Source: Emticicia oligotrophica DSM 17448 (GTDB lineage: Bacteria; Bacteroidota; Bacteroidia; Cytophagales; Spirosomataceae). Taken from it: a stretch of 64,000 nt of DNA. Location of the stretch: positions 372,001-436,000 of the forward strand of contig NC_018748.1 in the NCBI RefSeq assembly GCF_000263195.1, in the 5' to 3' direction. This document shows, in pieces, positions 1 to 64,000 of the stretch. Made by a program: the position numbers and the translations under genes. Numbering within the stretch: the stretch's first letter is position 1; the number at the start of each line of letters is the position of its first letter. The notes under the pieces were generated by a model. That model was not told the origin of the DNA. It ran no database searches and worked only from the letters and a program-made list of their open reading frames with translations.

Positions 1-56
1 TGCTTGAATGTTCGATGAAATTCGGCAACTTGATTAAGGCAATCTAAACTTTGCAT
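1..56 (-). CDS. Nucleoside triphosphate pyrophosphohydrolase-like protein, N-terminal fragment
   Basis: An ATG on the minus strand at 56 opens a reading frame that runs off the window edge after 18 codons. The visible peptide begins MQSLDCLNQVAEFHRTFK. This resembles the N-terminus of MazG-like / phosphoribosyl-ATP pyrophosphohydrolase family proteins of Bacteroidota, which start with a short helix ending in VxEFHxxF. Too little is present to see the metal-binding ExxE motifs, so the call rests on recall of the family start only. The sequence left of the window would settle it. Confidence 0.45.
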   Translation of the reverse strand, partial: MQSLDCLNQVAEFHRTFK

Positions 57-197
57 AAATTATAAAATAAGCTGATAATAAGAATGATATAAATGGGCTT
101 TTATTTGAAATTCAAAATAAAACCAATGATACTAAATTTTTATTGATTTTTTTCGGTTAAAAATTTTTGCCGTAAAATAAATAAAGCGATATTAGCA

Positions 198-229
198 TTT
201 GCAAAGTTGAACAAATTTCAATAATATTG
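198..229 (+). promoter_or_regulatory. Candidate promoter of the collagen-like lipoprotein gene
   Basis: TTTG at 198-201 is followed after 20 nt by TAATATTG at 222-229. This matches the Bacteroidota -33/-7 arrangement with one mismatch in the -7 element. Transcription would start about 30 nt before the ATG at 269. The rest of 57-268 is AT-rich and shows nothing else. Confidence 0.4.
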
Positions 230-268
230 CTACGTAACTGAAGCCAAAAAATCAAAACCCATCAAATC

Positions 269-886
269 ATGAACAAATTTTATAGAGTTTTATCAGTAGT
301 ATCTTTAGCATTATCTGTTACTTTATGGTCTTGTAGAGGAGACCAAGGTCCACAAGGTCCTGCTGGTCCACAAGGTCCTACTGGTGCAAGTGGTACTAAT
401 GGCACTAACGGAACTAATGGTACAAATGGTACTAACGGTAAAGATGGTAACGCTAATGTAAAAGGTACTGAAGTAACAGTAAAAGTTGCCGATTGGAAAA
501 CTGTTGATGCTGCTGGTATTGGAACTGGAGCAACTGGCAAAACAGGAGCTTACACAGTAACTGACCCTAATGTAAAAGCAACGATGTTTGTAGTAGCCTT
601 CGTAAAAGTAGGTACTCAATTCGTAGCACTACCACGTGTAATTATCAAAGAAACTGACGGTGCAACTGAGCAGGTAAACTTTGGTTATGAAACTGGTAAA
701 GTTACATTCTATTACAGTTCACAAACAGCTGCAATTGGTGGAATTAAAGCTTATGCTCCACAAACAGACCTAACTTTCTCTTATGTAACAATAGAGAAAA
801 CAGTAGGCCAAGCGATGCAAGCTGAAGGTGTTAATCTAAGAAGCCGTGATGCTGTAATGAGTTACTTACAAGAACACAAGTATTAA
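269..886 (+). CDS. Collagen-like repeat lipoprotein
   Basis: A 205-residue exported lipoprotein. The N-terminal signal ends in a lipobox with the acylated Cys at residue 22 (LWSC). Residues 25-60 form a collagen-type Gly-X-Y stretch: GPQGPAGPQGPTG followed by five tandem Gly-Thr-Asn triplets and GKDG. The rest (65-205) is a beta-rich globular domain that I do not recognise by name. Such proteins are common in Bacteroidota as short, possibly trimer-forming stalks on the outer membrane, but their roles are mostly unknown. It is transcribed alone: a terminator follows and the next gene has its own spacing. Antisense frames over the repeat are compositional shadows. Confidence 0.85.
   Translation: MNKFYRVLSVVSLALSVTLWSCRGDQGPQGPAGPQGPTGASGTNGTNGTNGTNGTNGKDGNANVKGTEVTVKVADWKTVDAAGIGTGATGKTGAYTVTDPNVKATMFVVAFVKVGTQFVALPRVIIKETDGATEQVNFGYETGKVTFYYSSQTAAIGGIKAYAPQTDLTFSYVTIEKTVGQAMQAEGVNLRSRDAVMSYLQEHKY
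392..436 (+). repeat. Five 9-bp units encoding Gly-Thr-Asn
   Basis: Five in-frame 9-bp units encode GTN five times (residues 42-56) inside the collagen-like tract. The units differ at third codon positions, so they are not identical at DNA level. Gain or loss of a unit would keep the frame and change stalk length. Confidence 0.8.
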
Positions 887-917
887 TTCGCTAACTATAT
901 AGTTTAAGTTACGAAGA

Positions 918-947
918 AAAAAAGCCTTCCATTTGGGAGGCTTTTTT
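918..947 (+). terminator. Rho-independent terminator after the collagen-like gene
   Basis: AAAGCCTTCC and GGGAGGCTTTTTT form a GC-rich hairpin with an ATTT loop. It is followed by a T run, about 30 nt past the stop codon. Confidence 0.85.
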
Positions 948-988
948 GCATAATATTTCGTTATCTAAAAAATAACATTCAGTCTTTC

Positions 989-2098
989 ATGAAACAACTT
1001 TTTTTGATTTTTGTGTTTTGGTTCTATTCCGCAGCTTCTTTTTCACAACTCCTCACCGATAATGAATCTAAGCAACTAATTATCAAAGGCTTAGACAAAC
1101 TTTATAACTACGAATTTAAAGAAGCCGATTTTAATTTTCATCAAGTAAAAATAAAATACCCCAAGCACCCAGTCACACCATTATTGAGTGCCCTTCAACT
1201 ACAATGGCAAAATTTGCCAATCGAGCAAAATCCCAAAGCATTAGCTCAGTATCTTGCCTTACTTGAAAAATGTCAATTATCGGCCGAAATGTTATTGCAA
1301 GACCCTTCAAAAAAAGCAGAGGCTGTATTTTTTCTATTCGCATCGCACGGATACGTAGCCTTGGTTTTAAATTATAATAAAGAGCAGGTAAAAGCCGCCA
1401 ACGAAGCCCGTAAGGCATATAGCTATTTTAAAGACAGTAAACAATTAATTGATAAAAATCCCGAGTTTTTGTTTACTTCAGGGCTATACAATTTTTATCG
1501 AATTCAATATCCTGAAACCCATCCTATTGTCAAACCTGTCATGCTTTTTTTTGAAAATGGTAACAAAAAGCTAGGAATTTCACAACTTGAACAAGCTGTT
1601 CTGAAATCAGTATTTTCGAGAATTGAATCAGCGTATTATCTGACCAATATATACTTAAAATATGAAATGGCTTACACGAAAGCCTTGCATTACTCAACAT
1701 GGCTACACGAAAAATATCCTAATAATTTAATCTATACGATGCGTCATACCGAGAGCTTAGTAATGAATGGAAAGATAGATGAAGCAACGCAACTTATACA
1801 ACATCTTAAGCGTACTAACGATAATGTATATTTATTGGCTGGAACTCTTTTTGAAGGATTAGTTTATGAAAAATACAAAAAAAACGATAAAATTGCCAGT
1901 GAACTTTATAGCAATGTACTAAAAATGAAACCTAATGAACGTTATACAAACGATTACTATGCCATGGCTTACGCAGGTTTAGCTCGGATTTCTATTAGGG
2001 CAGGAAACAAAGCTAAGGCAGAAGAACTTTATAAAAAATGCTTAGAGTACGCAGAGTATAAATCAACAAGCTTAGAAGCCAATAATTTTTTAAAGTAA
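989..2098 (+). CDS. Exported tetratricopeptide-repeat protein
   Basis: A 369-residue protein with a cleavable signal peptide (MKQLFLIFVFWFYSAASFSQ, cut after residue about 19). Nearly all of the rest is predicted helical, in the pattern of degenerate TPR units: the early unit around residues 27-60 (LYNYEFKEADFNFHQVKIKYPKHP) and the C-terminal unit around 320-360 (AYAGLARISIRAGNKAKAEELYKKCLEYA) are clearest. TPR solenoids are protein-binding scaffolds. No enzymatic domain is seen. It would act in the periplasm or at the inner face of the outer membrane. The partner is unknown. The T9SS substrate gene follows 88 bp downstream, but co-function is not shown. Confidence 0.75.
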   Translation: MKQLFLIFVFWFYSAASFSQLLTDNESKQLIIKGLDKLYNYEFKEADFNFHQVKIKYPKHPVTPLLSALQLQWQNLPIEQNPKALAQYLALLEKCQLSAEMLLQDPSKKAEAVFFLFASHGYVALVLNYNKEQVKAANEARKAYSYFKDSKQLIDKNPEFLFTSGLYNFYRIQYPETHPIVKPVMLFFENGNKKLGISQLEQAVLKSVFSRIESAYYLTNIYLKYEMAYTKALHYSTWLHEKYPNNLIYTMRHTESLVMNGKIDEATQLIQHLKRTNDNVYLLAGTLFEGLVYEKYKKNDKIASELYSNVLKMKPNERYTNDYYAMAYAGLARISIRAGNKAKAEELYKKCLEYAEYKSTSLEANNFLK

Positions 2099-2186
2099 AG
2101 CAAAAATTGTATTTTTAAATTATTCCATTCGAATCCACCTCAATAACCAACAACCCTTAACAAATGATGACTTAAATCTTTTCTCA

Positions 2187-4823
2187 ATGAAACGAGTTTT
2201 TACCGTATTACTATTACTTTTTACTTTCTCAGGCATCGCACAGACTTTTCCAGAAACTTTACCAAGTTTAAGTGAATCTCAGAACTTATTTCAACATGAA
2301 GAAAAATTCAGAAACTGGCTGAGTGAGCAACCCAAAGGAACTAAAGGATGGAAATGGATGGCTCGCTACGAACATGAACTACTCCGTAGAATAGATACTT
2401 CGGGAAATATGCCTACTAGTGATGTCTTACTAAAAAATAATCGAGAAATCGAAAATATAAGGGCTAGTTATCAAAATTCTAGAAAAAAAGCTTCTTCATG
2501 GGTTCCCGCAGGTCCTTATGGTAGGTCAGACTTATTTGGCATTGGACGAGTCAACTGTATTGCCTTTCATCCAACCGATAGTTCGACTTTTTATATCGGA
2601 TTCGGACAAGGAGGCATTTGGAAAACAACGAATGGAGGAGAATCATATACTCCGCTAGGCGATAATCTGCCTATATTGAGGGTCAGTGCCATAACAATTG
2701 ACCCTAATAATCCTGAAATTATATATATTTCTTTAGCCGATTTCGCATATATTGGCTATGACCTTTATACTGCCGATAGAAAAAGAAATACCTACTACGG
2801 CGTTGGTGTTTGGAAAAGTACAAATGGCGGGAATAGTTGGCAACAAACAGGGCTAAAAAATCAACTTTCGGAAGCTATTAATTCTATTACTCGCACAATT
2901 TGGGTAAACCCTAGTAATTCGAAAGAAGTAATCGTAGTAGGTACAAAGGGAATCTTCAAATCATTCGATGGTGGTGACACGTGGTCTAACAAGGTATTAG
3001 ATAAAATGTCATCTTCTTTAGTTCAGCACCCAAATAATAGCAAAATTTTATTTGCTACTGCTGTTTTTGTAGGGTCTATCAAACAAGGTGAAGCAGGTAT
3101 ATGGAAATCAGAGGATGCTGGAAATACATGGCGTTTGCTTCCAACGGGTATTGGTAAGACGAGTGTACAGAGAATCGAAGTTGCCATTTCTCCAACAAGT
3201 CCAAATCTTATTTATGCAGTGAGTTGCGATGTAAATAATGGATTTGAAGGTTTTTATCGAAGTGCTGATTTTGGAGAAACTTGGCAAAAATCTTCATTCA
3301 GAGGTAATTTATTATCTACTTCCTACACCACAGCAGGTGGTCAAGGCTTTTACGACCTTTGCATTATGGTGCATCCTACCAAGCCACAAACCGTATATGT
3401 TGGGGGGCTTATTTTAAACGAAACCAATGATGGAGGAAATTCTTGGAGGCAAGCAACAGGTTATTCTACGGTACATCCAGACCAACATGCCCTCAACTAC
3501 AACCCACTCAATAATACCATTTATCTCTGCAATGATGGTGGAGTTTACACAACCAAAGAAATTATCGCCAATACGACCGTAAATTTATCATGGAAATTTA
3601 TAGCGAAAGGTATTAATGCCACTTCGTGCTATCGACTTGGTTTATCTGAAGATGGCTCAAAAATCATTACAGGTGCACAAGATAACAATATGTTCTTATT
3701 TAAAAATAACAAGGAATGGACCAATGAATTTGAAGGAGATGGAATGGAAGGTGCATTTACCCAAAACTATGTTTATGGCTCATCACAATATGGTTATATC
3801 TCATTTTTTAATCTAAATGATGCTAATAAACTTCGAACAAATATCTTTCCTCCCGCTACAAATAATGATGCAGGCGAATGGACAACTCCTTTTGTCATCA
3901 ATAATAAATCAAATCAAGTAATCATTGCAGGTGGAAATGTACATAAACTAGAGATTGGCCAAGAAAGAAATAGAATAAATACAATCTCGAATTTCAAAAT
4001 ATATAGTCCTACTCGCTTCCCTCAAGTTTCCACAGCTTTAGCTGTGCCTAAAAACAATCCTGAAATTATATATATAGCAAAAAAAGCAACTCCAATTTTA
4101 AAACAATCGGCAGAGCTTTGGCGAACAACCAATAATGGTGAATTTTGGGAAAATATCACAAATAATATCTTTAAAGAATCTTACGTGACCTACTTGGCAG
4201 TTGATAATAATTTCCCTGAAAGAGTTTGGGCGACCCTTAGCAACTTCGAAGATGGGAAAAAGGTGTATTACTCAAATGATGGCGGCAAAAATTGGGAAAA
4301 TATAACTTATAATTTACCTAATCTTCCAGCTAATACAATCGTTTACCAGTCAGAAGAAGATACCGACATCTTATATGTAGGTATGGATGTAGGTGTATAT
4401 TATTTAGTTGAAGGAACAAAAGAATGGAAACCACTGATGGCCAACCTTCCAAATGTAATTATTCACGAACTAGAAATTAATAATAATACAAAAAAACTAT
4501 TTGCAGCCACTTTTGGTCGAGGTATTTGGTCAACTGATTTGGTATATGAAAAATCACCACAGGCCGACGACTTTTATGGCATGGATGTAAGTATCTACCC
4601 GGTACCCAATGATGGGAAATTTACAATAAAAGCAAACTACAATAATATTGAATCAATACAAATTATTGATATCATGGGCAGAGTTCGCTACCAAGAACAA
4701 CTACAACCTAAAGCACTGAAATTCAGCAAATACTTCAACATTAATAATCTAAATTCGGGTATCTATTTCGTAAAACTTAATTCAGGAAGTTTGAGTAAAA
4801 CTATAAGGATTGCAATTAATTAA
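2187..4823 (+). CDS. T9SS-exported BNR/sortilin-type beta-propeller protein
   Basis: An 878-residue secreted protein. A signal peptide (to about residue 19, GIAQ) is followed from about 110 by repeated blades of the BNR/Asp-box type: GIWKTTNGGESY, GVWKSTNGGNSW, GIFKSFDGGDTW, GIWKSEDAGNTW and VYYSNDGGKNWENI. This pattern is typical of VPS10/sortilin-like ten-bladed propellers and glycosyl-hydrolase-like photosystem-stability families. The last ~75 residues start with YPVPNDGKF, continue with IQIIDIMGRV and end GIYFVKLNSGSLSKTIRIAIN-like. This is a type A C-terminal sorting domain for the type IX secretion system, so the product is released or anchored at the cell surface. The substrate is unknown; no catalytic residues could be assigned. 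Confidence 0.85.
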   Translation: MKRVFTVLLLLFTFSGIAQTFPETLPSLSESQNLFQHEEKFRNWLSEQPKGTKGWKWMARYEHELLRRIDTSGNMPTSDVLLKNNREIENIRASYQNSRKKASSWVPAGPYGRSDLFGIGRVNCIAFHPTDSSTFYIGFGQGGIWKTTNGGESYTPLGDNLPILRVSAITIDPNNPEIIYISLADFAYIGYDLYTADRKRNTYYGVGVWKSTNGGNSWQQTGLKNQLSEAINSITRTIWVNPSNSKEVIVVGTKGIFKSFDGGDTWSNKVLDKMSSSLVQHPNNSKILFATAVFVGSIKQGEAGIWKSEDAGNTWRLLPTGIGKTSVQRIEVAISPTSPNLIYAVSCDVNNGFEGFYRSADFGETWQKSSFRGNLLSTSYTTAGGQGFYDLCIMVHPTKPQTVYVGGLILNETNDGGNSWRQATGYSTVHPDQHALNYNPLNNTIYLCNDGGVYTTKEIIANTTVNLSWKFIAKGINATSCYRLGLSEDGSKIITGAQDNNMFLFKNNKEWTNEFEGDGMEGAFTQNYVYGSSQYGYISFFNLNDANKLRTNIFPPATNNDAGEWTTPFVINNKSNQVIIAGGNVHKLEIGQERNRINTISNFKIYSPTRFPQVSTALAVPKNNPEIIYIAKKATPILKQSAELWRTTNNGEFWENITNNIFKESYVTYLAVDNNFPERVWATLSNFEDGKKVYYSNDGGKNWENITYNLPNLPANTIVYQSEEDTDILYVGMDVGVYYLVEGTKEWKPLMANLPNVIIHELEINNNTKKLFAATFGRGIWSTDLVYEKSPQADDFYGMDVSIYPVPNDGKFTIKANYNNIESIQIIDIMGRVRYQEQLQPKALKFSKYFNINNLNSGIYFVKLNSGSLSKTIRIAIN

Positions 4824-4916
4824 TTGTATTTATATGTGAACATTTTTTCGTAATCATCACTAAAATTGCGGCCAAGTTAATGAATGCGTAAACTGTACGC
4901 AGCCCCCTATAATTTG

Positions 4917-5621
4917 CTACAATTGATTAAAGTAAATGGTTTTGTTTCGCTTAACAAGCACACTTTCAACGATAAGAAACTGTGAACAACCATAAAGTAT
5001 GGCCCATACACCCAAAGCACAGAAAAATTGATGAAAAAGTAGATTGATCGTCAACCAAAGATTGGCGACTATTAAGAAAAAGGTACCTAAAAATCCCATG
5101 ACAAACACTCTAAAAGAAACTGGCCGAAAATAAGCCATCCAAAAAAGTATCATCATTTGGGTTGAATAAACAAAGCTAATAACTAGAAGACTATTGGGAA
5201 TAAATTTTATAAGTACAAAAACAAACCCTACAATAAACAGAATAGACATCATTATCATCTTCCATTCTTTAAATACAACTGAAACTGCTGGTAAAATACT
5301 TCCTTCAGACCTAAAAACACTTATAAACATAAACTGAGTTAGATAAAAACCAATCGTATTGATTAACATCAATATCTCTATATCTTTAAACTCTAAAATA
5401 AGTAACCCAGCAGCAATTGTAAATAGCAAAGCTTCAATTAAATACCAATCTATCTGAATAAATTTAAGCTTTTTGTAATCTAAATAATAAAATAACAGAA
5501 GTAAATTCACAAGCACTTCCAGTCCCCCTATTTTTTTTAGGAAAATAATTTCATCGTAGCAGTCGCCCCAAATAGCAACTGGTACAACGGAGAAGTACAC
5601 TAATAGCCAAAGTTTCTTCAT
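4917..5621 (-). CDS. YhhN-like multi-pass membrane protein
   Basis: About 234 residues with seven or eight hydrophobic segments and almost no soluble loops. The start is placed at the ATG at 5621 (MKKLWLLVYF) because the longer frame begins with GTG and adds six residues. A perfect -7 box (TAAATTTG read on the minus strand, 5680-5687) lies upstream. The C-terminal half (GFLGTFFLIVANLWLTINLL, later YGCSQFLIVESVL) follows the layout of the YhhN/TMEM86 family, whose studied members hydrolyse lysoplasmalogen. The conserved acidic residue expected near FxxSD in that family is not obvious here, so the enzymatic role is doubtful. A second protein of the same type is encoded at 33340-34074. Confidence 0.5.
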   Translation of the reverse strand: MKKLWLLVYFSVVPVAIWGDCYDEIIFLKKIGGLEVLVNLLLLFYYLDYKKLKFIQIDWYLIEALLFTIAAGLLILEFKDIEILMLINTIGFYLTQFMFISVFRSEGSILPAVSVVFKEWKMIMMSILFIVGFVFVLIKFIPNSLLVISFVYSTQMMILFWMAYFRPVSFRVFVMGFLGTFFLIVANLWLTINLLFHQFFCALGVWAILYGCSQFLIVESVLVKRNKTIYFNQL

Positions 5622-5679
5622 AAAAAGCCCCACATACACACCTTTGGGTAGAATGCGTTTATATTTATTCCTGACAAAA

Positions 5680-5687
5680 CAAATTTA
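5680..5687 (-). promoter_or_regulatory. Candidate -7 promoter element of the YhhN-like gene
   Basis: The minus strand reads TAAATTTG, an exact TAnnTTTG element, 59 nt before the ATG at 5621. No clear -33 TTTG is seen. Confidence 0.35.
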
Positions 5688-5771
5688 GTAATATATACTA
5701 AGTTAGGAATAATTATCTGTAAAATTCCATATTTGTTGAAAATTTTACTGGGCGGTTCGGATAGAAGAAAA

Positions 5772-6263
5772 TTATGCCAATAGTTCTTTGCGTTTTAATA
5801 TTGATTCAAATAATTTTAAATCATGTTCACTATTAAATACCGAGAAGGGGAAACGTAAAAATTGTCCTTTTCCAATAATCAGTAAAAATGAATCTGGCGT
5901 GCGTTCGGCCGTTTGGATGCTCTCCCATTTCATGATTCCACCTTCTTTTTGATTAATTTTTACCAAAATCTGGCGACTATCAATTTCATACATAAACTTT
6001 TCAAACATTTGTTTATTTTGTTCCATTTGAGAAGCTGCATAAAATTGAGCATACCAGAATAAAACGTATAAACCACCACCGACTACAGATAGAACTGGGA
6101 TCCACCAGTTTTTGTATGTACCCGTAAAATGTAGAATTAATCCTAAAACCAAAACTGCTACTGGAATCAACAACCATTTCCATCCAGTTTTCATGTGGCG
6201 TTTAAAAGAAATGCTCACGTAATCTTTTGGGTCTAATGCAAATTTTTTAGTTTTTACTATCAT
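5772..6263 (-). CDS. YcxB family membrane protein
   Basis: A 163-residue protein. Residues 1-30 form a short cytoplasmic beta region (KKFALDPKDYVSISF). Two adjacent transmembrane helices follow (about 31-48 and 55-75). The C-terminal domain has the pattern of YcxB-like proteins: an IDSRQI strand, MKWESIQTAERTPDSFLLII, and a phenylalanine-rich strand ending in LRFPFSVF. The family is widespread and of unknown function. It probably presents a PH-like domain at the cytoplasmic face. It is a single gene, with its neighbours more than 100 bp away on each side. Confidence 0.65.
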   Translation of the reverse strand: MIVKTKKFALDPKDYVSISFKRHMKTGWKWLLIPVAVLVLGLILHFTGTYKNWWIPVLSVVGGGLYVLFWYAQFYAASQMEQNKQMFEKFMYEIDSRQILVKINQKEGGIMKWESIQTAERTPDSFLLIIGKGQFLRFPFSVFNSEHDLKLFESILKRKELLA

Positions 6264-6367
6264 CTTTTTTTTTCATTAAGTATTTCGCTTAGTTGAGTTT
6301 TAAGCTTTACTTTTCAATACCTGCTCTGCGTTTTTGTTAATAATTTTTCAGTACTCAGAAATAATTC

Positions 6368-6404
6368 ACAAAAATAGAAAAAGGCTCTGATAATTACAGA
6401 GCCT
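6368..6404 (-). terminator. Terminator of the DUF4783 gene
   Basis: AGGCTCTG and CAGAGCCT pair around a TAATTA-centred loop. On the minus strand the stem is followed by TTTTTCTATTTTTG. It lies 48 nt past the stop codon at 6452. Confidence 0.8.
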
Positions 6405-6451
6405 ATGCATTATTTTGTTATCAGAATATTCAAAAAATAGTCAAAATTTTA

Positions 6452-6919
6452 TCATCCTTCTCTAAATTGAATTGTATCAATCAAGTATTTATTCGCCTCA
6501 GCCTTACGAACTAAAATATAAACCAAGAAATCTTTATTACGACTACGATAAGTTCCGACACTATAACGAAGGTGGGCATTTGATGCTCCTTGGTATTCAT
6601 ATTGAAATGTCAACGGTGGATTTTTTTGAAAAAATGATTTAAAGATCTGCTCTGCCTGCTGTGCGGAAATCTTCTGAAAATCTATCTTTTCTGAGTCTAT
6701 AACCAACTCAACTTGTTGGTTTAGACAACTGGCTAACATTCGTGAATTTCCTGCTCTAAATGACATCCTTATTCTATCTGCTAATTCGTTATCTAATCTT
6801 GCATGTGCCTTAATCCCTTCTTTAGAAAGTGTGGCACTTGTAAAAAAGATAAGAATGATAACCGATATAAAGTATTTCATAGACTTCATAATCATTAAGT
6901 TTTGAGTATCTTTGTTCAT
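6452..6919 (-). CDS. DUF4783 domain exported protein
   Basis: Up to 155 residues. The first Met gives a hydrophilic preamble; internal Mets at residues 9, 11 and 14 would give a cleaner signal peptide (MKYFISVIILIFFTSATLSK), so the true start may be 6889 or 6880. The mature part (DNELADRIRMSFRAGNSRML, QQAEQIFKSFFQKNPPLTF, LRYSVGTYRSRNKDFLVYIL) matches the small alpha+beta, NTF2-like layout of DUF4783, a Bacteroidota family with no known function. The gene is divergent from the phosphoribosyltransferase gene and is followed by a clear terminator, so it is monocistronic. Confidence 0.7.
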   Translation of the reverse strand: MNKDTQNLMIMKSMKYFISVIILIFFTSATLSKEGIKAHARLDNELADRIRMSFRAGNSRMLASCLNQQVELVIDSEKIDFQKISAQQAEQIFKSFFQKNPPLTFQYEYQGASNAHLRYSVGTYRSRNKDFLVYILVRKAEANKYLIDTIQFREG

Positions 6920-7018
6920 TATTATTATTCAAAAGTCATTTGCACAAACTATGCCAAAAACTTATCGAATGGTATCATTTAGAAACATTTATAAATTTCT
7001 GACTTGAGTTATTTTCAA

Positions 7019-7026
7019 TACTTTTG
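7019..7026 (+). promoter_or_regulatory. Candidate -7 promoter element for the pyrR-like / gldD pair
   Basis: TACTTTTG is an exact TAnnTTTG element 78 nt before the ATG at 7104. The -33 region is not convincing. Confidence 0.35.
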
Positions 7027-7103
7027 ATAATCTAATTATTGAATTATTTAAATCATACGGTAGTGAACAAACACCGTACCATATTAGTCGTTATTTCTAT
7101 ATT

Positions 7104-7604
7104 ATGTCGAATCAATTATTAAACAAAACGCAGACACTTCAAAAAATTCGTCGAATTGCCTATCAGATTTATGAGCAAAACTTTGAAGAGTCGTCGATAA
7201 TTATTGCCGGAATTAACGGTGAAGGCTACGCTTTTGCTGAAATGTTAGTAAATGAATTAAAACAAATCTCGAATATTGATACATACATCGCTAAAGTTTC
7301 TTTCGAAAAACATGCCACAGAACAACCCGAAATAACTATTGAAAGTCAGGTAGATACTTTTCGTAATAAAAATATCGTTTTATGTGATGATGTATTAAAT
7401 ACAGGTAAAACACTTGCTTTTAGCTTACGCCCATTTCTAAGCATTCCGATAAAAAAACTTCAAGTTGCAGTGATGGTTGATAGAAACCACCCGAATTTCC
7501 CGATATCGGCCGATTACGTGGGATATTCACTTTCAACAACCCTTAATGAGCATATTCAGGTAATTTTGAGTGAAGAAGAAAAAACCGGTGTTTATTTATT
7601 TTAA
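7104..7604 (+). CDS. PyrR-like phosphoribosyltransferase
   Basis: A 166-residue type I phosphoribosyltransferase. The PRPP-binding loop is at residues 91-104 (IVLCDDVLNTGKTL), with the two acidic residues and the TGKT turn expected. The strand VAVMVDRNHPNFPISADYVG near the C-terminus is close to PyrR-type proteins (LVDRGHRELPIRADYVG in that family). Classical PyrR proteins control pyrimidine operons and may have uracil phosphoribosyltransferase activity. Here no pyr operon is adjacent, so a regulatory role is unproven. The gene is followed 42 bp later by gldD, likely on the same transcript. Confidence 0.75.
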   Translation: MSNQLLNKTQTLQKIRRIAYQIYEQNFEESSIIIAGINGEGYAFAEMLVNELKQISNIDTYIAKVSFEKHATEQPEITIESQVDTFRNKNIVLCDDVLNTGKTLAFSLRPFLSIPIKKLQVAVMVDRNHPNFPISADYVGYSLSTTLNEHIQVILSEEEKTGVYLF

Positions 7605-7646
7605 AACAATTTTTGTTCAGCTTAATAATTTTTGAAGAAAGAATAT

Positions 7647-8243
7647 ATGGGGAAAGTACAATTCATAAAGTTAATCATTTTCATTGCATTATTTATCATT
7701 TCTTTAAGTTGTAGTCAATCCAATCAGGAATACACGCCCAAACCAAGGGGGTTTAATCGAATTGATTTGCCGGAGCATCAATACCAGCTTTTACCAGATG
7801 AGCATCCCTACAGTTTTGAATATTCAAAAGATGCTATCATTCAACTTGATACCTTTAAGGGAGCTGAACCACACTGGATTATTGTTTATTATCCCAAGCT
7901 AAACTCACGGATACAATTTACGTACAAAGCCATAAACAATGATATCAGTAGATTACAAAATATGATGATTGATGCATCAAAACTTGCCTTTCACCATGAT
8001 AAAAAAGCTTATTCAATCACTGATAAGATTTATTTGACCAAAAATGGAAAGAAAGCGGTTATATTTGAATTAGAAGGAGAAGTACCAAGCCCGTACCAGT
8101 TTTTTGTAACTGATAGCACCAAACATTACCTTAGAGGAGCTGTTTATCTGATGACAGCTACAGAAAACGACTCACTTCGTCCGATTATTGATTATATGAA
8201 AGTAGATACCAAACATATACTCGAAACACTAAAATGGAAGTAA
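7647..8243 (+). CDS. gldD: Gliding motility lipoprotein GldD
   Basis: A lipoprotein of about 198 residues. The start is placed at the ATG at 7647 rather than the upstream in-frame TTG at 7632, which leaves a normal signal with the lipobox Cys at residue 22 (ISLSC). The mature chain carries the GldD signature in order: YTPKPRGFNRIDLP, HPYSFEYS, HWIIVYYPKLNSRIQFTYK, PYQFFVTDSTKHYLRGAVY and a C-terminal ETLKWK. GldD is needed for gliding and for full type IX secretion in flavobacteria, acting in the periplasm or outer membrane with the GldK-N complex. Other T9SS-related genes in the window are unlinked to it (porQ, the DUF4835 gene). Confidence 0.9.
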   Translation: MGKVQFIKLIIFIALFIISLSCSQSNQEYTPKPRGFNRIDLPEHQYQLLPDEHPYSFEYSKDAIIQLDTFKGAEPHWIIVYYPKLNSRIQFTYKAINNDISRLQNMMIDASKLAFHHDKKAYSITDKIYLTKNGKKAVIFELEGEVPSPYQFFVTDSTKHYLRGAVYLMTATENDSLRPIIDYMKVDTKHILETLKWK

Positions 8244-8271
8244 AAGGATGAGCGTGAAGTTCACCCTTTTT
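8242..8271. terminator. Weak bidirectional terminator between gldD and the YceI gene
   Basis: AAAAGGATGA and TTCACCCTTTTT can pair with one bulge between the two convergent stop codons, with T runs on both strands. Confidence 0.5.
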
Positions 8272-8277
8272 AGCTTT

Positions 8278-8826
8278 TCATTTAAAAATAAGTTTAAACT
8301 TAAACTTCATCAAATCTTCAGTTTTTAAGCCAAACAATGATGGTCTTTCTACTTGAAAATCGGTCAGAGAAATATCAAATTTACCTTCAAAAACTAACTT
8401 ACCCGCAGCTTCTCCACGAGTTGCAGTTATTGTCACTGGCTTGGTAATTCCATGAAAAGTTAAACTTCCCTCTACCGCTACCGTTTCGGCAACAGTCCTA
8501 ATCTTTGTACTTACAAAAGTAATCTTTGGATATTTTAAAGCCTCAATCACTTCTAAAGCATGCGAATCTCGGTTAGCATTACCACTATCAAATGATTGAG
8601 GTTTTAGAGAAACTGCCACTTGTTCAATAGATTTAGTAGCATTATTTAGCACTATTACCGCATTAACATCTTTGCAAACAGCTTCCCAATCGTGCATTGG
8701 GTGCTTCATGGCATAGTTAATTGTTGAGATACTTTTATCAGCTAGTAATTTAGAAACATCTTGCTGAGAAAAAGCCCAAAGCGGTAATAGGAATAAAATT
8801 GTGAATACATTTCGAAATTTTATCAT
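8278..8826 (-). CDS. YceI family periplasmic protein
   Basis: A 182-residue protein with a signal peptide (to LWAFSQ, about residue 20). The mature part has the YceI lipocalin-like pattern: strands AVIVLNNATKSIEQVAVSLKPQSF, NANRDSHALEVIEALKYPKITFVST, VEGSLTFHGITKPVTI and a final FKFKLIFK. The GxxxRDxH-like element (NANRDSHA) and FHGITKPV are the usual family marks. YceI-type barrels bind long isoprenoid or other amphipathic lipids. The b561-like gene ends 15 bp upstream, so the two form an operon, as yceJ and yceI do in enterobacteria. Confidence 0.85.
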   Translation of the reverse strand: MIKFRNVFTILFLLPLWAFSQQDVSKLLADKSISTINYAMKHPMHDWEAVCKDVNAVIVLNNATKSIEQVAVSLKPQSFDSGNANRDSHALEVIEALKYPKITFVSTKIRTVAETVAVEGSLTFHGITKPVTITATRGEAAGKLVFEGKFDISLTDFQVERPSLFGLKTEDLMKFKFKLIFK

Positions 8827-8840
8827 ATCAAAAATATAGT

Positions 8841-9485
8841 TTAAAACTCAAACTTAATCATGGCAATTGCAGCTAAATAACTACCTACGGCCGTGTAAGC
8901 AGCAGCACGATGGTATGGTTTTAACTTATAATTATTACTAATTTGTGGCCCTAGAATATTAGTCGTAATCATTCCTGTTAGGTGTACATATGATAATAAT
9001 CGATGGACTTTGATATTACTGATTCCCTTACGATTCAGTAATGGAGGTGGTGCAGTAAATGCCATTAATGCAGTAGTTGCGTAGCCTATATTTACACTCG
9101 TTGCTACAGCACTATGGGCTCTTTTTAATTGATCACTGTACGTATCTGGCTTGTAGAGTCTTGAGCCCAAAATACCCTGAGTAATCATACCAGCGGCAGT
9201 AATAAAGCCCATCGTTTGATGAATTTTAAACATCGTTCGTCTAATTTTCAACTCTTTTTCTCGGTTTTCTGGCGTGAGTGCAGGAGCCAATCCAATCTTT
9301 CGGTAAAGACCATTTTGCCCCCAAAGCAACCTCTGACTTAAGACCATACGATTTGGAAGCAACGCAGACTTTTCTTCAGCTACATCTAAATCGTTCAATA
9401 AACTATCCGCTGTATTTTGAGCAAAAGTTTGTTTACTAGAAAAAATAGCCAAAACAATGCATACAATTACTAAAAAATTCTTCAT
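8841..9485 (-). CDS. Cytochrome b561-like four-helix membrane protein
   Basis: About 214 residues from the ATG at 9485; the longer frame adds nine codons that spoil the signal peptide (MKNFLVIVCIVLAIFSSKQTFAQ). After a soluble 60-residue stretch come four hydrophobic helices. Histidines stand near the start of each helix (H89, H124, H161 with H168, H192). This spacing suits haem b ligation in a b561-type four-helix core. Such proteins pass electrons between quinol and periplasmic acceptors. The adjacency to YceI supports the reading, but the family assignment is by pattern only. A non-haem conserved membrane protein is the alternative. Confidence 0.5.
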   Translation of the reverse strand: MKNFLVIVCIVLAIFSSKQTFAQNTADSLLNDLDVAEEKSALLPNRMVLSQRLLWGQNGLYRKIGLAPALTPENREKELKIRRTMFKIHQTMGFITAAGMITQGILGSRLYKPDTYSDQLKRAHSAVATSVNIGYATTALMAFTAPPPLLNRKGISNIKVHRLLSYVHLTGMITTNILGPQISNNYKLKPYHRAAAYTAVGSYLAAIAMIKFEF

Positions 9486-9824
9486 GCTTTTGTGGGTAAA
9501 GTTTTCAAACAATTTTCAAATAAAAAAGAAAGCCAAAAGCCTTGGCTTCCTTTATTCATCAAAACACATATTATCCCTAGACAATAATATCTACCTAATT
9601 CAAAATAAAATCACTGATGATTTTACATATTATTCGAAATACCTGAATTAATGAATTGTACAAATAATATTTTTCAATTAACAAACAACACTGACACGCT
9701 ATATCAGGTATAATTTGCACTAATCTCTCTATTTTTTACTATTAGTGTAAGTGAACAATGAAATCTTAATTATTTCGATTAAAGACTTTCCTAAAACACT
9801 TTCTAAAATTTTTATTTTTGTATT
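9486..9824. other. Gene-free spacer with one hairpin
   Basis: This 339-base stretch separates the b561-like gene from the Rieske gene. It is AT-rich. The only open frame on the plus strand (to 9651) has no family features and overlaps a hairpin, so I regard it as chance. The hairpin AAGCCAA/TTGGCTT (9530-9548) is followed on the minus strand by TCTTTTTTA, so it could end transcripts coming from the Rieske gene. Confidence 0.6.
9529..9550 (-). terminator. Possible terminator hairpin downstream of the Rieske gene
   Basis: A seven-base stem AAGCCAA/TTGGCTT with a five-base loop, followed on the minus strand by a T-rich tract. It lies about 275 nt past the Rieske stop codon, so a short transcript or a long 3' end is implied. 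Confidence 0.4.
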
Positions 9825-10349
9825 CTATGCCTTGATTCTCAAAGAGTTACCATTTGTAGATAGTTCCGTTTTGTAAACAGTAAGAGCCTTTGTTGCAGGG
9901 TCTTTTTGAACCGAACCATCAATTTTAAATTCAGAACCATGATTTGAGCATTTAAAATCATTGGTACCACTTCTAAAATCAATAGTTGTTCCTTGATGTG
10001 TACAAATTTTAGATAAAGCTACAAATGCTCCTTTAGCATTCGCAATGATAATATCATCTACATAAGTAAATGAACCTTCTGTTTTTAGCGACTTAAAATT
10101 TGAATTAGTTAAATCAATAGTAAAATCAATTGAAGTACCTTTAGATGTACCTGTAATACCGGTATCAGCAGAAGCACTGGTATTTCCACCAGTGGTAGTT
10201 CCCGAAGGACTTGTAGTTGGTGCAGGGTCATCAGAGCCCTTTGAACAAGCGGTTAGTCCAGTTCCTAAGCAATAAAACGACATCAAAGCTGCACTGCTAA
10301 GGCCGAGTTGTTTCAGAAATTGCCCTCTACTTAATTGTTTAGTTTCCAT
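9825..10349 (-). CDS. Rieske [2Fe-2S] lipoprotein
   Basis: A 174-residue protein. The N-terminus (KQLSRGQFLKQLGLSSAALM) resembles a Tat-type signal with a single Arg, and a lipobox Cys follows at residue 35 (LTAC). A Ser/Thr/Gly-rich linker covers 37-70. The cluster-binding motif is complete: C116-T-H118, fifteen residues, then C134-S-N-H137. The extra cysteine pair that forms a disulphide in bc1 and b6f Rieske proteins is absent (CTHQGT and CSNHGS). A low-to-medium potential cluster is therefore likely. There is no cytochrome b gene of bc1 type nearby. The neighbouring YceI and b561-like genes suggest a periplasmic redox role. Confidence 0.85.
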   Translation of the reverse strand: METKQLSRGQFLKQLGLSSAALMSFYCLGTGLTACSKGSDDPAPTTSPSGTTTGGNTSASADTGITGTSKGTSIDFTIDLTNSNFKSLKTEGSFTYVDDIIIANAKGAFVALSKICTHQGTTIDFRSGTNDFKCSNHGSEFKIDGSVQKDPATKALTVYKTELSTNGNSLRIKA

Positions 10350-10526
10350 AATTTAGATTTTGATTTACAAGGTTCTAACATTGGAAATACCAATGCAATT
10401 GAAACAATCTTAGAGGTACCGTCAAAGATTCTTTTCAAAAACAGATACGGCAAAAAATAAGAGAGGGTTGCGAAAAAAAAAATTTTTTCTAAAAAACAAT
10501 ATTTTACAGAAGTATATAAAAGCAAA

Positions 10527-10557
10527 AAGCCTTGAAGATTATTCATCTCCAAGGCTT
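10527..10557 (-). terminator. Terminator of the downstream tRNA-Glu gene
   Basis: AAGCCTTGAAGA pairs with TCTCCAAGGCTT with one mismatch. On the minus strand the stem is followed by TTTTTGCTTTTA. It lies 29 nt past the tRNA 3' end. Confidence 0.8.
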
Positions 10558-10585
10558 AAAATTCATTTCATCGAAGCGATATTAG

Positions 10586-10657
10586 TGACCCTACGGGGAA
10601 TCGAACCCCGGTTTGATCCGTGAAAGGGACCTGTCCTAACCGCTAGACGATAGGGCC
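10586..10657 (-). tRNA. tRNA-Glu (UUC), copy 1
   Basis: Read on the minus strand, a 72-nt cloverleaf starts GGCCCTA and ends TAGGGTC plus the discriminator A, giving a seven-pair acceptor stem. The D arm is GTCTAGCGGTTAGGAC. The anticodon arm GGTCC-CTTTCAC-GGATC places TTC as anticodon. The T arm is CGGGG-TTCGATT-CCCCG. CCA is not encoded. It is identical to the second copy 162 bp away. Confidence 0.95.
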
Positions 10658-10697
10658 GACTGGTTCCATTTATCGTCTTCGATTATGAATTGTTATG

Positions 10698-10728
10698 CAA
10701 AAGTACTAAAAAAAAGTTACTCTACAAG
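10698..10728 (-). promoter_or_regulatory. Promoter of tRNA-Glu copy 1
   Basis: On the minus strand CTTG (10725-10728) is followed after 19 nt by TACTTTTG (10698-10705), an exact TAnnTTTG element. It lies 40 nt before the mature tRNA 5' end. Confidence 0.7.
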
Positions 10729-10764
10729 TATTAGAAATGTAGTACCCCTGCATTAAAAGCAAAA

Positions 10765-10790
10765 ATGCCTAATAGAGTTCTATTAGGCAT
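10765..10790 (-). terminator. Terminator between the two tRNA-Glu genes
   Basis: ATGCCTAATA and TATTAGGCAT form a perfect ten-base stem with a six-base loop. On the minus strand TTTTTGCTTTTA follows. It ends the transcript of tRNA copy 2 before the promoter of copy 1. Confidence 0.85.
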
Positions 10791-10819
10791 TAAATTCGTT
10801 TTATCGCAGCGATATTTAG

Positions 10820-10891
10820 TGACCCTACGGGGAATCGAACCCCGGTTTGATCCGTGAAAGGGACCTGTCCTAACCGCTAGACGATAGGGCC
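10820..10891 (-). tRNA. tRNA-Glu (UUC), copy 2
   Basis: The same 72-nt sequence as copy 1, with acceptor stem GGCCCTA/TAGGGTC, anticodon TTC and the usual TTCGATT T loop. CCA is not encoded. The leader just before it (GACGATAAATGGAACCAG on the minus strand) is shared with copy 1 except for the last bases. Confidence 0.95.
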
Positions 10892-10931
10892 GGCTGGTTC
10901 CATTTATCGTCTGCTTCAGCGAATTGTGGTG

Positions 10932-10961
10932 CAAAAGTACGGCAAAAAATTTAATCCGCAA
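10932..10961 (-). promoter_or_regulatory. Promoter of tRNA-Glu copy 2
   Basis: On the minus strand TTG (10959-10961) is followed after 19 nt by TACTTTTG (10932-10939). Element sequence and spacing are the same as for copy 1, while the spacer sequence differs. Confidence 0.7.
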
Positions 10962-11089
10962 TAGCTAGCTTTAAAAAATCTACAAAAACTACAAAATTCT
11001 TTTAATGATTATATCAAAAATTAGAAATTTCATATTATCGACTACATTTTTAAAATATTTTCATTTTTAACGAAATACTTCACGGAAGC

Positions 11090-11121
11090 TTCGTAAATAA
11101 ATCTCTTCTTTCCTATCTTTG
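11090..11121 (+). promoter_or_regulatory. Promoter of the M14 carboxypeptidase gene
   Basis: TATCTTTG (11114-11121) is an exact -7 element. TTCG at 11090-11093 stands 20 nt upstream, one mismatch from TTTG. The start codon follows 43 nt later. Confidence 0.55.
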
Positions 11122-11164
11122 GAAAATCATATTTAAACAAACACTTCAAAACATACAGTAGCTA

Positions 11165-13669
11165 ATGAGAAAGATTTATTATTGTTTTTTTCTACTTCTC
11201 AATTTTTTGAATTTGTCGGCACAGACAACTAAAACTCCTGAAGAATTTTTAGGCTATAAACTTGGCACGAAATTCAGTTTTCATCACCGAATTGTAGATT
11301 ATGTGAGGTATGTAGCCACACAGAATCCTACACAAGTAAAAACGGTAGATTATGGTATAACTTTCGAAGGAAGACCTTTGGTAATTGCCATTGTAGCTTC
11401 TCCTGAAAATTTAGCAAAAATTGATGAAATCCGCACAAATAACCTCAAAAGTATTGGTTTGATGGAAGGGAAGCCTACGGGGAAAGTTCCAGCCATTGCG
11501 TGGTTAAGTTATAATGTTCATGGCAATGAAGCAGTAAGTTCAGAGGCTGTAATGCAGGTATTATATGAATTACTCAATAAAAACAACGCTACAACACAAG
11601 CAGTTTTAAAAAATACAGTTGTAATTCTTGACCCTTGTATCAATCCTGATGGGCGTGACCGTTATGCACAATGGTATAATCGTGTTTCGAGAATTGGTGG
11701 ACAAGGAAACCCAACACCTTTTGCCATTGAACATACAGAACCTTGGCCAGGCGGGCGTTTCAACCATTATTTATTTGACCCCAATCGTGACTGGGCTTGG
11801 CAAACTCAAGAGATTTCACAGCAACGCGTGAAACTTTACAACCAATGGATGCCACATCTTCATGCAGATTTTCACGAAATGGGTGTAAATAACCCTTATT
11901 ATTTCCCACCATCGGCAAAACCTTACCACGAAGACCTAACTAAATGGCAACGTGAATTTCAACAAACATTAGGCGAATACAACAAAAAGTATTTCGACAA
12001 GAATTTTTGGTTGTATTTCTCGAAAGAGAATTATGATTTGCTTTATCCAAGCTACGGAGATACCTATCCATCTTATAATGGTGCCATTGGTATGACTTAT
12101 GAACAAGGCGGCGGTGGCAGAGCTGGTTTGGCTATTGCTAAAGAAGATGGAGATACCCTTACACTTTCACAACGTATTTCGCATCATTTTGCAACAAGTA
12201 TGGGTACTCTAGAAGCCATTTCTAGTCGTGCCGATAAAACTGTGGAAGAATTTACTAAATTCTTTACTGATAAAACTACAAATGGCTACGGTACTTACAA
12301 ATCTTTTGTATTGAAAAGTAAAGGTGATGAAGCTAAGATTCAGGCACTTACCAGCTTACTTGATAAACTACAAATTAGCTACGGATTCGCTTCGAAGGAT
12401 GCCACTGCGAATGGTTTCGGGTATCAAAGTTTGAAAGATGAGAACTTTAAAATCGAAGCTAATGACCTTATTATCAACACATATCAACCCAAAGGAACGT
12501 TCGTTAAGATTTTATTTGAGCCTAAAACAGCCCTTGAAGATTCGGTAACTTATGACCTTACAACTTGGTCTTTGGCTTACGGTTATGGCTTAAAAGCTTA
12601 TGCAAGCAAAGAAAAATTGGTTGGAACAAATACTCAATTATCAATGGCTAAGCCCGTAGCTACGGTAGAAGGCAAGCCTTATGCGTATGTATCTGCGTGG
12701 AAATCTTTTGAAGATGTAAAGTTCTTATCAAAAATAATGGCGGCAGGTATTAAGGTTCGCTTTAATGAAAATCCATTTGAAATTAATAACCGAAAATTCG
12801 ATGCTGGTTCATTAATCATTACCCGAACCAACAACGAACGCATGGGTGATAAATTTGACAAAACTATTTTAACAGCAGCTAAAGAATTCAATATCAATAT
12901 TTTACCTACTTATTCAGGAATGGTAAACAGTGGTAATGACTTTGGTTCGGTTTCAGTAAATGTTCTCAAAAACCCACGTGTAGGATTAATTGCGGGTGAT
13001 GGTGTTTCAGCAACGGCATTTGGTGAGGTTTGGCACTTTTTCGAACAACAAATCAATTACCCGCTTACAGTAATTGAGGGAAATTCGTTTTCTCGTGTAC
13101 CTCTTGAGCAATTAGATGTTTTGGTATTAGTTGATGGTAGCTATGATAGAATTTTTGGCAATGGCGATGTACTCAAAAAATGGATTCAGAATGGTGGAAA
13201 AGTAATCGCCATGGAAGGGGCAACCGGTTATTTTGCTGATAAAGATGGCTTCGGACTAAAACGTAAAAAAGATGCTAGTGGAAGTGATAAACCAGAATTG
13301 AAAACTTATGGCACACGTGAACGTGAGGCCATCATGGAACAAATTCCAGGTGCAATCTTTAAAGTAGAACTTGATAAAACTCACCCGCTTGGCTACGGAA
13401 CTGATGGCTTGTATTATGCATTAGTACGTGATGTTTATAACTACGACTATCTGAAAGATGGTTGGAATGTAGGTTACACAAAAGATAATAACCATGTTAC
13501 AGGCTTTGCAGGAAAAATCGCCAAAGAAAAAATGAAAAATAATTTGATGTTTGGTGTTCATGAATTGGGCCGAGGAAAAATTGTTTACATGGCAGATGAC
13601 CCACTTTTCAGAGGATTTTGGTATAGTGGCAAATTGATTTTTGGTAATGCATTATTTACAGTAGATTAA
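11165..13669 (+). CDS. M14 family zinc carboxypeptidase, secreted
   Basis: An 834-residue exported metallopeptidase. A signal peptide ends near LSAQ (residue 20). The catalytic domain covers about 35-350. The zinc-binding pair is H119 and E122 in NVHGNE. The substrate-binding region VILDPCINPDGRDRY follows at about 155-170. The third zinc ligand probably lies in HLHADFHEMG (about 230-240). The region from about 380 on is a long C-terminal extension with a glutamine-amidotransferase-like fold at its end (VGLIAGDGVSATAFGEVWHF, VLVLVDGSYDRI, GGKVIAMEGATGYF). This layout is typical of Bacteroidota M14 proteins. It probably trims peptides in the periplasm or outside the cell. It is a single gene. 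Confidence 0.85.
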   Translation: MRKIYYCFFLLLNFLNLSAQTTKTPEEFLGYKLGTKFSFHHRIVDYVRYVATQNPTQVKTVDYGITFEGRPLVIAIVASPENLAKIDEIRTNNLKSIGLMEGKPTGKVPAIAWLSYNVHGNEAVSSEAVMQVLYELLNKNNATTQAVLKNTVVILDPCINPDGRDRYAQWYNRVSRIGGQGNPTPFAIEHTEPWPGGRFNHYLFDPNRDWAWQTQEISQQRVKLYNQWMPHLHADFHEMGVNNPYYFPPSAKPYHEDLTKWQREFQQTLGEYNKKYFDKNFWLYFSKENYDLLYPSYGDTYPSYNGAIGMTYEQGGGGRAGLAIAKEDGDTLTLSQRISHHFATSMGTLEAISSRADKTVEEFTKFFTDKTTNGYGTYKSFVLKSKGDEAKIQALTSLLDKLQISYGFASKDATANGFGYQSLKDENFKIEANDLIINTYQPKGTFVKILFEPKTALEDSVTYDLTTWSLAYGYGLKAYASKEKLVGTNTQLSMAKPVATVEGKPYAYVSAWKSFEDVKFLSKIMAAGIKVRFNENPFEINNRKFDAGSLIITRTNNERMGDKFDKTILTAAKEFNINILPTYSGMVNSGNDFGSVSVNVLKNPRVGLIAGDGVSATAFGEVWHFFEQQINYPLTVIEGNSFSRVPLEQLDVLVLVDGSYDRIFGNGDVLKKWIQNGGKVIAMEGATGYFADKDGFGLKRKKDASGSDKPELKTYGTREREAIMEQIPGAIFKVELDKTHPLGYGTDGLYYALVRDVYNYDYLKDGWNVGYTKDNNHVTGFAGKIAKEKMKNNLMFGVHELGRGKIVYMADDPLFRGFWYSGKLIFGNALFTVD

Positions 13670-13752
13670 TTCATTGACAATAGACAAGGGAAATGAGAAA
13701 TAATTTTCTCGTGTCTCTTGTCTATTATCTTTTATCTCAACCCTATAAAACT

Positions 13753-14685
13753 ATGAACAGCACTCGACGCTCATTTCTAAAGACAGCTCCATTAGCCATC
13801 GGAGGAGCAGCATTAGCCAATCCATCAATGGCAGAAATCACGCAACCCAAATCAGCGGCCAGTCGAATCAAACTCAGTGTATCGAGTTATTCTTATTGGC
13901 ATTTCAAAGGCGATAAATTTCCTATTGAAAAGGTCATTGATGAAGCAGCTAAAATGGGTTTAGATGGCATTGATGTTTTGCACCGCCAAATGGATGGAGA
14001 AGATAATGCATATCTTCAAAAATTAAAAAAACATGCTTTTGTAAATGGTATTGCGATGACTTGTCTTTCAATCCATCAAGGTTTTGTTTCGCCTGATAAA
14101 GCTGTTTTGAAAGAACACATCGACCACACCAATCATTGTATTGAATTGGCCTATAAAATGGGGATTCCTTGCATGCGTTTAAATACAGGCCGTTGGGGTA
14201 CGATTAAATCATTCGATGATTTAATGGCCAAACGTGGCATCGAGCCAGCTATTGAAGGTTATACCGAAGATGATGCTTTCAAATGGTGCATTGACAGTAT
14301 TCATCAATGTATGAAAAAAGCAGAAGCATGTGGCATATTATTGGCACTTGAAAACCATTGGGGGCTAGGTTCTACACCTGAAGGGATGCTTCGAATCAAA
14401 AATGCCATTGATTCTCCATGGTTAGGTCTATTGATGGATACTGGAAATTTTTTAGAAAATCCTTATGATAAATTAGAGAAAATTGCCCCTCAAACATGCT
14501 TTGTTCAAGCAAAAACTTATTATGGCGGTGGCGAATGGTATTCACTTGATTTAGATTATAAACGAATTGTAAATATTCTTAAAAGTGTAAATTATCAAGG
14601 CTATATTTCCATTGAGTTTGAAGGCAAAGAAGACCCTAAAACGGGTGTTCAAAAAAGTGTTGATTTACTTAGAAGTGTATTGTAA
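13753..14685 (+). CDS. Tat-exported sugar phosphate isomerase/epimerase-like TIM-barrel protein
   Basis: About 310 residues from the ATG at 13753. The longer frame starts 20 codons earlier but hides the Tat signal STRRSFLKTAPLAIGGAAL, so the inner start is preferred. The mature part is an AP-endonuclease-2/xylose-isomerase-like barrel: KLSVSSYSYWHF at the first strand, MGLDGIDVL, IAMTCLSIHQGF, GILLALENHWG (metal-ligand Glu), WLGLLMDTGNF (Asp) and YISIEFEGKED (Glu). These give the usual metal site. Export and the family suggest work on sugars or sugar derivatives in the periplasm; the substrate is unknown. The gene sits between a peptidase and an outer-membrane barrel gene and ends in its own hairpin. 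Confidence 0.8.
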   Translation: MNSTRRSFLKTAPLAIGGAALANPSMAEITQPKSAASRIKLSVSSYSYWHFKGDKFPIEKVIDEAAKMGLDGIDVLHRQMDGEDNAYLQKLKKHAFVNGIAMTCLSIHQGFVSPDKAVLKEHIDHTNHCIELAYKMGIPCMRLNTGRWGTIKSFDDLMAKRGIEPAIEGYTEDDAFKWCIDSIHQCMKKAEACGILLALENHWGLGSTPEGMLRIKNAIDSPWLGLLMDTGNFLENPYDKLEKIAPQTCFVQAKTYYGGGEWYSLDLDYKRIVNILKSVNYQGYISIEFEGKEDPKTGVQKSVDLLRSVL

Positions 14686-14708
14686 ACACTAATAAAGTTT
14701 ATTCATTG

Positions 14709-14750
14709 GCCGATAATCAGTATATTTGTAAGCTGATTATCGGCTTTTGA
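14709..14750 (+). terminator. Terminator of the TIM-barrel gene with a promoter box in its loop
   Basis: GCCGATAATCAG and CTGATTATCGGC form a perfect 12-base stem (14709-14720, 14733-14744), followed by TTTTGATTTT. The 12-nt loop is TATATTTGTAAG, which holds an exact Bacteroidota -7 element. Confidence 0.75.
14721..14728 (+). promoter_or_regulatory. Candidate -7 element for the outer-membrane barrel gene
   Basis: TATATTTG is an exact TAnnTTTG element in the loop of the preceding terminator. TTTA at 14698-14701 stands 19 nt upstream as a possible -33 element. The ATG at 14791 follows 62 nt later. Confidence 0.45.
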
Positions 14751-14790
14751 TTTTAATATTTAGCCGAAAATCCGCTACATTCAATTGAAT

Positions 14791-17190
14791 ATGAAAAAAG
14801 CTATTTTACTATTTTATCTGAGCATAATTGTTCAAAATATTTTCGCACAAACCCAAAGTGTTAGTTTTCGTTTCATTGATAATACTCAAAAACCTATCAT
14901 TGGTACGAGCGTAAAGCTAATCAATAAAGCTGATACAAATAAAATTCAATATGGTATTAGTGATACTTCGGGTGTGGCCAAGTTTATTACCAAAGCGGGG
15001 CAATATACACTAAAAGCAACATCAATCGGCTACAAAAATCTTGACCGTTTAATTAGTATCAATGCTAAATCAAGCTCTTTTGAATTAGTCATGCAGGATG
15101 ATGCTAATGCTTTAGCCACCGTGACAGTCGTAGCTCAAAAACCTTTGGTTAGCCAAGAAGATGATAAAACAATTATTGACCCAGAGCCAATTGCCAGTAG
15201 TAGTACGAGTGCTTATGAAATCATGGAGAAAACTCCCGGCTTATTTCTCGACCCCGATGGCAATATTTATATCAGTAGCACCTCACCAGCAACTATTTAT
15301 ATCAATGGCCGTGAACAAAAAATGAGTTCGGCTGATATTGCTACTATTTTAAAAACATTACCACCAAGCAGTATCCAAAAAATTGAGATATTACGCTCAC
15401 CATCAGCCAAATATGATGCTGCAAGTTCTGGTGGAATAGTAAATGTAGTGCTAAAAAAGGGAGTAAAAATCGGTCGAACGGGTAGTGTAGTGACTGGTAT
15501 GAATCAAGGTCGTTATGGAAATCAATTTCTTAGCCTCAATCTAATGAATAATGATGGGCCTAAAAACTCTTATTTCAATTTAAACCTAACGAATCGTAAT
15601 TCGTATGACCAAATTGAAACGAATAGAAAACTTAGCGAAAATACATTTTTAGCCCAAAAATCTTATGCCACCTCCCCTGCAAAGATTTTTTATTCTGGCT
15701 ATGGATTTAGCTATGATTTAACAAAAAAATGGACTATAAATTTTGATGGAAGAGGCTCGTATAACGATAGCAGGTCTGAATCAAGTAACGAAAATTTAAT
15801 CAAAACTATTGGTACAGAAGCCATTCGCTCACAAAATCAGAATGATGTACGAAACAACACACATAACCTCATCTTTAATCAAGGGTTTTCAACTAAATAT
15901 AAAATAGATAGCATTGGTTCAGAACTTACCAGCGACTTTTCTTATAATTTTCTTTCGAACCAAAATAAACAAAATTTTAGTAATCAATTTATATCTCCCG
16001 CTCAAGAGCCATTCTTTGGCAATGGTGATATTCAAACACAACGCCAGTCATTCATTGGACAAATTGATTTAAAGTTTAAAACAGCTCAAAATATCATTTT
16101 TGAAAGTGGACTAAAAACTTCACTCTTATGGTTTAAAAATACAACCGAGTATTTTGCACGCTCAAATGGATTACAAACACTTGATGTGACACGCACGAGT
16201 AAATTTGATTATGAAGAGGCCATTCACGCAGGATATGCCCAAGCATCAAAAAATCTTCATTCAATTCAAATAAAAGTTGGTGCAAGAGTTGAAAATACCA
16301 ATATGTATGGGCATCAAAGAATTCCCAAAGATACTACCTTTAAAATCAATCGTATTGATGTTTTTCCTTATGCTTACTTGAGTAGAAATATTACAAAAAT
16401 CGCGGGTTTTGACCTAACGGGTTACCTTATTTACAGGCGTTCTATTACCCGACCCGTTTATGATTACCTCAATCCTTCACCAAGATACATTGACCAATTT
16501 CTTTATGAAGCAGGCAATCCAAGCTTAAAACCACAATTTACCGAAAACTACGAAGCTAATATTAGCGTCGATAATCGACCTATTTTTGCTTTTGGGAAAA
16601 ACTATACCCGAGATATTTTCACAAATGTAGTTTACCAAAATTCCGAAAACCCGAGCATTGCCTTTCGAACCTATGATAATTTGGGTAAAAACGAAGAAAC
16701 TTACTTCCGATTACTGGGAGCTATTCCACCGGGTAAAAAATATTTCTTCGTAGTTGGTACTCAATACAATCATAATAAATACGATGGGCAGTATCAAAAT
16801 AAACCCTTGGCTTTTAATCGCGGAAGTTGGTCGTTTTTTACATTCCATCAATTAAAATTCAGTGATGTTTCGAGCCTAAGTATGAATGGTTTTATACGTG
16901 TAAAAGGTCAATTACAGTTTTATGAATTAAGTAATTTTGGTAATTTGAACCTTAGTTACAATCATTCGTTTTTATCGAAGAAGCTTTTATTGTCATTATC
17001 AGTTAATGATATTTTCTTTACGAATAATAATCGTTTTACTCTTAATCAAGGTACAATTTCGGCCAATGGATTCAGAAAATCTGATACTCGTCGTGTTGGT
17101 TTCAATTTAAGGTATAATTTTGGCATCAAGAAAAAAGAATCTCAAAATAATATGATGAATTTTGATACATTAGAAAATAATTCAAAGTAA
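14791..17190 (+). CDS. TonB-dependent-receptor-like outer-membrane beta-barrel protein
   Basis: About 799 residues from the ATG at 14791; the longer frame begins with TTG two codons earlier. A signal peptide ends at NIFAQ. Residues about 22-108 are a carboxypeptidase-regulatory-like beta domain (PIIGTSVKLINKADT, TLKATSIGYKNLDR). A plug-like domain follows (AYEIMEKTPGLFLDPDGNIY, IYINGREQKMSS, IQKIEILRSPSAKYDAASSGGIVNVVLKKG). From about 240 on the chain is an amphipathic barrel ending in NLRYNFGIKKK. It fits the outer-membrane beta-barrel family (OMP_b-brl_3) rather than SusC: it is shorter and has no SusD partner. The transported ligand is unknown. The small gene at 17203 follows after 12 bp. 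Confidence 0.85.
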   Translation: MKKAILLFYLSIIVQNIFAQTQSVSFRFIDNTQKPIIGTSVKLINKADTNKIQYGISDTSGVAKFITKAGQYTLKATSIGYKNLDRLISINAKSSSFELVMQDDANALATVTVVAQKPLVSQEDDKTIIDPEPIASSSTSAYEIMEKTPGLFLDPDGNIYISSTSPATIYINGREQKMSSADIATILKTLPPSSIQKIEILRSPSAKYDAASSGGIVNVVLKKGVKIGRTGSVVTGMNQGRYGNQFLSLNLMNNDGPKNSYFNLNLTNRNSYDQIETNRKLSENTFLAQKSYATSPAKIFYSGYGFSYDLTKKWTINFDGRGSYNDSRSESSNENLIKTIGTEAIRSQNQNDVRNNTHNLIFNQGFSTKYKIDSIGSELTSDFSYNFLSNQNKQNFSNQFISPAQEPFFGNGDIQTQRQSFIGQIDLKFKTAQNIIFESGLKTSLLWFKNTTEYFARSNGLQTLDVTRTSKFDYEEAIHAGYAQASKNLHSIQIKVGARVENTNMYGHQRIPKDTTFKINRIDVFPYAYLSRNITKIAGFDLTGYLIYRRSITRPVYDYLNPSPRYIDQFLYEAGNPSLKPQFTENYEANISVDNRPIFAFGKNYTRDIFTNVVYQNSENPSIAFRTYDNLGKNEETYFRLLGAIPPGKKYFFVVGTQYNHNKYDGQYQNKPLAFNRGSWSFFTFHQLKFSDVSSLSMNGFIRVKGQLQFYELSNFGNLNLSYNHSFLSKKLLLSLSVNDIFFTNNNRFTLNQGTISANGFRKSDTRRVGFNLRYNFGIKKKESQNNMMNFDTLENNSK

Positions 17191-17202
17191 AACTTTAAAC
17201 AA

Positions 17203-17565
17203 ATGAGTTATAATATTCAAGTTTATACAGCCCAAACAATGGTTGCCGAAATGGAAGCCGAATCGGAAGAGTTTTTTGATAATGATAAAAATTTGATTCC
17301 ATTTACCGAAAAACAAAAAGCTACGCTCAAAGAACGCTTGATAAAATTTGGATTTGAGTTGGCTAAAGAAGATAAAAAAGGCATCAGTTTCAAAAACGAA
17401 CAATTTGAAGGAATGAGAGCGATTCTAACCAACGGTGGTTTATACATACGCTCTAGCTTCGATGATGCCTTTGAAATTGGCATGTTGGCCTCAGAATTAA
17501 CAGATACTGGAGAATTCGCTAAATATGACCCACAAGCCGACGGTTGGGAAGTTTTAGGAGAATAA
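17203..17565 (+). CDS. Small conserved cytoplasmic protein of unknown function
   Basis: A 120-residue acidic protein with no signal peptide or membrane segment. It begins MSYNIQVYTAQTM and ends DPQADGWEVLGE. The middle holds a helix (TEKQKATLKERLIKFGFEL) and two predicted strands around GLYIRSSF. I do not recognise the family. It starts 12 bp after the outer-membrane barrel gene and ends with a terminator, so it is probably translated from the same message. Codon use looks like that of its neighbours, and the antisense frames are shadows. Confidence 0.75.
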   Translation: MSYNIQVYTAQTMVAEMEAESEEFFDNDKNLIPFTEKQKATLKERLIKFGFELAKEDKKGISFKNEQFEGMRAILTNGGLYIRSSFDDAFEIGMLASELTDTGEFAKYDPQADGWEVLGE

Positions 17566-17572
17566 ATTTCAG

Positions 17573-17603
17573 AACGCTATTGAGATTTCAATGGCGTTTT
17601 TTT
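17573..17603 (+). terminator. Terminator after the barrel / small-protein operon
   Basis: AACGCTATTGA and TCAATGGCGTT pair with one G-T, loop GATT, then a run of seven T. Confidence 0.85.
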
Positions 17604-17668
17604 ATTGCTTTTTCCCTAGTCAAGGTTTAGTATCAGACAAGAATATTTCATCAAATCAATTATTCGAA

Positions 17669-17676
17669 TATATTTG
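17669..17676 (+). promoter_or_regulatory. -7 promoter element of the DUF885 gene
   Basis: TATATTTG is an exact TAnnTTTG element 27 nt before the ATG at 17704. TTTC at about 17646 stands 19 nt upstream as a weak -33. Confidence 0.5.
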
Positions 17677-17703
17677 TATCTACCCTAAACAATCAATCTA
17701 CAA

Positions 17704-19434
17704 ATGAAAAGATTTCTTCTTTTATTCTTATCTACTTTGGCTCTCACGGCATTTGGACAACAAGCCAATGAAAAACTAAAAATTGTAATTGATGAATATG
17801 AAAATTTTCAAAAAATAGGCTATAATAATAAACCAACCGACTCGCTCGGAACGGGTATTTTAGGAGACGTTTCACTTGAAAAATACGAGAAAAACTACAA
17901 TGCTTACAAGGGTTTTCTAGCAAAAATCAATCAAATTGAAGTTTCAAAATTAAACCGAACCGAATTAATTAACCTAGAACTTTTGAAGTTCCTACTACTT
18001 GAAAATATCAATGAATTTGAATTTGATGCACACTTAAATCCACTTTTGGCAGATGCAGGCTTTCACATGGGCTACGCTTCAATGATGAGAAATGCCTCAC
18101 CAAGAAATCTACAAGATTATCAAAGACATATTCAAAGGCTACGTGATTTTCCAAGATATGTTCAACAACACATAGATTTAATGCGTTTGGGAATTAAAAA
18201 AGGGATTGTACAGGCTCGTGTAATTTTTGATGGATATGATGGAACCTATAAACCTTACATCGTTGATTCGCCCGAAAAAAGTGAGTTTTATGCACCATTT
18301 ACTAGATTTCCGAGTACTTTTAATGAAAACCTCAAACAAAAACTTACCGCTGACGGAAAAGCAGCTGTAATGGAAGCATCGAAAGGTTTTAAGCTTTTTT
18401 CTGATTTTATGGATAAAGAATACATTCCTGCTGCTCGAACTAAAGAAGGGATTTCAAACTGCACGAATGGCAAAGCTTACTACGAAATGTTGGTTAAATA
18501 TTATTCAACCATGCAAATGAGTGTTGAAGAAGTGCATAAAAAAGGCTTGGAGGAAGTTGCTCGAATTAGAAAAGAAATGGAAGAAGTAAAAGCTCAAACG
18601 GGTTTCAAAGGAGATTTTAAAGCATTCCTGACTTTTCTACGAACTGACCCTCAATTTTATGCCAAAACTCCACTCGAATTGATGAAAGAGGCATCATACA
18701 TTGCCAAACAAGTTGATGGGAAATTACCTGCATATTTTGGCAAACTACCTAGACAATCGTATGGTGTAGAACCTGTTCCTGCCGCAATTGCTCCTAAATA
18801 TACAGGAGGAAGATACAGCCCCTCATCACCTGAAAGCTACCGAGCGGGGCATTATTGGGTTAATACCTATAATCTTCCGAGCCGACCACTTTATAATTTA
18901 GAAGCTCTTACTCTACATGAGGCTGTTCCAGGGCATCATTTACAAATAGCTTTGAATTATGAGTTAGAAAACGTACCTGATTTTAGAAAAAGGCTTTATC
19001 TCTCGGCATACGGTGAAGGTTGGGCATTATACACTGAGCATTTAGGTGATGAAATGGGTTTTTACAAGAATCCTTACAGTAAATTTGGCAAATTAACCTA
19101 CGAAATGTGGCGAGCATGTAGATTAGTGGTCGATACTGGCATTCATGCTTATGGCTGGGGGCGTCAAGAGTCGATTGATTACTTAGCCAATAATACAGCT
19201 CTTTCGCTTCATGAATGTACAACCGAAACTGACCGCTATATTTCTTGGCCCGGACAAGCCCTATCCTATAAAATTGGCGAACTTAAAATCAGAGAACTAA
19301 GAAAAAAAGCCGAAACAGAATTGGGCGAAAAGTTTAATATTCGAGACTTCCACGATGCTGTTCTTTCGGAAGGAACGGTTACTCTTCCCCTACTCGAACG
19401 AATCATTGATGATTATATTAAGCAAAAGAAGTAA
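17704..19434 (+). CDS. DUF885 family metallopeptidase-like protein, exported
   Basis: A 576-residue protein with a signal peptide (to TAFGQ, residue 19). It is largely helical. The conserved block of DUF885 is complete: HYWVNTYNLPSRPLYNLEALTLHEAVPGHHLQ, with a zinc-type motif H405-E406 and H411/H412; then YGEGWALYTEHLGDEMGFY with the downstream Glu; then RLVVDTGIHAYGW and GQALSYKIGELKIRELR. The family is related to M32/M3-type thermolysin-fold peptidases, and members have been linked to peptide or plasticiser-type ester cleavage, so the substrate is open. It is monocistronic, with a promoter and terminator of its own. Confidence 0.85.
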   Translation: MKRFLLLFLSTLALTAFGQQANEKLKIVIDEYENFQKIGYNNKPTDSLGTGILGDVSLEKYEKNYNAYKGFLAKINQIEVSKLNRTELINLELLKFLLLENINEFEFDAHLNPLLADAGFHMGYASMMRNASPRNLQDYQRHIQRLRDFPRYVQQHIDLMRLGIKKGIVQARVIFDGYDGTYKPYIVDSPEKSEFYAPFTRFPSTFNENLKQKLTADGKAAVMEASKGFKLFSDFMDKEYIPAARTKEGISNCTNGKAYYEMLVKYYSTMQMSVEEVHKKGLEEVARIRKEMEEVKAQTGFKGDFKAFLTFLRTDPQFYAKTPLELMKEASYIAKQVDGKLPAYFGKLPRQSYGVEPVPAAIAPKYTGGRYSPSSPESYRAGHYWVNTYNLPSRPLYNLEALTLHEAVPGHHLQIALNYELENVPDFRKRLYLSAYGEGWALYTEHLGDEMGFYKNPYSKFGKLTYEMWRACRLVVDTGIHAYGWGRQESIDYLANNTALSLHECTTETDRYISWPGQALSYKIGELKIRELRKKAETELGEKFNIRDFHDAVLSEGTVTLPLLERIIDDYIKQKK

Positions 19435-19447
19435 TAATTCGTCTTTA

Positions 19448-19476
19448 AAGAGTAGTAGTCAAACGCTACTACTCTT
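19448..19476. terminator. Bidirectional hairpin between convergent genes
   Basis: AAGAGTAGTAG and CTACTACTCTT form a perfect 11-base stem with a seven-base loop, between the DUF885 stop and the stop of the outer-membrane protein gene on the other strand. Confidence 0.7.
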
Positions 19477-19482
19477 CGATTC

Positions 19483-20382
19483 TTAAAACATAAATGTACA
19501 GTGAATACTTGTTTGCTGATTAATTCTAGATTCTTTATTTACTAGATTCTGAACAATAGGCTTTTGAAAAATAAAACCTGCTGAATAACGCTTGTAATAT
19601 AACTCTATACCCATATTAGCCATCATTAACCAACCACCCGTAAATCTATTTTTGAGCCCATTCTTGATATCTTGTCCAGAATATTCGACCATTGTACCTA
19701 CATTGGGCATCATAGTAAATCTACCAAATTTTGCAGCGTAAAAAGCCATCAATGAACCATTCGTTCGATTGGCAAACTTGTAGCCATTCGAATTTCGAGT
19801 ATTTAATTTGTGACTTGCATCAGCATTTATCCCCCAACTATGGTACCGAAGCGTATAAATAGCATTTAAGACAAAATCAACACTACCTGTTCCTAACTGA
19901 AAATTCGCATTTGCTCCTTCTTCGCCTGTATCTTCGTATTTATACTTTCCTGTTGGAAGTTTTAGCCCTCCTCCAATCAATAAGTTTTGATTTACCTGAT
20001 GGTTGGTTGAATCCCAAAAAGTATTGAATACATTATAATGCATTATCATTGAAGCATCGCCCAATCCTTCTATTCGGGCAGTACGGCCACTTAGCGTTGT
20101 TTGCTTATTCGAATTATAAGGTAGAAAAACCAATAGCTGGGTTTTCATAAAAGGATAAAAACGCCCCCAAAGTTCAGTGGTCTGATAATGCTCTTTGGTT
20201 TTCAAAACCTGACTATTCAAATGCGAGTCAAAGTCTTTGAAACGATAACGTACTCCTACAAATCGCATATTCGATTGGGGCAAAATTCCAAAAAAAGAGC
20301 CACTATTGGCACAGCCACACATATCACATGCTGATGCTGGTAAATAACCAATCATCAATACCCAAAATAATATTTTTTTCAT
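19483..20382 (-). CDS. Outer-membrane protein of the MbnP/MbnH-type cluster with a CDMCGC motif
   Basis: A 299-residue protein with a signal peptide cut near PASA (about residue 18). The mature N-terminus carries a striking CDMCGCANSG motif, then alternating hydrophobic strands through the whole chain (MRFVGVRYRFKDF, TELWGRFYPFMKTQLLVFLPYN, MIMHYNVFNTFWD, VDFVLNAIYTLRYHSWGINADASHKL) ending in an aromatic residue (CTFMF), as outer-membrane barrels do. It is the last gene of the cluster, 77 bp after the dihaem peroxidase gene. The three clustered Cys suggest metal (copper) capture at the periplasmic or outer face. I know no named family for it beyond its place beside MbnP genes. Confidence 0.65.
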   Translation of the reverse strand: MKKILFWVLMIGYLPASACDMCGCANSGSFFGILPQSNMRFVGVRYRFKDFDSHLNSQVLKTKEHYQTTELWGRFYPFMKTQLLVFLPYNSNKQTTLSGRTARIEGLGDASMIMHYNVFNTFWDSTNHQVNQNLLIGGGLKLPTGKYKYEDTGEEGANANFQLGTGSVDFVLNAIYTLRYHSWGINADASHKLNTRNSNGYKFANRTNGSLMAFYAAKFGRFTMMPNVGTMVEYSGQDIKNGLKNRFTGGWLMMANMGIELYYKRYSAGFIFQKPIVQNLVNKESRINQQTSIHCTFMF

Positions 20383-20459
20383 TTTCTGATTTTATATATT
20401 ACTGACTATAAACAGATTATATGTATTCTATAAACCTCTTTAGGGACTAAACTTATAAT

Positions 20460-21503
20460 CTATTGAATACCAAATCGTTTATTTTTCAGAAAATCATTAT
20501 CTGTTAATGTTTTCAAAAAAGCGATTAACTTCTTTTGTTCATCAGCCGTTGTTTGAATCCCTAATTTTGAGCCATTTTTCAACGAAGTATCTAATGTTGG
20601 AGAATCAACAATTCCATCGTTATAATGATTTAACACAGCCTCAAGTGAATAAAAACGTCCATCGTGCATATAAGGGGCCGAAACCTCAATATTTCGTAAA
20701 CTTGGTACTTTAAACGTATATTCGTCCTTGCGGTTTTGTGTAATTCTACCTCGACCCGTATCATCTAAATTATAAACAGGCAAACCGTTATTTCGATAAC
20801 TTTGGTCGGTAAATAATTCACCCGAATGACATGATGCACATTTTTGCTTAAAAACCTCCAATCCTGCCAATTCATCCTCAGTTAAAATTCCTCCTTGCTC
20901 TTTTCTTACATATTTATCGTAGCGTGAATTGGCCGAAACCAAAGCATTCATAAATTGTGAAAGAGCTTTCAAAAAACGTTCAGTTGTAATCTCCTTACTT
21001 CCATAAGCTTTCTGAAAAAGCGTAGCATACTTTTCTTTTTTTCGTAGCTTTTCTAAAACATTGCCTAATTTTTCATCCATTTCTAATGGATTTTCAATGG
21101 GTGCGATAGAAAATAAATCCAAATCAAAAACACCGCCATCCCAAAAAAACTCTTTTTGAAATGCCATATTCTGTATCGGCGGAGCATTTCTGACACCTTT
21201 CAAATTATCAATTCCATGACTTACATCATGCCCATGATGTGTAAAGGCATAGGCTTGATTATGACAATCAGCACAAGCAATTGAGCCATCTCTCGATAAA
21301 TCACCATCATTAAAGAGCTCTTTCCCAAGTTCAAATCCAGCAACCGACATTGGATTTTTATCGAAATTATAAACCGGTGCAGGAAAATTGGCAGGTTTAG
21401 TAAAAAGTTGTTCTGGGCTAATATCTTGGGAGTTATCGCTGTTACACGCAACTCCCAAATAAACAACGCTACTAACCAACATAGATAAATTCTTAAATTT
21501 CAT
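20460..21503 (-). CDS. MbnH/MauG-type dihaem cytochrome c peroxidase, lipoprotein
   Basis: A 347-residue protein. A signal with lipobox Cys20 (GVAC) places it on a membrane facing the periplasm. Two haem c motifs are clear: CADCH at 77-81 and CASCH at 222-226. The surrounding pattern (LSRDGSIACADCHNQAYAFTHHG, NAPPIQNMAF, FFWDGG, APYMHDGRFYSLEAVLNHY) is that of the MauG / cytochrome c peroxidase family. Its closest functional model by context is MbnH, which oxidises a Trp of the partner MbnP to kynurenine. The ATG overlaps the stop of the MbnP gene in a TAATG, which implies translational coupling. A plain peroxidase role is the alternative. Confidence 0.85.
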   Translation of the reverse strand: MKFKNLSMLVSSVVYLGVACNSDNSQDISPEQLFTKPANFPAPVYNFDKNPMSVAGFELGKELFNDGDLSRDGSIACADCHNQAYAFTHHGHDVSHGIDNLKGVRNAPPIQNMAFQKEFFWDGGVFDLDLFSIAPIENPLEMDEKLGNVLEKLRKKEKYATLFQKAYGSKEITTERFLKALSQFMNALVSANSRYDKYVRKEQGGILTEDELAGLEVFKQKCASCHSGELFTDQSYRNNGLPVYNLDDTGRGRITQNRKDEYTFKVPSLRNIEVSAPYMHDGRFYSLEAVLNHYNDGIVDSPTLDTSLKNGSKLGIQTTADEQKKLIAFLKTLTDNDFLKNKRFGIQ

Positions 21504-22309
21504 TAGTCGGCATCGTTATGAACATGGTCAACAATATAAGCTTTGGCATAATTTGCCGAAACTGTCAAACCAGCAGCCGGAGCCATAATGACACTTGATT
21601 TTGCCAAACTAATGTTGTTTACAGCACTAAACACTTTCGTCACATCAAAAACAACATGAATAGCTGGAGCAATATCTTTACGAACAGTGGCTGGTGAAGG
21701 CAAATTAAATGATAAGGATTTTAGATTATTTGGCGTTACTGATGATTTACCCCCGAAACCTCCAATGTGAAATTGATATAATTTCTGCCCCCCTGAATTT
21801 GCCGCAGCAGCACTTGAAATACCTTCCATTTTGAAGAAAATATATCCTGAATTCCAAGACCAATACATATTATCAGTGCCATAAGAGGCGGGGTCAAGTA
21901 CGCCAGTTCGTTGGCTAATATCTGCAATAGATTTTAAGCTATCTACGCCAATAGTGTAAGCTAAGCCTGTATAATTAGCAGCAGGAACGTCTTTTAAAGT
22001 CACATTCAAAGAATTAGCATCTGCTTGGCGAACCAAGAAATATTGGTCTGGAAACTTCACAACTTCGCCATTATCTTTTGTCAAAGAGAGATTTGAAACA
22101 AAATAATTTAGCGTAGTAACAGTAAAGTCTTCGCCAAGAGCATTGGCATATTTAGTTGAGCCTAACACTAATTTTTGGTCACCCATGCGGTTATCAAACT
22201 CTATTGTCAATGAATTTTTGTCATTTGGTGCAATTTCGTCTTCTTTTTGACATGAAATAATCAATACGGTTATGAATATGGCTAAAAATAATTTTAATAT
22301 ATTTTTCAT
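21503..22309 (-). CDS. MbnP family copper-binding-type lipoprotein
   Basis: A 268-residue lipoprotein (Cys20 in IISC). The mature chain has the MbnP family pattern: LTIEFDNRMGDQKLVL, VTTLNYFVSNLSL, a segment PASYGTDNMYWSWNSGYIFFKMEG containing both tryptophans of the protein, FHIGGFGG, IHVVFDVTKVF and a C-terminal VDHVHND. In the studied methanotroph MbnP one Trp is oxidised to kynurenine and the protein binds copper; the pair of Trp here and the adjacent dihaem partner fit that chemistry. No methanobactin precursor or biosynthesis genes are present, as in other Bacteroidota. An inverted repeat lies in its 5' region (22347-22373). Confidence 0.85.
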   Translation of the reverse strand: MKNILKLFLAIFITVLIISCQKEDEIAPNDKNSLTIEFDNRMGDQKLVLGSTKYANALGEDFTVTTLNYFVSNLSLTKDNGEVVKFPDQYFLVRQADANSLNVTLKDVPAANYTGLAYTIGVDSLKSIADISQRTGVLDPASYGTDNMYWSWNSGYIFFKMEGISSAAAANSGGQKLYQFHIGGFGGKSSVTPNNLKSLSFNLPSPATVRKDIAPAIHVVFDVTKVFSAVNNISLAKSSVIMAPAAGLTVSANYAKAYIVDHVHNDAD

Positions 22310-22346
22310 GATATTGTTTCGGTAAAATTTAGAAAATAGTATTCTA

Positions 22347-22373
22347 TTGATTGTAGTTTTTAGTTACAATCAA
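22347..22373. promoter_or_regulatory. Inverted repeat in front of the MbnP gene
   Basis: TTGATTGTA and TACAATCAA form a perfect nine-base inverted repeat with a nine-base centre, 38-64 nt before the MbnP start codon. It has no strong T run on the minus strand, so an operator or mRNA structure is more likely than a terminator. Confidence 0.4.
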
Positions 22374-22555
22374 GAATAAATAACTGATAATCAGACACTT
22401 GTTAAAGCAAGAAAATAGGCATGCTCTTATCTACTCAAAATATTGATAGATAGAGACAAGTAAAAAAACTACTTCAAAATCTGATGAATAGACACGATGA
22501 ATCATTAAAGCACAAAAAACTGGCTTAGATGATTTCAATAATGATGTAGAAAATT

Positions 22556-22963
22556 TTAACCGAAACAGGGAGGACGAAAAAGAGAACTAATGAGCGTAGA
22601 ATAGTGGCTCATCTGATAAAAGAAATTGTTTTGAACAACGTTAGATACACTCCTGAATGTCTGTGTAAATACAAAGTTTTCGTGGTGAAAAGTTTCTTCT
22701 AAAAGCTTTTTGAAACTTTGCTCTTGGCGGTCAGCCTCTTTGCTTGCTTTATCTTCGGCTATTTTGTGGAGCTGTTTGGCCAAATAGCATTTACCATTAC
22801 ATTTTAGTTCTGGTTTAAAGCGATTTTCACAGAGATTCTGAATAATGTATTCTTTGTTCAATTCAAAGTCAAGATAAACCACAGGCACTACCAGTATTCT
22901 TACACTGGTAAGCAAAAGCAGAAATACTGCTAAGCTGCGTTTTGAACTTGCTATTAAATTCAT
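22556..22963 (-). CDS. Small Cys-containing membrane-anchored protein of the MbnP-type cluster
   Basis: A 135-residue protein with one N-terminal hydrophobic segment (about residues 9-30: RSLAVFLLLLTSVRILVVPVV), either an uncleaved anchor or a signal. The exported part has NLCENRFKPELKCNGKCYLAKQL, with three Cys in a CxNxxxxPELxCNGKCYL context. I recall this short motif in small Bacteroidota proteins encoded next to copper or iron uptake genes, but cannot name a family. The rest is charged and helical, with a His pair (ETFHHENF) that could add metal ligands. It is first in the cluster and has a near-perfect promoter at 22968-22998, which would make its message leaderless or nearly so. Confidence 0.7.
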   Translation of the reverse strand: MNLIASSKRSLAVFLLLLTSVRILVVPVVYLDFELNKEYIIQNLCENRFKPELKCNGKCYLAKQLHKIAEDKASKEADRQEQSFKKLLEETFHHENFVFTQTFRSVSNVVQNNFFYQMSHYSTLISSLFRPPCFG

Positions 22964-22967
22964 GCAG

Positions 22968-22998
22968 CAAAGCTAAGCTTCGAATTATCAATCAGCAA
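22968..22998 (-). promoter_or_regulatory. Strong promoter of the MbnP-type cluster, abutting the start codon
   Basis: On the minus strand TTG (22996-22998) is followed after 20 nt by TAGCTTTG (22968-22975), an exact -7 element. The ATG begins at 22963, five bases past the box, so the transcript would start at or next to the A of the start codon. Confidence 0.65.
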
Positions 22999-23007
22999 TG
23001 ATTTTCA

Positions 23008-24045
23008 TCATTTTTTAATTGTAGCTACTAAAATTTTATTTTCAAAGACGGTTCCAATCAATAATTTATCACCCCAAACAGCTCCAACACTAGAGCCCGA
23101 AACGGGCTTTCCATCATTCAAATAAATGCTTTCAACTGTAAAATCACCTTTTCCACGATACATAATTTTCTTAATTTCAGAAGGTGATAATTTTGAATGG
23201 TCTTTCGAGTGACCTAAAAACGCCAACAATTTTGGATGACAACCAACCCATAAATGGCCATATTCGTCCAATTCAATGTTATCGGCTCCATCAATCATGA
23301 TTTCATCTGATTCAGTCAGCTTTCCAGTAGAAAAATCTCGGTCATACACTTTAATCTTGCGACCAGAAGTAGCTGCTACAAATATTTGTCGCCCATCTAA
23401 ACTAGGTGTAATACCATTTGCATAGAGAAATCCATCGGCCACAATTTTGGCACGCTGCCCATCATAGTAACAAACATTACCCATTGGCACTTGAAGCAAA
23501 TCTTTTTTATCACGCCACGATGATTTAGGCTCGTCATGGTCGTTTGTTACATAAAATGCGTGTTCTCCAACTGCAGTAACATCATTTGGGCTCACAAACA
23601 AAGAACTCGATATACTTTCTAAATGATTAAGTGTGGAATCTGTAAAATCAAAAACTTCAATATAATTGCCTTTCTGACGATGATTCACCACAAATAAACG
23701 TTTTTGTCCATCAATAGACTTATATAAACTTATGCCATGAGGATGAAAATCAAAGCCTAATTTATCAGTAAGATTAATAGGTTTGGGATTTGCCTCTTTT
23801 AGATTTAGTAAGAAAATAGCCCCTCTTTTAGAAGCATCTCTAAAATTATTTGAAGAAATTAAAGCTAAACCTTTTGAGTCATCAATAGTAATATCTTCAG
23901 CTCCAGTAAATCCATTAACTTCAGCTATGACACCGTTGAAATGAGGTTCAATGGCTTTAAATGCACCTGCATTGTAAAGCGTCTTTCCAATAAAAACAAT
24001 AAGAATAGCAAAAAGACCTAGTGAAATTTTAAGCCAAAGTTTCAT
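23008..24045 (-). CDS. Paraoxonase-like arylesterase (SMP-30 superfamily beta-propeller)
   Basis: A 345-residue protein with one N-terminal membrane helix (LKISLGLFAILIVFIG) and an exported six-bladed propeller. The calcium-site motifs of the PON family are in order: GAEDITIDDSKG, FHPHGISLY, FVVNHRQKGNYIEVFDF, VSPNDVTAVGEHAFYVTNDH, YANGITPSLDG, DGADNIELDEYGHLWVGCHPKLL. The Asn and Asp residues in SPNDV, TNDH, YANGI and ADNIE are the expected metal ligands. PON enzymes hydrolyse lactones and aryl esters, so lactone opening in the periplasm is likely. It ends 44 bp before the MbnP-type cluster, but transcription of the cluster has its own promoter. Confidence 0.85.
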   Translation of the reverse strand: MKLWLKISLGLFAILIVFIGKTLYNAGAFKAIEPHFNGVIAEVNGFTGAEDITIDDSKGLALISSNNFRDASKRGAIFLLNLKEANPKPINLTDKLGFDFHPHGISLYKSIDGQKRLFVVNHRQKGNYIEVFDFTDSTLNHLESISSSLFVSPNDVTAVGEHAFYVTNDHDEPKSSWRDKKDLLQVPMGNVCYYDGQRAKIVADGFLYANGITPSLDGRQIFVAATSGRKIKVYDRDFSTGKLTESDEIMIDGADNIELDEYGHLWVGCHPKLLAFLGHSKDHSKLSPSEIKKIMYRGKGDFTVESIYLNDGKPVSGSSVGAVWGDKLLIGTVFENKILVATIKK

Positions 24046-24203
24046 AATTTGTGGTAATCAGTTGAGGACATCTCTTATCAAACAAAATTTTGACAAGAAG
24101 TTATCAGGTTTATAAGTTTAATAACAGGTAATTCTTTTTATTTCAAAAGTATCTCATGAAATCTAAAGACACGAAAATAATTGACAATGTTGCATGAGTA
24201 TTT

Positions 24204-25100
24204 TTAAACATCACAAATACTTACACCTTGCTTTAATGAAGCCAACTTATCTGCTCTTACTGGAATAAACTCTTGAGCAACGAATCCCTTAAAACCAGTA
24301 TCTACGATAGCATTCATAATAGCAGGATAATAAATTTCTTGCGTTTCATCTATTTCATGTCTTCCCGGAACACCACCTGTATGGTAATGGGCGATGTATT
24401 GATAATTCTCACGAATTCGGCGGATAATATCACCTTCCATAATTTGCATGTGATAAATATCGTATAGTAGTTTAAAATTATCAGAATCTATTTTTTTGCA
24501 TAATTCCACGCCCCAATCAGTGTGGTCACACATATAATCAGGATGGTCAATTCTGCTATTTAATAACTCCATTACGAGCGTCACTTTTTTCTTTTCGGCA
24601 TAATGTAAGATTTTCTTTAAACCTTTTGCACAGTTTTTTAAACCATCCTCATCATCTAGATTTCTTTCACGATTTCCCGAAAAGCAAATTAAATTCTTAA
24701 ATCCAGCCTTGGCAGTTTCGTCAATCAAATATTTATACCAATCTTCAAGGCCTTCGTGATTTTCTTTTTTATTCCACCCCTTCGTAATTCCCCATTCTTT
24801 TCCGATACCCGATACCATCGCACAGGTGAGGTTATACTTTTTGACTGTAGCAAATTCTTCAACCGTAAGTAATTCTACTGACTGTAAACCAATATTTTTC
24901 GCAGCTTTACAAAGTGCATCTAATTCAAATGTATTATAACACCAACGACAAACCGAATGATTAATTCGACCTTTCAGGACAGCCCCCATAGCTTCGTCAG
25001 CAGCATTTAATCTTGAATTTATTGCTCCGCTTAGGGCAACTGTAGTAGCAGCACCAATTATTTTTCTCATAGCATTTCTACGTGAAGTTGGGTTTTCCAT
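24204..25100 (-). CDS. Hydroxypyruvate isomerase-like TIM-barrel protein with Tat-type signal
   Basis: A 298-residue protein. The N-terminus SRRNAMRKIIGAATTVALSG is a twin-arginine-type signal. The barrel carries the hydroxypyruvate isomerase family marks: INHSVCRWCYNTFELDALCKAAKNIGLQSVEL at the start, VTLVMELLNSRIDHPDYMCD (metal Glu), FKLLYDIYHMQIMEGD (Asp) and a final GFVAQEFIPV (Glu). Cytoplasmic Hyi converts hydroxypyruvate and tartronate semialdehyde; exported relatives such as this one have no proven substrate. It is a lone gene, 158 bp from its neighbour. Compare the exported barrels at 13753 and 60765, which share fold but not sequence motifs. Confidence 0.8.
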   Translation of the reverse strand: MENPTSRRNAMRKIIGAATTVALSGAINSRLNAADEAMGAVLKGRINHSVCRWCYNTFELDALCKAAKNIGLQSVELLTVEEFATVKKYNLTCAMVSGIGKEWGITKGWNKKENHEGLEDWYKYLIDETAKAGFKNLICFSGNRERNLDDEDGLKNCAKGLKKILHYAEKKKVTLVMELLNSRIDHPDYMCDHTDWGVELCKKIDSDNFKLLYDIYHMQIMEGDIIRRIRENYQYIAHYHTGGVPGRHEIDETQEIYYPAIMNAIVDTGFKGFVAQEFIPVRADKLASLKQGVSICDV

Positions 25101-25281
25101 TAATGTAAAAAACCTATATTAAGGGAGGATTTATAAGTAAATAACCTTTTTCACAAATTGTCTGTAATTTAAGCAAAAAAAAAGATTAAAACTTATGAAA
25201 ACATAATATTTTTTCAAGTTATACGTATAAGCTACTGACATAGGAATTTTCCTAAATTATCTCCCAAAACACTTTCATACA

Positions 25282-25734
25282 ATGAAAAACTATTCAAAAA
25301 TCATTGCTTTGCTGTTGACTATTTCGTTGGTTACCACCTCTTGTTTCAAGAAAATTAAAGAAGAACTACTACCATCTGGTTCAGCTACACTCATCGCCAA
25401 TGGTACATCAGTTGATTTAGGTACTCCTACCGCTATTACTGCACTTGGTGTAGTTACGATTGAAGCCAATAAAAATAAAAGTGGCTATACCATTCTACTA
25501 AATAAAACCGATATTAAAGCAGGAAAAGTGTATGATTTAAAGAGTTCGACTGGCGTTTTTACCTTTTTTCATGAAGGCACTTACTATTCGCCCAGTACAG
25601 GCAATTTAGAAATCACCAAATTCACTGATAATAAGGTAGTTGAAGGTAAATTTAGTTTTGATGGAAATGCAGTTGGTAATACCAGTAAAAAAATGACTGC
25701 TAGTGGCTACTTTAGCATAAACATTATCTTTTAA
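25282..25734 (+). CDS. Small lipoprotein of unknown function
   Basis: A 150-residue lipoprotein with a clean signal and lipobox Cys21 (TTSC). The mature part is beta-rich: SATLIANGTSVDLGTPTA, VVTIEANKNKSGYTILLN, VVEGKFSFDGNAVG, MTASGYFSINIIF. The final GKFSF...ASGYFSI pattern is common in Bacteroidota lipoproteins with a DUF6252-like fold, but I cannot name the family with confidence. It stands alone between the hydroxypyruvate-isomerase-like gene (divergent) and the cysteine synthesis genes. Confidence 0.7.
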   Translation: MKNYSKIIALLLTISLVTTSCFKKIKEELLPSGSATLIANGTSVDLGTPTAITALGVVTIEANKNKSGYTILLNKTDIKAGKVYDLKSSTGVFTFFHEGTYYSPSTGNLEITKFTDNKVVEGKFSFDGNAVGNTSKKMTASGYFSINIIF

Positions 25735-25901
25735 ATCTTTAAAAAATCATAAAGTAAGGTCCAACACCTAAATTAAAGCCTTAGCGTTAGTTGCTAAATC
25801 AAGAAATATAATGCACCAATTTACCAAATAAATTTTCTTGGGAGTTGAACGGTGCTACAAGTTTAGGTGTTATCTTTCTGACAATAATAATTATGATGCT
25901 C

Positions 25902-26711
25902 ATGAATAAAGAATTTTTCCAGCATATCTTCGATAAACACCAACAAGCTGAGCCAGTACCTCCAACTAAAGAAATTGCAGCGTGGGCTTTGCGAATTATT
26001 CGTTTATTGTTTCCTGAGCAAACTAAAGAATATTTTCGTTCGGGTGAAGAAATTGAAATTCAGTTTAAAAACCTTGAACTTGAATTAAGAAATATCCTGC
26101 TTTCAACATATCAATGCAAAGATTGCAATGCAGAGTGGAAAGCTCATGAGTTTATCGAAAGAATTCCAGAAGTTTATCGACTCTTAAAGACTGATATTCA
26201 GGCGATTATTGAAGGTGACCCTGCCGCTAAAAGTGAATTTGAGGTAGTTAGAGCCTATCCAGGTTTTTATGCTATTTCATTTTTCAGACTCGCTCATGAA
26301 CTACATAAACTTGGCATTTCGCTTTTGCCTCGTATTCTTACCGAATATGCCCACTCAAAAACGGGTATTGACATTCATCCCGGAGCCGAAATTGATGAAT
26401 ATTTCTTTATTGACCACGGTACGGGTATTGTAATTGGCGAAAGTTGTGTGATTGGTAAACACGTAAAACTTTATCAAGGAGTAACGCTTGGAGCATTAAG
26501 TGTTGAAAAAACCTTGGCAAATACCAAACGCCATCCCACAGTAAAAGACCACGTGGTTATTTATTCTGGAGCAACTATTTTGGGGGGAAATACCATCATT
26601 GGTGAACATTCAATTATTGGTGGTAATGTTTGGGTAACTAAGTCAGTTCCCGCCTACTCTACTGTTTATCATAAACCAGAAATAAAAGTTGTTGAGCGTG
26701 TAATGGAGTAA
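25902..26711 (+). CDS. Serine O-acetyltransferase
   Basis: About 269 residues from the ATG at 25902. The longer frame starts at a TTG and adds 19 hydrophobic codons unlike the family, so the inner start is used. The N-terminal helical region (residues about 10-140) is followed by the left-handed beta-helix of hexapeptide repeats: TGIDIHPGAEIDEYFFIDHGTGIVIGESCVIG, KLYQGVTLGA, HPTVKDHVVIYSGATILGGNTIIG, GGNVWVTKSVP. The catalytic His of IDHGTG is present. The enzyme makes O-acetylserine from serine and acetyl-CoA, the first step of cysteine synthesis. cysM follows 76 bp downstream, so the two pathway genes likely form an operon. The chain length fits the EpsC/CysE type of Bacteroidota. Confidence 0.9.
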   Translation: MNKEFFQHIFDKHQQAEPVPPTKEIAAWALRIIRLLFPEQTKEYFRSGEEIEIQFKNLELELRNILLSTYQCKDCNAEWKAHEFIERIPEVYRLLKTDIQAIIEGDPAAKSEFEVVRAYPGFYAISFFRLAHELHKLGISLLPRILTEYAHSKTGIDIHPGAEIDEYFFIDHGTGIVIGESCVIGKHVKLYQGVTLGALSVEKTLANTKRHPTVKDHVVIYSGATILGGNTIIGEHSIIGGNVWVTKSVPAYSTVYHKPEIKVVERVME

Positions 26712-26787
26712 TATTTCAGTCAACAGTTTTTAGTTGGCAATCAATTGTAGAGCATTTTAAATTATAAATTTTCATTAACCATTAGAA

Positions 26788-27660
26788 ATGGCCACAATTA
26801 TTGACCTTGTGGGTAATACCCCACTCGTTGAATTACAAAAACTAAATCCAAATCCAAAAGTAAAGATTTACGGAAAACTTGAGGGAAATAATCCAGCAGG
26901 AAGTGTAAAAGACCGCCCTGCATTGAATATGATTAGAAGTGCCGTGGAGCGTGGTGATATCAAACCTGGCATGAAACTCGTAGAAGCTACCAGCGGAAAT
27001 ACTGGTATTGCTTTAGCCATGATTGCTCGTTTATTTGATTTGGAAATTGAACTTGTGATGCCTGCAAACTCTACTCGTGAGCGAACATTGACGATGGAAG
27101 CTTTTGGGGCAAAAGTTGTATTGCTTGAAAATATTGAAAAATGCCGCGATTATGCCGAAGAAAAAGGAGCATCGGGTGAATACTATTTATTGAATCAATT
27201 TGCCAATCCTGATAATTATTTAGCTCATTATAAAACAACTGGCCCAGAAATTTGGAATGATACCGACCAAAAAGTGACACATTTTGTGAGTTCGATGGGT
27301 ACAACTGGTACAATTATGGGCACTTCTATGTTCTTGAAGGAAGTAAATCCTGCTATCCAAATTGTGGGTTGTCAACCAACTGAAGGTTCTTCTATTCCAG
27401 GTATCCGTCGTTGGCCAACCGAATACTTACCCAAAATTTTCGATCCAAGTAGGGTTGACAGAGTAATGGATATTTCGGAAGCTGAAGCTACCGCAATGGC
27501 ACAAAAATTAGCTAAAACAGAAGGCATTTTTGCTGGCATGAGTTCGGGGGGAGCCGCTGCGGCAGCAATCAAATTGGCTCAAGAATTAGAGTCGGGCGTA
27601 ATTGTATTTATTTGCTGCGACCGTGGCGATAGATATTTATCAAGTAATTTGTTTGGGTAA
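26788..27660 (+). CDS. cysM: Cysteine synthase B
   Basis: A 290-residue fold-type II PLP enzyme. The start MATIIDLVGNTPLVELQKL is typical. Lys41 in AGSVKDRP is the Schiff-base lysine. EATSGNTGIALA is the substrate loop, SMGTTGTIMGTS the phosphate cradle and GMSSGGAAAAA the C-terminal glycine loop. The ELVMPANSTRERTLTMEAFGAKVVLLE segment favours the CysM over the CysK branch. It joins O-acetylserine with sulphide (or thiosulphate) to form cysteine. It lies just after the serine acetyltransferase gene and ends in a strong hairpin. Confidence 0.9.
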   Translation: MATIIDLVGNTPLVELQKLNPNPKVKIYGKLEGNNPAGSVKDRPALNMIRSAVERGDIKPGMKLVEATSGNTGIALAMIARLFDLEIELVMPANSTRERTLTMEAFGAKVVLLENIEKCRDYAEEKGASGEYYLLNQFANPDNYLAHYKTTGPEIWNDTDQKVTHFVSSMGTTGTIMGTSMFLKEVNPAIQIVGCQPTEGSSIPGIRRWPTEYLPKIFDPSRVDRVMDISEAEATAMAQKLAKTEGIFAGMSSGGAAAAAIKLAQELESGVIVFICCDRGDRYLSSNLFG

Positions 27661-27678
27661 AACCCTGTAAATAAATAT

Positions 27679-27728
27679 AAAATCCCGAAGAGAAGATATT
27701 TTAAACGATATCATTTCTTCGGGATTTT
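27679..27728. terminator. Bidirectional terminator between cysM and the convergent lipoprotein gene
   Basis: AAAATCCCGAAGA and TCTTCGGGATTTT form a 13-base perfect stem, with an inner ATAT-rich part of the loop that can also pair. T runs flank it on both strands. Confidence 0.85.
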
Positions 27729-27746
27729 TGGTTTCTGTATTTATGC

Positions 27747-28214
27747 TTACTCACATTTAACCTTTAGCAAGGTTTCTTTAAACTGAGCTTTTGCTGGGTT
27801 TTTCATAATCAATTTTCCATCTTTTCCTTCCACCAATTCTCCATCTTTAATCAATAATTTATCTCCATCTAATTTGAAAATCTTTTCCTCAGATTGACTA
27901 CTACCTTCAATTTCATAATTATAATCTGCCACAATTTCTCCGTCTACAACTTTACCTTTCAATGTTCCGATTGCTCCATCTTTTTCCCAAGGGAGCCACT
28001 GCATTTCGCCCGAAACCTCATCTCCGTTGATAACTAATTTTACAGCAGTAACATCCTGTCCATCTTTCAGTTCAAAACAAAGTGCTTCGGAAGCTGGTTG
28101 AGCCGTTGCAGCGGCAACTGTATCGGCCACTACGGTCGTTGAATCGGTAGTTTCAGTTTTATTTGATTGGCAAGCAGCTAATGCCAAAAGAGCAATCAAT
28201 GAAATTTTCTTCAT
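27747..28214 (-). CDS. Small lipoprotein of unknown function
   Basis: About 155 residues from the ATG at 28214. The longer frame adds 20 codons that would bury the signal peptide. The lipobox Cys is residue 15 (LAAC). A Thr/Ala-rich linker (residues 18-48) leads to a beta-rich domain: VKLVINGDEVSGEMQWLPWEKDGAIGTLKGKVVDGEIVADYNYEIEGSSQSEEKIFKL. Alternating strand and turn patterns like this occur in small lipocalin-like or NlpE-like folds, but no family is certain. A perfect -7 box lies upstream at 28248-28255. Confidence 0.7.
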   Translation of the reverse strand: MKKISLIALLALAACQSNKTETTDSTTVVADTVAAATAQPASEALCFELKDGQDVTAVKLVINGDEVSGEMQWLPWEKDGAIGTLKGKVVDGEIVADYNYEIEGSSQSEEKIFKLDGDKLLIKDGELVEGKDGKLIMKNPAKAQFKETLLKVKCE

Positions 28215-28247
28215 GTTAGGTTTATTTATGGTTGTTTGACAATTAGA

Positions 28248-28255
28248 CAAATGTA
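28248..28255 (-). promoter_or_regulatory. -7 promoter element of the small lipoprotein gene
   Basis: The minus strand reads TACATTTG, an exact TAnnTTTG element, 34 nt before the ATG at 28214. TTTG at 28272-28275 is only 16 nt upstream, a short spacing. Confidence 0.4.
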
Positions 28256-28385
28256 GTATTTTTTCACAATTCAAAAAAATAGTCCTTTTTTACCATTAAA
28301 GTATATTTTTAGCCGCTTATACCTAATTTTCAATATTTTCATCTCTTTTCCGTCATCGAATCAAACAGTAAATGTTTAGTACTTA

Positions 28386-28940
28386 ATGAATACAACCGAA
28401 CAAAATAAAGAACTACAACAAACCATCAACGGCGAGCGTCAGCGACTGTTGGGCTTTATCCGACAGCGGGTACCTTCGTTGGCCGATGCCGAAGATGTGA
28501 TGCAAGATGTTTTTTATGAATTGGTAGAAATGTATCGACTTACTAAACCTATCGACCAGACAGTTTCTTGGCTTTTTACTGTTGCACGAAATAAAATAAA
28601 TGATTTTTACCGTCAAAAAAAGACAGATGCTATTGAAGAAATGGTACAAAGTATCAACGATGACAACGAACAGATTTCATTATTTGAGTTACTTCCTGAT
28701 GCTTCTACCCAAGACCCAATGATGCGAGAAACAATCTTAGAAGCTTTGGGAGATGCTCTTGAAGAGCTTCCTGCACATCAAAGATTGGTTTTTGAAATGC
28801 ACGAATTGGAAGATAAATCTTTCAAAGAAATTTCAGAAATCACGGGGGTAAAAGTAAATGTTTTAATTTCGGAAAAGAGGCAAGCCATATTATTTCTAAG
28901 AGATAAGTTAAGGTATTTGTACGAAGATTTATTTGAATAA
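28386..28940 (+). CDS. ECF-type RNA polymerase sigma factor
   Basis: A 184-residue sigma-70 family protein with only regions 2 and 4. Region 2 is at about 20-85 (RLLGFIRQRVPSLADAEDVMQDVFYELVEMY, then TVSWLFTVARNKINDFYRQKK). Region 4 is at about 125-180 (LEELPAHQRLVFEMHELEDKSFKEISEITGVKVNVLISEKRQAILFLRDKL). It redirects RNA polymerase to its own promoters. No classical anti-sigma gene is adjacent. Instead two small membrane-protein genes follow, the first starting 7 bp after the stop, which suggests that one of them senses or restrains the factor. Confidence 0.9.
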   Translation: MNTTEQNKELQQTINGERQRLLGFIRQRVPSLADAEDVMQDVFYELVEMYRLTKPIDQTVSWLFTVARNKINDFYRQKKTDAIEEMVQSINDDNEQISLFELLPDASTQDPMMRETILEALGDALEELPAHQRLVFEMHELEDKSFKEISEITGVKVNVLISEKRQAILFLRDKLRYLYEDLFE

Positions 28941-28947
28941 CATAAAA

Positions 28948-29232
28948 ATGACAGCAACATGGATTTTAGGCGGAATTGCTATCGGAGTTGTAGCACTAGC
29001 CATCGTAAGTTTAGTAGTAATGTATTTGTGGAATTGGTTGGCACCAAGAGTTTTTAAATTACCAACCATTCAGTTTAAACACGCCTTGGGCTTATTGATT
29101 TTGAGCAAAATTTTGTTCGGTGGCTTTGGCGGTTGGCACGGTGGACATCATGGTTTTCACCATGGCATGAAAACTGAACAATGCAAAACGTGGCAAATAA
29201 ACCACGATAAAAAAGATTTATTAATTAAATAA
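28948..29232 (+). CDS. Small membrane protein with a Gly/His-rich tail, copy A
   Basis: About 94 residues from the ATG at 28948 (the frame also has an upstream TTG at 28933 inside the sigma gene). Two hydrophobic segments: about 5-30 (WILGGIAIGVVALAIVSLVVMYLWNWL) and about 44-56 (ALGLLILSKILFGG). The cytoplasmic or periplasmic tail is rich in Gly and His (GGWHGGHHGFHHGM), a likely metal-binding stretch. It shares the core LWNWLxPxxFxLxxIxxxxALGLLxLSKILFGGF with the next gene, so the two arose by duplication. It is co-transcribed with the sigma factor. Confidence 0.8.
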   Translation: MTATWILGGIAIGVVALAIVSLVVMYLWNWLAPRVFKLPTIQFKHALGLLILSKILFGGFGGWHGGHHGFHHGMKTEQCKTWQINHDKKDLLIK

Positions 29233-29253
29233 CACAATAATAAAATATTAGAA

Positions 29254-29601
29254 ATGAAAAAGTTTTGGTTTTTTAAAGGCTTTTTAGCCATCGTAGGTTT
29301 TACAATTATTGGGGGTTTGGTAGTAATGGGCTTATGGAATTGGCTGATTCCAAGTATTTTTGGACTAACAAGCATCACTTGGATACAAGCTTTAGGCTTA
29401 TTAGTTTTATCAAAGATTTTGTTTGGTGGTTTCAGAGGTGGTGGCTGTGGTGGAATGGGCGGTTTTGGCCGTCATCAGTTTTGGAAACACAAAATGGCTG
29501 AAAAAATGGCGAATATGACACCCGAAGAAAAAGAACAATTCAAAAATAAAATGATGAATCGTTGGGGAAAAGGAAAAGAGAAAAGTGAAGAGGGTATCTA
29601 A
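29254..29601 (+). CDS. Small membrane protein with a Gly-rich hinge and charged tail, copy B
   Basis: A 115-residue paralogue of the preceding protein. Hydrophobic segments at about 9-32 (FLAIVGFTIIGGLVVMGLWNWLIP) and 43-57 (QALGLLVLSKILFGG). The hinge is glycine-rich with one Cys (FRGGGCGGMGGFGRHQF). The tail (KMAEKMANMTPEEKEQFKNKMMNRW) is a charged helix resembling the Spy/LTXXQ type (MTPEEKEQF), usual in periplasmic stress proteins. It starts 21 bp after copy A and ends the sigma-factor operon. Function is unknown. Confidence 0.8.
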   Translation: MKKFWFFKGFLAIVGFTIIGGLVVMGLWNWLIPSIFGLTSITWIQALGLLVLSKILFGGFRGGGCGGMGGFGRHQFWKHKMAEKMANMTPEEKEQFKNKMMNRWGKGKEKSEEGI

Positions 29602-29609
29602 GAAAACTT

Positions 29610-29645
29610 ATCCCACTGGAAGTATATTTCAGTGGGATTTTATTT
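29610..29645 (+). terminator. Terminator of the sigma-factor operon
   Basis: ATCCCACTG and CAGTGGGAT form a nine-base stem, followed by TTTATTTATATTTTT. Confidence 0.85.
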
Positions 29646-29732
29646 ATATTTTTCTATTTGACTGTTGAACAGTAACAATAGATTTACATAGTCCGTAAGA
29701 CTAAAGGTTCGAGTAATTTGATGAGAAAACTA

Positions 29733-30059
29733 TCAAATCTTATCCTTTATCTTGTAGCTTACTAAACACGCTATGATTCCTAAAATAAACGCAGCAAATG
29801 TAAAAGCACTCCCAAACAAAAGAAAGAAAGCACTTCCTGTTAATGATTTATGATAAACGTTCATCATACTTCTTGCAATTACATTTGCACTTATAAATAC
29901 AGCTATAAATGGCGTAAAAGCACCAATAACAACGCTTGCAATAACAGTGGCTACTGTAAACCAAAAGTTATGCTTCAAATACTTATAAGCTAAACAAATC
30001 AACAATAAAGGAATACTTACAATTAAGAGAGGTAAAATTATACCACCTAAAATATTCAT
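29733..30059 (-). CDS. Small three-helix membrane protein of unknown function
   Basis: A 108-residue, highly hydrophobic protein with three or four membrane segments (about 5-26, 34-55, 77-103) and a short basic C-terminus (YKIKDKI). No motif identifies a family. It begins three bases after the stop of the helicase-nuclease gene, so it is translated from the same message, as the last gene of a three-gene run. Confidence 0.7.
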   Translation of the reverse strand: MNILGGIILPLLIVSIPLLLICLAYKYLKHNFWFTVATVIASVVIGAFTPFIAVFISANVIARSMMNVYHKSLTGSAFFLLFGSAFTFAAFILGIIACLVSYKIKDKI

Positions 30060-30062
30060 CTT

Positions 30063-33000
30063 TTAAGCAACGTTTATTACTTCATTCGATGATAAATATA
30101 CAATCATCATCGCTACTTTTTCATAACCCATTTGTTGGTAGAGTTTACCGTAATTTCTCACTTGACGGGCATTGCGTTCGTGGCGTTGTGTATCATGACT
30201 ACTACCTGTTTGATAATCAATTATATATACAACGCCATCTTTCATTACTACACGGTCAGGGCATTGGGCTTCTGCTCCATTCAATAAAATTTCTCGTTGG
30301 TTCTCAACCTGCAAACCATCTTCAAACAAGGGTTTTAATTCAGGCAAAGAAATTATTTTTTCAATATTTTCTTTGATACTTTCACTTTCTTTAGGACTTA
30401 TAACTCCCTCAAATTCAAGCAATTGAATTGCTTTAGAAATATCTTTTCGAGTTTTGATTTTGACAAATGCTTCGTGCAATTTATTCACTCGGTCTTTAGT
30501 TTTATCAAGAGTTTCGGAGTCGAAGATTTTTTCCGAAATTCTTCGTAATCTCAGTCTATGACTTCTATCTTCGCTCACAACTTTGGGCATGTGAATGACA
30601 TCTAATATTTCTGTTTTTGGCTCTTCTTTTTTAATAAATCTCCCTTCATAGACCACAAATTGATTTTGTTCGGGCACAAATAATTCGGCTGCTGAAAGAA
30701 ATCCGTACATTAAATCGCCTACTCCTTGGATTTTTTGGTGATGATTTTTACCAGAAATAACAAATAATTTATCAACTGCTCGCGTAAAAGCCACATAAAG
30801 CATATTGAGATTTTCAAGGAAAGTAGCTTCAAGCTCTCTTGCGTACTGCGGCCCCAATTCCGTCATTTCGAGCATACCATTTATTTTAATTGGAGCTGAA
30901 GCCAATTGAGCAAATCCATCTTGCTTCTCTGTTTTAAACTCTTCATAATCAACCTCCTCTAAGTTTGCCCAAAGTTCAGAATAATGATTTGGACGGGTAT
31001 CCCATTGTGCATAAGGAATGATAACAACTGGATATTCTAAGCCCTTAGAACGGTGAATGGTGGTAATTGTAATGGCTTGTTCTTCTGATGGCGATTTAAC
31101 CGAAAGGGAAGAAGAGTTCTTTTTCTCATCCCAATATTTTAGGAAATCTTGTAGGTGATTACTTTCTTTCAGACTAAAATTAAGCACCACATCTAAAAAT
31201 CTAAATATATAGGATTTTCGGTCGGTTCGTTCAAATAATTTAAAGATATGAATAATCTTTTCGGCCAATTCGTAGATACCAGCTTTGGTCAGGCTCACAA
31301 TATCTAATTCAAACCCATGCTGCGTAAAAAGTGTATAGAAATCAACAATTTGGGGAGCATCAACTGCCTCAGAAATTAAATCATTTGCTTGATTATCAGG
31401 AATTTGACCCAAAATTATTTGATAAAACAAATACGCCACTTCCGACTTTGCTAAACGGTTATCGGGCTGGTTCACTACTCGCATGAAGGCAACCAAAAGC
31501 CTTACAATCGGTGAATTTTTGAGTAAAAGTGAATCACGAGAAATGATTTTATAATTCGCCTCAGTTAAAAAATTAGCAATCTCAGCAGATTCTTTATTTT
31601 TTCTACACAAAATAGCAATATCTCCCATTGAATAGCCTTCAGCTAAAACTTTTTCAATAATTTCAACAGTTCGGCTCAACATTAAATCTTCGCCCTTTAC
31701 ATAATTAAGAAATTCAATTTGGACATGGCCGCCCGATTTGGCATTTTCTGGAATTTCCTGACGAAAATCCGAATAAACATTAGGTAAAAATTTATAAATA
31801 TGTTGATAATCGTTAAGAACAGTCTCGAAAAAACGGTTATTAAATTCGATGATTTCTCGGCTACTTCGGTAGTTAGTCGTAAGGTTTTTTGAGGTAATAT
31901 AATTTGAAACCGTCAAGAATTGCTCAATTTGAAATTCTTGAATCAAAGGATTCTGAATCAATGGCTCGATATCTTTCTTAAAAAGTTGCACAATCAAATC
32001 CATTTTTCCACCACGCCACCTGTAGATTGCTTGCTTGGCATCGCCCACAATGAGATTAAAATGGTTGTTGGCCAAAGAGTTTTCGATGAGCGGCAGCAAA
32101 TTATAAAACTGCATATCTGAAGTATCTTGGAACTCATCAATCAATAAGTGATTGAAGCGTTCGCCAATTCGTTCATAAATAAATGGTACAGGCTCGGAAA
32201 GGATAATTTTCAGAATTTTTCGATTAAACTCCGAAATAAAAACCTGATTTTTCGATTCTAGTACTTCATCAAACTCTTTCTTGATTTTCTTTAGTAGAGA
32301 AAGCTTTCGAAGATTAGGTTTGAGCAAGGTAAAAAGTGTAAATTTCGACAAATGATTATCACGAAATTCCTGCATTTCATTGAAAATATTAATCAAATCA
32401 TCTTTGATAGAATCAATTGCTACTTTTACAGGAGTTGGTGTTTTGGCACTATACCATTTATCGTCATTGATAGCCGCCCAATGATAGGAATTGGGAGATT
32501 TGTCTTTTTTTACGAAATATTCATTCTCAAAATCATCTCGCATATTATAAAAATACCCACCGATACCCTTATTTTTCTGCGTAAAATCGTCAACACTAAG
32601 TCCTTGATTTTCAATAAATTGAATGGCATTATTCGCTAAGCCCACAATAGAATCTTCAAACCATTGTAAATAAGCATAAATATTATTTGAAATCGACCAA
32701 AAATCATGTGGGTCAAGAGAATCAAGTTTCACTAATGAAGAATAATATTGGTCGTTTATGAGGTGATTACCAAAATTAGCCAGTTCTTCAGTAACCAAAT
32801 TCCAACTTTTCCCATCCGAAACTTTCTCTTCAATGAAACGTTCTAAAACCTTTGTAATATCCTGATACTCCTCGACTCCTGCCTTTTCAATGAGGCGTTC
32901 AACCGCCTCAGTCATGACAGAGTTTTTATCTAAAACAATTTCATAATTGTAGGGAAGACCAAGGTCTTCGGTAAAAGCACTAACTAATTGATTAACAAAG

Positions 33001-33353
33001 CTATCAATAGTTTTTACTGAAAAATCGGAATATTCTTGAATAATATTATTGAAAACTGCCCCTGCTCGAATTTGTAGAATTTCGTCCGATAAACTGATAT
33101 CATCGGCAATCATTCTAAACATTTTCCAGAACTTAGATTTTTCATTAAAATTCTGAACATCAGAAATTTCTTTGAGGGCATCTAAGATACGTTGCTTCAT
33201 TTCCGAAGCAGCATCATTGGTAAACGTAATGGCTAAAATACGCTTGTAATAATATGACTTATCGCTTCCGAGAGCGAGTTTTAAATATTCTTTTGCTAGT
33301 GTAAAAGTTTTTCCCGACCCCGCAGATGAACTATAAATATTAAACTTTGACAT
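30063..33353 (-). CDS. UvrD-family helicase-nuclease, AddA/RecB-like
   Basis: A 1096-residue superfamily 1 helicase. Walker A is at 9-16 (SSAGSGKT), motif Ia at ITFTNDAASEMKQRI, Walker B at about 405 (LLIDEFQDTSDMQF), motif III/IV at DAKQAIYRWRGG, motif V at TTIHRSKGLEYPVVII and motif VI at about 854 (YVAFTRAVDKLFVI). The last ~100 residues contain DRVVMKDGVVYIIDYQTG (about 1040), the metal-binding part of a RecB-type PD-(D/E)XK nuclease. It would unwind and trim double-strand DNA ends for recombination, as AddA with AddB does. No AddB gene lies in the window, so the partner must be elsewhere. It overlaps the upstream membrane-protein gene by 14 bp. Confidence 0.9.
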   Translation of the reverse strand: MSKFNIYSSSAGSGKTFTLAKEYLKLALGSDKSYYYKRILAITFTNDAASEMKQRILDALKEISDVQNFNEKSKFWKMFRMIADDISLSDEILQIRAGAVFNNIIQEYSDFSVKTIDSFVNQLVSAFTEDLGLPYNYEIVLDKNSVMTEAVERLIEKAGVEEYQDITKVLERFIEEKVSDGKSWNLVTEELANFGNHLINDQYYSSLVKLDSLDPHDFWSISNNIYAYLQWFEDSIVGLANNAIQFIENQGLSVDDFTQKNKGIGGYFYNMRDDFENEYFVKKDKSPNSYHWAAINDDKWYSAKTPTPVKVAIDSIKDDLINIFNEMQEFRDNHLSKFTLFTLLKPNLRKLSLLKKIKKEFDEVLESKNQVFISEFNRKILKIILSEPVPFIYERIGERFNHLLIDEFQDTSDMQFYNLLPLIENSLANNHFNLIVGDAKQAIYRWRGGKMDLIVQLFKKDIEPLIQNPLIQEFQIEQFLTVSNYITSKNLTTNYRSSREIIEFNNRFFETVLNDYQHIYKFLPNVYSDFRQEIPENAKSGGHVQIEFLNYVKGEDLMLSRTVEIIEKVLAEGYSMGDIAILCRKNKESAEIANFLTEANYKIISRDSLLLKNSPIVRLLVAFMRVVNQPDNRLAKSEVAYLFYQIILGQIPDNQANDLISEAVDAPQIVDFYTLFTQHGFELDIVSLTKAGIYELAEKIIHIFKLFERTDRKSYIFRFLDVVLNFSLKESNHLQDFLKYWDEKKNSSSLSVKSPSEEQAITITTIHRSKGLEYPVVIIPYAQWDTRPNHYSELWANLEEVDYEEFKTEKQDGFAQLASAPIKINGMLEMTELGPQYARELEATFLENLNMLYVAFTRAVDKLFVISGKNHHQKIQGVGDLMYGFLSAAELFVPEQNQFVVYEGRFIKKEEPKTEILDVIHMPKVVSEDRSHRLRLRRISEKIFDSETLDKTKDRVNKLHEAFVKIKTRKDISKAIQLLEFEGVISPKESESIKENIEKIISLPELKPLFEDGLQVENQREILLNGAEAQCPDRVVMKDGVVYIIDYQTGSSHDTQRHERNARQVRNYGKLYQQMGYEKVAMMIVYLSSNEVINVA

Positions 33354-34074
33354 GTCTTAAAGGTTGCTGATTTGATTTTTCAACGTATTTAATTGCTCTT
33401 GCCATACCATAAATTATCATACCTCTTGAGATAACTGTAATGGTTCGTATGACTGGATAACCCCAAGGTACTTTCTCTAAGAATGTATGGTAAGCATTCA
33501 TGATATTGGCAACCACCAATAATGTGATACCAATGATAATAAAAAGGCGTTTGTTTTCATTGATTGGTAAAAAAACCGATAAAATACCAGTATATGAAAA
33601 AATCAAAACGTATATAAAGACAATAATTGCGTAAATTCCTGATAAAGCGTTGTATAACACGAAAAAGTAGAAAACAAAAGGAAAAATAAAAAAAGCAGGG
33701 AAAATTTTGTTAAAAGTATCGTTGGAATCTTTAAAATTGATTTTTGCTCCCAATTTTTTAAAACAATAAATCAAAATACCAAGCATAGTCAGATTAACCG
33801 TAATGTTTATTATAATTGCATACTTTTCTAACATTAAATACATGGTTAGAGAAATAACAATTGGCAATAGAATGCTTACCAACATCCATTTTTCGGGTGT
33901 ATAAAAGCTACTTTTTTGCATTTGATAATACCAAGCCGCCAAGATTAAGCTGGAGATAATTCTTAGGTTATTTGACCAAAAAGAGGCCGCTACTGGTTCA
34001 ATTAAATCATGAACTAAACACTCTACCAGCAAAGCTATTAGTGTTAGGCCAAGGTAAAATAAATTTACTTTCAT
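33340..34074 (-). CDS. YhhN-like multi-pass membrane protein, second copy
   Basis: About 244 residues from the ATG at 34074; the longer frame starts with TTG seven codons upstream. Eight hydrophobic segments fill the chain. The C-terminal pattern FIIIGITLLVVANIMNAYHTFLEKVPWGYPVIRTITVISRGMIIYGMARAIKYV matches the last three helices of YhhN-like proteins (penultimate helix with a small-polar pair, last helix Y...A..L). The protein at 4917-5621 has the same layout but little residue identity. The 3' end overlaps the helicase gene by 14 bp, indicating an operon. Confidence 0.5.
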   Translation of the reverse strand: MKVNLFYLGLTLIALLVECLVHDLIEPVAASFWSNNLRIISSLILAAWYYQMQKSSFYTPEKWMLVSILLPIVISLTMYLMLEKYAIIINITVNLTMLGILIYCFKKLGAKINFKDSNDTFNKIFPAFFIFPFVFYFFVLYNALSGIYAIIVFIYVLIFSYTGILSVFLPINENKRLFIIIGITLLVVANIMNAYHTFLEKVPWGYPVIRTITVISRGMIIYGMARAIKYVEKSNQQPLRHVKV

Positions 34075-34160
34075 ATTTGTGGGGCTGAGAATCAAAAGTT
34101 TGGAGCTTTTTGAATAAACAAAAAGCTCCTTATTGTCGTATTTTCGTCAAGGTATTATTT

Positions 34161-35888
34161 TTAGTGTGATTCTCGCTTAACAATATTGCCGGAGCTACCC
34201 ACCAAGAAATCCAAATCTGCTCCTTTATCTGCTTGCATAACCGTATTGATATATAATTGAGTATAACCACGGTCATATCCTAAATCTATTGGCTGCCAAT
34301 TTTTACGTCTTTCAGCCAATTCCTCGTCCGAAACGTGTAAATGAATTTTACGATTTGGCACATCTACTTCAATCATATCTCCATTTTGCACTAAACCCAA
34401 AGTTCCACCCACTGCCGATTCGGGAGAAGCATGCAAGAATACTGTACCATAAGCAGTTCCACTCATACGAGCATCAGAAATACGCACCATATCAGTGATT
34501 CCTTTTTCAAGTATTTTCTTAGGAAGCTGCATATTTCCTACTTCTGGCATACCTGGATAGCCTTTAGGACCCACATTTTTGAGTACCATTACAGAAGTTT
34601 CATCAATTTCGAGATTTGGGTCATCGATTCGAGCATGGTAATCTTCGATTGTTTCAAAAACAACAGCTTTTCCTTTATGTTGCATCAAATGAGGTGAAGC
34701 CGCTGATGGTTTAATAACAGCTCCATTTTCACAGAGATTTCCTTTAACAACTGCAATACCTCCTTCTTTTAAAATCGGATTGTCGGCTGTGGCTATCACG
34801 TCTTCATTCCAAATTTTTGCTCCTTTTGAATTTTCAACTAAACTTTTACCATTGACCGTTATAGCATCACGATGTAAATAACGCTCCATTTCTTTAATCA
34901 CCGCTGGAAGGCCTCCTGCATAGTAAAAATCTTCCATAAGATATTTACCCGACGGCATGAGGTTTAATAAAAAAGGCATTTTACTTCCTACTTTATCAAA
35001 ATCTTCAAGGTTTATATCTACCCCTATACGGCCAGCAATAGCCAATAAATGGAGCACCAAATTAGTAGAACCTCCAACCGCTGCATTCATCATGATGGCA
35101 TTTTCGAAGGCTTCACGTGTTAATATTTTAGACATTGTCAGATTTTCTTTCACTAATTCAACTGCACGCATACCCGACATGTGAGCCAATACTTTTTTTC
35201 TAGAATCGGCGGCTGGAATGGCAGATGCCCCTGGTAATGTTAAACCTAATGATTCAACCATAACAGCCATGGTTGAAGCCGTTCCCATCGTTGAACAATG
35301 CCCCACACTTCTACTCATACAAGATTCAGCCTCTTCAAACTCTTCGGGTGTCATTTTACCAGTTTTTAAATCATCAGCAAATCTCCATACAGCAGTACCC
35401 GAACCGATGGCTTTACCTTGAAAACGACCATTGAGCATTGGCCCCCCGGGTACTACAATAGTTGGGAGGTCATTACTAGCAGCCCCCATAACCAAGGAAG
35501 GAGTTGTTTTATCACAGCCCGTAAGCAATACGATGGCATCAAACGGGTTACCTCTTATACTTTCCTCTACACTCATGGCCGCTAAGTTTCGATAAAGCAT
35601 GGCGGTTGGACGAATGATGGTTTCTCCAAGCGACATCACAGGAAATTCGAGTGGAAAGCCACCTGCTTCATAAACACCATTTTTTACCGATTGTGCCAAT
35701 TCCCTAAAATGTCCATTGCATGGTGTAACCTCAGACCAAGTATTACATATACCGATTACTGGCTTACCCTTAAATTGGTGAGCAGGATAACCTTGGTTTT
35801 TTATCCAACTTCGATAGAGAAATCCATCTTTTCCTTCTTTCCCAAACCAATCATGGCTACGTAATTTTTCATTTTCTTGCTTAGACAT
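34161..35888 (-). CDS. IlvD/Edd family sugar-acid dehydratase
   Basis: A 575-residue Fe-S dehydratase. The N-terminus (LRSHDWFGKEGKDGFLYRSW, then GICNTWSEVTPCNGHFREL) is that of the arabinonate/xylonate branch, not of branched-chain IlvD. Cluster cysteines are expected in ICNTWSEVTPCN, LLTGCDKTTPS and GHCSTMGTAS. Further family blocks are GGPMLNGRFQGK, NAAVGGSTNLVLHLLA, VRISDARMSGTAYGTVFLHASPE and the C-terminal GADLDFLVG. It removes water from an aldonic acid such as L-arabinonate to give a 2-keto-3-deoxy acid. The paraoxonase-like lactonase and aldo/keto reductase in the window could act in the same sugar route, but none is adjacent. Confidence 0.85.
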   Translation of the reverse strand: MSKQENEKLRSHDWFGKEGKDGFLYRSWIKNQGYPAHQFKGKPVIGICNTWSEVTPCNGHFRELAQSVKNGVYEAGGFPLEFPVMSLGETIIRPTAMLYRNLAAMSVEESIRGNPFDAIVLLTGCDKTTPSLVMGAASNDLPTIVVPGGPMLNGRFQGKAIGSGTAVWRFADDLKTGKMTPEEFEEAESCMSRSVGHCSTMGTASTMAVMVESLGLTLPGASAIPAADSRKKVLAHMSGMRAVELVKENLTMSKILTREAFENAIMMNAAVGGSTNLVLHLLAIAGRIGVDINLEDFDKVGSKMPFLLNLMPSGKYLMEDFYYAGGLPAVIKEMERYLHRDAITVNGKSLVENSKGAKIWNEDVIATADNPILKEGGIAVVKGNLCENGAVIKPSAASPHLMQHKGKAVVFETIEDYHARIDDPNLEIDETSVMVLKNVGPKGYPGMPEVGNMQLPKKILEKGITDMVRISDARMSGTAYGTVFLHASPESAVGGTLGLVQNGDMIEVDVPNRKIHLHVSDEELAERRKNWQPIDLGYDRGYTQLYINTVMQADKGADLDFLVGSSGNIVKRESH

Positions 35889-36174
35889 AGTTAAAATTTA
35901 CTGTTTTGAAAGTCAAATTAATACTGACTTTGGTCGATAGATGTAATTAATAATTTATAAAAACCATATAAAAATTGTATTATATTTCAATTGATAATCA
36001 AACGTTTATTTTGAATGATATTTATCACAAAGTAATGGTTTTCCATAAAACTTATGATGCTTGTCAATAAAAAGGTGAGAATTTTCTAATAAAAATCCGT
36101 AATTTTGTGTTGTTTTGCACCAAATTATAAATTTTGCTGAAAACTATTGCCAATTTTTAAATAAAAATAAACTT
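35889..36174. other. Divergent intergenic region
   Basis: 286 bases between the dehydratase gene and the DUF937-OmpA gene, divergently read. The only clear element is the -7 box at 36100-36107. No hairpin, RNA or small gene was seen. Confidence 0.6.
36100..36107 (+). promoter_or_regulatory. -7 promoter element of the DUF937-OmpA gene
   Basis: TAATTTTG is an exact TAnnTTTG element 68 nt before the ATG at 36175. No good -33 box is seen. Confidence 0.4.
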
Positions 36175-37470
36175 ATGAACTTATTTGATACGTTGAACGA
36201 GGCTCTGACTGAAGAAGTGGTATCAAAAATTGCCAAACTTTCTGATGAAGAGCCAGCGAAAACAAGAAAAGCATTAGATGGAATATTTTATACTTTAGTA
36301 GCGGGGTTGGTTCGTCGTACGGGTAGTATGATGAGTGTAAATATGCTTTTCAATCAAATTCAGAAGGGCAATCAAGGCGGTGAATTAATCGGGGATATTT
36401 CTTCCTATCTGAATAAAAAAGAAAAACTAGATAATATACTAAAGATAGGTGATGGACTAATTAGCCAAATTTTCCCTGCGTATAAGAGTCCATTGGTCAG
36501 TATGATTGGTATTTACGCTGGCATCAAGAAAAACTCTTCAACTATGTATTCGAGCCTTGCTGCTCCGATACTAATTGATGCTGTTAGCAGAGAAATGAGT
36601 ACGAATAAACTTGATGTTGATGGCCTAATTACTTTTTTGAGCGACCACCATGAGCCACTTTTCAAATTAGTTCCTGAAGACTTATTAGAGAAAATGATTC
36701 CTCAATTAGGTCTGCAAGAATTGCTTTCACCGAAATTTTCTTCGGCTAAAAGAGCAGTTTCTGTAAAACCTGCTGCGATAAAAAGTAAAAGCAATGCTGA
36801 GGAAACCATAATCAATAAACCAAGTCCGACAACTCCTGAACCAGATAATGAAGAAGAAGAATCTTCGACTTCACCATCTTCTATCAAATGGGTAGTTGTA
36901 GGATTAGTGGCTATCGTATTACTTGGTGGAGGGTATTATTGGTATAAAAATTATTATGAGCCTTCACAAGGTATTCAGGGTGAAGAACAAATCGAAATGG
37001 ATTCTAGTGCTATTCAACCCGATACGATTACTAAGGCCATCATTGATTCAGTAGCAATTAAGGATTCGTTGAATGCTGCCATGGCAACTCCTGCTTCAAG
37101 TGCCACCGAGCCAACTAATACATTAGAGGCAAGTTTAGATACCTATATTTCTGATAAAACTAAACCAGTTGGACAGATTTTCCCTATGACCAATCTTGCT
37201 TTTATTAAAGGTTCTCAAGCACTAGATTCAAAGTCTGAATCAATTATTGACGCGTTGGCTGCTCTACTTAATAAATACCCTAAATTACAGATACAAATTC
37301 AAGGACATTCTAACGATGCCGTTGGTATGGATAACAAAACCATGGCTACTAAAAGGGCATTTGCTATTAAGAAAAGACTACTATCGAAAGGAATTACAGA
37401 TACCCGTATAGATGCAATTGGTAATAGTGGAAGTAGTAATAGTGCTGATATTAAAGTTGTTTCGAAATAA
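36175..37470 (+). CDS. DUF937 and OmpA-domain membrane protein
   Basis: About 431 residues from the ATG at 36175; the longer frame begins with TTG and adds 20 codons of no merit. Residues about 1-200 are the helical DUF937 domain (MNLFDTLNEALTEEVVSKIAKLSDEE, FYTLVAGLVRRTGSMMSVN). A Ser/Glu/Pro-rich linker follows, then one membrane helix at about 238-257 (WVVVGLVAIVLLGGGYYW). The last ~100 residues are an OmpA-like peptidoglycan-binding domain (LAFIKGSQALDSKSESIIDALAALLNKYPKLQIQIQGHSND, then KRAFAIKKRLLSKGI). The protein likely ties a cytoplasmic DUF937 part to the cell wall. The gene is alone, and convergent with hslU. Confidence 0.8.
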   Translation: MNLFDTLNEALTEEVVSKIAKLSDEEPAKTRKALDGIFYTLVAGLVRRTGSMMSVNMLFNQIQKGNQGGELIGDISSYLNKKEKLDNILKIGDGLISQIFPAYKSPLVSMIGIYAGIKKNSSTMYSSLAAPILIDAVSREMSTNKLDVDGLITFLSDHHEPLFKLVPEDLLEKMIPQLGLQELLSPKFSSAKRAVSVKPAAIKSKSNAEETIINKPSPTTPEPDNEEEESSTSPSSIKWVVVGLVAIVLLGGGYYWYKNYYEPSQGIQGEEQIEMDSSAIQPDTITKAIIDSVAIKDSLNAAMATPASSATEPTNTLEASLDTYISDKTKPVGQIFPMTNLAFIKGSQALDSKSESIIDALAALLNKYPKLQIQIQGHSNDAVGMDNKTMATKRAFAIKKRLLSKGITDTRIDAIGNSGSSNSADIKVVSK

Positions 37471-37481
37471 TTCTGATACAT

Positions 37482-37527
37482 CAAAATGAAAAGGGCGTGA
37501 AAATATTTTCACGCCCTTTTCATTTTG
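37482..37527. terminator. Perfect 46-bp palindrome, bidirectional terminator
   Basis: The two 23-base halves are exact reverse complements (CAAAATGAAAAGGGCGTG at the left edge and its complement at the right), with the centre GAAAATATTTTC. It lies between the convergent stops of the DUF937-OmpA gene and hslU. Both strands give a GC-rich stem followed by TTTTCATTTT. Confidence 0.9.
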
Positions 37528-37541
37528 GAACTATTTGATGA

Positions 37542-38936
37542 CTAAAGAATATATTGACTTAAATCTCGATTCTTTACTAAGCCAGATAGACGTAATGAAA
37601 CTAACTCTTTTGTAATAGTGATTGATGAACTACTGATGATATTATCTGGCACATCAAACATAATTTCATTTAAGAGATGACTCATTACTGTTTGAAGGCG
37701 ACGAGCTCCGATATTTTCTACTTCGCTATTAGCTTCAAATGCTATTTTGGCAATTTCACGTAATGCATCATCTTCAAAAATTAAGTTTACTCCTTCTGCT
37801 TCGAGCATTGCTATGTATTGTTTCGTCAGGGCATTTTTAGGAGCCTTTAATATCTGATAGAAATTGTCTTCAGTTAAACTTTCTAATTCTACCCTAATAG
37901 GAAAACGCCCTTGTAATTCAGGTATCAAATCGGAAGGTTTAGACACGTGAAATGCACCCGCCGCAACAAATAAAATATGGTCAGTTTTAATGGTACCATG
38001 CTTGGTATTCACGGCACTTCCTTCTACAATTGGGAGAAGGTCTCGTTGAACTCCTTCACGACTCACATCTGCTCCACCACCCGACTTTCCAGTACTAGCA
38101 ATCTTATCTATTTCATCAATAAAAATAATTCCAAGATTTTCAGCTTTCCAAATAGCTTCTTCTTTCACCTCATCCATATCAATTAGCTTAGATGCTTCTT
38201 CATCTAACAAAATCTTTCGAGCCTCTGCGATGGTTAACTTTCTCTTTTTACCCTTTTTGGGCATCATCCCCCCTAACATTTCCTGAATATTGAGCATTGA
38301 CATATCGTCAATCGGCCCACCCATTACTCCGATATTAGGCATTGAAGAAGATTGAATGTCTATTTCAATTTTTCGATGGTCAAGCTCTCCATTACGGAGT
38401 TTTGTTCGGAAAGCTTCACGTGTTTTTTCATTCAATAACGATTCAGTGTATTCTTCAATTTCTTTTTTGTCTTCTTCAATCACAAAGCCTGTTTCTTTTT
38501 TATCTTTTACAGGTGGTATCAGAATATCAAGTAGATTATCTTCGACTACATCTAAAGCTTTGGCTTTTACTTCTTCTTTTTTAGCCAACTTTACCATATT
38601 TACAGATTGTTCGACCAGGTCTCGTACCATACTTTCACAGTCACGGCCAACATAGCCTACTTCAGTAAATTTTGAAGCTTCTACTTTTACAAAAGGGGCA
38701 TCTGCAATTTTTGCTAAACGACGAGCAATTTCTGTTTTTCCAACCCCCGTTGAACCAATCATTAAAATATTATTAGGGATAATCTCGGCCACCATTTCGG
38801 GAGAAGCATTCATCCTTCTCCAACGATTACGTAAGGCAATGGCTACATTTCGTTTGGCTTCTTTTTGTCCGATTATATATTTATCGAGTTCGTTTACGAT
38901 TTGCTGTGGTGTAAGGTTTTCTATCTTTTTCGACAT
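37542..38936 (-). CDS. hslU: ATP-dependent protease ATPase subunit HslU
   Basis: A 464-residue AAA+ unfoldase. The N-terminus TPQQIVNELDKYIIGQKEAKRNVAIALRNRWRR is characteristic. Walker A is at 61-69 (GSTGVGKTE), the pore loop is in FTEVGYVGRD, the I domain spans about 110-240 with VIEEDKKEIEEYTESLL and the Walker B is IIFIDEIDKI. The chain ends in LSQYIL, the tail that docks into HslV. It forms a ring that feeds unfolded proteins to the HslV peptidase. hslV is not adjacent, which is not rare in this phylum. A promoter is visible at 38977-39006. Confidence 0.95.
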   Translation of the reverse strand: MSKKIENLTPQQIVNELDKYIIGQKEAKRNVAIALRNRWRRMNASPEMVAEIIPNNILMIGSTGVGKTEIARRLAKIADAPFVKVEASKFTEVGYVGRDCESMVRDLVEQSVNMVKLAKKEEVKAKALDVVEDNLLDILIPPVKDKKETGFVIEEDKKEIEEYTESLLNEKTREAFRTKLRNGELDHRKIEIDIQSSSMPNIGVMGGPIDDMSMLNIQEMLGGMMPKKGKKRKLTIAEARKILLDEEASKLIDMDEVKEEAIWKAENLGIIFIDEIDKIASTGKSGGGADVSREGVQRDLLPIVEGSAVNTKHGTIKTDHILFVAAGAFHVSKPSDLIPELQGRFPIRVELESLTEDNFYQILKAPKNALTKQYIAMLEAEGVNLIFEDDALREIAKIAFEANSEVENIGARRLQTVMSHLLNEIMFDVPDNIISSSSITITKELVSLRLSGLVKNRDLSQYIL

Positions 38937-38976
38937 TCTAGTTCTTTTATTTTACTTACGTTTAAGTATTGTATTG

Positions 38977-39006
38977 CAAAGGTAATTTAAGCAATGAAAA
39001 AACAAA
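38977..39006 (-). promoter_or_regulatory. Promoter of hslU
   Basis: On the minus strand TTTG (39003-39006) is followed after 18 nt by TACCTTTG (38977-38984), an exact -7 element. The ATG is 41 nt further on. Confidence 0.55.
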
Positions 39007-39036
39007 AAACAGAAACCACAAATGTAGTTTCTGTTT
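39007..39036 (-). terminator. Terminator of the BNR-fold gene
   Basis: AAACAGAAAC and GTTTCTGTTT form a ten-base stem with a ten-base loop; on the minus strand TTTTGTTTTTTC follows. It overlaps the region just upstream of the hslU promoter. Confidence 0.7.
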
Positions 39037-39109
39037 CTTCTGATTGAATATAATATAAATAAATATACGACTCAAAAAGTATCTATTTTAATAATTTAAC
39101 TAATAAAAA

Positions 39110-40381
39110 TCACAAAGCTACATGGCTAAGCTTGATAATATTTTTTTTATTTGATTGCTTGACCTCATAGGCTGTAAGTATCTGATTACCAACATTTAAT
39201 GCTACCATATTAGTTGCATTAGCAGAACCATCAACCCACAAAATTTCCGATAAATTATCATTATTAACTTTACGATAAGCAATTTTCGACACACTATTTT
39301 CGGTATTTTGCTCCCATAGCAAAACTCCAGCCTTAAAGGTTTCAACCAAATAAGGATTCTTGGCAGTAACATCTTCTAAAACTAAAAGTTTTTTACCTTC
39401 TCTTGTTGTCAAACGAATACCAGATTCGTTTTCTACTCCTGAAAACCAAGCAACTAAAGCCGATTTCCCATAAGTACTCGACACGGCTCCACTATGAGGA
39501 CAACCATTGATTTTCCACCCATCATTATGTATGATTTCTGGCTTTGAAAAAGTTAGACCATTATCAGTTGAAATCATCCTTGCCATGTCTCTAATATTCT
39601 CATTATTATCTCTATAAATAATATTCAGGAATCCGTCGGTATCTACGAGCATATTAATTGGACAACAATCACAAACTACAGGGTCAATTAATTTTTCTGG
39701 TTGCATTTTACCATTATTGGTTAAAACTAAGCGTAAATCACGTTCCTCAAACTTTGTGCTATTAGCAACATCTTTCAGATAAACTACTGCAACTTCGTCA
39801 TTGGGTAGAACTATCGCGTCAAAAAAGCCACGAACAATACCTTGTTTTGGATCAGAATCAACTGGTAAAGGAGCTGACCAAGTTAATCCATCTTTTGAAA
39901 CACAATAAACAATGTTTGATGAACGCCCACCTCGTCCACCATTACTTGATGAAGAAGTTGTACTATTGGTAAAAACTGCCATTAAAGTACCATCTTTTTT
40001 AGCCAATACTTTTGCACGCATCATACGACTATTTCCGATTCCAGTTCCGCTAAAAATTGTACTTTTCTCAGAAAAAGTCTTCCCATTATCTTTTGAAAAT
40101 GCCATGCAAAAGGAAGTGATACCTTGTTTATCTTTTTCAGTCCATGAAAGAATTATATCACCTTTGGCGGTTTTATTCAATAAAGGCATTGAATAGGCCT
40201 TACTTGTATCATTTTCAAAAATATTTTCAACTTGAACCTTATCTAAAGAAGGTATATAAGCATCAATTGTAGAAATGCCACACATGGTCATTTCATTACC
40301 ATGCTTTGGAAGAGTTGTCGAACTAAAATTAATCAACCAACTAATAAATAAAAGAGGTAAAGTGAAGATTAAACGTATCAT
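39110..40381 (-). CDS. Exported sialidase-fold (BNR) protein with Cys motifs
   Basis: About 423 residues from the ATG at 40381, chosen because the -7 box at 40412-40419 leaves a 24-nt leader; an ATG at 40399 is also possible. A signal peptide (MIRLIFTLPLLFISWLINFSS) leads to a six-bladed propeller with Asp-box-like turns: FSKDNGKTFSEKSTIF, VSKDGLTWSAPL, STDNGLTFSKPEII. Unlike true sialidases it lacks an obvious arginine triad, but it has Cys-rich loops: VVCDCCPINM and INGCPHSGAV. These look like a metal or disulphide site. The catalytic role is unknown, so exo-alpha-sialidase, the usual automatic name, is not justified. Confidence 0.7.
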   Translation of the reverse strand: MIRLIFTLPLLFISWLINFSSTTLPKHGNEMTMCGISTIDAYIPSLDKVQVENIFENDTSKAYSMPLLNKTAKGDIILSWTEKDKQGITSFCMAFSKDNGKTFSEKSTIFSGTGIGNSRMMRAKVLAKKDGTLMAVFTNSTTSSSSNGGRGGRSSNIVYCVSKDGLTWSAPLPVDSDPKQGIVRGFFDAIVLPNDEVAVVYLKDVANSTKFEERDLRLVLTNNGKMQPEKLIDPVVCDCCPINMLVDTDGFLNIIYRDNNENIRDMARMISTDNGLTFSKPEIIHNDGWKINGCPHSGAVSSTYGKSALVAWFSGVENESGIRLTTREGKKLLVLEDVTAKNPYLVETFKAGVLLWEQNTENSVSKIAYRKVNNDNLSEILWVDGSANATNMVALNVGNQILTAYEVKQSNKKNIIKLSHVAL

Positions 40382-40411
40382 AGGAATATTGTTTAGCATA
40401 AAGTTTATGTA

Positions 40412-40419
40412 CAAACTTA
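40412..40419 (-). promoter_or_regulatory. -7 promoter element of the BNR-fold gene
   Basis: The minus strand reads TAAGTTTG, an exact TAnnTTTG element. It supports the start at 40381 over the longer frame. Confidence 0.4.
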
Positions 40420-40536
40420 GATATCTATTCCTAATTCATTCCGTAAAATATACTCTTCCCTATAAATACTCGACCGATAGAAAAAAGTTTTTTTTTCTAT
40501 CGACCAATAAGATATTTTTATCGACAACTCGGTAAA

Positions 40537-41538
40537 TTACTTTTTCCAAATAAGACTAAACGACGTATGGCCTTTGGCAGAAAGAAAAGCATGAGAAAAG
40601 CAAAAATCAATTTTTTTCAGGCGAAGATTAGCTCCAAATGAAAACCCAGAAGCACCACCCAATCCATTGACAACTAACTCTTTGCGTATTAAAAAATTAT
40701 ACCCAATAAGAAGATTAAAGTTTTTATGAAATAACAATTCCGCCCCAGTGATAAAATGTCGCGAAATCTTATCGGCAACAGAATAACTCTTTGGCACTTT
40801 ATTTCCTTGTTCGTCAAACTTGAAATTTAGATTTGGATTATTATTGATAATATTAAAGGTATATAAATGATGCCCAGTGAAGGAAAATCTTACTGGCATA
40901 TACTTAGGTTTGAATGATGTACCAATTTGCAAATCAAATGGTAAATCAGGACGAATATTACCATAACTTTTCAAGACATATCCTACGTTTTTAGCAACTA
41001 ATCCTATTGTAAAATCGTGAATTGGATGCTTAAAAATGCCTCCCCAATCAGTAAGAAAAGCCAATGAACTATATGATTCAAGTATAGAACCAACCATTTT
41101 AGCAGTAGTTCCGAAAGTAATGTTATTGATTTGTCTTGCGTATGTTGTGGTAAGAGCAAAATCATTAGCCGAAAATTCATTGGTTAGATTTCCAATAGCG
41201 TCAGTTCCTTGAAAAGTACCATAACTAAGATTTTGAATACTAAATGCCCATGTGCCCGCTGTTTTGAATTTTGGAGAATAATTGGCAACTAATAAATGAC
41301 TTTGAGCTAAATATGGCGAATAAGTTAGTCCAATTTGCCCTTTCAAAGAAGAATCTAAAAGTGCAGGGTTAGAATTGATAAAATTTATGTCTTGACTTGC
41401 CAACGAAACGTTTATTCCTCCTAGACCATTGACACGTGCGTGTGTAGGAATATTCAAAAATGAAAAACTATTTTGGGCATTGAGCGAAAGACAAAACAGA
41501 GATAACACACTTATTTTTAAGGTATTAGAAAAAAGCAT
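40537..41538 (-). CDS. porQ: Type IX secretion system protein PorQ
   Basis: About 333 residues from the ATG at 41538. The longer frame starts with 44 unlikely residues, while the chosen start gives a clean signal peptide ending LSLNAQ. The mature chain begins NSFSFLNIPTHARVNGLGG, followed by NFINSNPALLD and GTWAFSIQNLSYGTFQGTDAIGN, the marks of the PorQ/PorV-type 14-stranded barrel family. It ends SAKGHTSFSLIWKK. PorQ anchors the PorZ-PorU attachment complex at the outer membrane in T9SS. No porU, porV or porZ gene is nearby; T9SS genes are scattered in this phylum. Confidence 0.85.
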   Translation of the reverse strand: MLFSNTLKISVLSLFCLSLNAQNSFSFLNIPTHARVNGLGGINVSLASQDINFINSNPALLDSSLKGQIGLTYSPYLAQSHLLVANYSPKFKTAGTWAFSIQNLSYGTFQGTDAIGNLTNEFSANDFALTTTYARQINNITFGTTAKMVGSILESYSSLAFLTDWGGIFKHPIHDFTIGLVAKNVGYVLKSYGNIRPDLPFDLQIGTSFKPKYMPVRFSFTGHHLYTFNIINNNPNLNFKFDEQGNKVPKSYSVADKISRHFITGAELLFHKNFNLLIGYNFLIRKELVVNGLGGASGFSFGANLRLKKIDFCFSHAFLSAKGHTSFSLIWKK

Positions 41539-41871
41539 AACCCAATCTAATTCCCAACAAAGCGTAGGAAATATTATTAGTTTAATCTTTTGAGCCAAAA
41601 TTACCAATCCATTCTTCATTATAAAATTATACGACAATTCATCTTTGTATATTGTCTCATTGAAGGTCAATTATTAGTCGTCTCAAATCCAAACTAATAC
41701 AAAAATCAAATACGAAGTTAGTTTTTTGTATCATCTTTATAACTCATCAGTTATAGATTACACACAATTCAAGGCAATATTAAGTAAAAATAGCGATGGT
41801 TTTTCATAAAAAAGTCACGGTAGTTTCAAAGATTCTCTACCATGACCCTAAAGAAAAAGTATAGCCCAGCA
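41539..41871. other. Gene-free spacer upstream of porQ
   Basis: 333 bases between porQ and the 5'-nucleotidase gene, both on the minus strand. It holds the terminator of the nucleotidase gene (41813-41846). The rest is AT-rich; a longer reading frame continues upstream of the porQ start to 41670 but has no family features. No clear -33/-7 pair was found for porQ. Confidence 0.55.
41813..41846 (-). terminator. Terminator of the 5'-nucleotidase gene
   Basis: GTCACGGTAG and CTACCATGAC pair with one mismatch. On the minus strand TTTTTTATGAAAAA follows. Confidence 0.65.
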
Positions 41872-43407
41872 TTACTTTTGATTTTTCAAATAAGCAATGA
41901 CTGCCTTGCGAATATCATTTCTAACATCATTATCAGGGAAATTATCAACAACAGAAATCACATCTGGATTTTGCTTAGTAAAAAAACCTAAGTTTCTTTC
42001 CTTTCCCGAAAATAAGAAATCGCTAGTAACAATCGTATAATCTTGATTGACATCTAATAATTTGCCATCAATTTTCCATTCTTTTTTCACCTCATCATAA
42101 GCAATCTTTTCCCATTGTAAATACCCACCGCTACCTTTATTTTCAAGGCCAGTTTGAAGTACTTTCTCTAATAAACGTCCACGAAGTTTAATCTCTACTA
42201 ATTTCCCTCCAAAAGGCAATATACGTAATACATCAAGCTGCGTAAGTTTGCCAGAAATATTATCATCAACGCGAATTGAACCACCATTGAAAAAAGCACA
42301 ATCGGGCGACTTCGGAGCTGATGCATAGATAGCTTTAGCAATCATATTACCCATACTTCCTTGTGCATTACGTACTGCACTCTCGTGTCCATCAAGAGGT
42401 TCTTTCAAGTCGGCCACTACTTCATCTTTATTTAAACCCAATGCTTTAAAAGCACCATCTTGAATATCTTCCCATTTCTTTACTACGGCAGCGGTGGTGG
42501 GCTCTTCAGCAATCGTATCATCAATTTTCTTAAGCTCAGAAGTTAGTTTCACTTCTTTTGTTTTAGTATTATATACAAATCGGTGAATATATACAGTTTT
42601 AGCATTTGCGTCGGCTTTAGCCATGATAACGTTTCCAATTTTTTCACGCATATTATCGTGGTCATGTCCACCCATTAATAGCTTAACATCTGGAAGCATT
42701 TCGGCTAACTTGAGGTCTTCTACTTTGTTGATGTGTGTGAGAGCTACTACAAAATCACATTTAGGTTTTAGCTCCACATAGGCTTTCTTTGCTGCTTCAT
42801 AAAAATCTTCGTAAAGCACAAAATCTTTTTTATTTGAAGGCAAAAGAATACCAAACATACCTACCTTTACCTCTTCACCTGAAGCATTTTTAAAATTCAA
42901 AATAGTTGTTTTTAAAAATGGAACTTTTGTACCATTGATAACTTTTCCAAATGGAACATATTCACCGTTAATTTTCTCTAAAGCGTTCGTATTCAACCAA
43001 TTGAACTTTGATTCATTAATTCTTTCTTGTAAATCTTTTTGGTCTAAATCAAATTCATGATTGCCTAAACAAACCCAATCAACGCCCACAGTATTCATGG
43101 CATCAACCATTTGTTTGCCTTTGATAGATTTTCCTTCATAACGAAGAGTTCCGATAACAGATGGACTCAAGAAATCACCAGAAAGAACAGTAATTGTATT
43201 GGGATTTTCCTTTAATAAATTTTGACGAACCGTAGCCACACGAGCCATTCCACCTATTTTTCCATTATCTAAAGGCGATATTTCGTACACATCATTCATG
43301 TGTAAAAATGTAACAGCCACTTCATTTTGTGTTTGTTGGGTAGTTTTGGAGGTTCTACAAGCAACCGATACCAAAACCAATAATAGGTAAAGCGATATTT
43401 TTTTCAT
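41872..43407 (-). CDS. 5'-nucleotidase / UshA-type metallophosphatase lipoprotein
   Basis: A 511-residue lipoprotein (Cys17 in SVAC). The N-terminal metallophosphatase domain has the dinuclear-metal motifs in order: FLHMNDVYEI, LSGDFLSPS, CLGNHEFD, VALTHINK and MGGHDHD. The C-terminal 5_nucleotid_C domain starts near residue 300 and has AFFNGGSIRVDD and ILPFGGKLVEIKLRG, which bind the nucleoside. The first motif carries Val-Tyr where most UshA proteins have His-Gly; this variant is known from related Bacteroidota proteins. It would release phosphate and nucleosides from nucleotides in the periplasm. It is a single gene with a terminator. Confidence 0.9.
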   Translation of the reverse strand: MKKISLYLLLVLVSVACRTSKTTQQTQNEVAVTFLHMNDVYEISPLDNGKIGGMARVATVRQNLLKENPNTITVLSGDFLSPSVIGTLRYEGKSIKGKQMVDAMNTVGVDWVCLGNHEFDLDQKDLQERINESKFNWLNTNALEKINGEYVPFGKVINGTKVPFLKTTILNFKNASGEEVKVGMFGILLPSNKKDFVLYEDFYEAAKKAYVELKPKCDFVVALTHINKVEDLKLAEMLPDVKLLMGGHDHDNMREKIGNVIMAKADANAKTVYIHRFVYNTKTKEVKLTSELKKIDDTIAEEPTTAAVVKKWEDIQDGAFKALGLNKDEVVADLKEPLDGHESAVRNAQGSMGNMIAKAIYASAPKSPDCAFFNGGSIRVDDNISGKLTQLDVLRILPFGGKLVEIKLRGRLLEKVLQTGLENKGSGGYLQWEKIAYDEVKKEWKIDGKLLDVNQDYTIVTSDFLFSGKERNLGFFTKQNPDVISVVDNFPDNDVRNDIRKAVIAYLKNQK

Positions 43408-43447
43408 GGAATGATTTTTATTAAATTAACAAGTGTAATTACTTATG

Positions 43448-43455
43448 CAAAAATA
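43448..43455 (-). promoter_or_regulatory. -7 promoter element of the 5'-nucleotidase gene
   Basis: The minus strand reads TATTTTTG, an exact TAnnTTTG element, 41 nt before the ATG at 43407. Confidence 0.4.
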
Positions 43456-43512
43456 GGACAAAAGAATTATAATACCTTAAATATCTGGTATTGGACAGAT
43501 TCGTTAATAAAA

Positions 43513-43544
43513 TAGCTTTAACCATCTATCATAGGTTAAAGCTA
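43513..43544 (-). terminator. Terminator of the GH97 gene
   Basis: TAGCTTTAACC and GGTTAAAGCTA form a perfect 11-base stem; on the minus strand TTTTATT follows. Confidence 0.8.
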
Positions 43545-43571
43545 CTTAATTTTTGATGCTTAACTATCTAA

Positions 43572-45653
43572 TTACTTTAATTTCATCAAACTAATTGCAC
43601 ACCCCCCTCCATTTGCGAGGCTTACATTTAACACATCCTTGTTGGTTAGAATTTTCTTATCAATCTTATATGCTTCAGGATTTTTCTTCCAATCGGCATC
43701 TGCTGCATCTTGATAAATAGTTACTTCATAACGAGCATTATTATCTAAAAAATCAAGGTTTATGGTAGTTTTTCGGCCATTTTCGTCGGTAATTGCCCCC
43801 ACGAACCAATTATCTTTCCCTTTTTGTTTACGAGCAATGGTTATATAATCACCTGGTTCGGCTTCTAAGATTTTAGTATCATCCCAATCAACAGGCACAT
43901 CTTTGATAAACTGAAAAGCATCTAAATGTTTATCAAAATTCTCAGGAAAATCACCAGCCATTTGTAATGGACTATACATAGTTACATACAAAGCTAACTG
44001 TTTAGCCAAAGTTGTTTTCACGCGTGTGGTTCGGCTAGCATCATATTGATTAAGTTGAAAATGAAAAAATCCCGGGGTATAATCCATCGGACCACCCATC
44101 AATCGTGTGAAAGGAAGAATGGTTTCATGCTCAGGTACAAGGCCCAGATTTGGTGCGTTGTTAAACTCATTCCCACGAGCGGCTTCATTTGCTAACCAAT
44201 TAGGATAAGTACGATGCAAACCAGTCGGGTGCACTGGCTCATGAGCTTCGACCATAATTTTATATTCTGCCGCTTTTTCGGCTACACGCTGATAATGATT
44301 TACCATCCATTGGCTATCATGGTGTTCGCCACGTGGAATGATTCGACCAACATAACCTGTTTTTACCGTGTTCATTTCATGGTCTTTCATGAATTGATAG
44401 GCTTTATCGAAATGTCTTTCATAATTCGTAGCAGAACCAGAAGTTTCGTGGTGCATGATAATTTTTACACCTTTAGCCTTAGCATAAGCCGTCAATTCAT
44501 CAATATTATAATCGCTATAAGGTGTTACAAAATCAAAAACATTTTCTTTCCAATTTCCAAACCAATCCTCCCAACCTTCATTCCAACCTTCCACTAATAC
44601 GCCATCAAAACCGTGTTTAGCGGCATAATCAATGTATTTTTTTACATTTTCGGTGTTTGCCCCATGCTTACCCCCTTCTTTATACCAATTTGATTTTCCA
44701 ACGTGCATTTCCCACCACATTCCAATAAATTTCTGAGGCTTTATCCAAGAAACATCAGCAATTTTTGAAGGTTCATTCAAATTCAAAATTAATTTAGAGG
44801 AAAGTATTTCGGTGGCTTTATCACTCACTACAATCGTCCGCCAAGGCGTTTGGAAAGGCGTTTGTAAGTACGCTTTATTACCCACAGCATCGGGAACCAA
44901 ATGCGAAGTAAATGTAAAAGTAGATTTATCAAGTGTAATATTCATTGCAGGATAATTCAGCAATGCTGCTTCATGAATATTGATATAAACTCCATCAGCA
45001 GTTTTCATCATCAAAGGTGTTTGAACGGTATTTACTCCGATGACTGCCTGTAATGCAATATCCGTTTCTTTTTTGGCTGCTTTTACGGCATCAATTTCGC
45101 TCAATTTAGTCGTATTATAAAGATACTCGTTTGTATCATAATCGCCCGGAATCCAAAAAGCCTTATGATTTCCTGCCAAATTAAATTGAGTTAATTCATC
45201 TTTTACGATAAAATGTTTGATAGCTGATTCCTTCGGAAAATCATATCTAAATCCAATACCATCATCAAATACTCTAAAAATAATATTCAATAGATAATCA
45301 GGCTTAGAACTATCTTTCAACTTAACTATCAACTGATTATAATTATTTCTAATACTTTTCACTTCGCCCAATACTGGTTTCCAAGTTTCATCAAAACTAC
45401 TTGAATCTACACCAACTATCTGAAACCTATTAAGCAATACTTCTGGCTTTTTAAAAGAAAAACCAAGCGTTGAAGGCTCAATAATAGTTTTCTTTTTGTA
45501 AGAAACTTGATAGGCTAAGCTTCCATTTTCGGTCAGAACTACCTTTAATGTAATCTGCTTATTGGGCGAAGAAATAAACGAGTTTTTTTGAGCAAATAGT
45601 GCTACACTCAAGCACGAAAACAAAATTAAAAATGCAATTTTTGAGATTTTCAT
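43572..45653 (-). CDS. Glycoside hydrolase family 97 alpha-glycosidase
   Basis: About 693 residues from the ATG at 45653, which gives a signal peptide ending LFAQ; the longer frame reads into the upstream inverted repeat. The N-terminal beta-super-sandwich covers about 25-280. The barrel follows with KFIGMWWEMHVGKSNWY, GFDGVLVEGWNEGWEDWFG, VKIIMHHETSG (about residue 398), YKIMVEAHEPVHPTGLHRTYPN and EHETILPFTRLMGGPMDYTPG. The glutamates in HHETSG, AHEPV and EHETI fit the calcium and base residues of the inverting SusB type, so alpha-glucosidase action is more likely than alpha-galactosidase. There are no Sus genes nearby; the gene is alone. Confidence 0.9.
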   Translation of the reverse strand: MKISKIAFLILFSCLSVALFAQKNSFISSPNKQITLKVVLTENGSLAYQVSYKKKTIIEPSTLGFSFKKPEVLLNRFQIVGVDSSSFDETWKPVLGEVKSIRNNYNQLIVKLKDSSKPDYLLNIIFRVFDDGIGFRYDFPKESAIKHFIVKDELTQFNLAGNHKAFWIPGDYDTNEYLYNTTKLSEIDAVKAAKKETDIALQAVIGVNTVQTPLMMKTADGVYINIHEAALLNYPAMNITLDKSTFTFTSHLVPDAVGNKAYLQTPFQTPWRTIVVSDKATEILSSKLILNLNEPSKIADVSWIKPQKFIGMWWEMHVGKSNWYKEGGKHGANTENVKKYIDYAAKHGFDGVLVEGWNEGWEDWFGNWKENVFDFVTPYSDYNIDELTAYAKAKGVKIIMHHETSGSATNYERHFDKAYQFMKDHEMNTVKTGYVGRIIPRGEHHDSQWMVNHYQRVAEKAAEYKIMVEAHEPVHPTGLHRTYPNWLANEAARGNEFNNAPNLGLVPEHETILPFTRLMGGPMDYTPGFFHFQLNQYDASRTTRVKTTLAKQLALYVTMYSPLQMAGDFPENFDKHLDAFQFIKDVPVDWDDTKILEAEPGDYITIARKQKGKDNWFVGAITDENGRKTTINLDFLDNNARYEVTIYQDAADADWKKNPEAYKIDKKILTNKDVLNVSLANGGGCAISLMKLK

Positions 45654-45665
45654 AGGTTTTAAAGC

Positions 45666-45717
45666 AGAGCAATTTTCTAAATTGCTATTGAGGTAAAGCA
45701 ATTTAGAAAATTGCTCT
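45666..45717. repeat. Perfect 21-bp inverted repeat upstream of the GH97 gene
   Basis: Two 21-base arms (45666-45686 and 45697-45717) are exact reverse complements, with a ten-base centre. Each arm is itself a hairpin of the form GAGCAATTT-TCT-AAATTGCTC. The element lies 13 nt upstream of the GH97 start codon, so it is in or next to the 5' untranslated region. Confidence 0.85.
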
Positions 45718-45867
45718 ACGTGAACATAGGTTTAAAGCATAAACAAACTAAAGGTAAAATGAGGAATTTTGCAATGAATATGTCTAAAAAAGTAAAGCCA
45801 TTGCCACAATAGAAGTACAAACTATTCTATTATGATAACGGCTCTACAAATATTATTTATGATGACT

Positions 45868-47202
45868 CTAAACAGCCTCTCCCTTCAAATGCTTAGGTGT
45901 AAGCCATTCTGGTTTGGTGGTTTTTATTTCAGCTTTCAAATCATTCAAAATTGTATAAAGTCCAAAATAAGTTCGATTTACATACAATCCATGTTGCGAA
46001 CCACGAGCGGCTTTCGATTGTTTCAATTCGGGCAATTTTGCTACATAATCAAAGAATCCATAAATTTCATCTACGTACCCTTCTTGACCAAAATCGAAAG
46101 TATGTGAATTAAACGGCCTGCCCAATAGACGAATCATTTGCTTGAATAAATCAGAGAAAAACACACGATTTTTCGGCGAATCTTCTTCTACAATGAATTC
46201 TAATTTCCAAAAAATTCTTTGAATTTCATCTTCATCCTCTAAAGTATCAGGATTAATTAAAGCAAAGTAATTATCGTAATAATCATCAGGAATCACCTTC
46301 ACACAACCAAAATCAAGCACTCCCAATTTACCGTCGGAGGTCATCAAGAAATTTCCTGGGTGCGGGTCAGCATGAACTTGACGAAGCGTATGAATTTGGT
46401 AATCATAAAAATCCCATAGAGCTTGACCTATTCGATTTCTAATTTCTTGTGAGGGATTTGTCTCTAAAAATTCTTTCAAATGCATACCATCAAGCCAATC
46501 CATTGTTAAGATTCGCTTAGAAGAGTATTCTGGGTAATATTTCGGAAAAAACAAATCTGGAATATGACTACAAGCCTTCGTAATTTCTACTGAACGACGT
46601 AGTTCGAGTTCATAATCTGATTCCTCCAAGAGCTTTTCTTCTACTTCCTTAAAATAACGGTCAACTTCGGCATCATTCAAATTTAATAATTGAACTGCCA
46701 GCGGGCGAGCCATTTTTAAATCAGAACTAATGCTATCGGCTACTCCGGGGTACTGAATTTTCACCGCCATTCTCTTGCCAGCTTTTTCGGCACGGTGTAC
46801 CTGACCAATAGAGGCCGCATTTTCGGCTTGCAAATTAAACTTATCGAATAATTCAGAAGGAGATTTATCAAAGTACTTTTTGAAAGTCTTGATTACCAAG
46901 GGAGCTGAAAGTGGCGGAGCGGAATACTGCGACATGGCAAACTTTTCAGTATATGCTCTTGGCAATAAGTTTTTATCCATACTCATCATTTGAGCAACTT
47001 TCAGAGCACTTCCTTTCAAATTACTCAATGTTTCATATACATCGGTAGCATTTTCTTGGTGTAATTGCTCTTTGGTAAGCGAGGGGTCAAAAAGTTTCTT
47101 ACCGTAATGTTTGATATAGTTACCCCCTACTTTCACACTAGCCTTTGCAAATTGCGTAGCACGAGCAACTTTCGATGTGGGAATACTTTCTTGTGAATTC
47201 AT
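45868..47202 (-). CDS. AarF/UbiB (ABC1) family atypical kinase
   Basis: A 444-residue protein-kinase-like protein. Family marks are the N-terminal KGSALKVAQMMSMD (the KxGQ-type nucleotide lid, with Ser/Val variants), SIGQVHRAE, the lysine of MAVKIQYPGVADSI, HADPHPGNFLM and the metal-binding DFG in GVLDFGCVKV. There is no membrane segment at the end. Members help ubiquinone or other isoprenoid-lipid metabolism as ATPases. The TetR-type regulator gene ends 28 bp upstream, with an oxygenase gene before it; this set suggests a lipid-redox function. It is the last gene of the run. Confidence 0.85.
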   Translation of the reverse strand: MNSQESIPTSKVARATQFAKASVKVGGNYIKHYGKKLFDPSLTKEQLHQENATDVYETLSNLKGSALKVAQMMSMDKNLLPRAYTEKFAMSQYSAPPLSAPLVIKTFKKYFDKSPSELFDKFNLQAENAASIGQVHRAEKAGKRMAVKIQYPGVADSISSDLKMARPLAVQLLNLNDAEVDRYFKEVEEKLLEESDYELELRRSVEITKACSHIPDLFFPKYYPEYSSKRILTMDWLDGMHLKEFLETNPSQEIRNRIGQALWDFYDYQIHTLRQVHADPHPGNFLMTSDGKLGVLDFGCVKVIPDDYYDNYFALINPDTLEDEDEIQRIFWKLEFIVEEDSPKNRVFFSDLFKQMIRLLGRPFNSHTFDFGQEGYVDEIYGFFDYVAKLPELKQSKAARGSQHGLYVNRTYFGLYTILNDLKAEIKTTKPEWLTPKHLKGEAV

Positions 47203-47230
47203 GTTGCGATAACAAGTTAAAAACTTGTTG

Positions 47231-47872
47231 TTACTTTCTGTTTTGAAAAATAAACTTTCCTAAATCAAATAAAGAATCGAGTGGCGAACGGCCCAATAAG
47301 TCAAAAGCGGTATTAACCGTTTTTTCAATCATTGTATCGGTCTTCTCGAAAGACTTACTGGTATCATTCACCCAAAAATCAAGAATAAAAAGAGTTTTTG
47401 ACCAAAATAAGTCTGGATAACGCTGCATTAACTGCGGAATTGGACGTTGTTCAACCTCGCGAGTCTCACGGGCTTCAAGCAATAATTCATTGATATAATC
47501 ATAGAAAGATGTTTTGAAATCAACCAATTCAACATTTTTTTTCATAAAAATTGGTTTATCAAAGCCTTCATATGACTTTAAAATATAACTACGATTATTC
47601 TTCAAAACCTCAATCCAAGTATAGTAAAAGGCCAAAAGTTTTTCACGTACCGAATACCCTTGATAAACCTCTTCTCTTTCAGCTGAAGCACGAGCTTGGA
47701 TAAACATATTTTTCCAAATTTCAGCTTCGATTTGTGGAAAAGCCGAATATTCCTCATAAAAATCAACTTCTTTGATTTTCAATTTCTTACAAAATGCATA
47801 AACCGACTCAGGCTGCTTACCATGCTCAAGAATGTATTCAGTATATGCTTGTCTTATTTTTTCTTGTGTCAT
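47231..47872 (-). CDS. TetR-like transcriptional regulator
   Basis: A 213-residue helical protein. The first 50 residues (EKIRQAYTEYILEHGKQPESVYAFCKKLKIKEVDFYEEYSAFPQIEAEIWKNMF) have the three-helix DNA-binding pattern of TetR, with the recognition helix at LKIKEVDFYEEY. The C-terminal domain is all helical with WSKTLFILDFWVNDTSKSFEKTD, matching the TetR_C-type domain often found next to AarF genes in Bacteroidota. It probably controls the adjacent kinase and oxygenase genes. A hairpin (47882-47900) sits directly upstream. Confidence 0.75.
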   Translation of the reverse strand: MTQEKIRQAYTEYILEHGKQPESVYAFCKKLKIKEVDFYEEYSAFPQIEAEIWKNMFIQARASAEREEVYQGYSVREKLLAFYYTWIEVLKNNRSYILKSYEGFDKPIFMKKNVELVDFKTSFYDYINELLLEARETREVEQRPIPQLMQRYPDLFWSKTLFILDFWVNDTSKSFEKTDTMIEKTVNTAFDLLGRSPLDSLFDLGKFIFQNRK

Positions 47873-47881
47873 ATCTTGTAG

Positions 47882-47900
47882 GACAGGTTTCTAACCTGTC
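47882..47900. repeat. Short palindromic hairpin upstream of the TetR gene
   Basis: GACAGGTT-TCT-AACCTGTC is an eight-base perfect stem with a TCT loop, preceded by GTAG. It begins 10 nt before the start codon at 47872. It has the same architecture as the arms of the repeat at 45666-45717. Confidence 0.75.
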
Positions 47901-47960
47901 AATTAAAGCGATAAAGTTTTTGGACCTAAACTTAATTATGTAGAAAACTTATACTACTAA

Positions 47961-48929
47961 TTAAAATACTTTCGACATCAAAGCCGAAGTAGTATTATAT
48001 ACTTTCAACAAAGTGTTTGAGATATTTGTTTCGCTAATTTTAAGCATTTTGGCATATTTTTCACCAAGCAAAAAACGAGATTGAGCTTGCAATAAATCGG
48101 CAGTTAAATTGTTAGGGGCAAACGAACGAACTACTTTCAATAATGATGCGGTTAACGCTTGGCCTTCCAATGATTCACGAAATTGATGTTCTGCAATAGC
48201 TTTATCAATCTTCACTGCTTCAACATAAGTTTTAGGCTTTAGGCTTTCCTCAACGCCTAATAAATACCCAATTACATTCCAAGTATTCAAATAAGCGTCT
48301 TCATAAACTTTATCTACTGTAAAACCTAATCTTTCCATCCCTCGTAAAACAATCAATGAAAAAGCAAGATTTGTACCCAGCATATCTTCCTGGTTAATTG
48401 GATAACCCCACGCCATTTCCCATTTATTACTATGAATCGTAAAGTATCTAATAGAGGCATGTAATAACCTGACTTTCAGACAAATAATGAATATTTTTTT
48501 ATTCTGCCAATTATCATAATTCATCACTGCTTTCAAGAAATTACCAGTTTCTGTCAGGCGTTTAAGTGTATCATTTTTGATTCTCTCCGATAAATACAAA
48601 ACCTTTGCTCCATCAGCCCCCAAATAACAATAAGGGAGCGAATAAAGACCTAAAATTAGTCCGATATGCTCTTGGTTTTCTTGGTAAAAATCAGTTGCAC
48701 GAATGAGTTTCTTTTTATCGTAGAAATCTGGGAAGGAAGAGTTTTCTGTTAAAAATGCTTCAACAATAGCTGGATATGCATCAATATCAAGGTTTTGATA
48801 ATCGGAAAAGGAAGAAATAAGTGACCGAAGTTTAGAAATACCTTCATTTTCGACCAGCTGTTTAATAATTTCATCTGCCTCTTTATCTCCGATTTTACGA
48901 TAAATTTCCAACTGTTCTTTGGTAATCAT
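47961..48929 (-). CDS. MpaB/Lcp-type oxygenase family protein (DUF2236)
   Basis: A 322-residue soluble helical protein. The family core is visible: LGLYSLPYCYLGADGAKVLYLSERI, then VRLLHASIRYF (with the His expected to bind haem), WGYPINQEDMLGTNLAFSLIVLRGMERLGF and YLNTWNVIGYLLGV. Related proteins include latex-clearing oxygenase Lcp and fungal MpaB. They use haem b to cleave isoprenoid double bonds. The real substrate here is unknown. Together with the TetR and AarF genes downstream, spaced 88 and 28 bp, it forms a set that may act on a polyprenyl lipid. Confidence 0.75.
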   Translation of the reverse strand: MITKEQLEIYRKIGDKEADEIIKQLVENEGISKLRSLISSFSDYQNLDIDAYPAIVEAFLTENSSFPDFYDKKKLIRATDFYQENQEHIGLILGLYSLPYCYLGADGAKVLYLSERIKNDTLKRLTETGNFLKAVMNYDNWQNKKIFIICLKVRLLHASIRYFTIHSNKWEMAWGYPINQEDMLGTNLAFSLIVLRGMERLGFTVDKVYEDAYLNTWNVIGYLLGVEESLKPKTYVEAVKIDKAIAEHQFRESLEGQALTASLLKVVRSFAPNNLTADLLQAQSRFLLGEKYAKMLKISETNISNTLLKVYNTTSALMSKVF

Positions 48930-49122
48930 ATACTTTATATCTGAATAAATCTTTAACAGTTAGAGATGCTAAAGTGTTTATTTTTAGTATAAATAGTTAA
49001 TTAATTTTAAGTATTGAGATAATTGGCAAGTTTATTGTTAGACACTGTAATAGCAAAACAATAAATTATTATTGCGTTTGTTAGTTTAAAATAGCCACTA
49101 TAAATTCAAAAAAGCCATACTA

Positions 49123-49974
49123 ATGTTTTCTACAAGTAATAAATATGCACTTTTATTCAGCTTACTGACAACAGTTTGTTTGCTTTCATGTGGCGATAAA
49201 GAAATTCAACTTTTAATCAGACCAAACTCATCAACAGAAACAACAACTCAGAATATATGCTACCTAAAAGCCGCCGACAATGGGCATGGAATTAATTATA
49301 ACTTCAACTATAATACTGATAACCAGATTATTAAAATCGACGGCTTTCCAGATTTCAACCAAATTAGTTACGAAAATAATTTACCTAAGAAAGTAAACAG
49401 TACATTCGATGACACCTATTACGTGGAGTATAGCTATGATAACCAAGGGACGCTTACTATGATTAATTTTATTGGAAAAGATAGTAGAAATAAGCCTTTT
49501 CAACTCAAAAGTAAAGTTTATACAAACTCGCAAAAACAAGCCGAACGAATTGATTTGAATTTACCAGTTTTCGACCAAATAATTGTCACAAAAATCGAAT
49601 ATGATGGTAATGGTAATATCCGTAAAATCAATATCGTTGAAAACAATACAAGTAAAGTAATATTAGAAAATCTTGAGTTTGATAATCACAAATCGCCATA
49701 CATTAATGCCTCACTTGCAAATACAATGCTTTATTTTACAATATTTTCAGCAATTACGGGTGGAGAAAATACTACTTACTTTCAAAATCAGAACAATCCA
49801 ACTTTAAGTAAAATTTATACGGATAACGGAGAAGTTACTTATAGCTATAATTATGAATATACTTCAGAGGAGTATCCATCTAAAATTAAGGTTATAAGAA
49901 AGCAAAATAATGTAGAAGAAAAGTATGAAGAAAACTTAATTTACAACTGCATTAAAACAAACCTAAGTAAGTAA
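49123..49974 (+). CDS. Lipoprotein with YD-like strand repeats
   Basis: A 283-residue lipoprotein (Cys23 in CLLSC). The mature part has repeated strand pairs of the kind found in DUF4595-like and RHS/YD-like proteins: NYNFNYNTDNQIIKID, YYVEYSYDNQGTLTMINF, VTKIEYDGNGNIRKINI, VTYSYNYEYTSEEYPSKIKVI. This pattern marks a beta-sheet solenoid. No enzymatic residues are seen. Its place at the cell surface is inferred from the lipid anchor. It has no partner genes: the neighbours are the oxygenase gene (divergent) and pyrG. Confidence 0.75.
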   Translation: MFSTSNKYALLFSLLTTVCLLSCGDKEIQLLIRPNSSTETTTQNICYLKAADNGHGINYNFNYNTDNQIIKIDGFPDFNQISYENNLPKKVNSTFDDTYYVEYSYDNQGTLTMINFIGKDSRNKPFQLKSKVYTNSQKQAERIDLNLPVFDQIIVTKIEYDGNGNIRKINIVENNTSKVILENLEFDNHKSPYINASLANTMLYFTIFSAITGGENTTYFQNQNNPTLSKIYTDNGEVTYSYNYEYTSEEYPSKIKVIRKQNNVEEKYEENLIYNCIKTNLSK

Positions 49975-50052
49975 AGCATTCATAGTTAGACACTTACAAA
50001 ATCATTGCAAAAAGTTATAAAAGTTTAGTTCCGAGAATCCACCAAAATTCCG

Positions 50053-50060
50053 TAACTTTG
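50053..50060 (+). promoter_or_regulatory. -7 promoter element of pyrG
   Basis: TAACTTTG is an exact TAnnTTTG element 28 nt before the ATG at 50089. Confidence 0.45.
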
Positions 50061-50088
50061 TATCCCGTTAATCAAAGACCAAAAACTC

Positions 50089-51726
50089 ATGTCAGTAAAC
50101 GGGCCCAAACGCAACCCAAAGTATATTTTTGTAACGGGTGGCGTAACATCTTCACTCGGCAAAGGCATTATTGCCTCCTCTCTTGCCAAACTCTTGCAAG
50201 CTAGAGGACTTTCAGTAACTATCCAAAAATTTGACCCGTATATCAACGTTGACCCGGGCACTCTTAATCCTTACGAACACGGCGAATGCTATGTAACCGA
50301 CGACGGTGCAGAAACTGACCTTGACTTAGGCCACTACGAACGTTTTTTAAATGTACCAACTTCACAAGCTAATAATGTGACCACAGGACGCATTTATTAT
50401 AACGTAATTACCAACGAGCGTCGAGGCAACTATTTGGGCAAAACTGTACAAGTAATTCCGCACATTACCGACGAAATTAAGCGTAATATTCTACAATTAG
50501 GCGAAACTGGCGAGTATGACATCGTAATCACTGAGTTGGGTGGTTGTGTGGGTGATATCGAATCATTGCCATTTGTGGAAGCCGTACGCCAACTTAAATG
50601 GGATTTGGGTTCTGACAATCTTCTTACCATTCACCTAACATTAGTTCCCTATTTAAGTTCAGCGGGTGAATTAAAAACTAAACCTACGCAACACTCAGTA
50701 AAAATGTTGCAAGAATCGGGCGTTCAGCCAGACATCATCGTTTGTCGTACAGAACATCCATTACCATCTGACATTCGCAGAAAAATTGCACTTTTCTGTA
50801 ATGTTGAGCAAAGTTCGGTTATCGAAGCTATTGATGCTGAAACGATTTATGATGTACCCGTTTTGATGCAAAAAGAGCGTCTTGACCAACGTGTACTTTA
50901 TATGCTCGATATTTACAACGACCAAGACGCCGACTTAGCTTCTTGGAAAGAATTCTTGAATAGATATAAAAATCCAGAAGAAAATGTAAAAATTGGTTTA
51001 GTAGGTAAATATGTAGAGTTAAAAGATGCCTACAAATCAATCATCGAATCATTTATTCATGCTGGAGCAGCCAATAAATGCAAGGTAACTATCGAGTGGA
51101 TTCACTCAGAAAGTCTTAAAGTAGATAATATAGCAAATAAATTCAAGGGGCTTGATGGGGTTTTAGTAGCCCCAGGGTTCGGAGAACGTGGTATTGAAGG
51201 CAAAATTGCGGCTGTAAAATATGTTCGTGAAAACAATATTCCATTCTTCGGTATTTGTTTAGGCATGCAAATGGCTTGTATTGAATTTGCCCGCAACGTA
51301 ATTGGTTTACCAGAAGCCCATTCAACTGAAATGTGCCCAGAAACACAATTTCCTGTAATTGATTTAATGGAAGAACAAAAAAGTGTTACCGATAAAGGTG
51401 GTACAATGCGTTTAGGAGCCTATGGATGTAAAATAAAAGATAAAACGCTTGCTCGTAAAATATATGGCAAAGCCAATATCAGCGAACGTCATCGCCATCG
51501 TTGGGAATTTAACAACAAATACTTAAAAGACTACGAAGCCTCAGGAATGGTAATTTCAGGAATAAATCCAGATAGTGGTTTAGTAGAAATCGTTGAGTTA
51601 CCGAATCATCCTTATTTTATAGGTGTACAATTTCACCCAGAACTAAAAAGTACGGTGATGAATCCTCATCCACTTTTTGTAAACTTCGTGAAAGCCGCCA
51701 TCGATTATTCAAAATTGAAAAAATAA
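50089..51726 (+). CDS. pyrG: CTP synthase
   Basis: A 545-residue enzyme. The N-terminal synthetase domain starts with [26 protein letters not shown] (P-loop) and [41 protein letters not shown]. The C-terminal glutaminase domain has the nucleophile in [10 protein letters not shown] and the His-Glu pair in [10 protein letters not shown]. It makes CTP from UTP, glutamine and ATP. It is a single gene with a perfect -7 box and a strong terminator. The length is standard for the family. Confidence 0.97.
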
Positions 51727-51798
51727 TCTAGACTTTTGCTCGTTAAATTTCATTATTAAAATGTAAAATTTACTTGCATTATCTAAGAAAATATACCT

Positions 51799-51845
51799 AA
51801 TAGCCTTATGACTCAATTGTTTTTTTGATGTTATAAGGCTATTTT
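51799..51845 (+). terminator. Terminator of pyrG
   Basis: AATAGCCTTATGAC pairs with GTTATAAGGCTATT over a 16-nt T-rich loop, followed by TTATG. Confidence 0.7.
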
Positions 51846-51968
51846 ATGATTAACGGTCTAAGTGTCAGATACTTGATTAGGATTTATAACTAAACTTTGC
51901 GAATTTTGTGAAACAAAACGGCAATCTAATTATTGCCATCATATTTTTTTACGCATTTATAAACTTTA

Positions 51969-53828
51969 ATGGAAAAATTAGTAGATAAAAACCAGCTGAT
52001 TGGTATCGTGTTGTTGATGTGTATGTGGGCAGGCTACATGTATTTTATGCCACAAACCCCACCTGAACAGCCTGCGAAGGTCGCTCAAAAAACAGAGGCT
52101 AAAACAATTGCTACCCCAAATGTATCGAATGATACCACTGCACTCAAAGCCGCTTTCGGCGATTTTGCCAGTGCGGCAGTAGGCACAGCTCAAGATATTG
52201 TTATCGAAAACCAAGATGCAAAATTTACATTTAACACGCTTGGTGGCTCAATTAAAGAAGCAGTATTGAAGAATTATTCAACGTATGCTGATTTTCAGAA
52301 AGGAACTAAAAATCCTTTAGTATTATTTGATAGCAAAAGCTCAAATATGAGTTTGGAAGTACAAACCAATAAAGGGAAAGTAGATTTAAAGAAATTATAC
52401 TTTACTTCAGACTCAAAGCCAACAATTGTAAAAGAGGGCGACTCAACAAAAGTTTCTTTCCGTTTAAATTTAGGCCAAAATCAATACATTGAGCAAGTTT
52501 ACACCATCAAAGGCCAAGGCTATACAATAGATTATGACCTCAATTTTGTAGGCGTTGATGCTTTAGTACAAAATCAGCCAGTAAGATTCTTTTGGCAAGA
52601 TAATTTAAAAGTATTAGAACATGATATTGCTGAAAACCGCAAGTCTGCTCAAATCAACTATTGGAATGCAAAAGAAGATGACTTTGATGATTTAGGTGCA
52701 AACTCGGCAGGAAATGCTGATGTGACCCTAGAAGACCCAATCAAATGGTTTTCATTCAAGCAAAAATATTTTGTTACAGGTTTTGTATCAAAAAACCAAC
52801 CACTTTCAGGAGCGAAGCTTAGAGCATTAACTCCAGAAAATAGCCAAGACGTAGTAAAAACTGTTGAAATTGATGCAAATTTAGCTGTATCAGACCTAAA
52901 AACAGGTAAAGGAAATTTCCGCTTCTACTTCGGTCCTAATGATTATGATTTAGTAAAAGTTGTAGCCGATGGTTTCCATAGAAACGTTTACTTGGGTTAT
53001 GATTTTGTCAAACCTATCAACCGTTTCATTTTCGTACCACTTTTTAAACTTGCTGAATCGTTTATTAGCAACTATGGTTTGTTGATTATCGTAGTAGTAT
53101 TGGTTCTAAAAACAATCCTTACGCCTTTAATTTACAAATCGTATATTAGTTCCGCTAAAATGCGTATATTGGCTCCTGAGTTGGCCATTATCAAAGAAAA
53201 AGTTGGCGATGACCAAGTAAAAATGCAACAAGAGCAAATGAAGCTCTATCAGCAAGTTGGTGTGAATCCGCTTAGTGGTTGTGTACCAATGCTTTTACAA
53301 ATGCCAATTTTGATGTCGGTGTTTTTCTTGTTCCCGAACATGGTTATGTTCCGTCAGAAAAATTTCTTATGGGCATCCGACCTTTCAACGTATGACTACC
53401 CAATTAGTTGGGCAACAAACTTGCCATTGATTGGTAACCACATTAGTTTATTTGTAGTATTAATGACTATTTCAAGTTTAGCATTTACGTATTACAATAA
53501 TCAAATTACACCTGACCAACCAGGGCCAATTGATATGAAGAAAATGAGCTACGTATTCCCGCTTGTATTTTTCTTTGTATTAAATAGTTTTCCTGCGGCG
53601 TTAAGTTTTTATTATTTGGTTTCAAACGTAGTGACAATTGCCCAACAACAAATTGTACGTCGCTTCGTTGATGAAGATAAGATTCGTAAAATCTTAGATG
53701 AAAACCGAACTAAATTTAAGTCAAACCCACCTAAAAAGGGTAAGTTTGCTCAGTTTATGGAAAATCAGGTAAAAATGGCAGAGGAGAATCGTAAAGGACA
53801 AAACGAAGATAAGAAAAAGAAAAAGTAA
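51969..53828 (+). CDS. yidC: Membrane protein insertase YidC
   Basis: A 619-residue membrane protein. The N-terminal anchor is at about 10-28 (IGIVLLMCMWAGYMYFM). The large periplasmic beta domain covers about 60-340 (FTFNTLGGSIKEAVLKNYSTYADF, WFSFKQKYFVTGFV). The insertase core has five helices from about 355 (LFKLAESFISNYGLLIIVVVLVLKTILTPLIYKSY; QVGVNPLSGCVPMLLQMPILMSVFFLFPNMVMFRQ; FFFVLNSFPAALSFYYLVSN). The tail is Lys-rich (KGQNEDKKKKK), as in YidC proteins that bind ribosomes. It inserts proteins into the inner membrane. Confidence 0.97.
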   Translation: MEKLVDKNQLIGIVLLMCMWAGYMYFMPQTPPEQPAKVAQKTEAKTIATPNVSNDTTALKAAFGDFASAAVGTAQDIVIENQDAKFTFNTLGGSIKEAVLKNYSTYADFQKGTKNPLVLFDSKSSNMSLEVQTNKGKVDLKKLYFTSDSKPTIVKEGDSTKVSFRLNLGQNQYIEQVYTIKGQGYTIDYDLNFVGVDALVQNQPVRFFWQDNLKVLEHDIAENRKSAQINYWNAKEDDFDDLGANSAGNADVTLEDPIKWFSFKQKYFVTGFVSKNQPLSGAKLRALTPENSQDVVKTVEIDANLAVSDLKTGKGNFRFYFGPNDYDLVKVVADGFHRNVYLGYDFVKPINRFIFVPLFKLAESFISNYGLLIIVVVLVLKTILTPLIYKSYISSAKMRILAPELAIIKEKVGDDQVKMQQEQMKLYQQVGVNPLSGCVPMLLQMPILMSVFFLFPNMVMFRQKNFLWASDLSTYDYPISWATNLPLIGNHISLFVVLMTISSLAFTYYNNQITPDQPGPIDMKKMSYVFPLVFFFVLNSFPAALSFYYLVSNVVTIAQQQIVRRFVDEDKIRKILDENRTKFKSNPPKKGKFAQFMENQVKMAEENRKGQNEDKKKKK

Positions 53829-53840
53829 TAACCTCACCCC

Positions 53841-53869
53841 AAGCCCTCTCTAATAAAAAGAGAGGGCTT
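53841..53869 (+). terminator. Terminator of yidC
   Basis: AAGCCCTCTCT and AGAGAGGGCTT form a perfect 11-base stem with a seven-base A-rich loop, followed by TTAAGG. Confidence 0.85.
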
Positions 53870-53898
53870 TTAAGGGCTTCTAAACAACAATTTAACCT

Positions 53899-55572
53899 AT
53901 GAAAAGGTGCTATTGTCTTTTCATTTTTTTGCTCCTATCCAAGGCATTGTTGGCCCAACAAGCTACGCTTTCGGAGAGAGAATATGCCCTAAAATACAAG
54001 AAGGCCGTACAACTCTACGCAAGCCAACAATACATTGAGGCACAAAATGAGCTAACTCCACTCACACATCGAAAATATAACAATGCGATGGTGCCATACG
54101 CCCATTTCTACCACGCTTTATGTTCTTTCAAACAAAATAAATTCTTCGAATCTAGAGTCTATCTTCGTCAATTATTTGAACGCTATCCAGATTGGGATAA
54201 AATTGATGAAGCTTATTATCTATACGCCAATGCCTCCTTTTCTGATAATAATATAGATGAAGGTATGCAATATGTAAATCGGATAACTGCCCCAATTTTT
54301 AAGAAAGACCTAGATAATATGCTTTACTATCATTTTAGTAAAGTTTCTGATAGAACGCAACTTAAATTATTGAATCAAAAATTCCCCAACAATCCAATAA
54401 TTGCTCAGCTTTTAGTTGATAATATTCAAAAAAGCAAAAACGTAAACAAAGAAGATTTAGAACTTTCTGACCGACTTACCAACCGCTTTAGTTTAGGCGA
54501 AAACGCTAATTCTGCTAAGAAAAATGCTGCCAAACGCGAAAATAAAGGAGTGGTTAATGTGGCTATTTTATTACCGTTTCGCTTAAATGATTTTGACCCC
54601 GCAAAGGCTAATCGTACTAATCAATATATCTATGATTTATATGCTGGTATGAAATTGGCAAAAAGCAAACTCGAATCAGAACAAATAAATGTAAATTTAT
54701 TAACGTTTGATATTGACCGTGATGCGAACTCGATTTCATCAATAGTAGATGAAAGTCAATTCTCTCAAGTTGATTTACTTATAGGACCGCTTTATCCTGA
54801 AGCTAATAAAATTGCTAATAACTATGCAAAATCTAATGATGTAATTCAAGTTCATCCGCTTTCAAACAATCAACAGCTAATCACTAATGAGAAAAATACC
54901 TTTCTAGCGTCACCCTCTTTTGAAACACAAGCGGCCAAAGCATTAGAATATGTAAAAAATCAATCAATCGGACGTACGGTAGCTATTTATTTCGGGAATA
55001 CTCGGAAGGATTCTACATTTGCATATGCCTATCGCGATAAAGCTATTAGTGCAGGAATAGAAGTGATTACAATAAAGAAATTTTTAAACGCTGAAGATAT
55101 TGATACTCGTCGTAGGCCCAGTCACGTTTTCGTATCTGGGAGTGAAGAAACTTTTGGCGGGAAAATTATTAGTGCTCTTGATAAGAAGAAAATCAACTCA
55201 CCAATTATTGCCACCTCATCAGCCTTTGATTTTGAAGGAGCATCGTTGAATATATTTAATCGAGACCTTTATTTGATAAAGTTAGATTATGTAAACCGTG
55301 ATAAAGAAGAAGTAAAAAATTTTAGAAGCATTTACTTTAATGAACAAAATATTGCTCCTTCGTTTTATAGCTACTGGGGTTATGATATATTATTGTTTTA
55401 TGGAAGAATGCTCCATACAGGTAAAAACTACTTAAGAACTCATCTTAATGCCATTGAATATACGCAAGGCTACACTTTAGATGGATTTGATTATACTAAT
55501 GGTTCAAACGAAAATCAGATAGTACCTATTATCAAATACCAAGATGGAAAGTTTGTAGAGGTAATGAGATAA
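53899..55572 (+). CDS. TPR plus periplasmic-binding-protein fold protein (LpoA-like layout)
   Basis: A 557-residue exported protein with a cleavable signal (KALLAQ, about residue 19) and no lipobox Cys. Residues about 25-180 are TPR-like helices (YALKYKKAVQLYASQQYIEAQNELTPL, NKFFESRVYLRQLFERYPDWDKIDEAYYLYANASF). From about 205 a type 1 periplasmic binding fold follows: VVNVAILLPFRLNDFDPAK, QVDLLIGPLYPEANKIAN, VIQVHPLSNNQQLI, RTVAIYFGNTRKDS, PSHVFVSGSEETFGGKII. This order equals that of LpoA, the activator of peptidoglycan synthase PBP1a, but it lacks the lipid anchor. A solute-binding role is the alternative. It lies 70 bp after yidC, behind a terminator. Confidence 0.7.
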   Translation: MKRCYCLFIFLLLSKALLAQQATLSEREYALKYKKAVQLYASQQYIEAQNELTPLTHRKYNNAMVPYAHFYHALCSFKQNKFFESRVYLRQLFERYPDWDKIDEAYYLYANASFSDNNIDEGMQYVNRITAPIFKKDLDNMLYYHFSKVSDRTQLKLLNQKFPNNPIIAQLLVDNIQKSKNVNKEDLELSDRLTNRFSLGENANSAKKNAAKRENKGVVNVAILLPFRLNDFDPAKANRTNQYIYDLYAGMKLAKSKLESEQINVNLLTFDIDRDANSISSIVDESQFSQVDLLIGPLYPEANKIANNYAKSNDVIQVHPLSNNQQLITNEKNTFLASPSFETQAAKALEYVKNQSIGRTVAIYFGNTRKDSTFAYAYRDKAISAGIEVITIKKFLNAEDIDTRRRPSHVFVSGSEETFGGKIISALDKKKINSPIIATSSAFDFEGASLNIFNRDLYLIKLDYVNRDKEEVKNFRSIYFNEQNIAPSFYSYWGYDILLFYGRMLHTGKNYLRTHLNAIEYTQGYTLDGFDYTNGSNENQIVPIIKYQDGKFVEVMR

Positions 55573-55575
55573 AAG

Positions 55576-55605
55576 AAGGCTGCAATTTAAATTGCAGCCT
55601 TTTTA
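55576..55605. terminator. Bidirectional terminator between convergent genes
   Basis: AAGGCTGCAATTT and AAATTGCAGCCTT are exact reverse complements (26 bases, 55576-55601), with T runs on both sides. Confidence 0.85.
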
Positions 55606-55609
55606 ATTA

Positions 55610-56593
55610 TCATTCAAACAACTTATCATACTGATTACCAGATGATTTACTTGATGAACCACTTCCGCCAGAAAGTAATGCTTTTTTATCATCGCCGAGT
55701 AATAAGGATACCCCCTCATTCTCCCACTTTTCAAGCATTTTCAAACCATCTTCTTCAAATACACCATTTTGGAGGTCTATCGAATCCATGAAATTCGCTG
55801 ATACTTCCATGAAACGCTGCATTTCTCCTACTTTTTGACTCACATCATCAGTTATTGATTCCATGGCCATATCAAACATTTGACGTTGGTCTTTATTACC
55901 ATTCATGATATTCATCGCCGAACGCATCGCTGAATGACTCGCACGGATGGCTTTACGTTCTTGCTCTTTTACCACTACTTGGTCTTTAATATCTTCAAGC
56001 ATGATTTCTGAGTTTTCATACATTTTACCCAATACTCTGTAAAGAATTTCCATTTTCTTATACAAATCATCGAGTTTCATATTCGACTCCTGCAAACGGC
56101 CTGCTTTACGTGCTTTCAGCACCATCATAGCTTGTTTATCAGTTTCTTTGGCTTTACTCGCCAAGCTTAAATCATTTTGAATTTGTTTCTTATTATTTTC
56201 AATAATTGTCTTCAAATTAATCATTTGACCTTTAAGCTTCGAAATCTGTTGATTCATTTTACCAAGATTTCCTTGCAACTCATCGATGTATGTTTTTAGA
56301 ACGCCGATAGGGTCAATTTGTATAAAAAGTCCTGTAACCCAACGCATGATACTCTTATAAATATAAAAAATCAGATTACGCATTTTAGGATCAAGAATCA
56401 TGTAAATCAAGGCCGCTAACACAATTAAAATACCTGCTAAATAAAGCGTATTAGAGGCCAAAGTAATTAAAAAGGGTAATGCTTGGTACAATAAATAACC
56501 ACCACCCAGAGTTAGTCCAGCCGCAAATAACATTCCTGTAGTGCCCTCTGGACGATTCCAAAATGATTTTGGTTTTGTATCTTGTAATTCCAT
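55610..56593 (-). CDS. PspA-like coiled-coil protein with N-terminal membrane helices
   Basis: A 327-residue protein. Two membrane segments are at about 19-38 (GMLFAAGLTLGGGYLLYQAL) and 46-66 (TLYLAGILIVLAALIYMIL). A long helical part from about 95 to 250 looks like PspA/IM30: IGVLKTYIDELQGNLGKMNQQISKLKGQMINLKTIIENN, KAGRLQESNMKLDDLYKKMEILYRVLGKMYENSEIML. The tail is Ser/Gly-rich (GGSGSSSKSSG). PspA proteins protect membranes under stress; the added membrane helices are unusual for them. The gene lies 103 bp after the adjacent coiled-coil gene and is read with it. Confidence 0.65.
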   Translation of the reverse strand: MELQDTKPKSFWNRPEGTTGMLFAAGLTLGGGYLLYQALPFLITLASNTLYLAGILIVLAALIYMILDPKMRNLIFYIYKSIMRWVTGLFIQIDPIGVLKTYIDELQGNLGKMNQQISKLKGQMINLKTIIENNKKQIQNDLSLASKAKETDKQAMMVLKARKAGRLQESNMKLDDLYKKMEILYRVLGKMYENSEIMLEDIKDQVVVKEQERKAIRASHSAMRSAMNIMNGNKDQRQMFDMAMESITDDVSQKVGEMQRFMEVSANFMDSIDLQNGVFEEDGLKMLEKWENEGVSLLLGDDKKALLSGGSGSSSKSSGNQYDKLFE

Positions 56594-56696
56594 TGTTTTG
56601 TTTCCTCCTTGCCCAACAGGAGTTTTATTATTTGATGATTGATAACCATGAAAAGAATGGGCGATTCTCTTTTGGTTTAGGTATTTCTTTGATAAT

Positions 56697-57365
56697 TTAC
56701 TTTAAATATTTTTTAATTTTCTCTACATCTTCTCCAATCTGTCCTACCAAATCGCTGTAAGTTGCATGAAAATCACTTAAGGTAGTCTCTATTTTCACTA
56801 CAGCATCAGAAATTTCTGCTTTCATTTTAGACATATCTTCCTGATGTGCTGCTATTTCTTGCGTAAGCTTGGCAATTTGTTCGCCTTTGGCTTTAATGGT
56901 AGCATCAAGGTCAGCAATGGCTTTTTCTTTACTTCCAATCTGTTTTTGTCGCTGTTGATTAACCGATTCTTGAAATTTTGCATCTTCCGCTTTTAGGATA
57001 TTCAGATAAAACTGTGCAGAATCATTCAACTGCTGATTAGAAACTCCCATCGCTTGAGCCGCCGCATAAGCCGAGCTATAACGAGTAGCTTCATCCATTG
57101 GCATTTTAGCCAAAGTCTGTAATGACTTTTTGAACTCTAAATAATCAAATCCGGGTTGATTATTCGTTTCCATTGCACCAAAAAGAATCTCGTAAAACTT
57201 GTCAGAAACCTTCCCAGTTGCTGTAACTGGAGCAGTTGCAAGAGTGGCTGGAGCTGGCTGTGATGTATTGTTGGCGGTAGGCTTATTGTCAGTCGAATTG
57301 ACTTGTTGTTCGGCTGGAGTAGTTACGATAAAAAGTCCTTTCAATTTTGATAAAAAATCGCTCAT
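56697..57365 (-). CDS. Coiled-coil partner protein of unknown function
   Basis: A 222-residue cytoplasmic protein without a signal. A hydrophobic N-terminal stretch (FLSKLKGLFIV) is followed by a low-complexity Thr/Ala/Pro linker to about 47. A helical domain follows (FYEILFGAMETNNQPGFDYLEFKKSLQTLAKM). A coiled coil runs from about 125 to 200 (QKQIGSKEKAIADLDATIKAKGEQIAKLTQEIAAHQEDMSKMKAEI). Similar small proteins are encoded next to PspA-like genes in other bacteria, which suggests complex formation, but I cannot name the family. It is divergent from the PSD1 cytochrome gene. Confidence 0.6.
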   Translation of the reverse strand: MSDFLSKLKGLFIVTTPAEQQVNSTDNKPTANNTSQPAPATLATAPVTATGKVSDKFYEILFGAMETNNQPGFDYLEFKKSLQTLAKMPMDEATRYSSAYAAAQAMGVSNQQLNDSAQFYLNILKAEDAKFQESVNQQRQKQIGSKEKAIADLDATIKAKGEQIAKLTQEIAAHQEDMSKMKAEISDAVVKIETTLSDFHATYSDLVGQIGEDVEKIKKYLK

Positions 57366-57569
57366 GGTTGATGTTTTTGATTGTTTAATGATTTCGAAAT
57401 GTTTTTATTCATCCGAAATACGAAGCAAATTTTTGGGGTTTCCTACATTCCTACAAACCAATTCATGTCATCCAAGGAAAAGATGGTGTCGAATGGTTAA
57501 ATTTAATGATGATATTTTGGAATTTAATTTTTCTAATGAAAAAAATATATGTTTTTCTTACGAAAACTG

Positions 57570-57577
57570 TAAATTTG
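57570..57577 (+). promoter_or_regulatory. -7 promoter element of the PSD1 gene
   Basis: TAAATTTG is an exact TAnnTTTG element 30 nt before the ATG at 57608. Confidence 0.4.
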
Positions 57578-57607
57578 TAAAGCTTCACCCGCTTATTAAA
57601 TAAAACT

Positions 57608-60355
57608 ATGAAATCCTCGACCATTATCATTGGTGGCCTTAGTATAGCTGTTATAGTTGGCACTATGGCTTTTAGCTTCAATCCGTTTAGTGATGATGTT
57701 GACTTTAATACTGAAATCAAGCCAATTCTAAATAAACATTGCGTGGCCTGCCACGGCGGAGTAAAAAAAGCTGCTAATCTAAGCTTTTTATTTCCACACG
57801 AGGCACTCAATACGAAAGGAAAATCGGGTAAAATTGCCATTATTCCGGGAGATGCTGAAAATTCAGAATTCTATAAAAGACTCATTTCCAGTGATATTGA
57901 TGAGCGAATGCCCAAAAATGAAGAACCTCTCAAAACAGAAGAAATCCAATTACTCAAAAAATGGATTGATAATGGAGCTAAATGGGGTGAACATTGGGCA
58001 TATCAGAAACCTGAAAAACCTGATGTACCTTCAGTTGGCGGATTTTTTGCAAGAATTGGTCTTTTCAAGGACGATGAAACAAGATTTGCCAAAAATGAAA
58101 TCGACCATTTTGTTTTGGATAAACTAAAAAAAGAAGGACTAACCCATTCGTCAGAAGCAGAAAAAGGGACTTTACTCAGAAGAGTTTATTTAGATTTAAC
58201 GGGCCTTCCTCCTACCGAAAAACAGCTACAAGAATTTTTGCAAGATGAGTCAGAGAATTCCTACGAAAAAGTAGTTGATAAATTATTATCTTCATCGGCT
58301 TATGGTGAAAGATGGGCAGCCATGTGGCTTGATTTAGCCCGCTATGCTGATACTAAAGGTTATGAGCGAGATGTTTACCGAAATATTTGGCGTTATAGAG
58401 ATTATGTAATAAAAGCTTTCAACGAAGATAAGCCTTTCGACCAATTTACGATTGAACAACTGGCGGGCGATTTATTGCCAAATCCAACTGATAATCAATT
58501 AGTTGCCACTGGTTTCCATAGAAATACAATGACCAACGATGAAGGTGGAACAGTAGATGAAGAATTTAGGATTGCGGCTCAAATCGACCGAGTGAATACC
58601 ACTTTTGACGTTTGGCAAGGAACAACAATGGCCTGTGTACAATGCCATACCCATCCTTATGACCCTTTCGTACATGAAGAATATTATAAATCAATGGCGT
58701 TCTTCAATAATACCCGTGATGAAGATGTGGTGAGCGAAACCCCGTATTTGAGATTTTATAAAAAAGAAGATTCGACCAAAATTCAAGAAATAAAAAGATG
58801 GCTTTTGAGTAAAACTTCAACACAAAAAGTCAATGAATTTGAAAAATTCGTAAAGGTTTTAGAACCTAAGTTTAACTCGCATGATATTGAGCAACTTTCA
58901 CCAGTAACTTCTACCCTTCTCGATGCCAAATATTTAGGTTTACAGCATACTGGTTATGGAAGACTAAAGAACGTAACGCTTACGAACAAAAACCGAATGC
59001 TCATGACATTCAATACCGGAAATGAAAAGGGGACACTCCTCATCCGTGACAATGCCTTAAATGGTAAAGTACTGCTAACGATTCCTATTTTTAAAACACG
59101 TGATACGGTGATGATTTATAACCTACCAAAATTGGAGGGTAAACATGACTTGTATTTTGTTTTTACAAACCCTAAAACACCGAAAGAATGGTTACAAATT
59201 AAATGGGTTGCCTTCCAAGAAACATTTACAGAAACACCTGATTATCAATCATTTGAATCAAAATACAAAGAAATACTAAATGCTAAAGCAGATTACAGTC
59301 CGATTTTAATTGAAGGAAGTGGTGATTTAGCCAGAAAACAACATATTTTTGAAAGAGGCAATTGGCTTGTAAAGGGGAAAGAAGTAAAACCTGATGTACC
59401 AAAATACCTATCACCAATGCCTAAGGATTATCCTAAAAATCGTTTAGGATTTGCCAAATGGCTGGTAGATGGCCGAAACCCGCTTACCTCAAGAGTCATA
59501 GTAAACCGTTTTTGGGAACAACTTTTTGGGGCAGGAATTGTGGAAACAGTCGAAGATTTTGGAACACAAGGCTTTTCACCTACACACCCTGAACTACTCG
59601 ATTATTTGGCTATAACATTTCAAGAAGATATGAAATGGAGTGTCAAGAAACTCTTAAAAATGATGGTAATGTCAGGTACATATCGACAGTCTTCGGAAGT
59701 AACACCAAATTTACTTGAAAAAGACCCAAGCAATAAGCTTTTGGCTAGAGGACCCAGAATCCGCCTAACTGCCGAACAAGTACGCGACCAAGCATTACTA
59801 GTAAGTGGCTTACTTTCTAAGAAAATGTACGGTAAAAGTGTTATGCCATACCAGCCCGATGGACTTTGGCAATCGCCTTGGAGTGGAGAATCTTGGAATA
59901 CTTCCAATGGCGAAGATAAACATCGCCGAGCAATTTATACATTTTGGAAACGAACTTCTCCTTACCCTTCTATGATGTCGTTTGATGCACCAACACGCGA
60001 GTTTTGTCAATCAAGGAGATTAAGAACCAATACGCCTTTACAAGCACTTGTTACTCTCAACGACCCAGTTTATGTTGAAGCGGCTCAAGAATTGGCTAAA
60101 AGTATGATAAAGAAAGGGAAAAGTCCCGAACAACAAATTCAAGCGGGTTTTAATACCATCATGATGCGAGATATTGATGGTAAAGAATTAGAGATTTTGA
60201 CTAAACTTTATCGCCAAACCGAGCAACTATATAAGAAAAATCCAATTGAAGCCTATAAATTCTTTGGACGCTCAGATACCTCCCCTTCATTAGCGGCAAT
60301 GGCAGTAACCGCCAATGCTATGATGAATTTAGATGAGGTAGTAACGAAGGAGTAA
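57608..60355 (+). CDS. PSD1 (DUF1549/DUF1553) cytochrome c protein
   Basis: A 915-residue protein with an N-terminal membrane helix ([18 protein letters not shown]). A class I-like cytochrome c domain follows with one haem motif CVACH at 45-49 ([12 protein letters not shown]) and a late Met ([11 protein letters not shown]) that may be the axial ligand. The DUF1549 domain covers about 130-320 ([59 protein letters not shown]). The DUF1553 domain is in the C-terminal half ([62 protein letters not shown]). These proteins abound in Planctomycetes, usually next to a DUF1501 gene; here there is none. Its role is unknown. Confidence 0.85.
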
Positions 60356-60764
60356 GATTTCTACTAAAATTCATTGCCGTTTACTTTAGCTGACGGATAA
60401 TAGTAAAATTAAAATCGTTCCAAATTTAGACCAAGACATTTGACTAAAATCTATTCATTGGTCTCATTTTCAACCGTAAGCTAAAGCAGACAGCAATCAA
60501 TGATAAACTTAGTCTCATAATCAATTTCTATTATTGATAAATTAGCTTTTATATTTCAGTTTGAATTAGTGGTGAAACATAAATAGCTTATCAAACAAAC
60601 ATTTGCTACGATGGTCGATGAAAAAGAATAAATTGTCTTAGATATTCCTGATGAATATCAATTTATGAGCGAAGAATTAGTAGATTTAATCAAACTTTAG
60701 GTTTTGCCCTATTTATAAAATTCGTACATTTAAAATTCAATCTATATAATACCTACGACAAACT
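60356..60764. other. Intergenic region with a decayed gene
   Basis: 409 bases between the PSD1 gene and the TIM-barrel gene. The right-hand part holds the remains of a tyrosine phosphatase gene (60530-60700). In 60356-60529 I see no gene, RNA or hairpin. Confidence 0.6.
60530..60700 (+). pseudogene. Remnant of a low-molecular-weight protein tyrosine phosphatase gene
   Basis: In the frame of the ATG at 60611 the translation is VKHK*LIKQTFATMVDEKE*, then IVLDIPDEYQFMSEELVDLIKL ending at the stop 60698-60700. This matches the C-terminal third of a small bacterial tyrosine-phosphatase-like family (about 110 residues; usual text HKxxIxxxFxxxxxxKEIIVLDIPDEYxxMDEEL). Two in-frame stops, TAG at 60584-60586 and TAA at 60629-60631, fall where the family has ordinary residues. 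The upstream part is unrecognisable beyond about 60530, and the catalytic CxxNxxRSPTAE part is missing. The gene is therefore dead. Confidence 0.65.
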
Positions 60765-61667
60765 ATGGAAAGAAGAGAATTTCTTCAAAAAGGTGCATTA
60801 GCATTGGCTGGCACTGCCGCTTTTTCAAGCGATTTATTTGCCAACAAAAAAGCAAAACATGTGGTGGGTGTCCAACTCTATTCAATTAGAGAGGACATGA
60901 AAAAAGACCCACTTGGTAGTTTAAAGAAATTGGCTGAAATGGGCTATACCCACGTAGAACATGCCAATTATATCGACCGTAAATTTTATGGTTATACTGC
61001 TAAAGAATTCCGTAAAATCTTAGATGACTTAGGCCTAAAAATGCCAAGTGGTCATACCGTAATGGGCAAGCAACACTGGGATGAAGGTAAAGGTGAATTT
61101 ACTGACCTTTGGAAATATACAATAGAAGATGCTGCCATTTGCGGACAAAAATATGTCGTTAGTCCTTGGTTAGATGTAAGCTTACGCAAAAATTTCGATG
61201 ATTTGAAACGCTTCATGGAGGTGTTTAATAAATCTGGTGAATTGTGTAAAAAATCAGGAATGAAATTTGGTTATCACAACCATGATTTTGAATTTAGCTT
61301 GAAGTTGAGTAGTGTAAAAGTGTATGACATTATGCTTCAAAATACCGACCCAAGTTTAGTGGCTCAACAATTGGATATTGGTAATATGTATGGTGGTGGT
61401 GGACGTGCCGCTGAATTATTGAAACAATATCCGGGCAGATTTGAATTGATGCACGTGAAAGACGAAATCAAGAGCGAAAAAGAACATGGCGGTTGGGAAA
61501 GTGCGATTCTCGGAACAGGCGTAATCGGTGTGAAAGAAATTATTGATATGGGTAAAAAATCGGGAGGTACAACTCAATTTATCATTGAACAAGAATCTTA
61601 TCAAGGCAAAGCTCCATTAGATTGTATGAAAGAAGATTTAGCAATCATGAAAAAATGGGGATATTGA
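60765..61667 (+). CDS. Exported sugar phosphate isomerase/epimerase-like TIM-barrel protein
   Basis: A 300-residue protein. The N-terminus ERREFLQKGALALAGTAAFSSD is a Tat-type signal. The barrel has HVVGVQLYSIREDMKKDPLGSLKKLAEMGYTHVEHANYID at the first strands, LKMPSGHTVMG, KFGYHNHDFEF (metal His/Asp), VAQQLDIGNMYGGGG (Asp) and QFIIEQESYQG (Glu). These are the metal ligands of the xylose-isomerase-like family. Exported members are common in Bacteroidota and Planctomycetes and probably act on inositols or keto-glycosides; the substrate here is unknown. It ends in a strong hairpin. Confidence 0.8.
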   Translation: MERREFLQKGALALAGTAAFSSDLFANKKAKHVVGVQLYSIREDMKKDPLGSLKKLAEMGYTHVEHANYIDRKFYGYTAKEFRKILDDLGLKMPSGHTVMGKQHWDEGKGEFTDLWKYTIEDAAICGQKYVVSPWLDVSLRKNFDDLKRFMEVFNKSGELCKKSGMKFGYHNHDFEFSLKLSSVKVYDIMLQNTDPSLVAQQLDIGNMYGGGGRAAELLKQYPGRFELMHVKDEIKSEKEHGGWESAILGTGVIGVKEIIDMGKKSGGTTQFIIEQESYQGKAPLDCMKEDLAIMKKWGY

Positions 61668-61713
61668 TCAAGCATAAATTTAAACAAAGCCAATAAACTT
61701 TAGTTTAATGATA

Positions 61714-61753
61714 AAGTACACAAAGTAACCCTTTGTGTACTTTGTGTTTTTAA
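61714..61753 (+). terminator. Terminator of the TIM-barrel gene
   Basis: AAAGTACACAAAG and CTTTGTGTACTTT form a perfect 13-base stem with a five-base loop, followed by GTGTTTTT. Confidence 0.8.
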
Positions 61754-61774
61754 TCGAATATTAAACCAAAATTT

Positions 61775-62728
61775 ATGAAATATTTTAGTTTTAGTAATGG
61801 TGATAAAATGCCTGCATTAGGCTTGGGCACATGGAAATCGGCCAAACGAGAAGTTTATAAAGCGGTTCGAGAAGCCATAACGATTGGTTACAGACATTTT
61901 GACTGTGCTTTTATCTATGGCAATGAAGCAGAAATTGGTCAAGCTTTTGCCGATGCCATACAAAATGGAGAAGTTACGAGAGAAGAACTTTGGATAACTT
62001 CAAAACTTTGGAATAATAGACACAGAAAAGAAGATATTCAAGGAGCTATCGAAATTACGCTTCGTGATTTACAGTTGGATTATCTCGACCTGTATCTGAT
62101 ACACTGGCCAATTGTACTCAGAAATGATATTGATTATCCTCAAAACGGAGAGCACTTGGTAAGTCTCAACGAAGTTTCACTCACAGAAACTTGGATAGGA
62201 ATGATTGATTTGCAAACCAAAGGCTTAACCAAGCACATTGGTGTTTCAAATTTTAGTATCAAGAAAATTAAACAAATTACCGACGATACTGGAGTTTGCC
62301 CAGAAGTTTTACAGCTTGAACTTCACCCATTTCTCCAACAAAAAGCTATTCTAAATTTTGCTAACGAAAATAATATCTTCCTTACTGGCTATTGTCCACT
62401 TGGTTCGGCAGATAGACCTGCCAGTAGGATTTCAGTGGGAGAACCAAAACTATTTGAGAATCAAACAATCATCTCTATTGCTTCCGAAATTGGTTGCTCA
62501 CCGGCACAGGTAATGCTTGCATGGGCCGTTTGTAGAGGAACTTCAGTTATTCCTAAATCGGTTAATCCTCAACGTTTAGCTGAAAATTTAGCCGCTGCTG
62601 ATATTGAACTCAACACTGCCCAGTTGGCAGCTATGGGCGATTTAGATAAACATTATCGCTATATCAAAGGAGATTTCTGGTGTTTGGCAGGAAGTGACTA
62701 CACCGTGGCAAATCTTTGGGATGAGTAA
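61775..62728 (+). CDS. Aldo/keto reductase
   Basis: A 317-residue NADPH-dependent oxidoreductase of the AKR barrel type. The catalytic tetrad is visible: Asp43 and Tyr48 in RHFDCAFIYGNE, Lys in ELWITSKLWN and His in DLYLIHWP. The NADP site is at PKSVNPQRLAEN. The signature GLGTWKS opens the chain and GVSNFSIKKI closes the central part. It reduces aldehydes or sugars to alcohols in the cytoplasm (no signal peptide). A sugar role is possible given the adjacent TIM-barrel gene, but not proven. It is convergent with the DUF4835 gene. Confidence 0.9.
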   Translation: MKYFSFSNGDKMPALGLGTWKSAKREVYKAVREAITIGYRHFDCAFIYGNEAEIGQAFADAIQNGEVTREELWITSKLWNNRHRKEDIQGAIEITLRDLQLDYLDLYLIHWPIVLRNDIDYPQNGEHLVSLNEVSLTETWIGMIDLQTKGLTKHIGVSNFSIKKIKQITDDTGVCPEVLQLELHPFLQQKAILNFANENNIFLTGYCPLGSADRPASRISVGEPKLFENQTIISIASEIGCSPAQVMLAWAVCRGTSVIPKSVNPQRLAENLAAADIELNTAQLAAMGDLDKHYRYIKGDFWCLAGSDYTVANLWDE

Positions 62729-62736
62729 TAAAACAA

Positions 62737-62803
62737 GAGTCATCCGTAATTTTGAAATAAACATCACTGATTTAAGTTTTGTGCTTATAATTCTGGATGA
62801 CTC
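62737..62803. repeat. Inverted repeat with a 49-nt centre between convergent genes
   Basis: GAGTCATCC (62737-62745) and GGATGACTC (62795-62803) are exact reverse complements, and the next bases (GTAATT inside, AATTCT inside) nearly continue the stem. The long centre makes a simple terminator unlikely, though the site lies between the stop codons of two convergent genes. Confidence 0.6.
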
Positions 62804-62821
62804 CTGCTTCTATGAAGTCTC

Positions 62822-63724
62822 TTACTTGACCAACTTTCTGTAAAGTTCGGTCTTTGAAGGGTCAACTGCCGATAATAATTGAAATGCTTTTTGTTTTTCG
62901 TCTTTGGTTGCTTCAGAAAAGATGTTTACCATTTCTTGGTTTTTAGCGTTCAAAAAACTCGTTATTAATACCGAATTAGCCTTTAATTGTTGCATAGTTT
63001 TGATTGAAGAGAGCATATCCATCACCTGCTTCCGTCCACCAACGGGGTCGGTAGTAAAGTTATCTAAAGCCAAACGATGATAATTATACATACCATCTCT
63101 GAATGGAGCTAATTGTTGATTTTGCAAGTTTTCTACCAACCAATAACGATTACGTTGGTCACCCGATTGTTCCCAACCACTCTGCCCAGCACTCGCTGCT
63201 AAATTGGCGATGTTATAAGCACGTGTTAAATATGGATTTCCCCCTAATTTACCGAATGAATCATAATCAACTGTTAGAGCAATTAATGAATAAAATCCTA
63301 AAATTGAGGTGAGGTTATTTGTAAAATTCAACTCATTAAAATTCATTTGTCGGTCTTCTGGTGTAAACGAAACATTGAAGTTTCGGTCAACGTAACTTAA
63401 AAGGATTGTCTCATAAGTAGTATTAAACACTGGACGAATGACCTGAAATTGGGCATTACCTTGATAGACATTTTGTTGAGGCGACTTCGTAAATGTAATA
63501 ATCAAATTACATTTAATTCGCTCTTCTTGGCTATAAATATCGTTTGTCCATCTTTTACCATTCATAAAATCGCTGATTGCAGTTTTCATATCTACAAAAA
63601 CCTGTTTTTCAGCCGACTGTTGAGATTGCAACTGGTCAGACACAATAGTTACATTACAATTCAGTTCTTGGGCAATACTTCCCGTAAAACTTGCCATTAA
63701 GGCCCAAAATATTAGTTTTTTCAT
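62822..63724 (-). CDS. DUF4835 family protein, T9SS-linked PorD
   Basis: A 300-residue exported protein. A signal ends at GSIAQ. The mature start ELNCNVTIVSDQLQS and the blocks FMNGKRWTNDIYSQEERIKCNLIITF, VYQGNAQFQVIRPVFNTTYETILLSYVDRNFNV, LTSILGFYSLIALTVDYDSFGKLGG and RDGMYNYHRLALDNF are those of DUF4835. This protein is called PorD in Porphyromonas, where it is needed for type IX secretion. In this phylum it often follows coaBC, as it does here (41 bp spacing). It acts in the periplasm; the exact role is unknown. Confidence 0.85.
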   Translation of the reverse strand: MKKLIFWALMASFTGSIAQELNCNVTIVSDQLQSQQSAEKQVFVDMKTAISDFMNGKRWTNDIYSQEERIKCNLIITFTKSPQQNVYQGNAQFQVIRPVFNTTYETILLSYVDRNFNVSFTPEDRQMNFNELNFTNNLTSILGFYSLIALTVDYDSFGKLGGNPYLTRAYNIANLAASAGQSGWEQSGDQRNRYWLVENLQNQQLAPFRDGMYNYHRLALDNFTTDPVGGRKQVMDMLSSIKTMQQLKANSVLITSFLNAKNQEMVNIFSEATKDEKQKAFQLLSAVDPSKTELYRKLVK

Positions 63725-63765
63725 TGAATTTTTAAACAGATTATCGCTAAATTACTCGAATTTCA

Positions 63766-64000
63766 CTATAATTTTTGTAATATGGTTGCGATAATATCTT
63801 GTGCTACTTCCTTTTTAGATTTTAGTTCAAAATCATATATATTACCTTCACGGTCAATGATTTTTATTTTGTTTGTATCATAACGAAATCCAGCTCCACT
63901 ATCTTGTAAAGAATTTAAAACAACGAAATCAAAATTCTTACGTTCGAGTTTTCCTTTGGCATTTTCAAACTCATTATCTGTTTCAAGAGCAAAGCCTACA
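63766..64000 (-). CDS. coaBC: CoaBC phosphopantothenoylcysteine synthetase, C-terminal fragment
   Basis: The minus-strand frame enters at the window edge and stops at 63766-63768. The visible 77 residues read VGFALETDNEFENAKGKLERK, NFDFVVLNSLQDSGAGFRYDTNKI and EVAQDIIATILQKL. This is the end of the synthetase domain of CoaBC: GFALETDxExxNAxxKLxxKxxDxxVxN binds CTP and the substrate. The full enzyme joins phosphopantothenate to cysteine and decarboxylates the product in coenzyme A synthesis. The rest of the gene lies beyond the window. Confidence 0.9.
   Translation of the reverse strand, partial: VGFALETDNEFENAKGKLERKNFDFVVLNSLQDSGAGFRYDTNKIKIIDREGNIYDFELKSKKEVAQDIIATILQKL

Follow-up and report, generated by a model that had tools for sequence, protein, structure and literature searches.

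In a subset of Bacteroidota, the MbnP/MbnH pair is embedded in a fixed gene set with two families that fall below every Pfam and NCBIfam cut-off, a small tri-Cys protein and a predicted outer-membrane barrel with an N-terminal CxxCGC motif. MbnP and MbnH are already known; new here is that a C-terminal H-x-H motif of MbnP tracks the neighbouring CxxCGC barrel gene almost exactly, tree correction included. The set was studied in Emticicia oligotrophica DSM 17448, in a window of 64,000 nucleotides (the whole stretch of DNA analysed), where its four genes, here termed C, P, H and B, all lie on the minus strand:

C, 22,556 to 22,963, minus strand: small protein of 135 amino acids, taken from the list of open reading frames.
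P, 21,503 to 22,309, minus strand: MbnP-family lipoprotein of 268 amino acids, assigned from PF20243, the sequence and fold of PDB 7l6g and column counts.
H, 20,460 to 21,503, minus strand: MbnH/MauG-type dihaem enzyme of 347 amino acids, assigned from matches to CCP_MauG, TIGR04039 and TIGR03791.
B, 19,483 to 20,382, minus strand: predicted outer-membrane barrel of 299 amino acids, assigned from AlphaFold2, Foldseek and conserved Cys.

The original prediction of a four-gene set on a single strand, with mbnP and mbnH overlapping as TAATG, is borne out by the list of open reading frames, one base being common to the P and H genes. Its assignment of P and H to the MbnP and MbnH types likewise agrees with profiles, conserved motifs and the predicted fold of P, both proteins scoring below the NCBIfam equivalog cut-offs. 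P matches PF20243 (MbnP) across residues 32-242 at 187.9 bits (cut-off 27) and the MbnP equivalog TIGR04052 at 49.2 bits, under its cut-off of 140. PDB 7l6g is matched as well, at E 4e-4 in sequence and at E 2e-9 in fold, with TM-scores of only 0.50-0.57 between model and structure. Whereas the entry name of 7l6g is that of a four-Cys motif protein, Cys20 of the lipobox is the sole Cys of P; it is followed by QKEDE, and the resulting CQKEDE start fits the Bacteroidota export signal, suggesting that P is probably located on the outer membrane at the cell surface. The only two Trp of P, 150 and 152, do fall within YWSWN as predicted (M148-Y-W150-S-W152), and in the alignment with 7l6g they stand opposite WxW, with Met148 opposite Met and His181 opposite His. 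Averaged over blocks of ten residues, the pLDDT of the P model is only 77, 78 and 69 where residues 148-152 and 181 are located. Both Trp of WxW are present in 165 of 168 P proteins, and Met148, Trp150, Trp152 and His181 occur together in 146/168. Scanning residues 91-260 in a wider phylum sample found the WxW pattern in 92 of 108 P proteins, and none of the 16 lacking it from these residues is encoded beside a B gene. The first Trp of the MbnP WxW motif is reportedly the kynurenine precursor.

H matches CCP_MauG at 180.7 bits, and its best NCBIfam model is TIGR04039 (MbnH) at 221.7 bits, under the cut-off of 362.85; TIGR03791 also matches. The two haem motifs noted earlier, CADCH and CASCH, were confirmed in the 347-residue open reading frame as C77ADCH and C222ASCH, with CxxCH conserved in 187/187 homologues at the first position and 186/187 at the second, and a gene for H is found within 6 kb of P on the same strand in all 41 family loci. 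In enzymes of the MauG/MbnH type, a Tyr replaces the axial Met of peroxidases. Tyr294 of H stands opposite a Met of peroxidase 1iqc, and Tyr occupies this position in 187/187 homologues. This argues against a reading unrelated to copper, in which H would function as a peroxidase with P as its substrate or as a structural partner, the two serving another metal or a redox role such as peroxide defence; the MbnP fold of P and the copper genes among the neighbours of such loci argue against it too. The resemblance of H to cytochrome c peroxidases would be compatible with such a role, as would a divergent clade of P (14 rows) in which WxW is retained, position 181 is Glu and position 148 is Ile, Leu or Ala. 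We consider this explanation very improbable.

The closest known counterparts are MbnP and MbnH of methanobactin operons (Methylosinus trichosporium OB3b; 7l6g), with which the window pair shares adjacent genes, PF20243, WxW, a dihaem MauG-type partner and the predicted fold, but from which it differs in scoring under the TIGR04052 and TIGR04039 cut-offs, in being joined to C and B, in the C-terminal HxH of P outside the Pfam match, and in that no MbnB was found. The module had been described as lacking methanobactin genes, which holds for mbnB, the single query used: searched at E up to 1, the genome gave no TIGR04159 match, while four of 14 control genomes gave sub-cut-off matches. A methanobactin operon was rejected on the basis of this mbnB search. 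In a megablast comparison the window had no match in a plasmid collection, which may omit records of this genome. Kenney and Rosenzweig (2013, PMC3621798) describe the MbnP/MbnH pair as conserved far beyond the methanobactin producers that they studied and term the two 'mysterious partners' of unknown role. CorA/CorB and MopE/SACCP of methanotrophs likewise combine a copper protein at the cell surface, bearing a kynurenine site, with a co-transcribed dihaem MauG-like partner (PMC3912023); the CorA site comprises two His and Kyn, whereas the candidates in P are Met and His, and a PDB sequence search (E up to 1) matched P to 7l6g only. Among the matches listed from open-licence literature there was no paper on a Bacteroidota MbnP/MbnH gene set, and the C and B families are nameless.

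The protein sequence of C carries CENRFKPELKCNGKC and is laid out as a hydrophobic stretch from residue 8, then C45-x9-C55-N-G-K-C59, and PP at the C-terminus; no Pfam or NCBIfam family matches it over cut-off. CNGKC had been correctly recognized in what was called a Cys-rich anchored protein. "Cys-rich" is an overstatement, as there are four Cys (45, 55, 59 and 133), the first three being conserved in 145, 147 and 145, respectively, of 148 homologues. C is a probable membrane-anchored metal thiolate protein. B begins with C19-D-M-C22-G-C24 directly after a signal-peptide-like N-terminus, and C19, C22, G23 and C24 are invariant in 118/118 strong homologues. Its AlphaFold2 model (mean pLDDT 84) has 12 strands as counted by eye, so that the outer-membrane protein with CDMCGC of the original prediction is supported by both the open reading frame and the modelled barrel. 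According to Foldseek, this predicted 12-stranded barrel resembles the channels FapF (5o67, E 8e-12) and COG4313 (4rl8, E 8e-9). The likeness is one of fold only, since many other barrels match as well (195 in all at E under 0.001), identity to the COG4313 and FapF channels being 11-13%. Like COG4313 Pput2725 (4rl8) and FapF (5o65, 5o67, 5o68), B as modelled has a segment that precedes the first strand of a twelve-stranded barrel; unlike them, it has the invariant CxxCGC at the mature start. The CDMCGC segment is placed without confidence by the model (pLDDT under 50 for residues 10-32). In Pput2725 the N-terminal segment occludes the channel lumen (PMC4493636). B has no Pfam match at E up to 1, PF13557 (Phenol_MetA_deg) included, and no NCBIfam family over cut-off; a distant relative in locus L154 scores 27.5 bits on PF13557 (cut-off 22).

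Survey of gene neighbourhoods in Bacteroidota found that C and B do co-occur with mbnP/mbnH, leaving the proposal that they belong together unrefuted. Across 345 genomes of the phylum, 30 of 32 strong B matches lie near MbnP (within 8 kb) and at least 31 of 32 near C (among the 150 C matches listed). With a rough expectation of 0.5% per B match, chance co-occurrence was rejected. Viewed from MbnP (110 matches), 38 are near B, 72 have no B nearby and at least 44 are near C (again among the 150 C matches listed); these phylum counts omit three sub-cut-off MbnP matches and three second segments of B matches. All four genes share a strand in 27 of 41 family MbnP loci and 68 of 79 B loci, these samples (L031-L070 and L071-L149) overlapping to the extent that 18 of 26 B proteins are identical. 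That the C and B genes belong with the mbnP/mbnH pair is thus strongly supported by counts taken from P and from B; they are not obligatory for every MbnP.

The tail of P, D-H262-V-H264-N (DHVHN), lies outside the Pfam match. In the phylum sample, for which 107 of the 110 MbnP matches were used (two partial ones and a second copy already in L267 being dropped), an HxH tail occurs in 29 of 30 P proteins beside a CxxCGC barrel gene versus 0 of 78 elsewhere. The tail was discovered on inspection of the data; two successive widenings of the pattern followed, H[VITML]H being picked after misses had been seen. Among 231 de-duplicated P proteins, which include samples selected via P as well as via B, the first pattern is found in 107/113 beside B versus 1/118 elsewhere, H[VIT]H in 109/113 versus 2/118, and H[VITML]H in 112/113 versus 2/118; one of two tail-bearing exceptions without B has a B gene just past the end of the fetched stretch. 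Tree-corrected independent pairs give the same result for the first pattern (9 pairs; median p 0.008, range 0.008-0.031), for H[VIT]H (8 pairs, 6.7 in the same direction and 0 opposite; median p 0.016, range 0.016-0.063) and for H[VITML]H (7 pairs; median p 0.016, range 0.016-0.063). The tree was built with FastTree, starred branches being less trustworthy, and the last 26 residues of P were dropped for this test, the tail pattern covering the last 34. Three Dyadobacter copies of P lack both Trp and His181. In these three loci the HxH-tailed copy next to B is the one without the Trp/His site and the site-bearing copy has no tail; this split indicates that site and tail are separable. Loss of the site from P adjacent to B would also be compatible with C and B being an older metal-channel pair which MbnP/MbnH joined in some lineages, the MbnP chemistry being dispensable for C and B. 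Consistent with this, in L150-L154, L164, L174 and L175 C adjoins B or a B relative and the fetched stretch contains neither P nor H; a large open reading frame follows the C/B pair in L150, L151 and L153, that of L151 being a TonB receptor. The close tracking of B by the P tail, independent pairs included, argues against an older C/B pair, and we regard it as quite unlikely.

We propose, as a somewhat probable reading, that MbnH equips MbnP with a kynurenine copper site and that MbnP and its barrel partner act in outer-membrane copper handling, most likely uptake. The four genes would then form a copper-handling module of the cell envelope in which H oxidises the first Trp of the P WxW motif to kynurenine, and kynurenine, Met148 and His181 would provide a Cu(I) site on a protein at the outer membrane, probably at the cell surface. 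The C-terminal H-x-H would constitute a second, module-specific site working with B, whose N-terminal CxxCGC may sit in the channel or at its mouth; P and B would exchange copper, which in the periplasm would go to the anchored tri-Cys C and on to copper enzymes. The roles originally suggested for B (entry gate) and C (carrier) may fit this scheme. A fuller version is tentative and rather doubtful: an intake independent of methanobactin, running from a surface kynurenine-copper P via its HxH strand to a CxxCGC selectivity plug in the 12-stranded channel, then to a tri-Cys inner-membrane C and finally to NosZ, cytochrome oxidase or other clients. Nitrous oxide reductase was rejected as a client in E. 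oligotrophica, where a genome search for NosZ at E up to 0.001 found no match (six of 14 control genomes gave sub-cut-off matches).

In raw counts, SCO1 is found in eight and NosZ/NosL/NosD in four of the 41 family MbnP loci, and SCO1 in two and Nos genes in none of 20 phylum loci; in the window itself, the flanking genes that were scanned next to the module included no recognisable copper gene. The copper genes beside such arrays (SCO1, NosL, NosD, PCuAC) are of the delivery kind, efflux genes not having been systematically sought, which speaks against copper tolerance, whereby P and B would remove or export surplus envelope copper and C would detoxify periplasmic Cu(I). Repression of the studied analogue CorA by copper, reported in PMC3912023, speaks against it as well. 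Nevertheless, thiolate and HxH segments fit sequestration as well as delivery, and a cation efflux gene is also present in one distant C+B-like locus (L154); overall, tolerance appears unlikely.

To our knowledge, little is understood about the way in which copper passes the outer membrane in these bacteria. The embedding of the pair in the set and the tracking of B by the HxH of MbnP give predictions for the site residues, the contact partner of P and a possible outer-membrane crossing point of copper, and the four-gene set makes copper handling testable in a large bacterial phylum.

The original prediction of a four-gene copper module was confirmed in the window as regards gene layout, with four minus-strand ORFs arranged C-P-H-B:

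22556-22963, minus strand: C, small tri-Cys anchored protein, 135 aa
21503-22309, minus strand: P, MbnP-family lipoprotein, 268 aa
20460-21503, minus strand: H, MbnH/MauG-type dihaem enzyme, 347 aa
19483-20382, minus strand: B, outer-membrane barrel with CDMCGC, 299 aa

C and P are separated by 246 bp, P and H overlap by 1 bp (TAATG) and 77 bp lie between H and B, the median gaps in 41 loci of the family Spirosomataceae being 125 bp (25 pairs), 3 bp (49 pairs) and 15 bp (27 pairs), respectively. Because of these gap sizes, P-H-B looks like a single transcription unit with C as a near upstream gene. A two-H arrangement, C-H-P-H-B, occurs in 7 of the 41 family loci and in 11 of 79 B loci. The source genome (5.22 Mb, 6 contigs) has a single MbnP.

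Profile searching bore out the assignment of P to the MbnP family (PF20243, 187.9 bits), and its AlphaFold2 model (mean pLDDT 90) has the MbnP structure 7l6g as top PDB match (E 2e-9, TM-scores 0.50-0.57), being weaker in blocks 141-150, 151-160 and 181-190 (pLDDT 77, 78 and 69). The proposal that H is of MbnH type is supported: it belongs to the MauG/peroxidase superfamily and its best NCBIfam model is TIGR04039 (222 bits), ahead of the MauG model (198 bits), although both scores fall below cut-off. Tyr294 of H aligns with a Met of peroxidase 1iqc, which is a haem ligand in peroxidases, and this column is Tyr in all 187 homologues; Tyr at the axial Met position is a hallmark of MauG and MbnH. 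Overall, the MbnP/MbnH type assignment of the two proteins is good. Neither C nor B reached a Pfam or NCBIfam cut-off in profile searches.

We surveyed gene neighbourhoods from both directions. MbnP was present in 78 of 101 family genomes, and 40 loci were fetched, covering 27 of the 28 matching genera. Including the window (n=41), 41 loci have H in the same orientation no more than 6 kb from P, 33 have C, 27 have B and 27 have all four genes. Starting from B (79 named loci), 76 loci have P nearby, 77 have H, 69 have C and 68 have all four; five of the 11 incomplete loci have less than 4 kb of upstream sequence. Among 345 genomes sampled across the phylum Bacteroidota, MbnP was found in 89, B in 73 and C in at least 135. 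All 32 strong B matches (≥97 bits) were in MbnP genomes, 30 of them lying no more than 8 kb from MbnP (rough chance expectation 0.5% per match) and 31 no more than 8 kb from C among the C matches listed; for the 42 weak matches the figures were 8 near MbnP and 7 near C, again among the C matches listed. The predicted co-occurrence of the Cys-rich genes with mbnP/mbnH therefore stands when viewed from B, but just 38 of 110 MbnP matches were near B, and 44 near C among the C matches listed. Of 150 C matches listed, 57 were near P and 45 near B. C and B thus belong with part of the MbnP/MbnH pairs rather than with every pair, and C occurs elsewhere too. C-B pairs without neighbouring P and H also occur: L150, L151, L152 and L153 combine C with a CAACGC barrel with MbnP/MbnH not nearby, and in L150, L151 and L153 the pair is followed by a big ORF, a TonB receptor in L151 according to Pfam.

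P ends in YIVDHVHNDAD, beyond the Pfam match, and this H-x-H tail lies in a confidently modelled final strand (258-264). Among phylum MbnP loci, H[VI]H was found near the end of 29 of 30 P proteins encoded beside a CxxCGC barrel gene, the thirtieth reading DHTHN, and in none of the other 78, a set in which 16 have C without B and eight adjoin barrels with a different N-terminal motif. Across 231 de-duplicated P proteins, H[VIT]H was present in 109 of 113 beside a CxxCGC barrel versus 2 of 118 elsewhere; in one exception, L066, the B gene is present just past the fetched end. On a tree built from P without its last 26 residues, eight independent pairs differed in H[VIT]H, with the barrel differing in the same direction in 6.7 on average and in the opposite direction in 0 (median p 0.016); association of the tail with C was weaker (median p 0.125). 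The gene set, its conservation and the statistical coupling of the P tail to B are solid. In a Runella zeae C paralogue (L072:3070-3468), Gly, His and Gly stand in place of the three conserved Cys, and in this single case the adjoining P lacks the tail.

Methanotroph MbnP reportedly binds Cu(I) via His, Met and a nearby kynurenine derived from the first WxW Trp, and MbnH is said to be required for kynurenine formation. In the alignment of P with 7l6g, Met148 pairs with the Met two residues ahead of WxW and His181 with a His. The quartet Met148, Trp150, Trp152 and His181 reads M-W-W-H in 146 of 168 P proteins, and Leu148 occurs in five. In three Dyadobacter loci the first P copy has lost both Trp and His181 together and kept the HxH tail, and a second copy, after B, has the full quartet without the tail. 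The first copies are:

L120:5916-6785, Trp/His181-less first MbnP copy, HxH tail kept
L122:5972-6793, Trp/His181-less first MbnP copy, HxH tail kept
L135:5894-6805, Trp/His181-less first MbnP copy, HxH tail kept

Fourteen further P proteins have Glu at 181 and Ile, Leu or Ala at 148, with His153 and Met151 too in 13. Such concerted change is predicted by one shared site, although each group may represent a single event, and the quartet residues probably form such a site. WxW was not found between residues 91 and 260 in 16 of 108 P proteins of the wider phylum sample, none of which adjoins a B gene. The divergent MbnP paralogue with Glu181 retains WxW, reads W-M-W-H with Glu replacing His181, and perhaps uses another ligand set or metal; its arrays (L067, L149, L064, L146, L139, L065, L120, L122, L143, L135, L134, L048 and L121) also hold a lower-scoring H.

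The B model is a 12-strand barrel (strands counted by eye) with FapF and the COG4313 channel Pput2725 as top matches, many further barrels also matching. In Pput2725, residues preceding strand 1 are described as folding into the lumen and occluding it (PMC4493636). In B the corresponding segment begins C-D-x-C-G-C and has no confident placement in the model (pLDDT <50). All 118 strong homologues retain its three Cys and the Gly; among 27 weaker homologues these residues vary, with C22 aligned in 25, C24 in 15 and C19 in 13. C has a hydrophobic N-terminal stretch followed by C-x9-C-[DN]-G-x-C, each Cys being present in 145-147 of 148 homologues. Distant barrel relatives starting with CxCAGAPL-like or ACC[ST]AG motifs (L155-L163, L166) are in loci sharing a DUF3179 gene, found in 10 of the 20 loci L150-L169; this barrel and the DUF3179 gene would be a separate, unnamed pair.

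Next to these arrays Pfam recognises, among others, SCO1/SenC, NosL, NosD, YHS, a TonB receptor and a propeller protein of the nitrous oxide reductase type. By raw phmmer counts, eight of the 41 family loci have SCO1, four have nos genes and 10 have YHS; of 20 phylum loci, two have SCO1 and none has nos genes. One C-B locus has SCO1, PCuAC and DUF411 alongside. A nos cluster (NosZ-type propeller, NosL, NosD, ABC ATPase) immediately precedes the module in L039, L047, L069 and L070.

The P N-terminus, C-Q-K-E-D-E, matches the surface export signal C-X-K-(D/E)2-X known from Capnocytophaga (PMC5080379). A lipobox was recognisable in 126 P proteins and absent from 20; 28 of the 126 fit C-x-K-[DE], and 82 of 126 have at least two acidic residues at +2 to +6 versus 34 of 116 H proteins. 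These counts make surface exposure likely for many P proteins; CorA is likewise described as a surface copper protein (PMC3912023). We infer kynurenine, copper, surface location, a plug and inward transport for this system, which is a known MbnP/MbnH type in a new variant.
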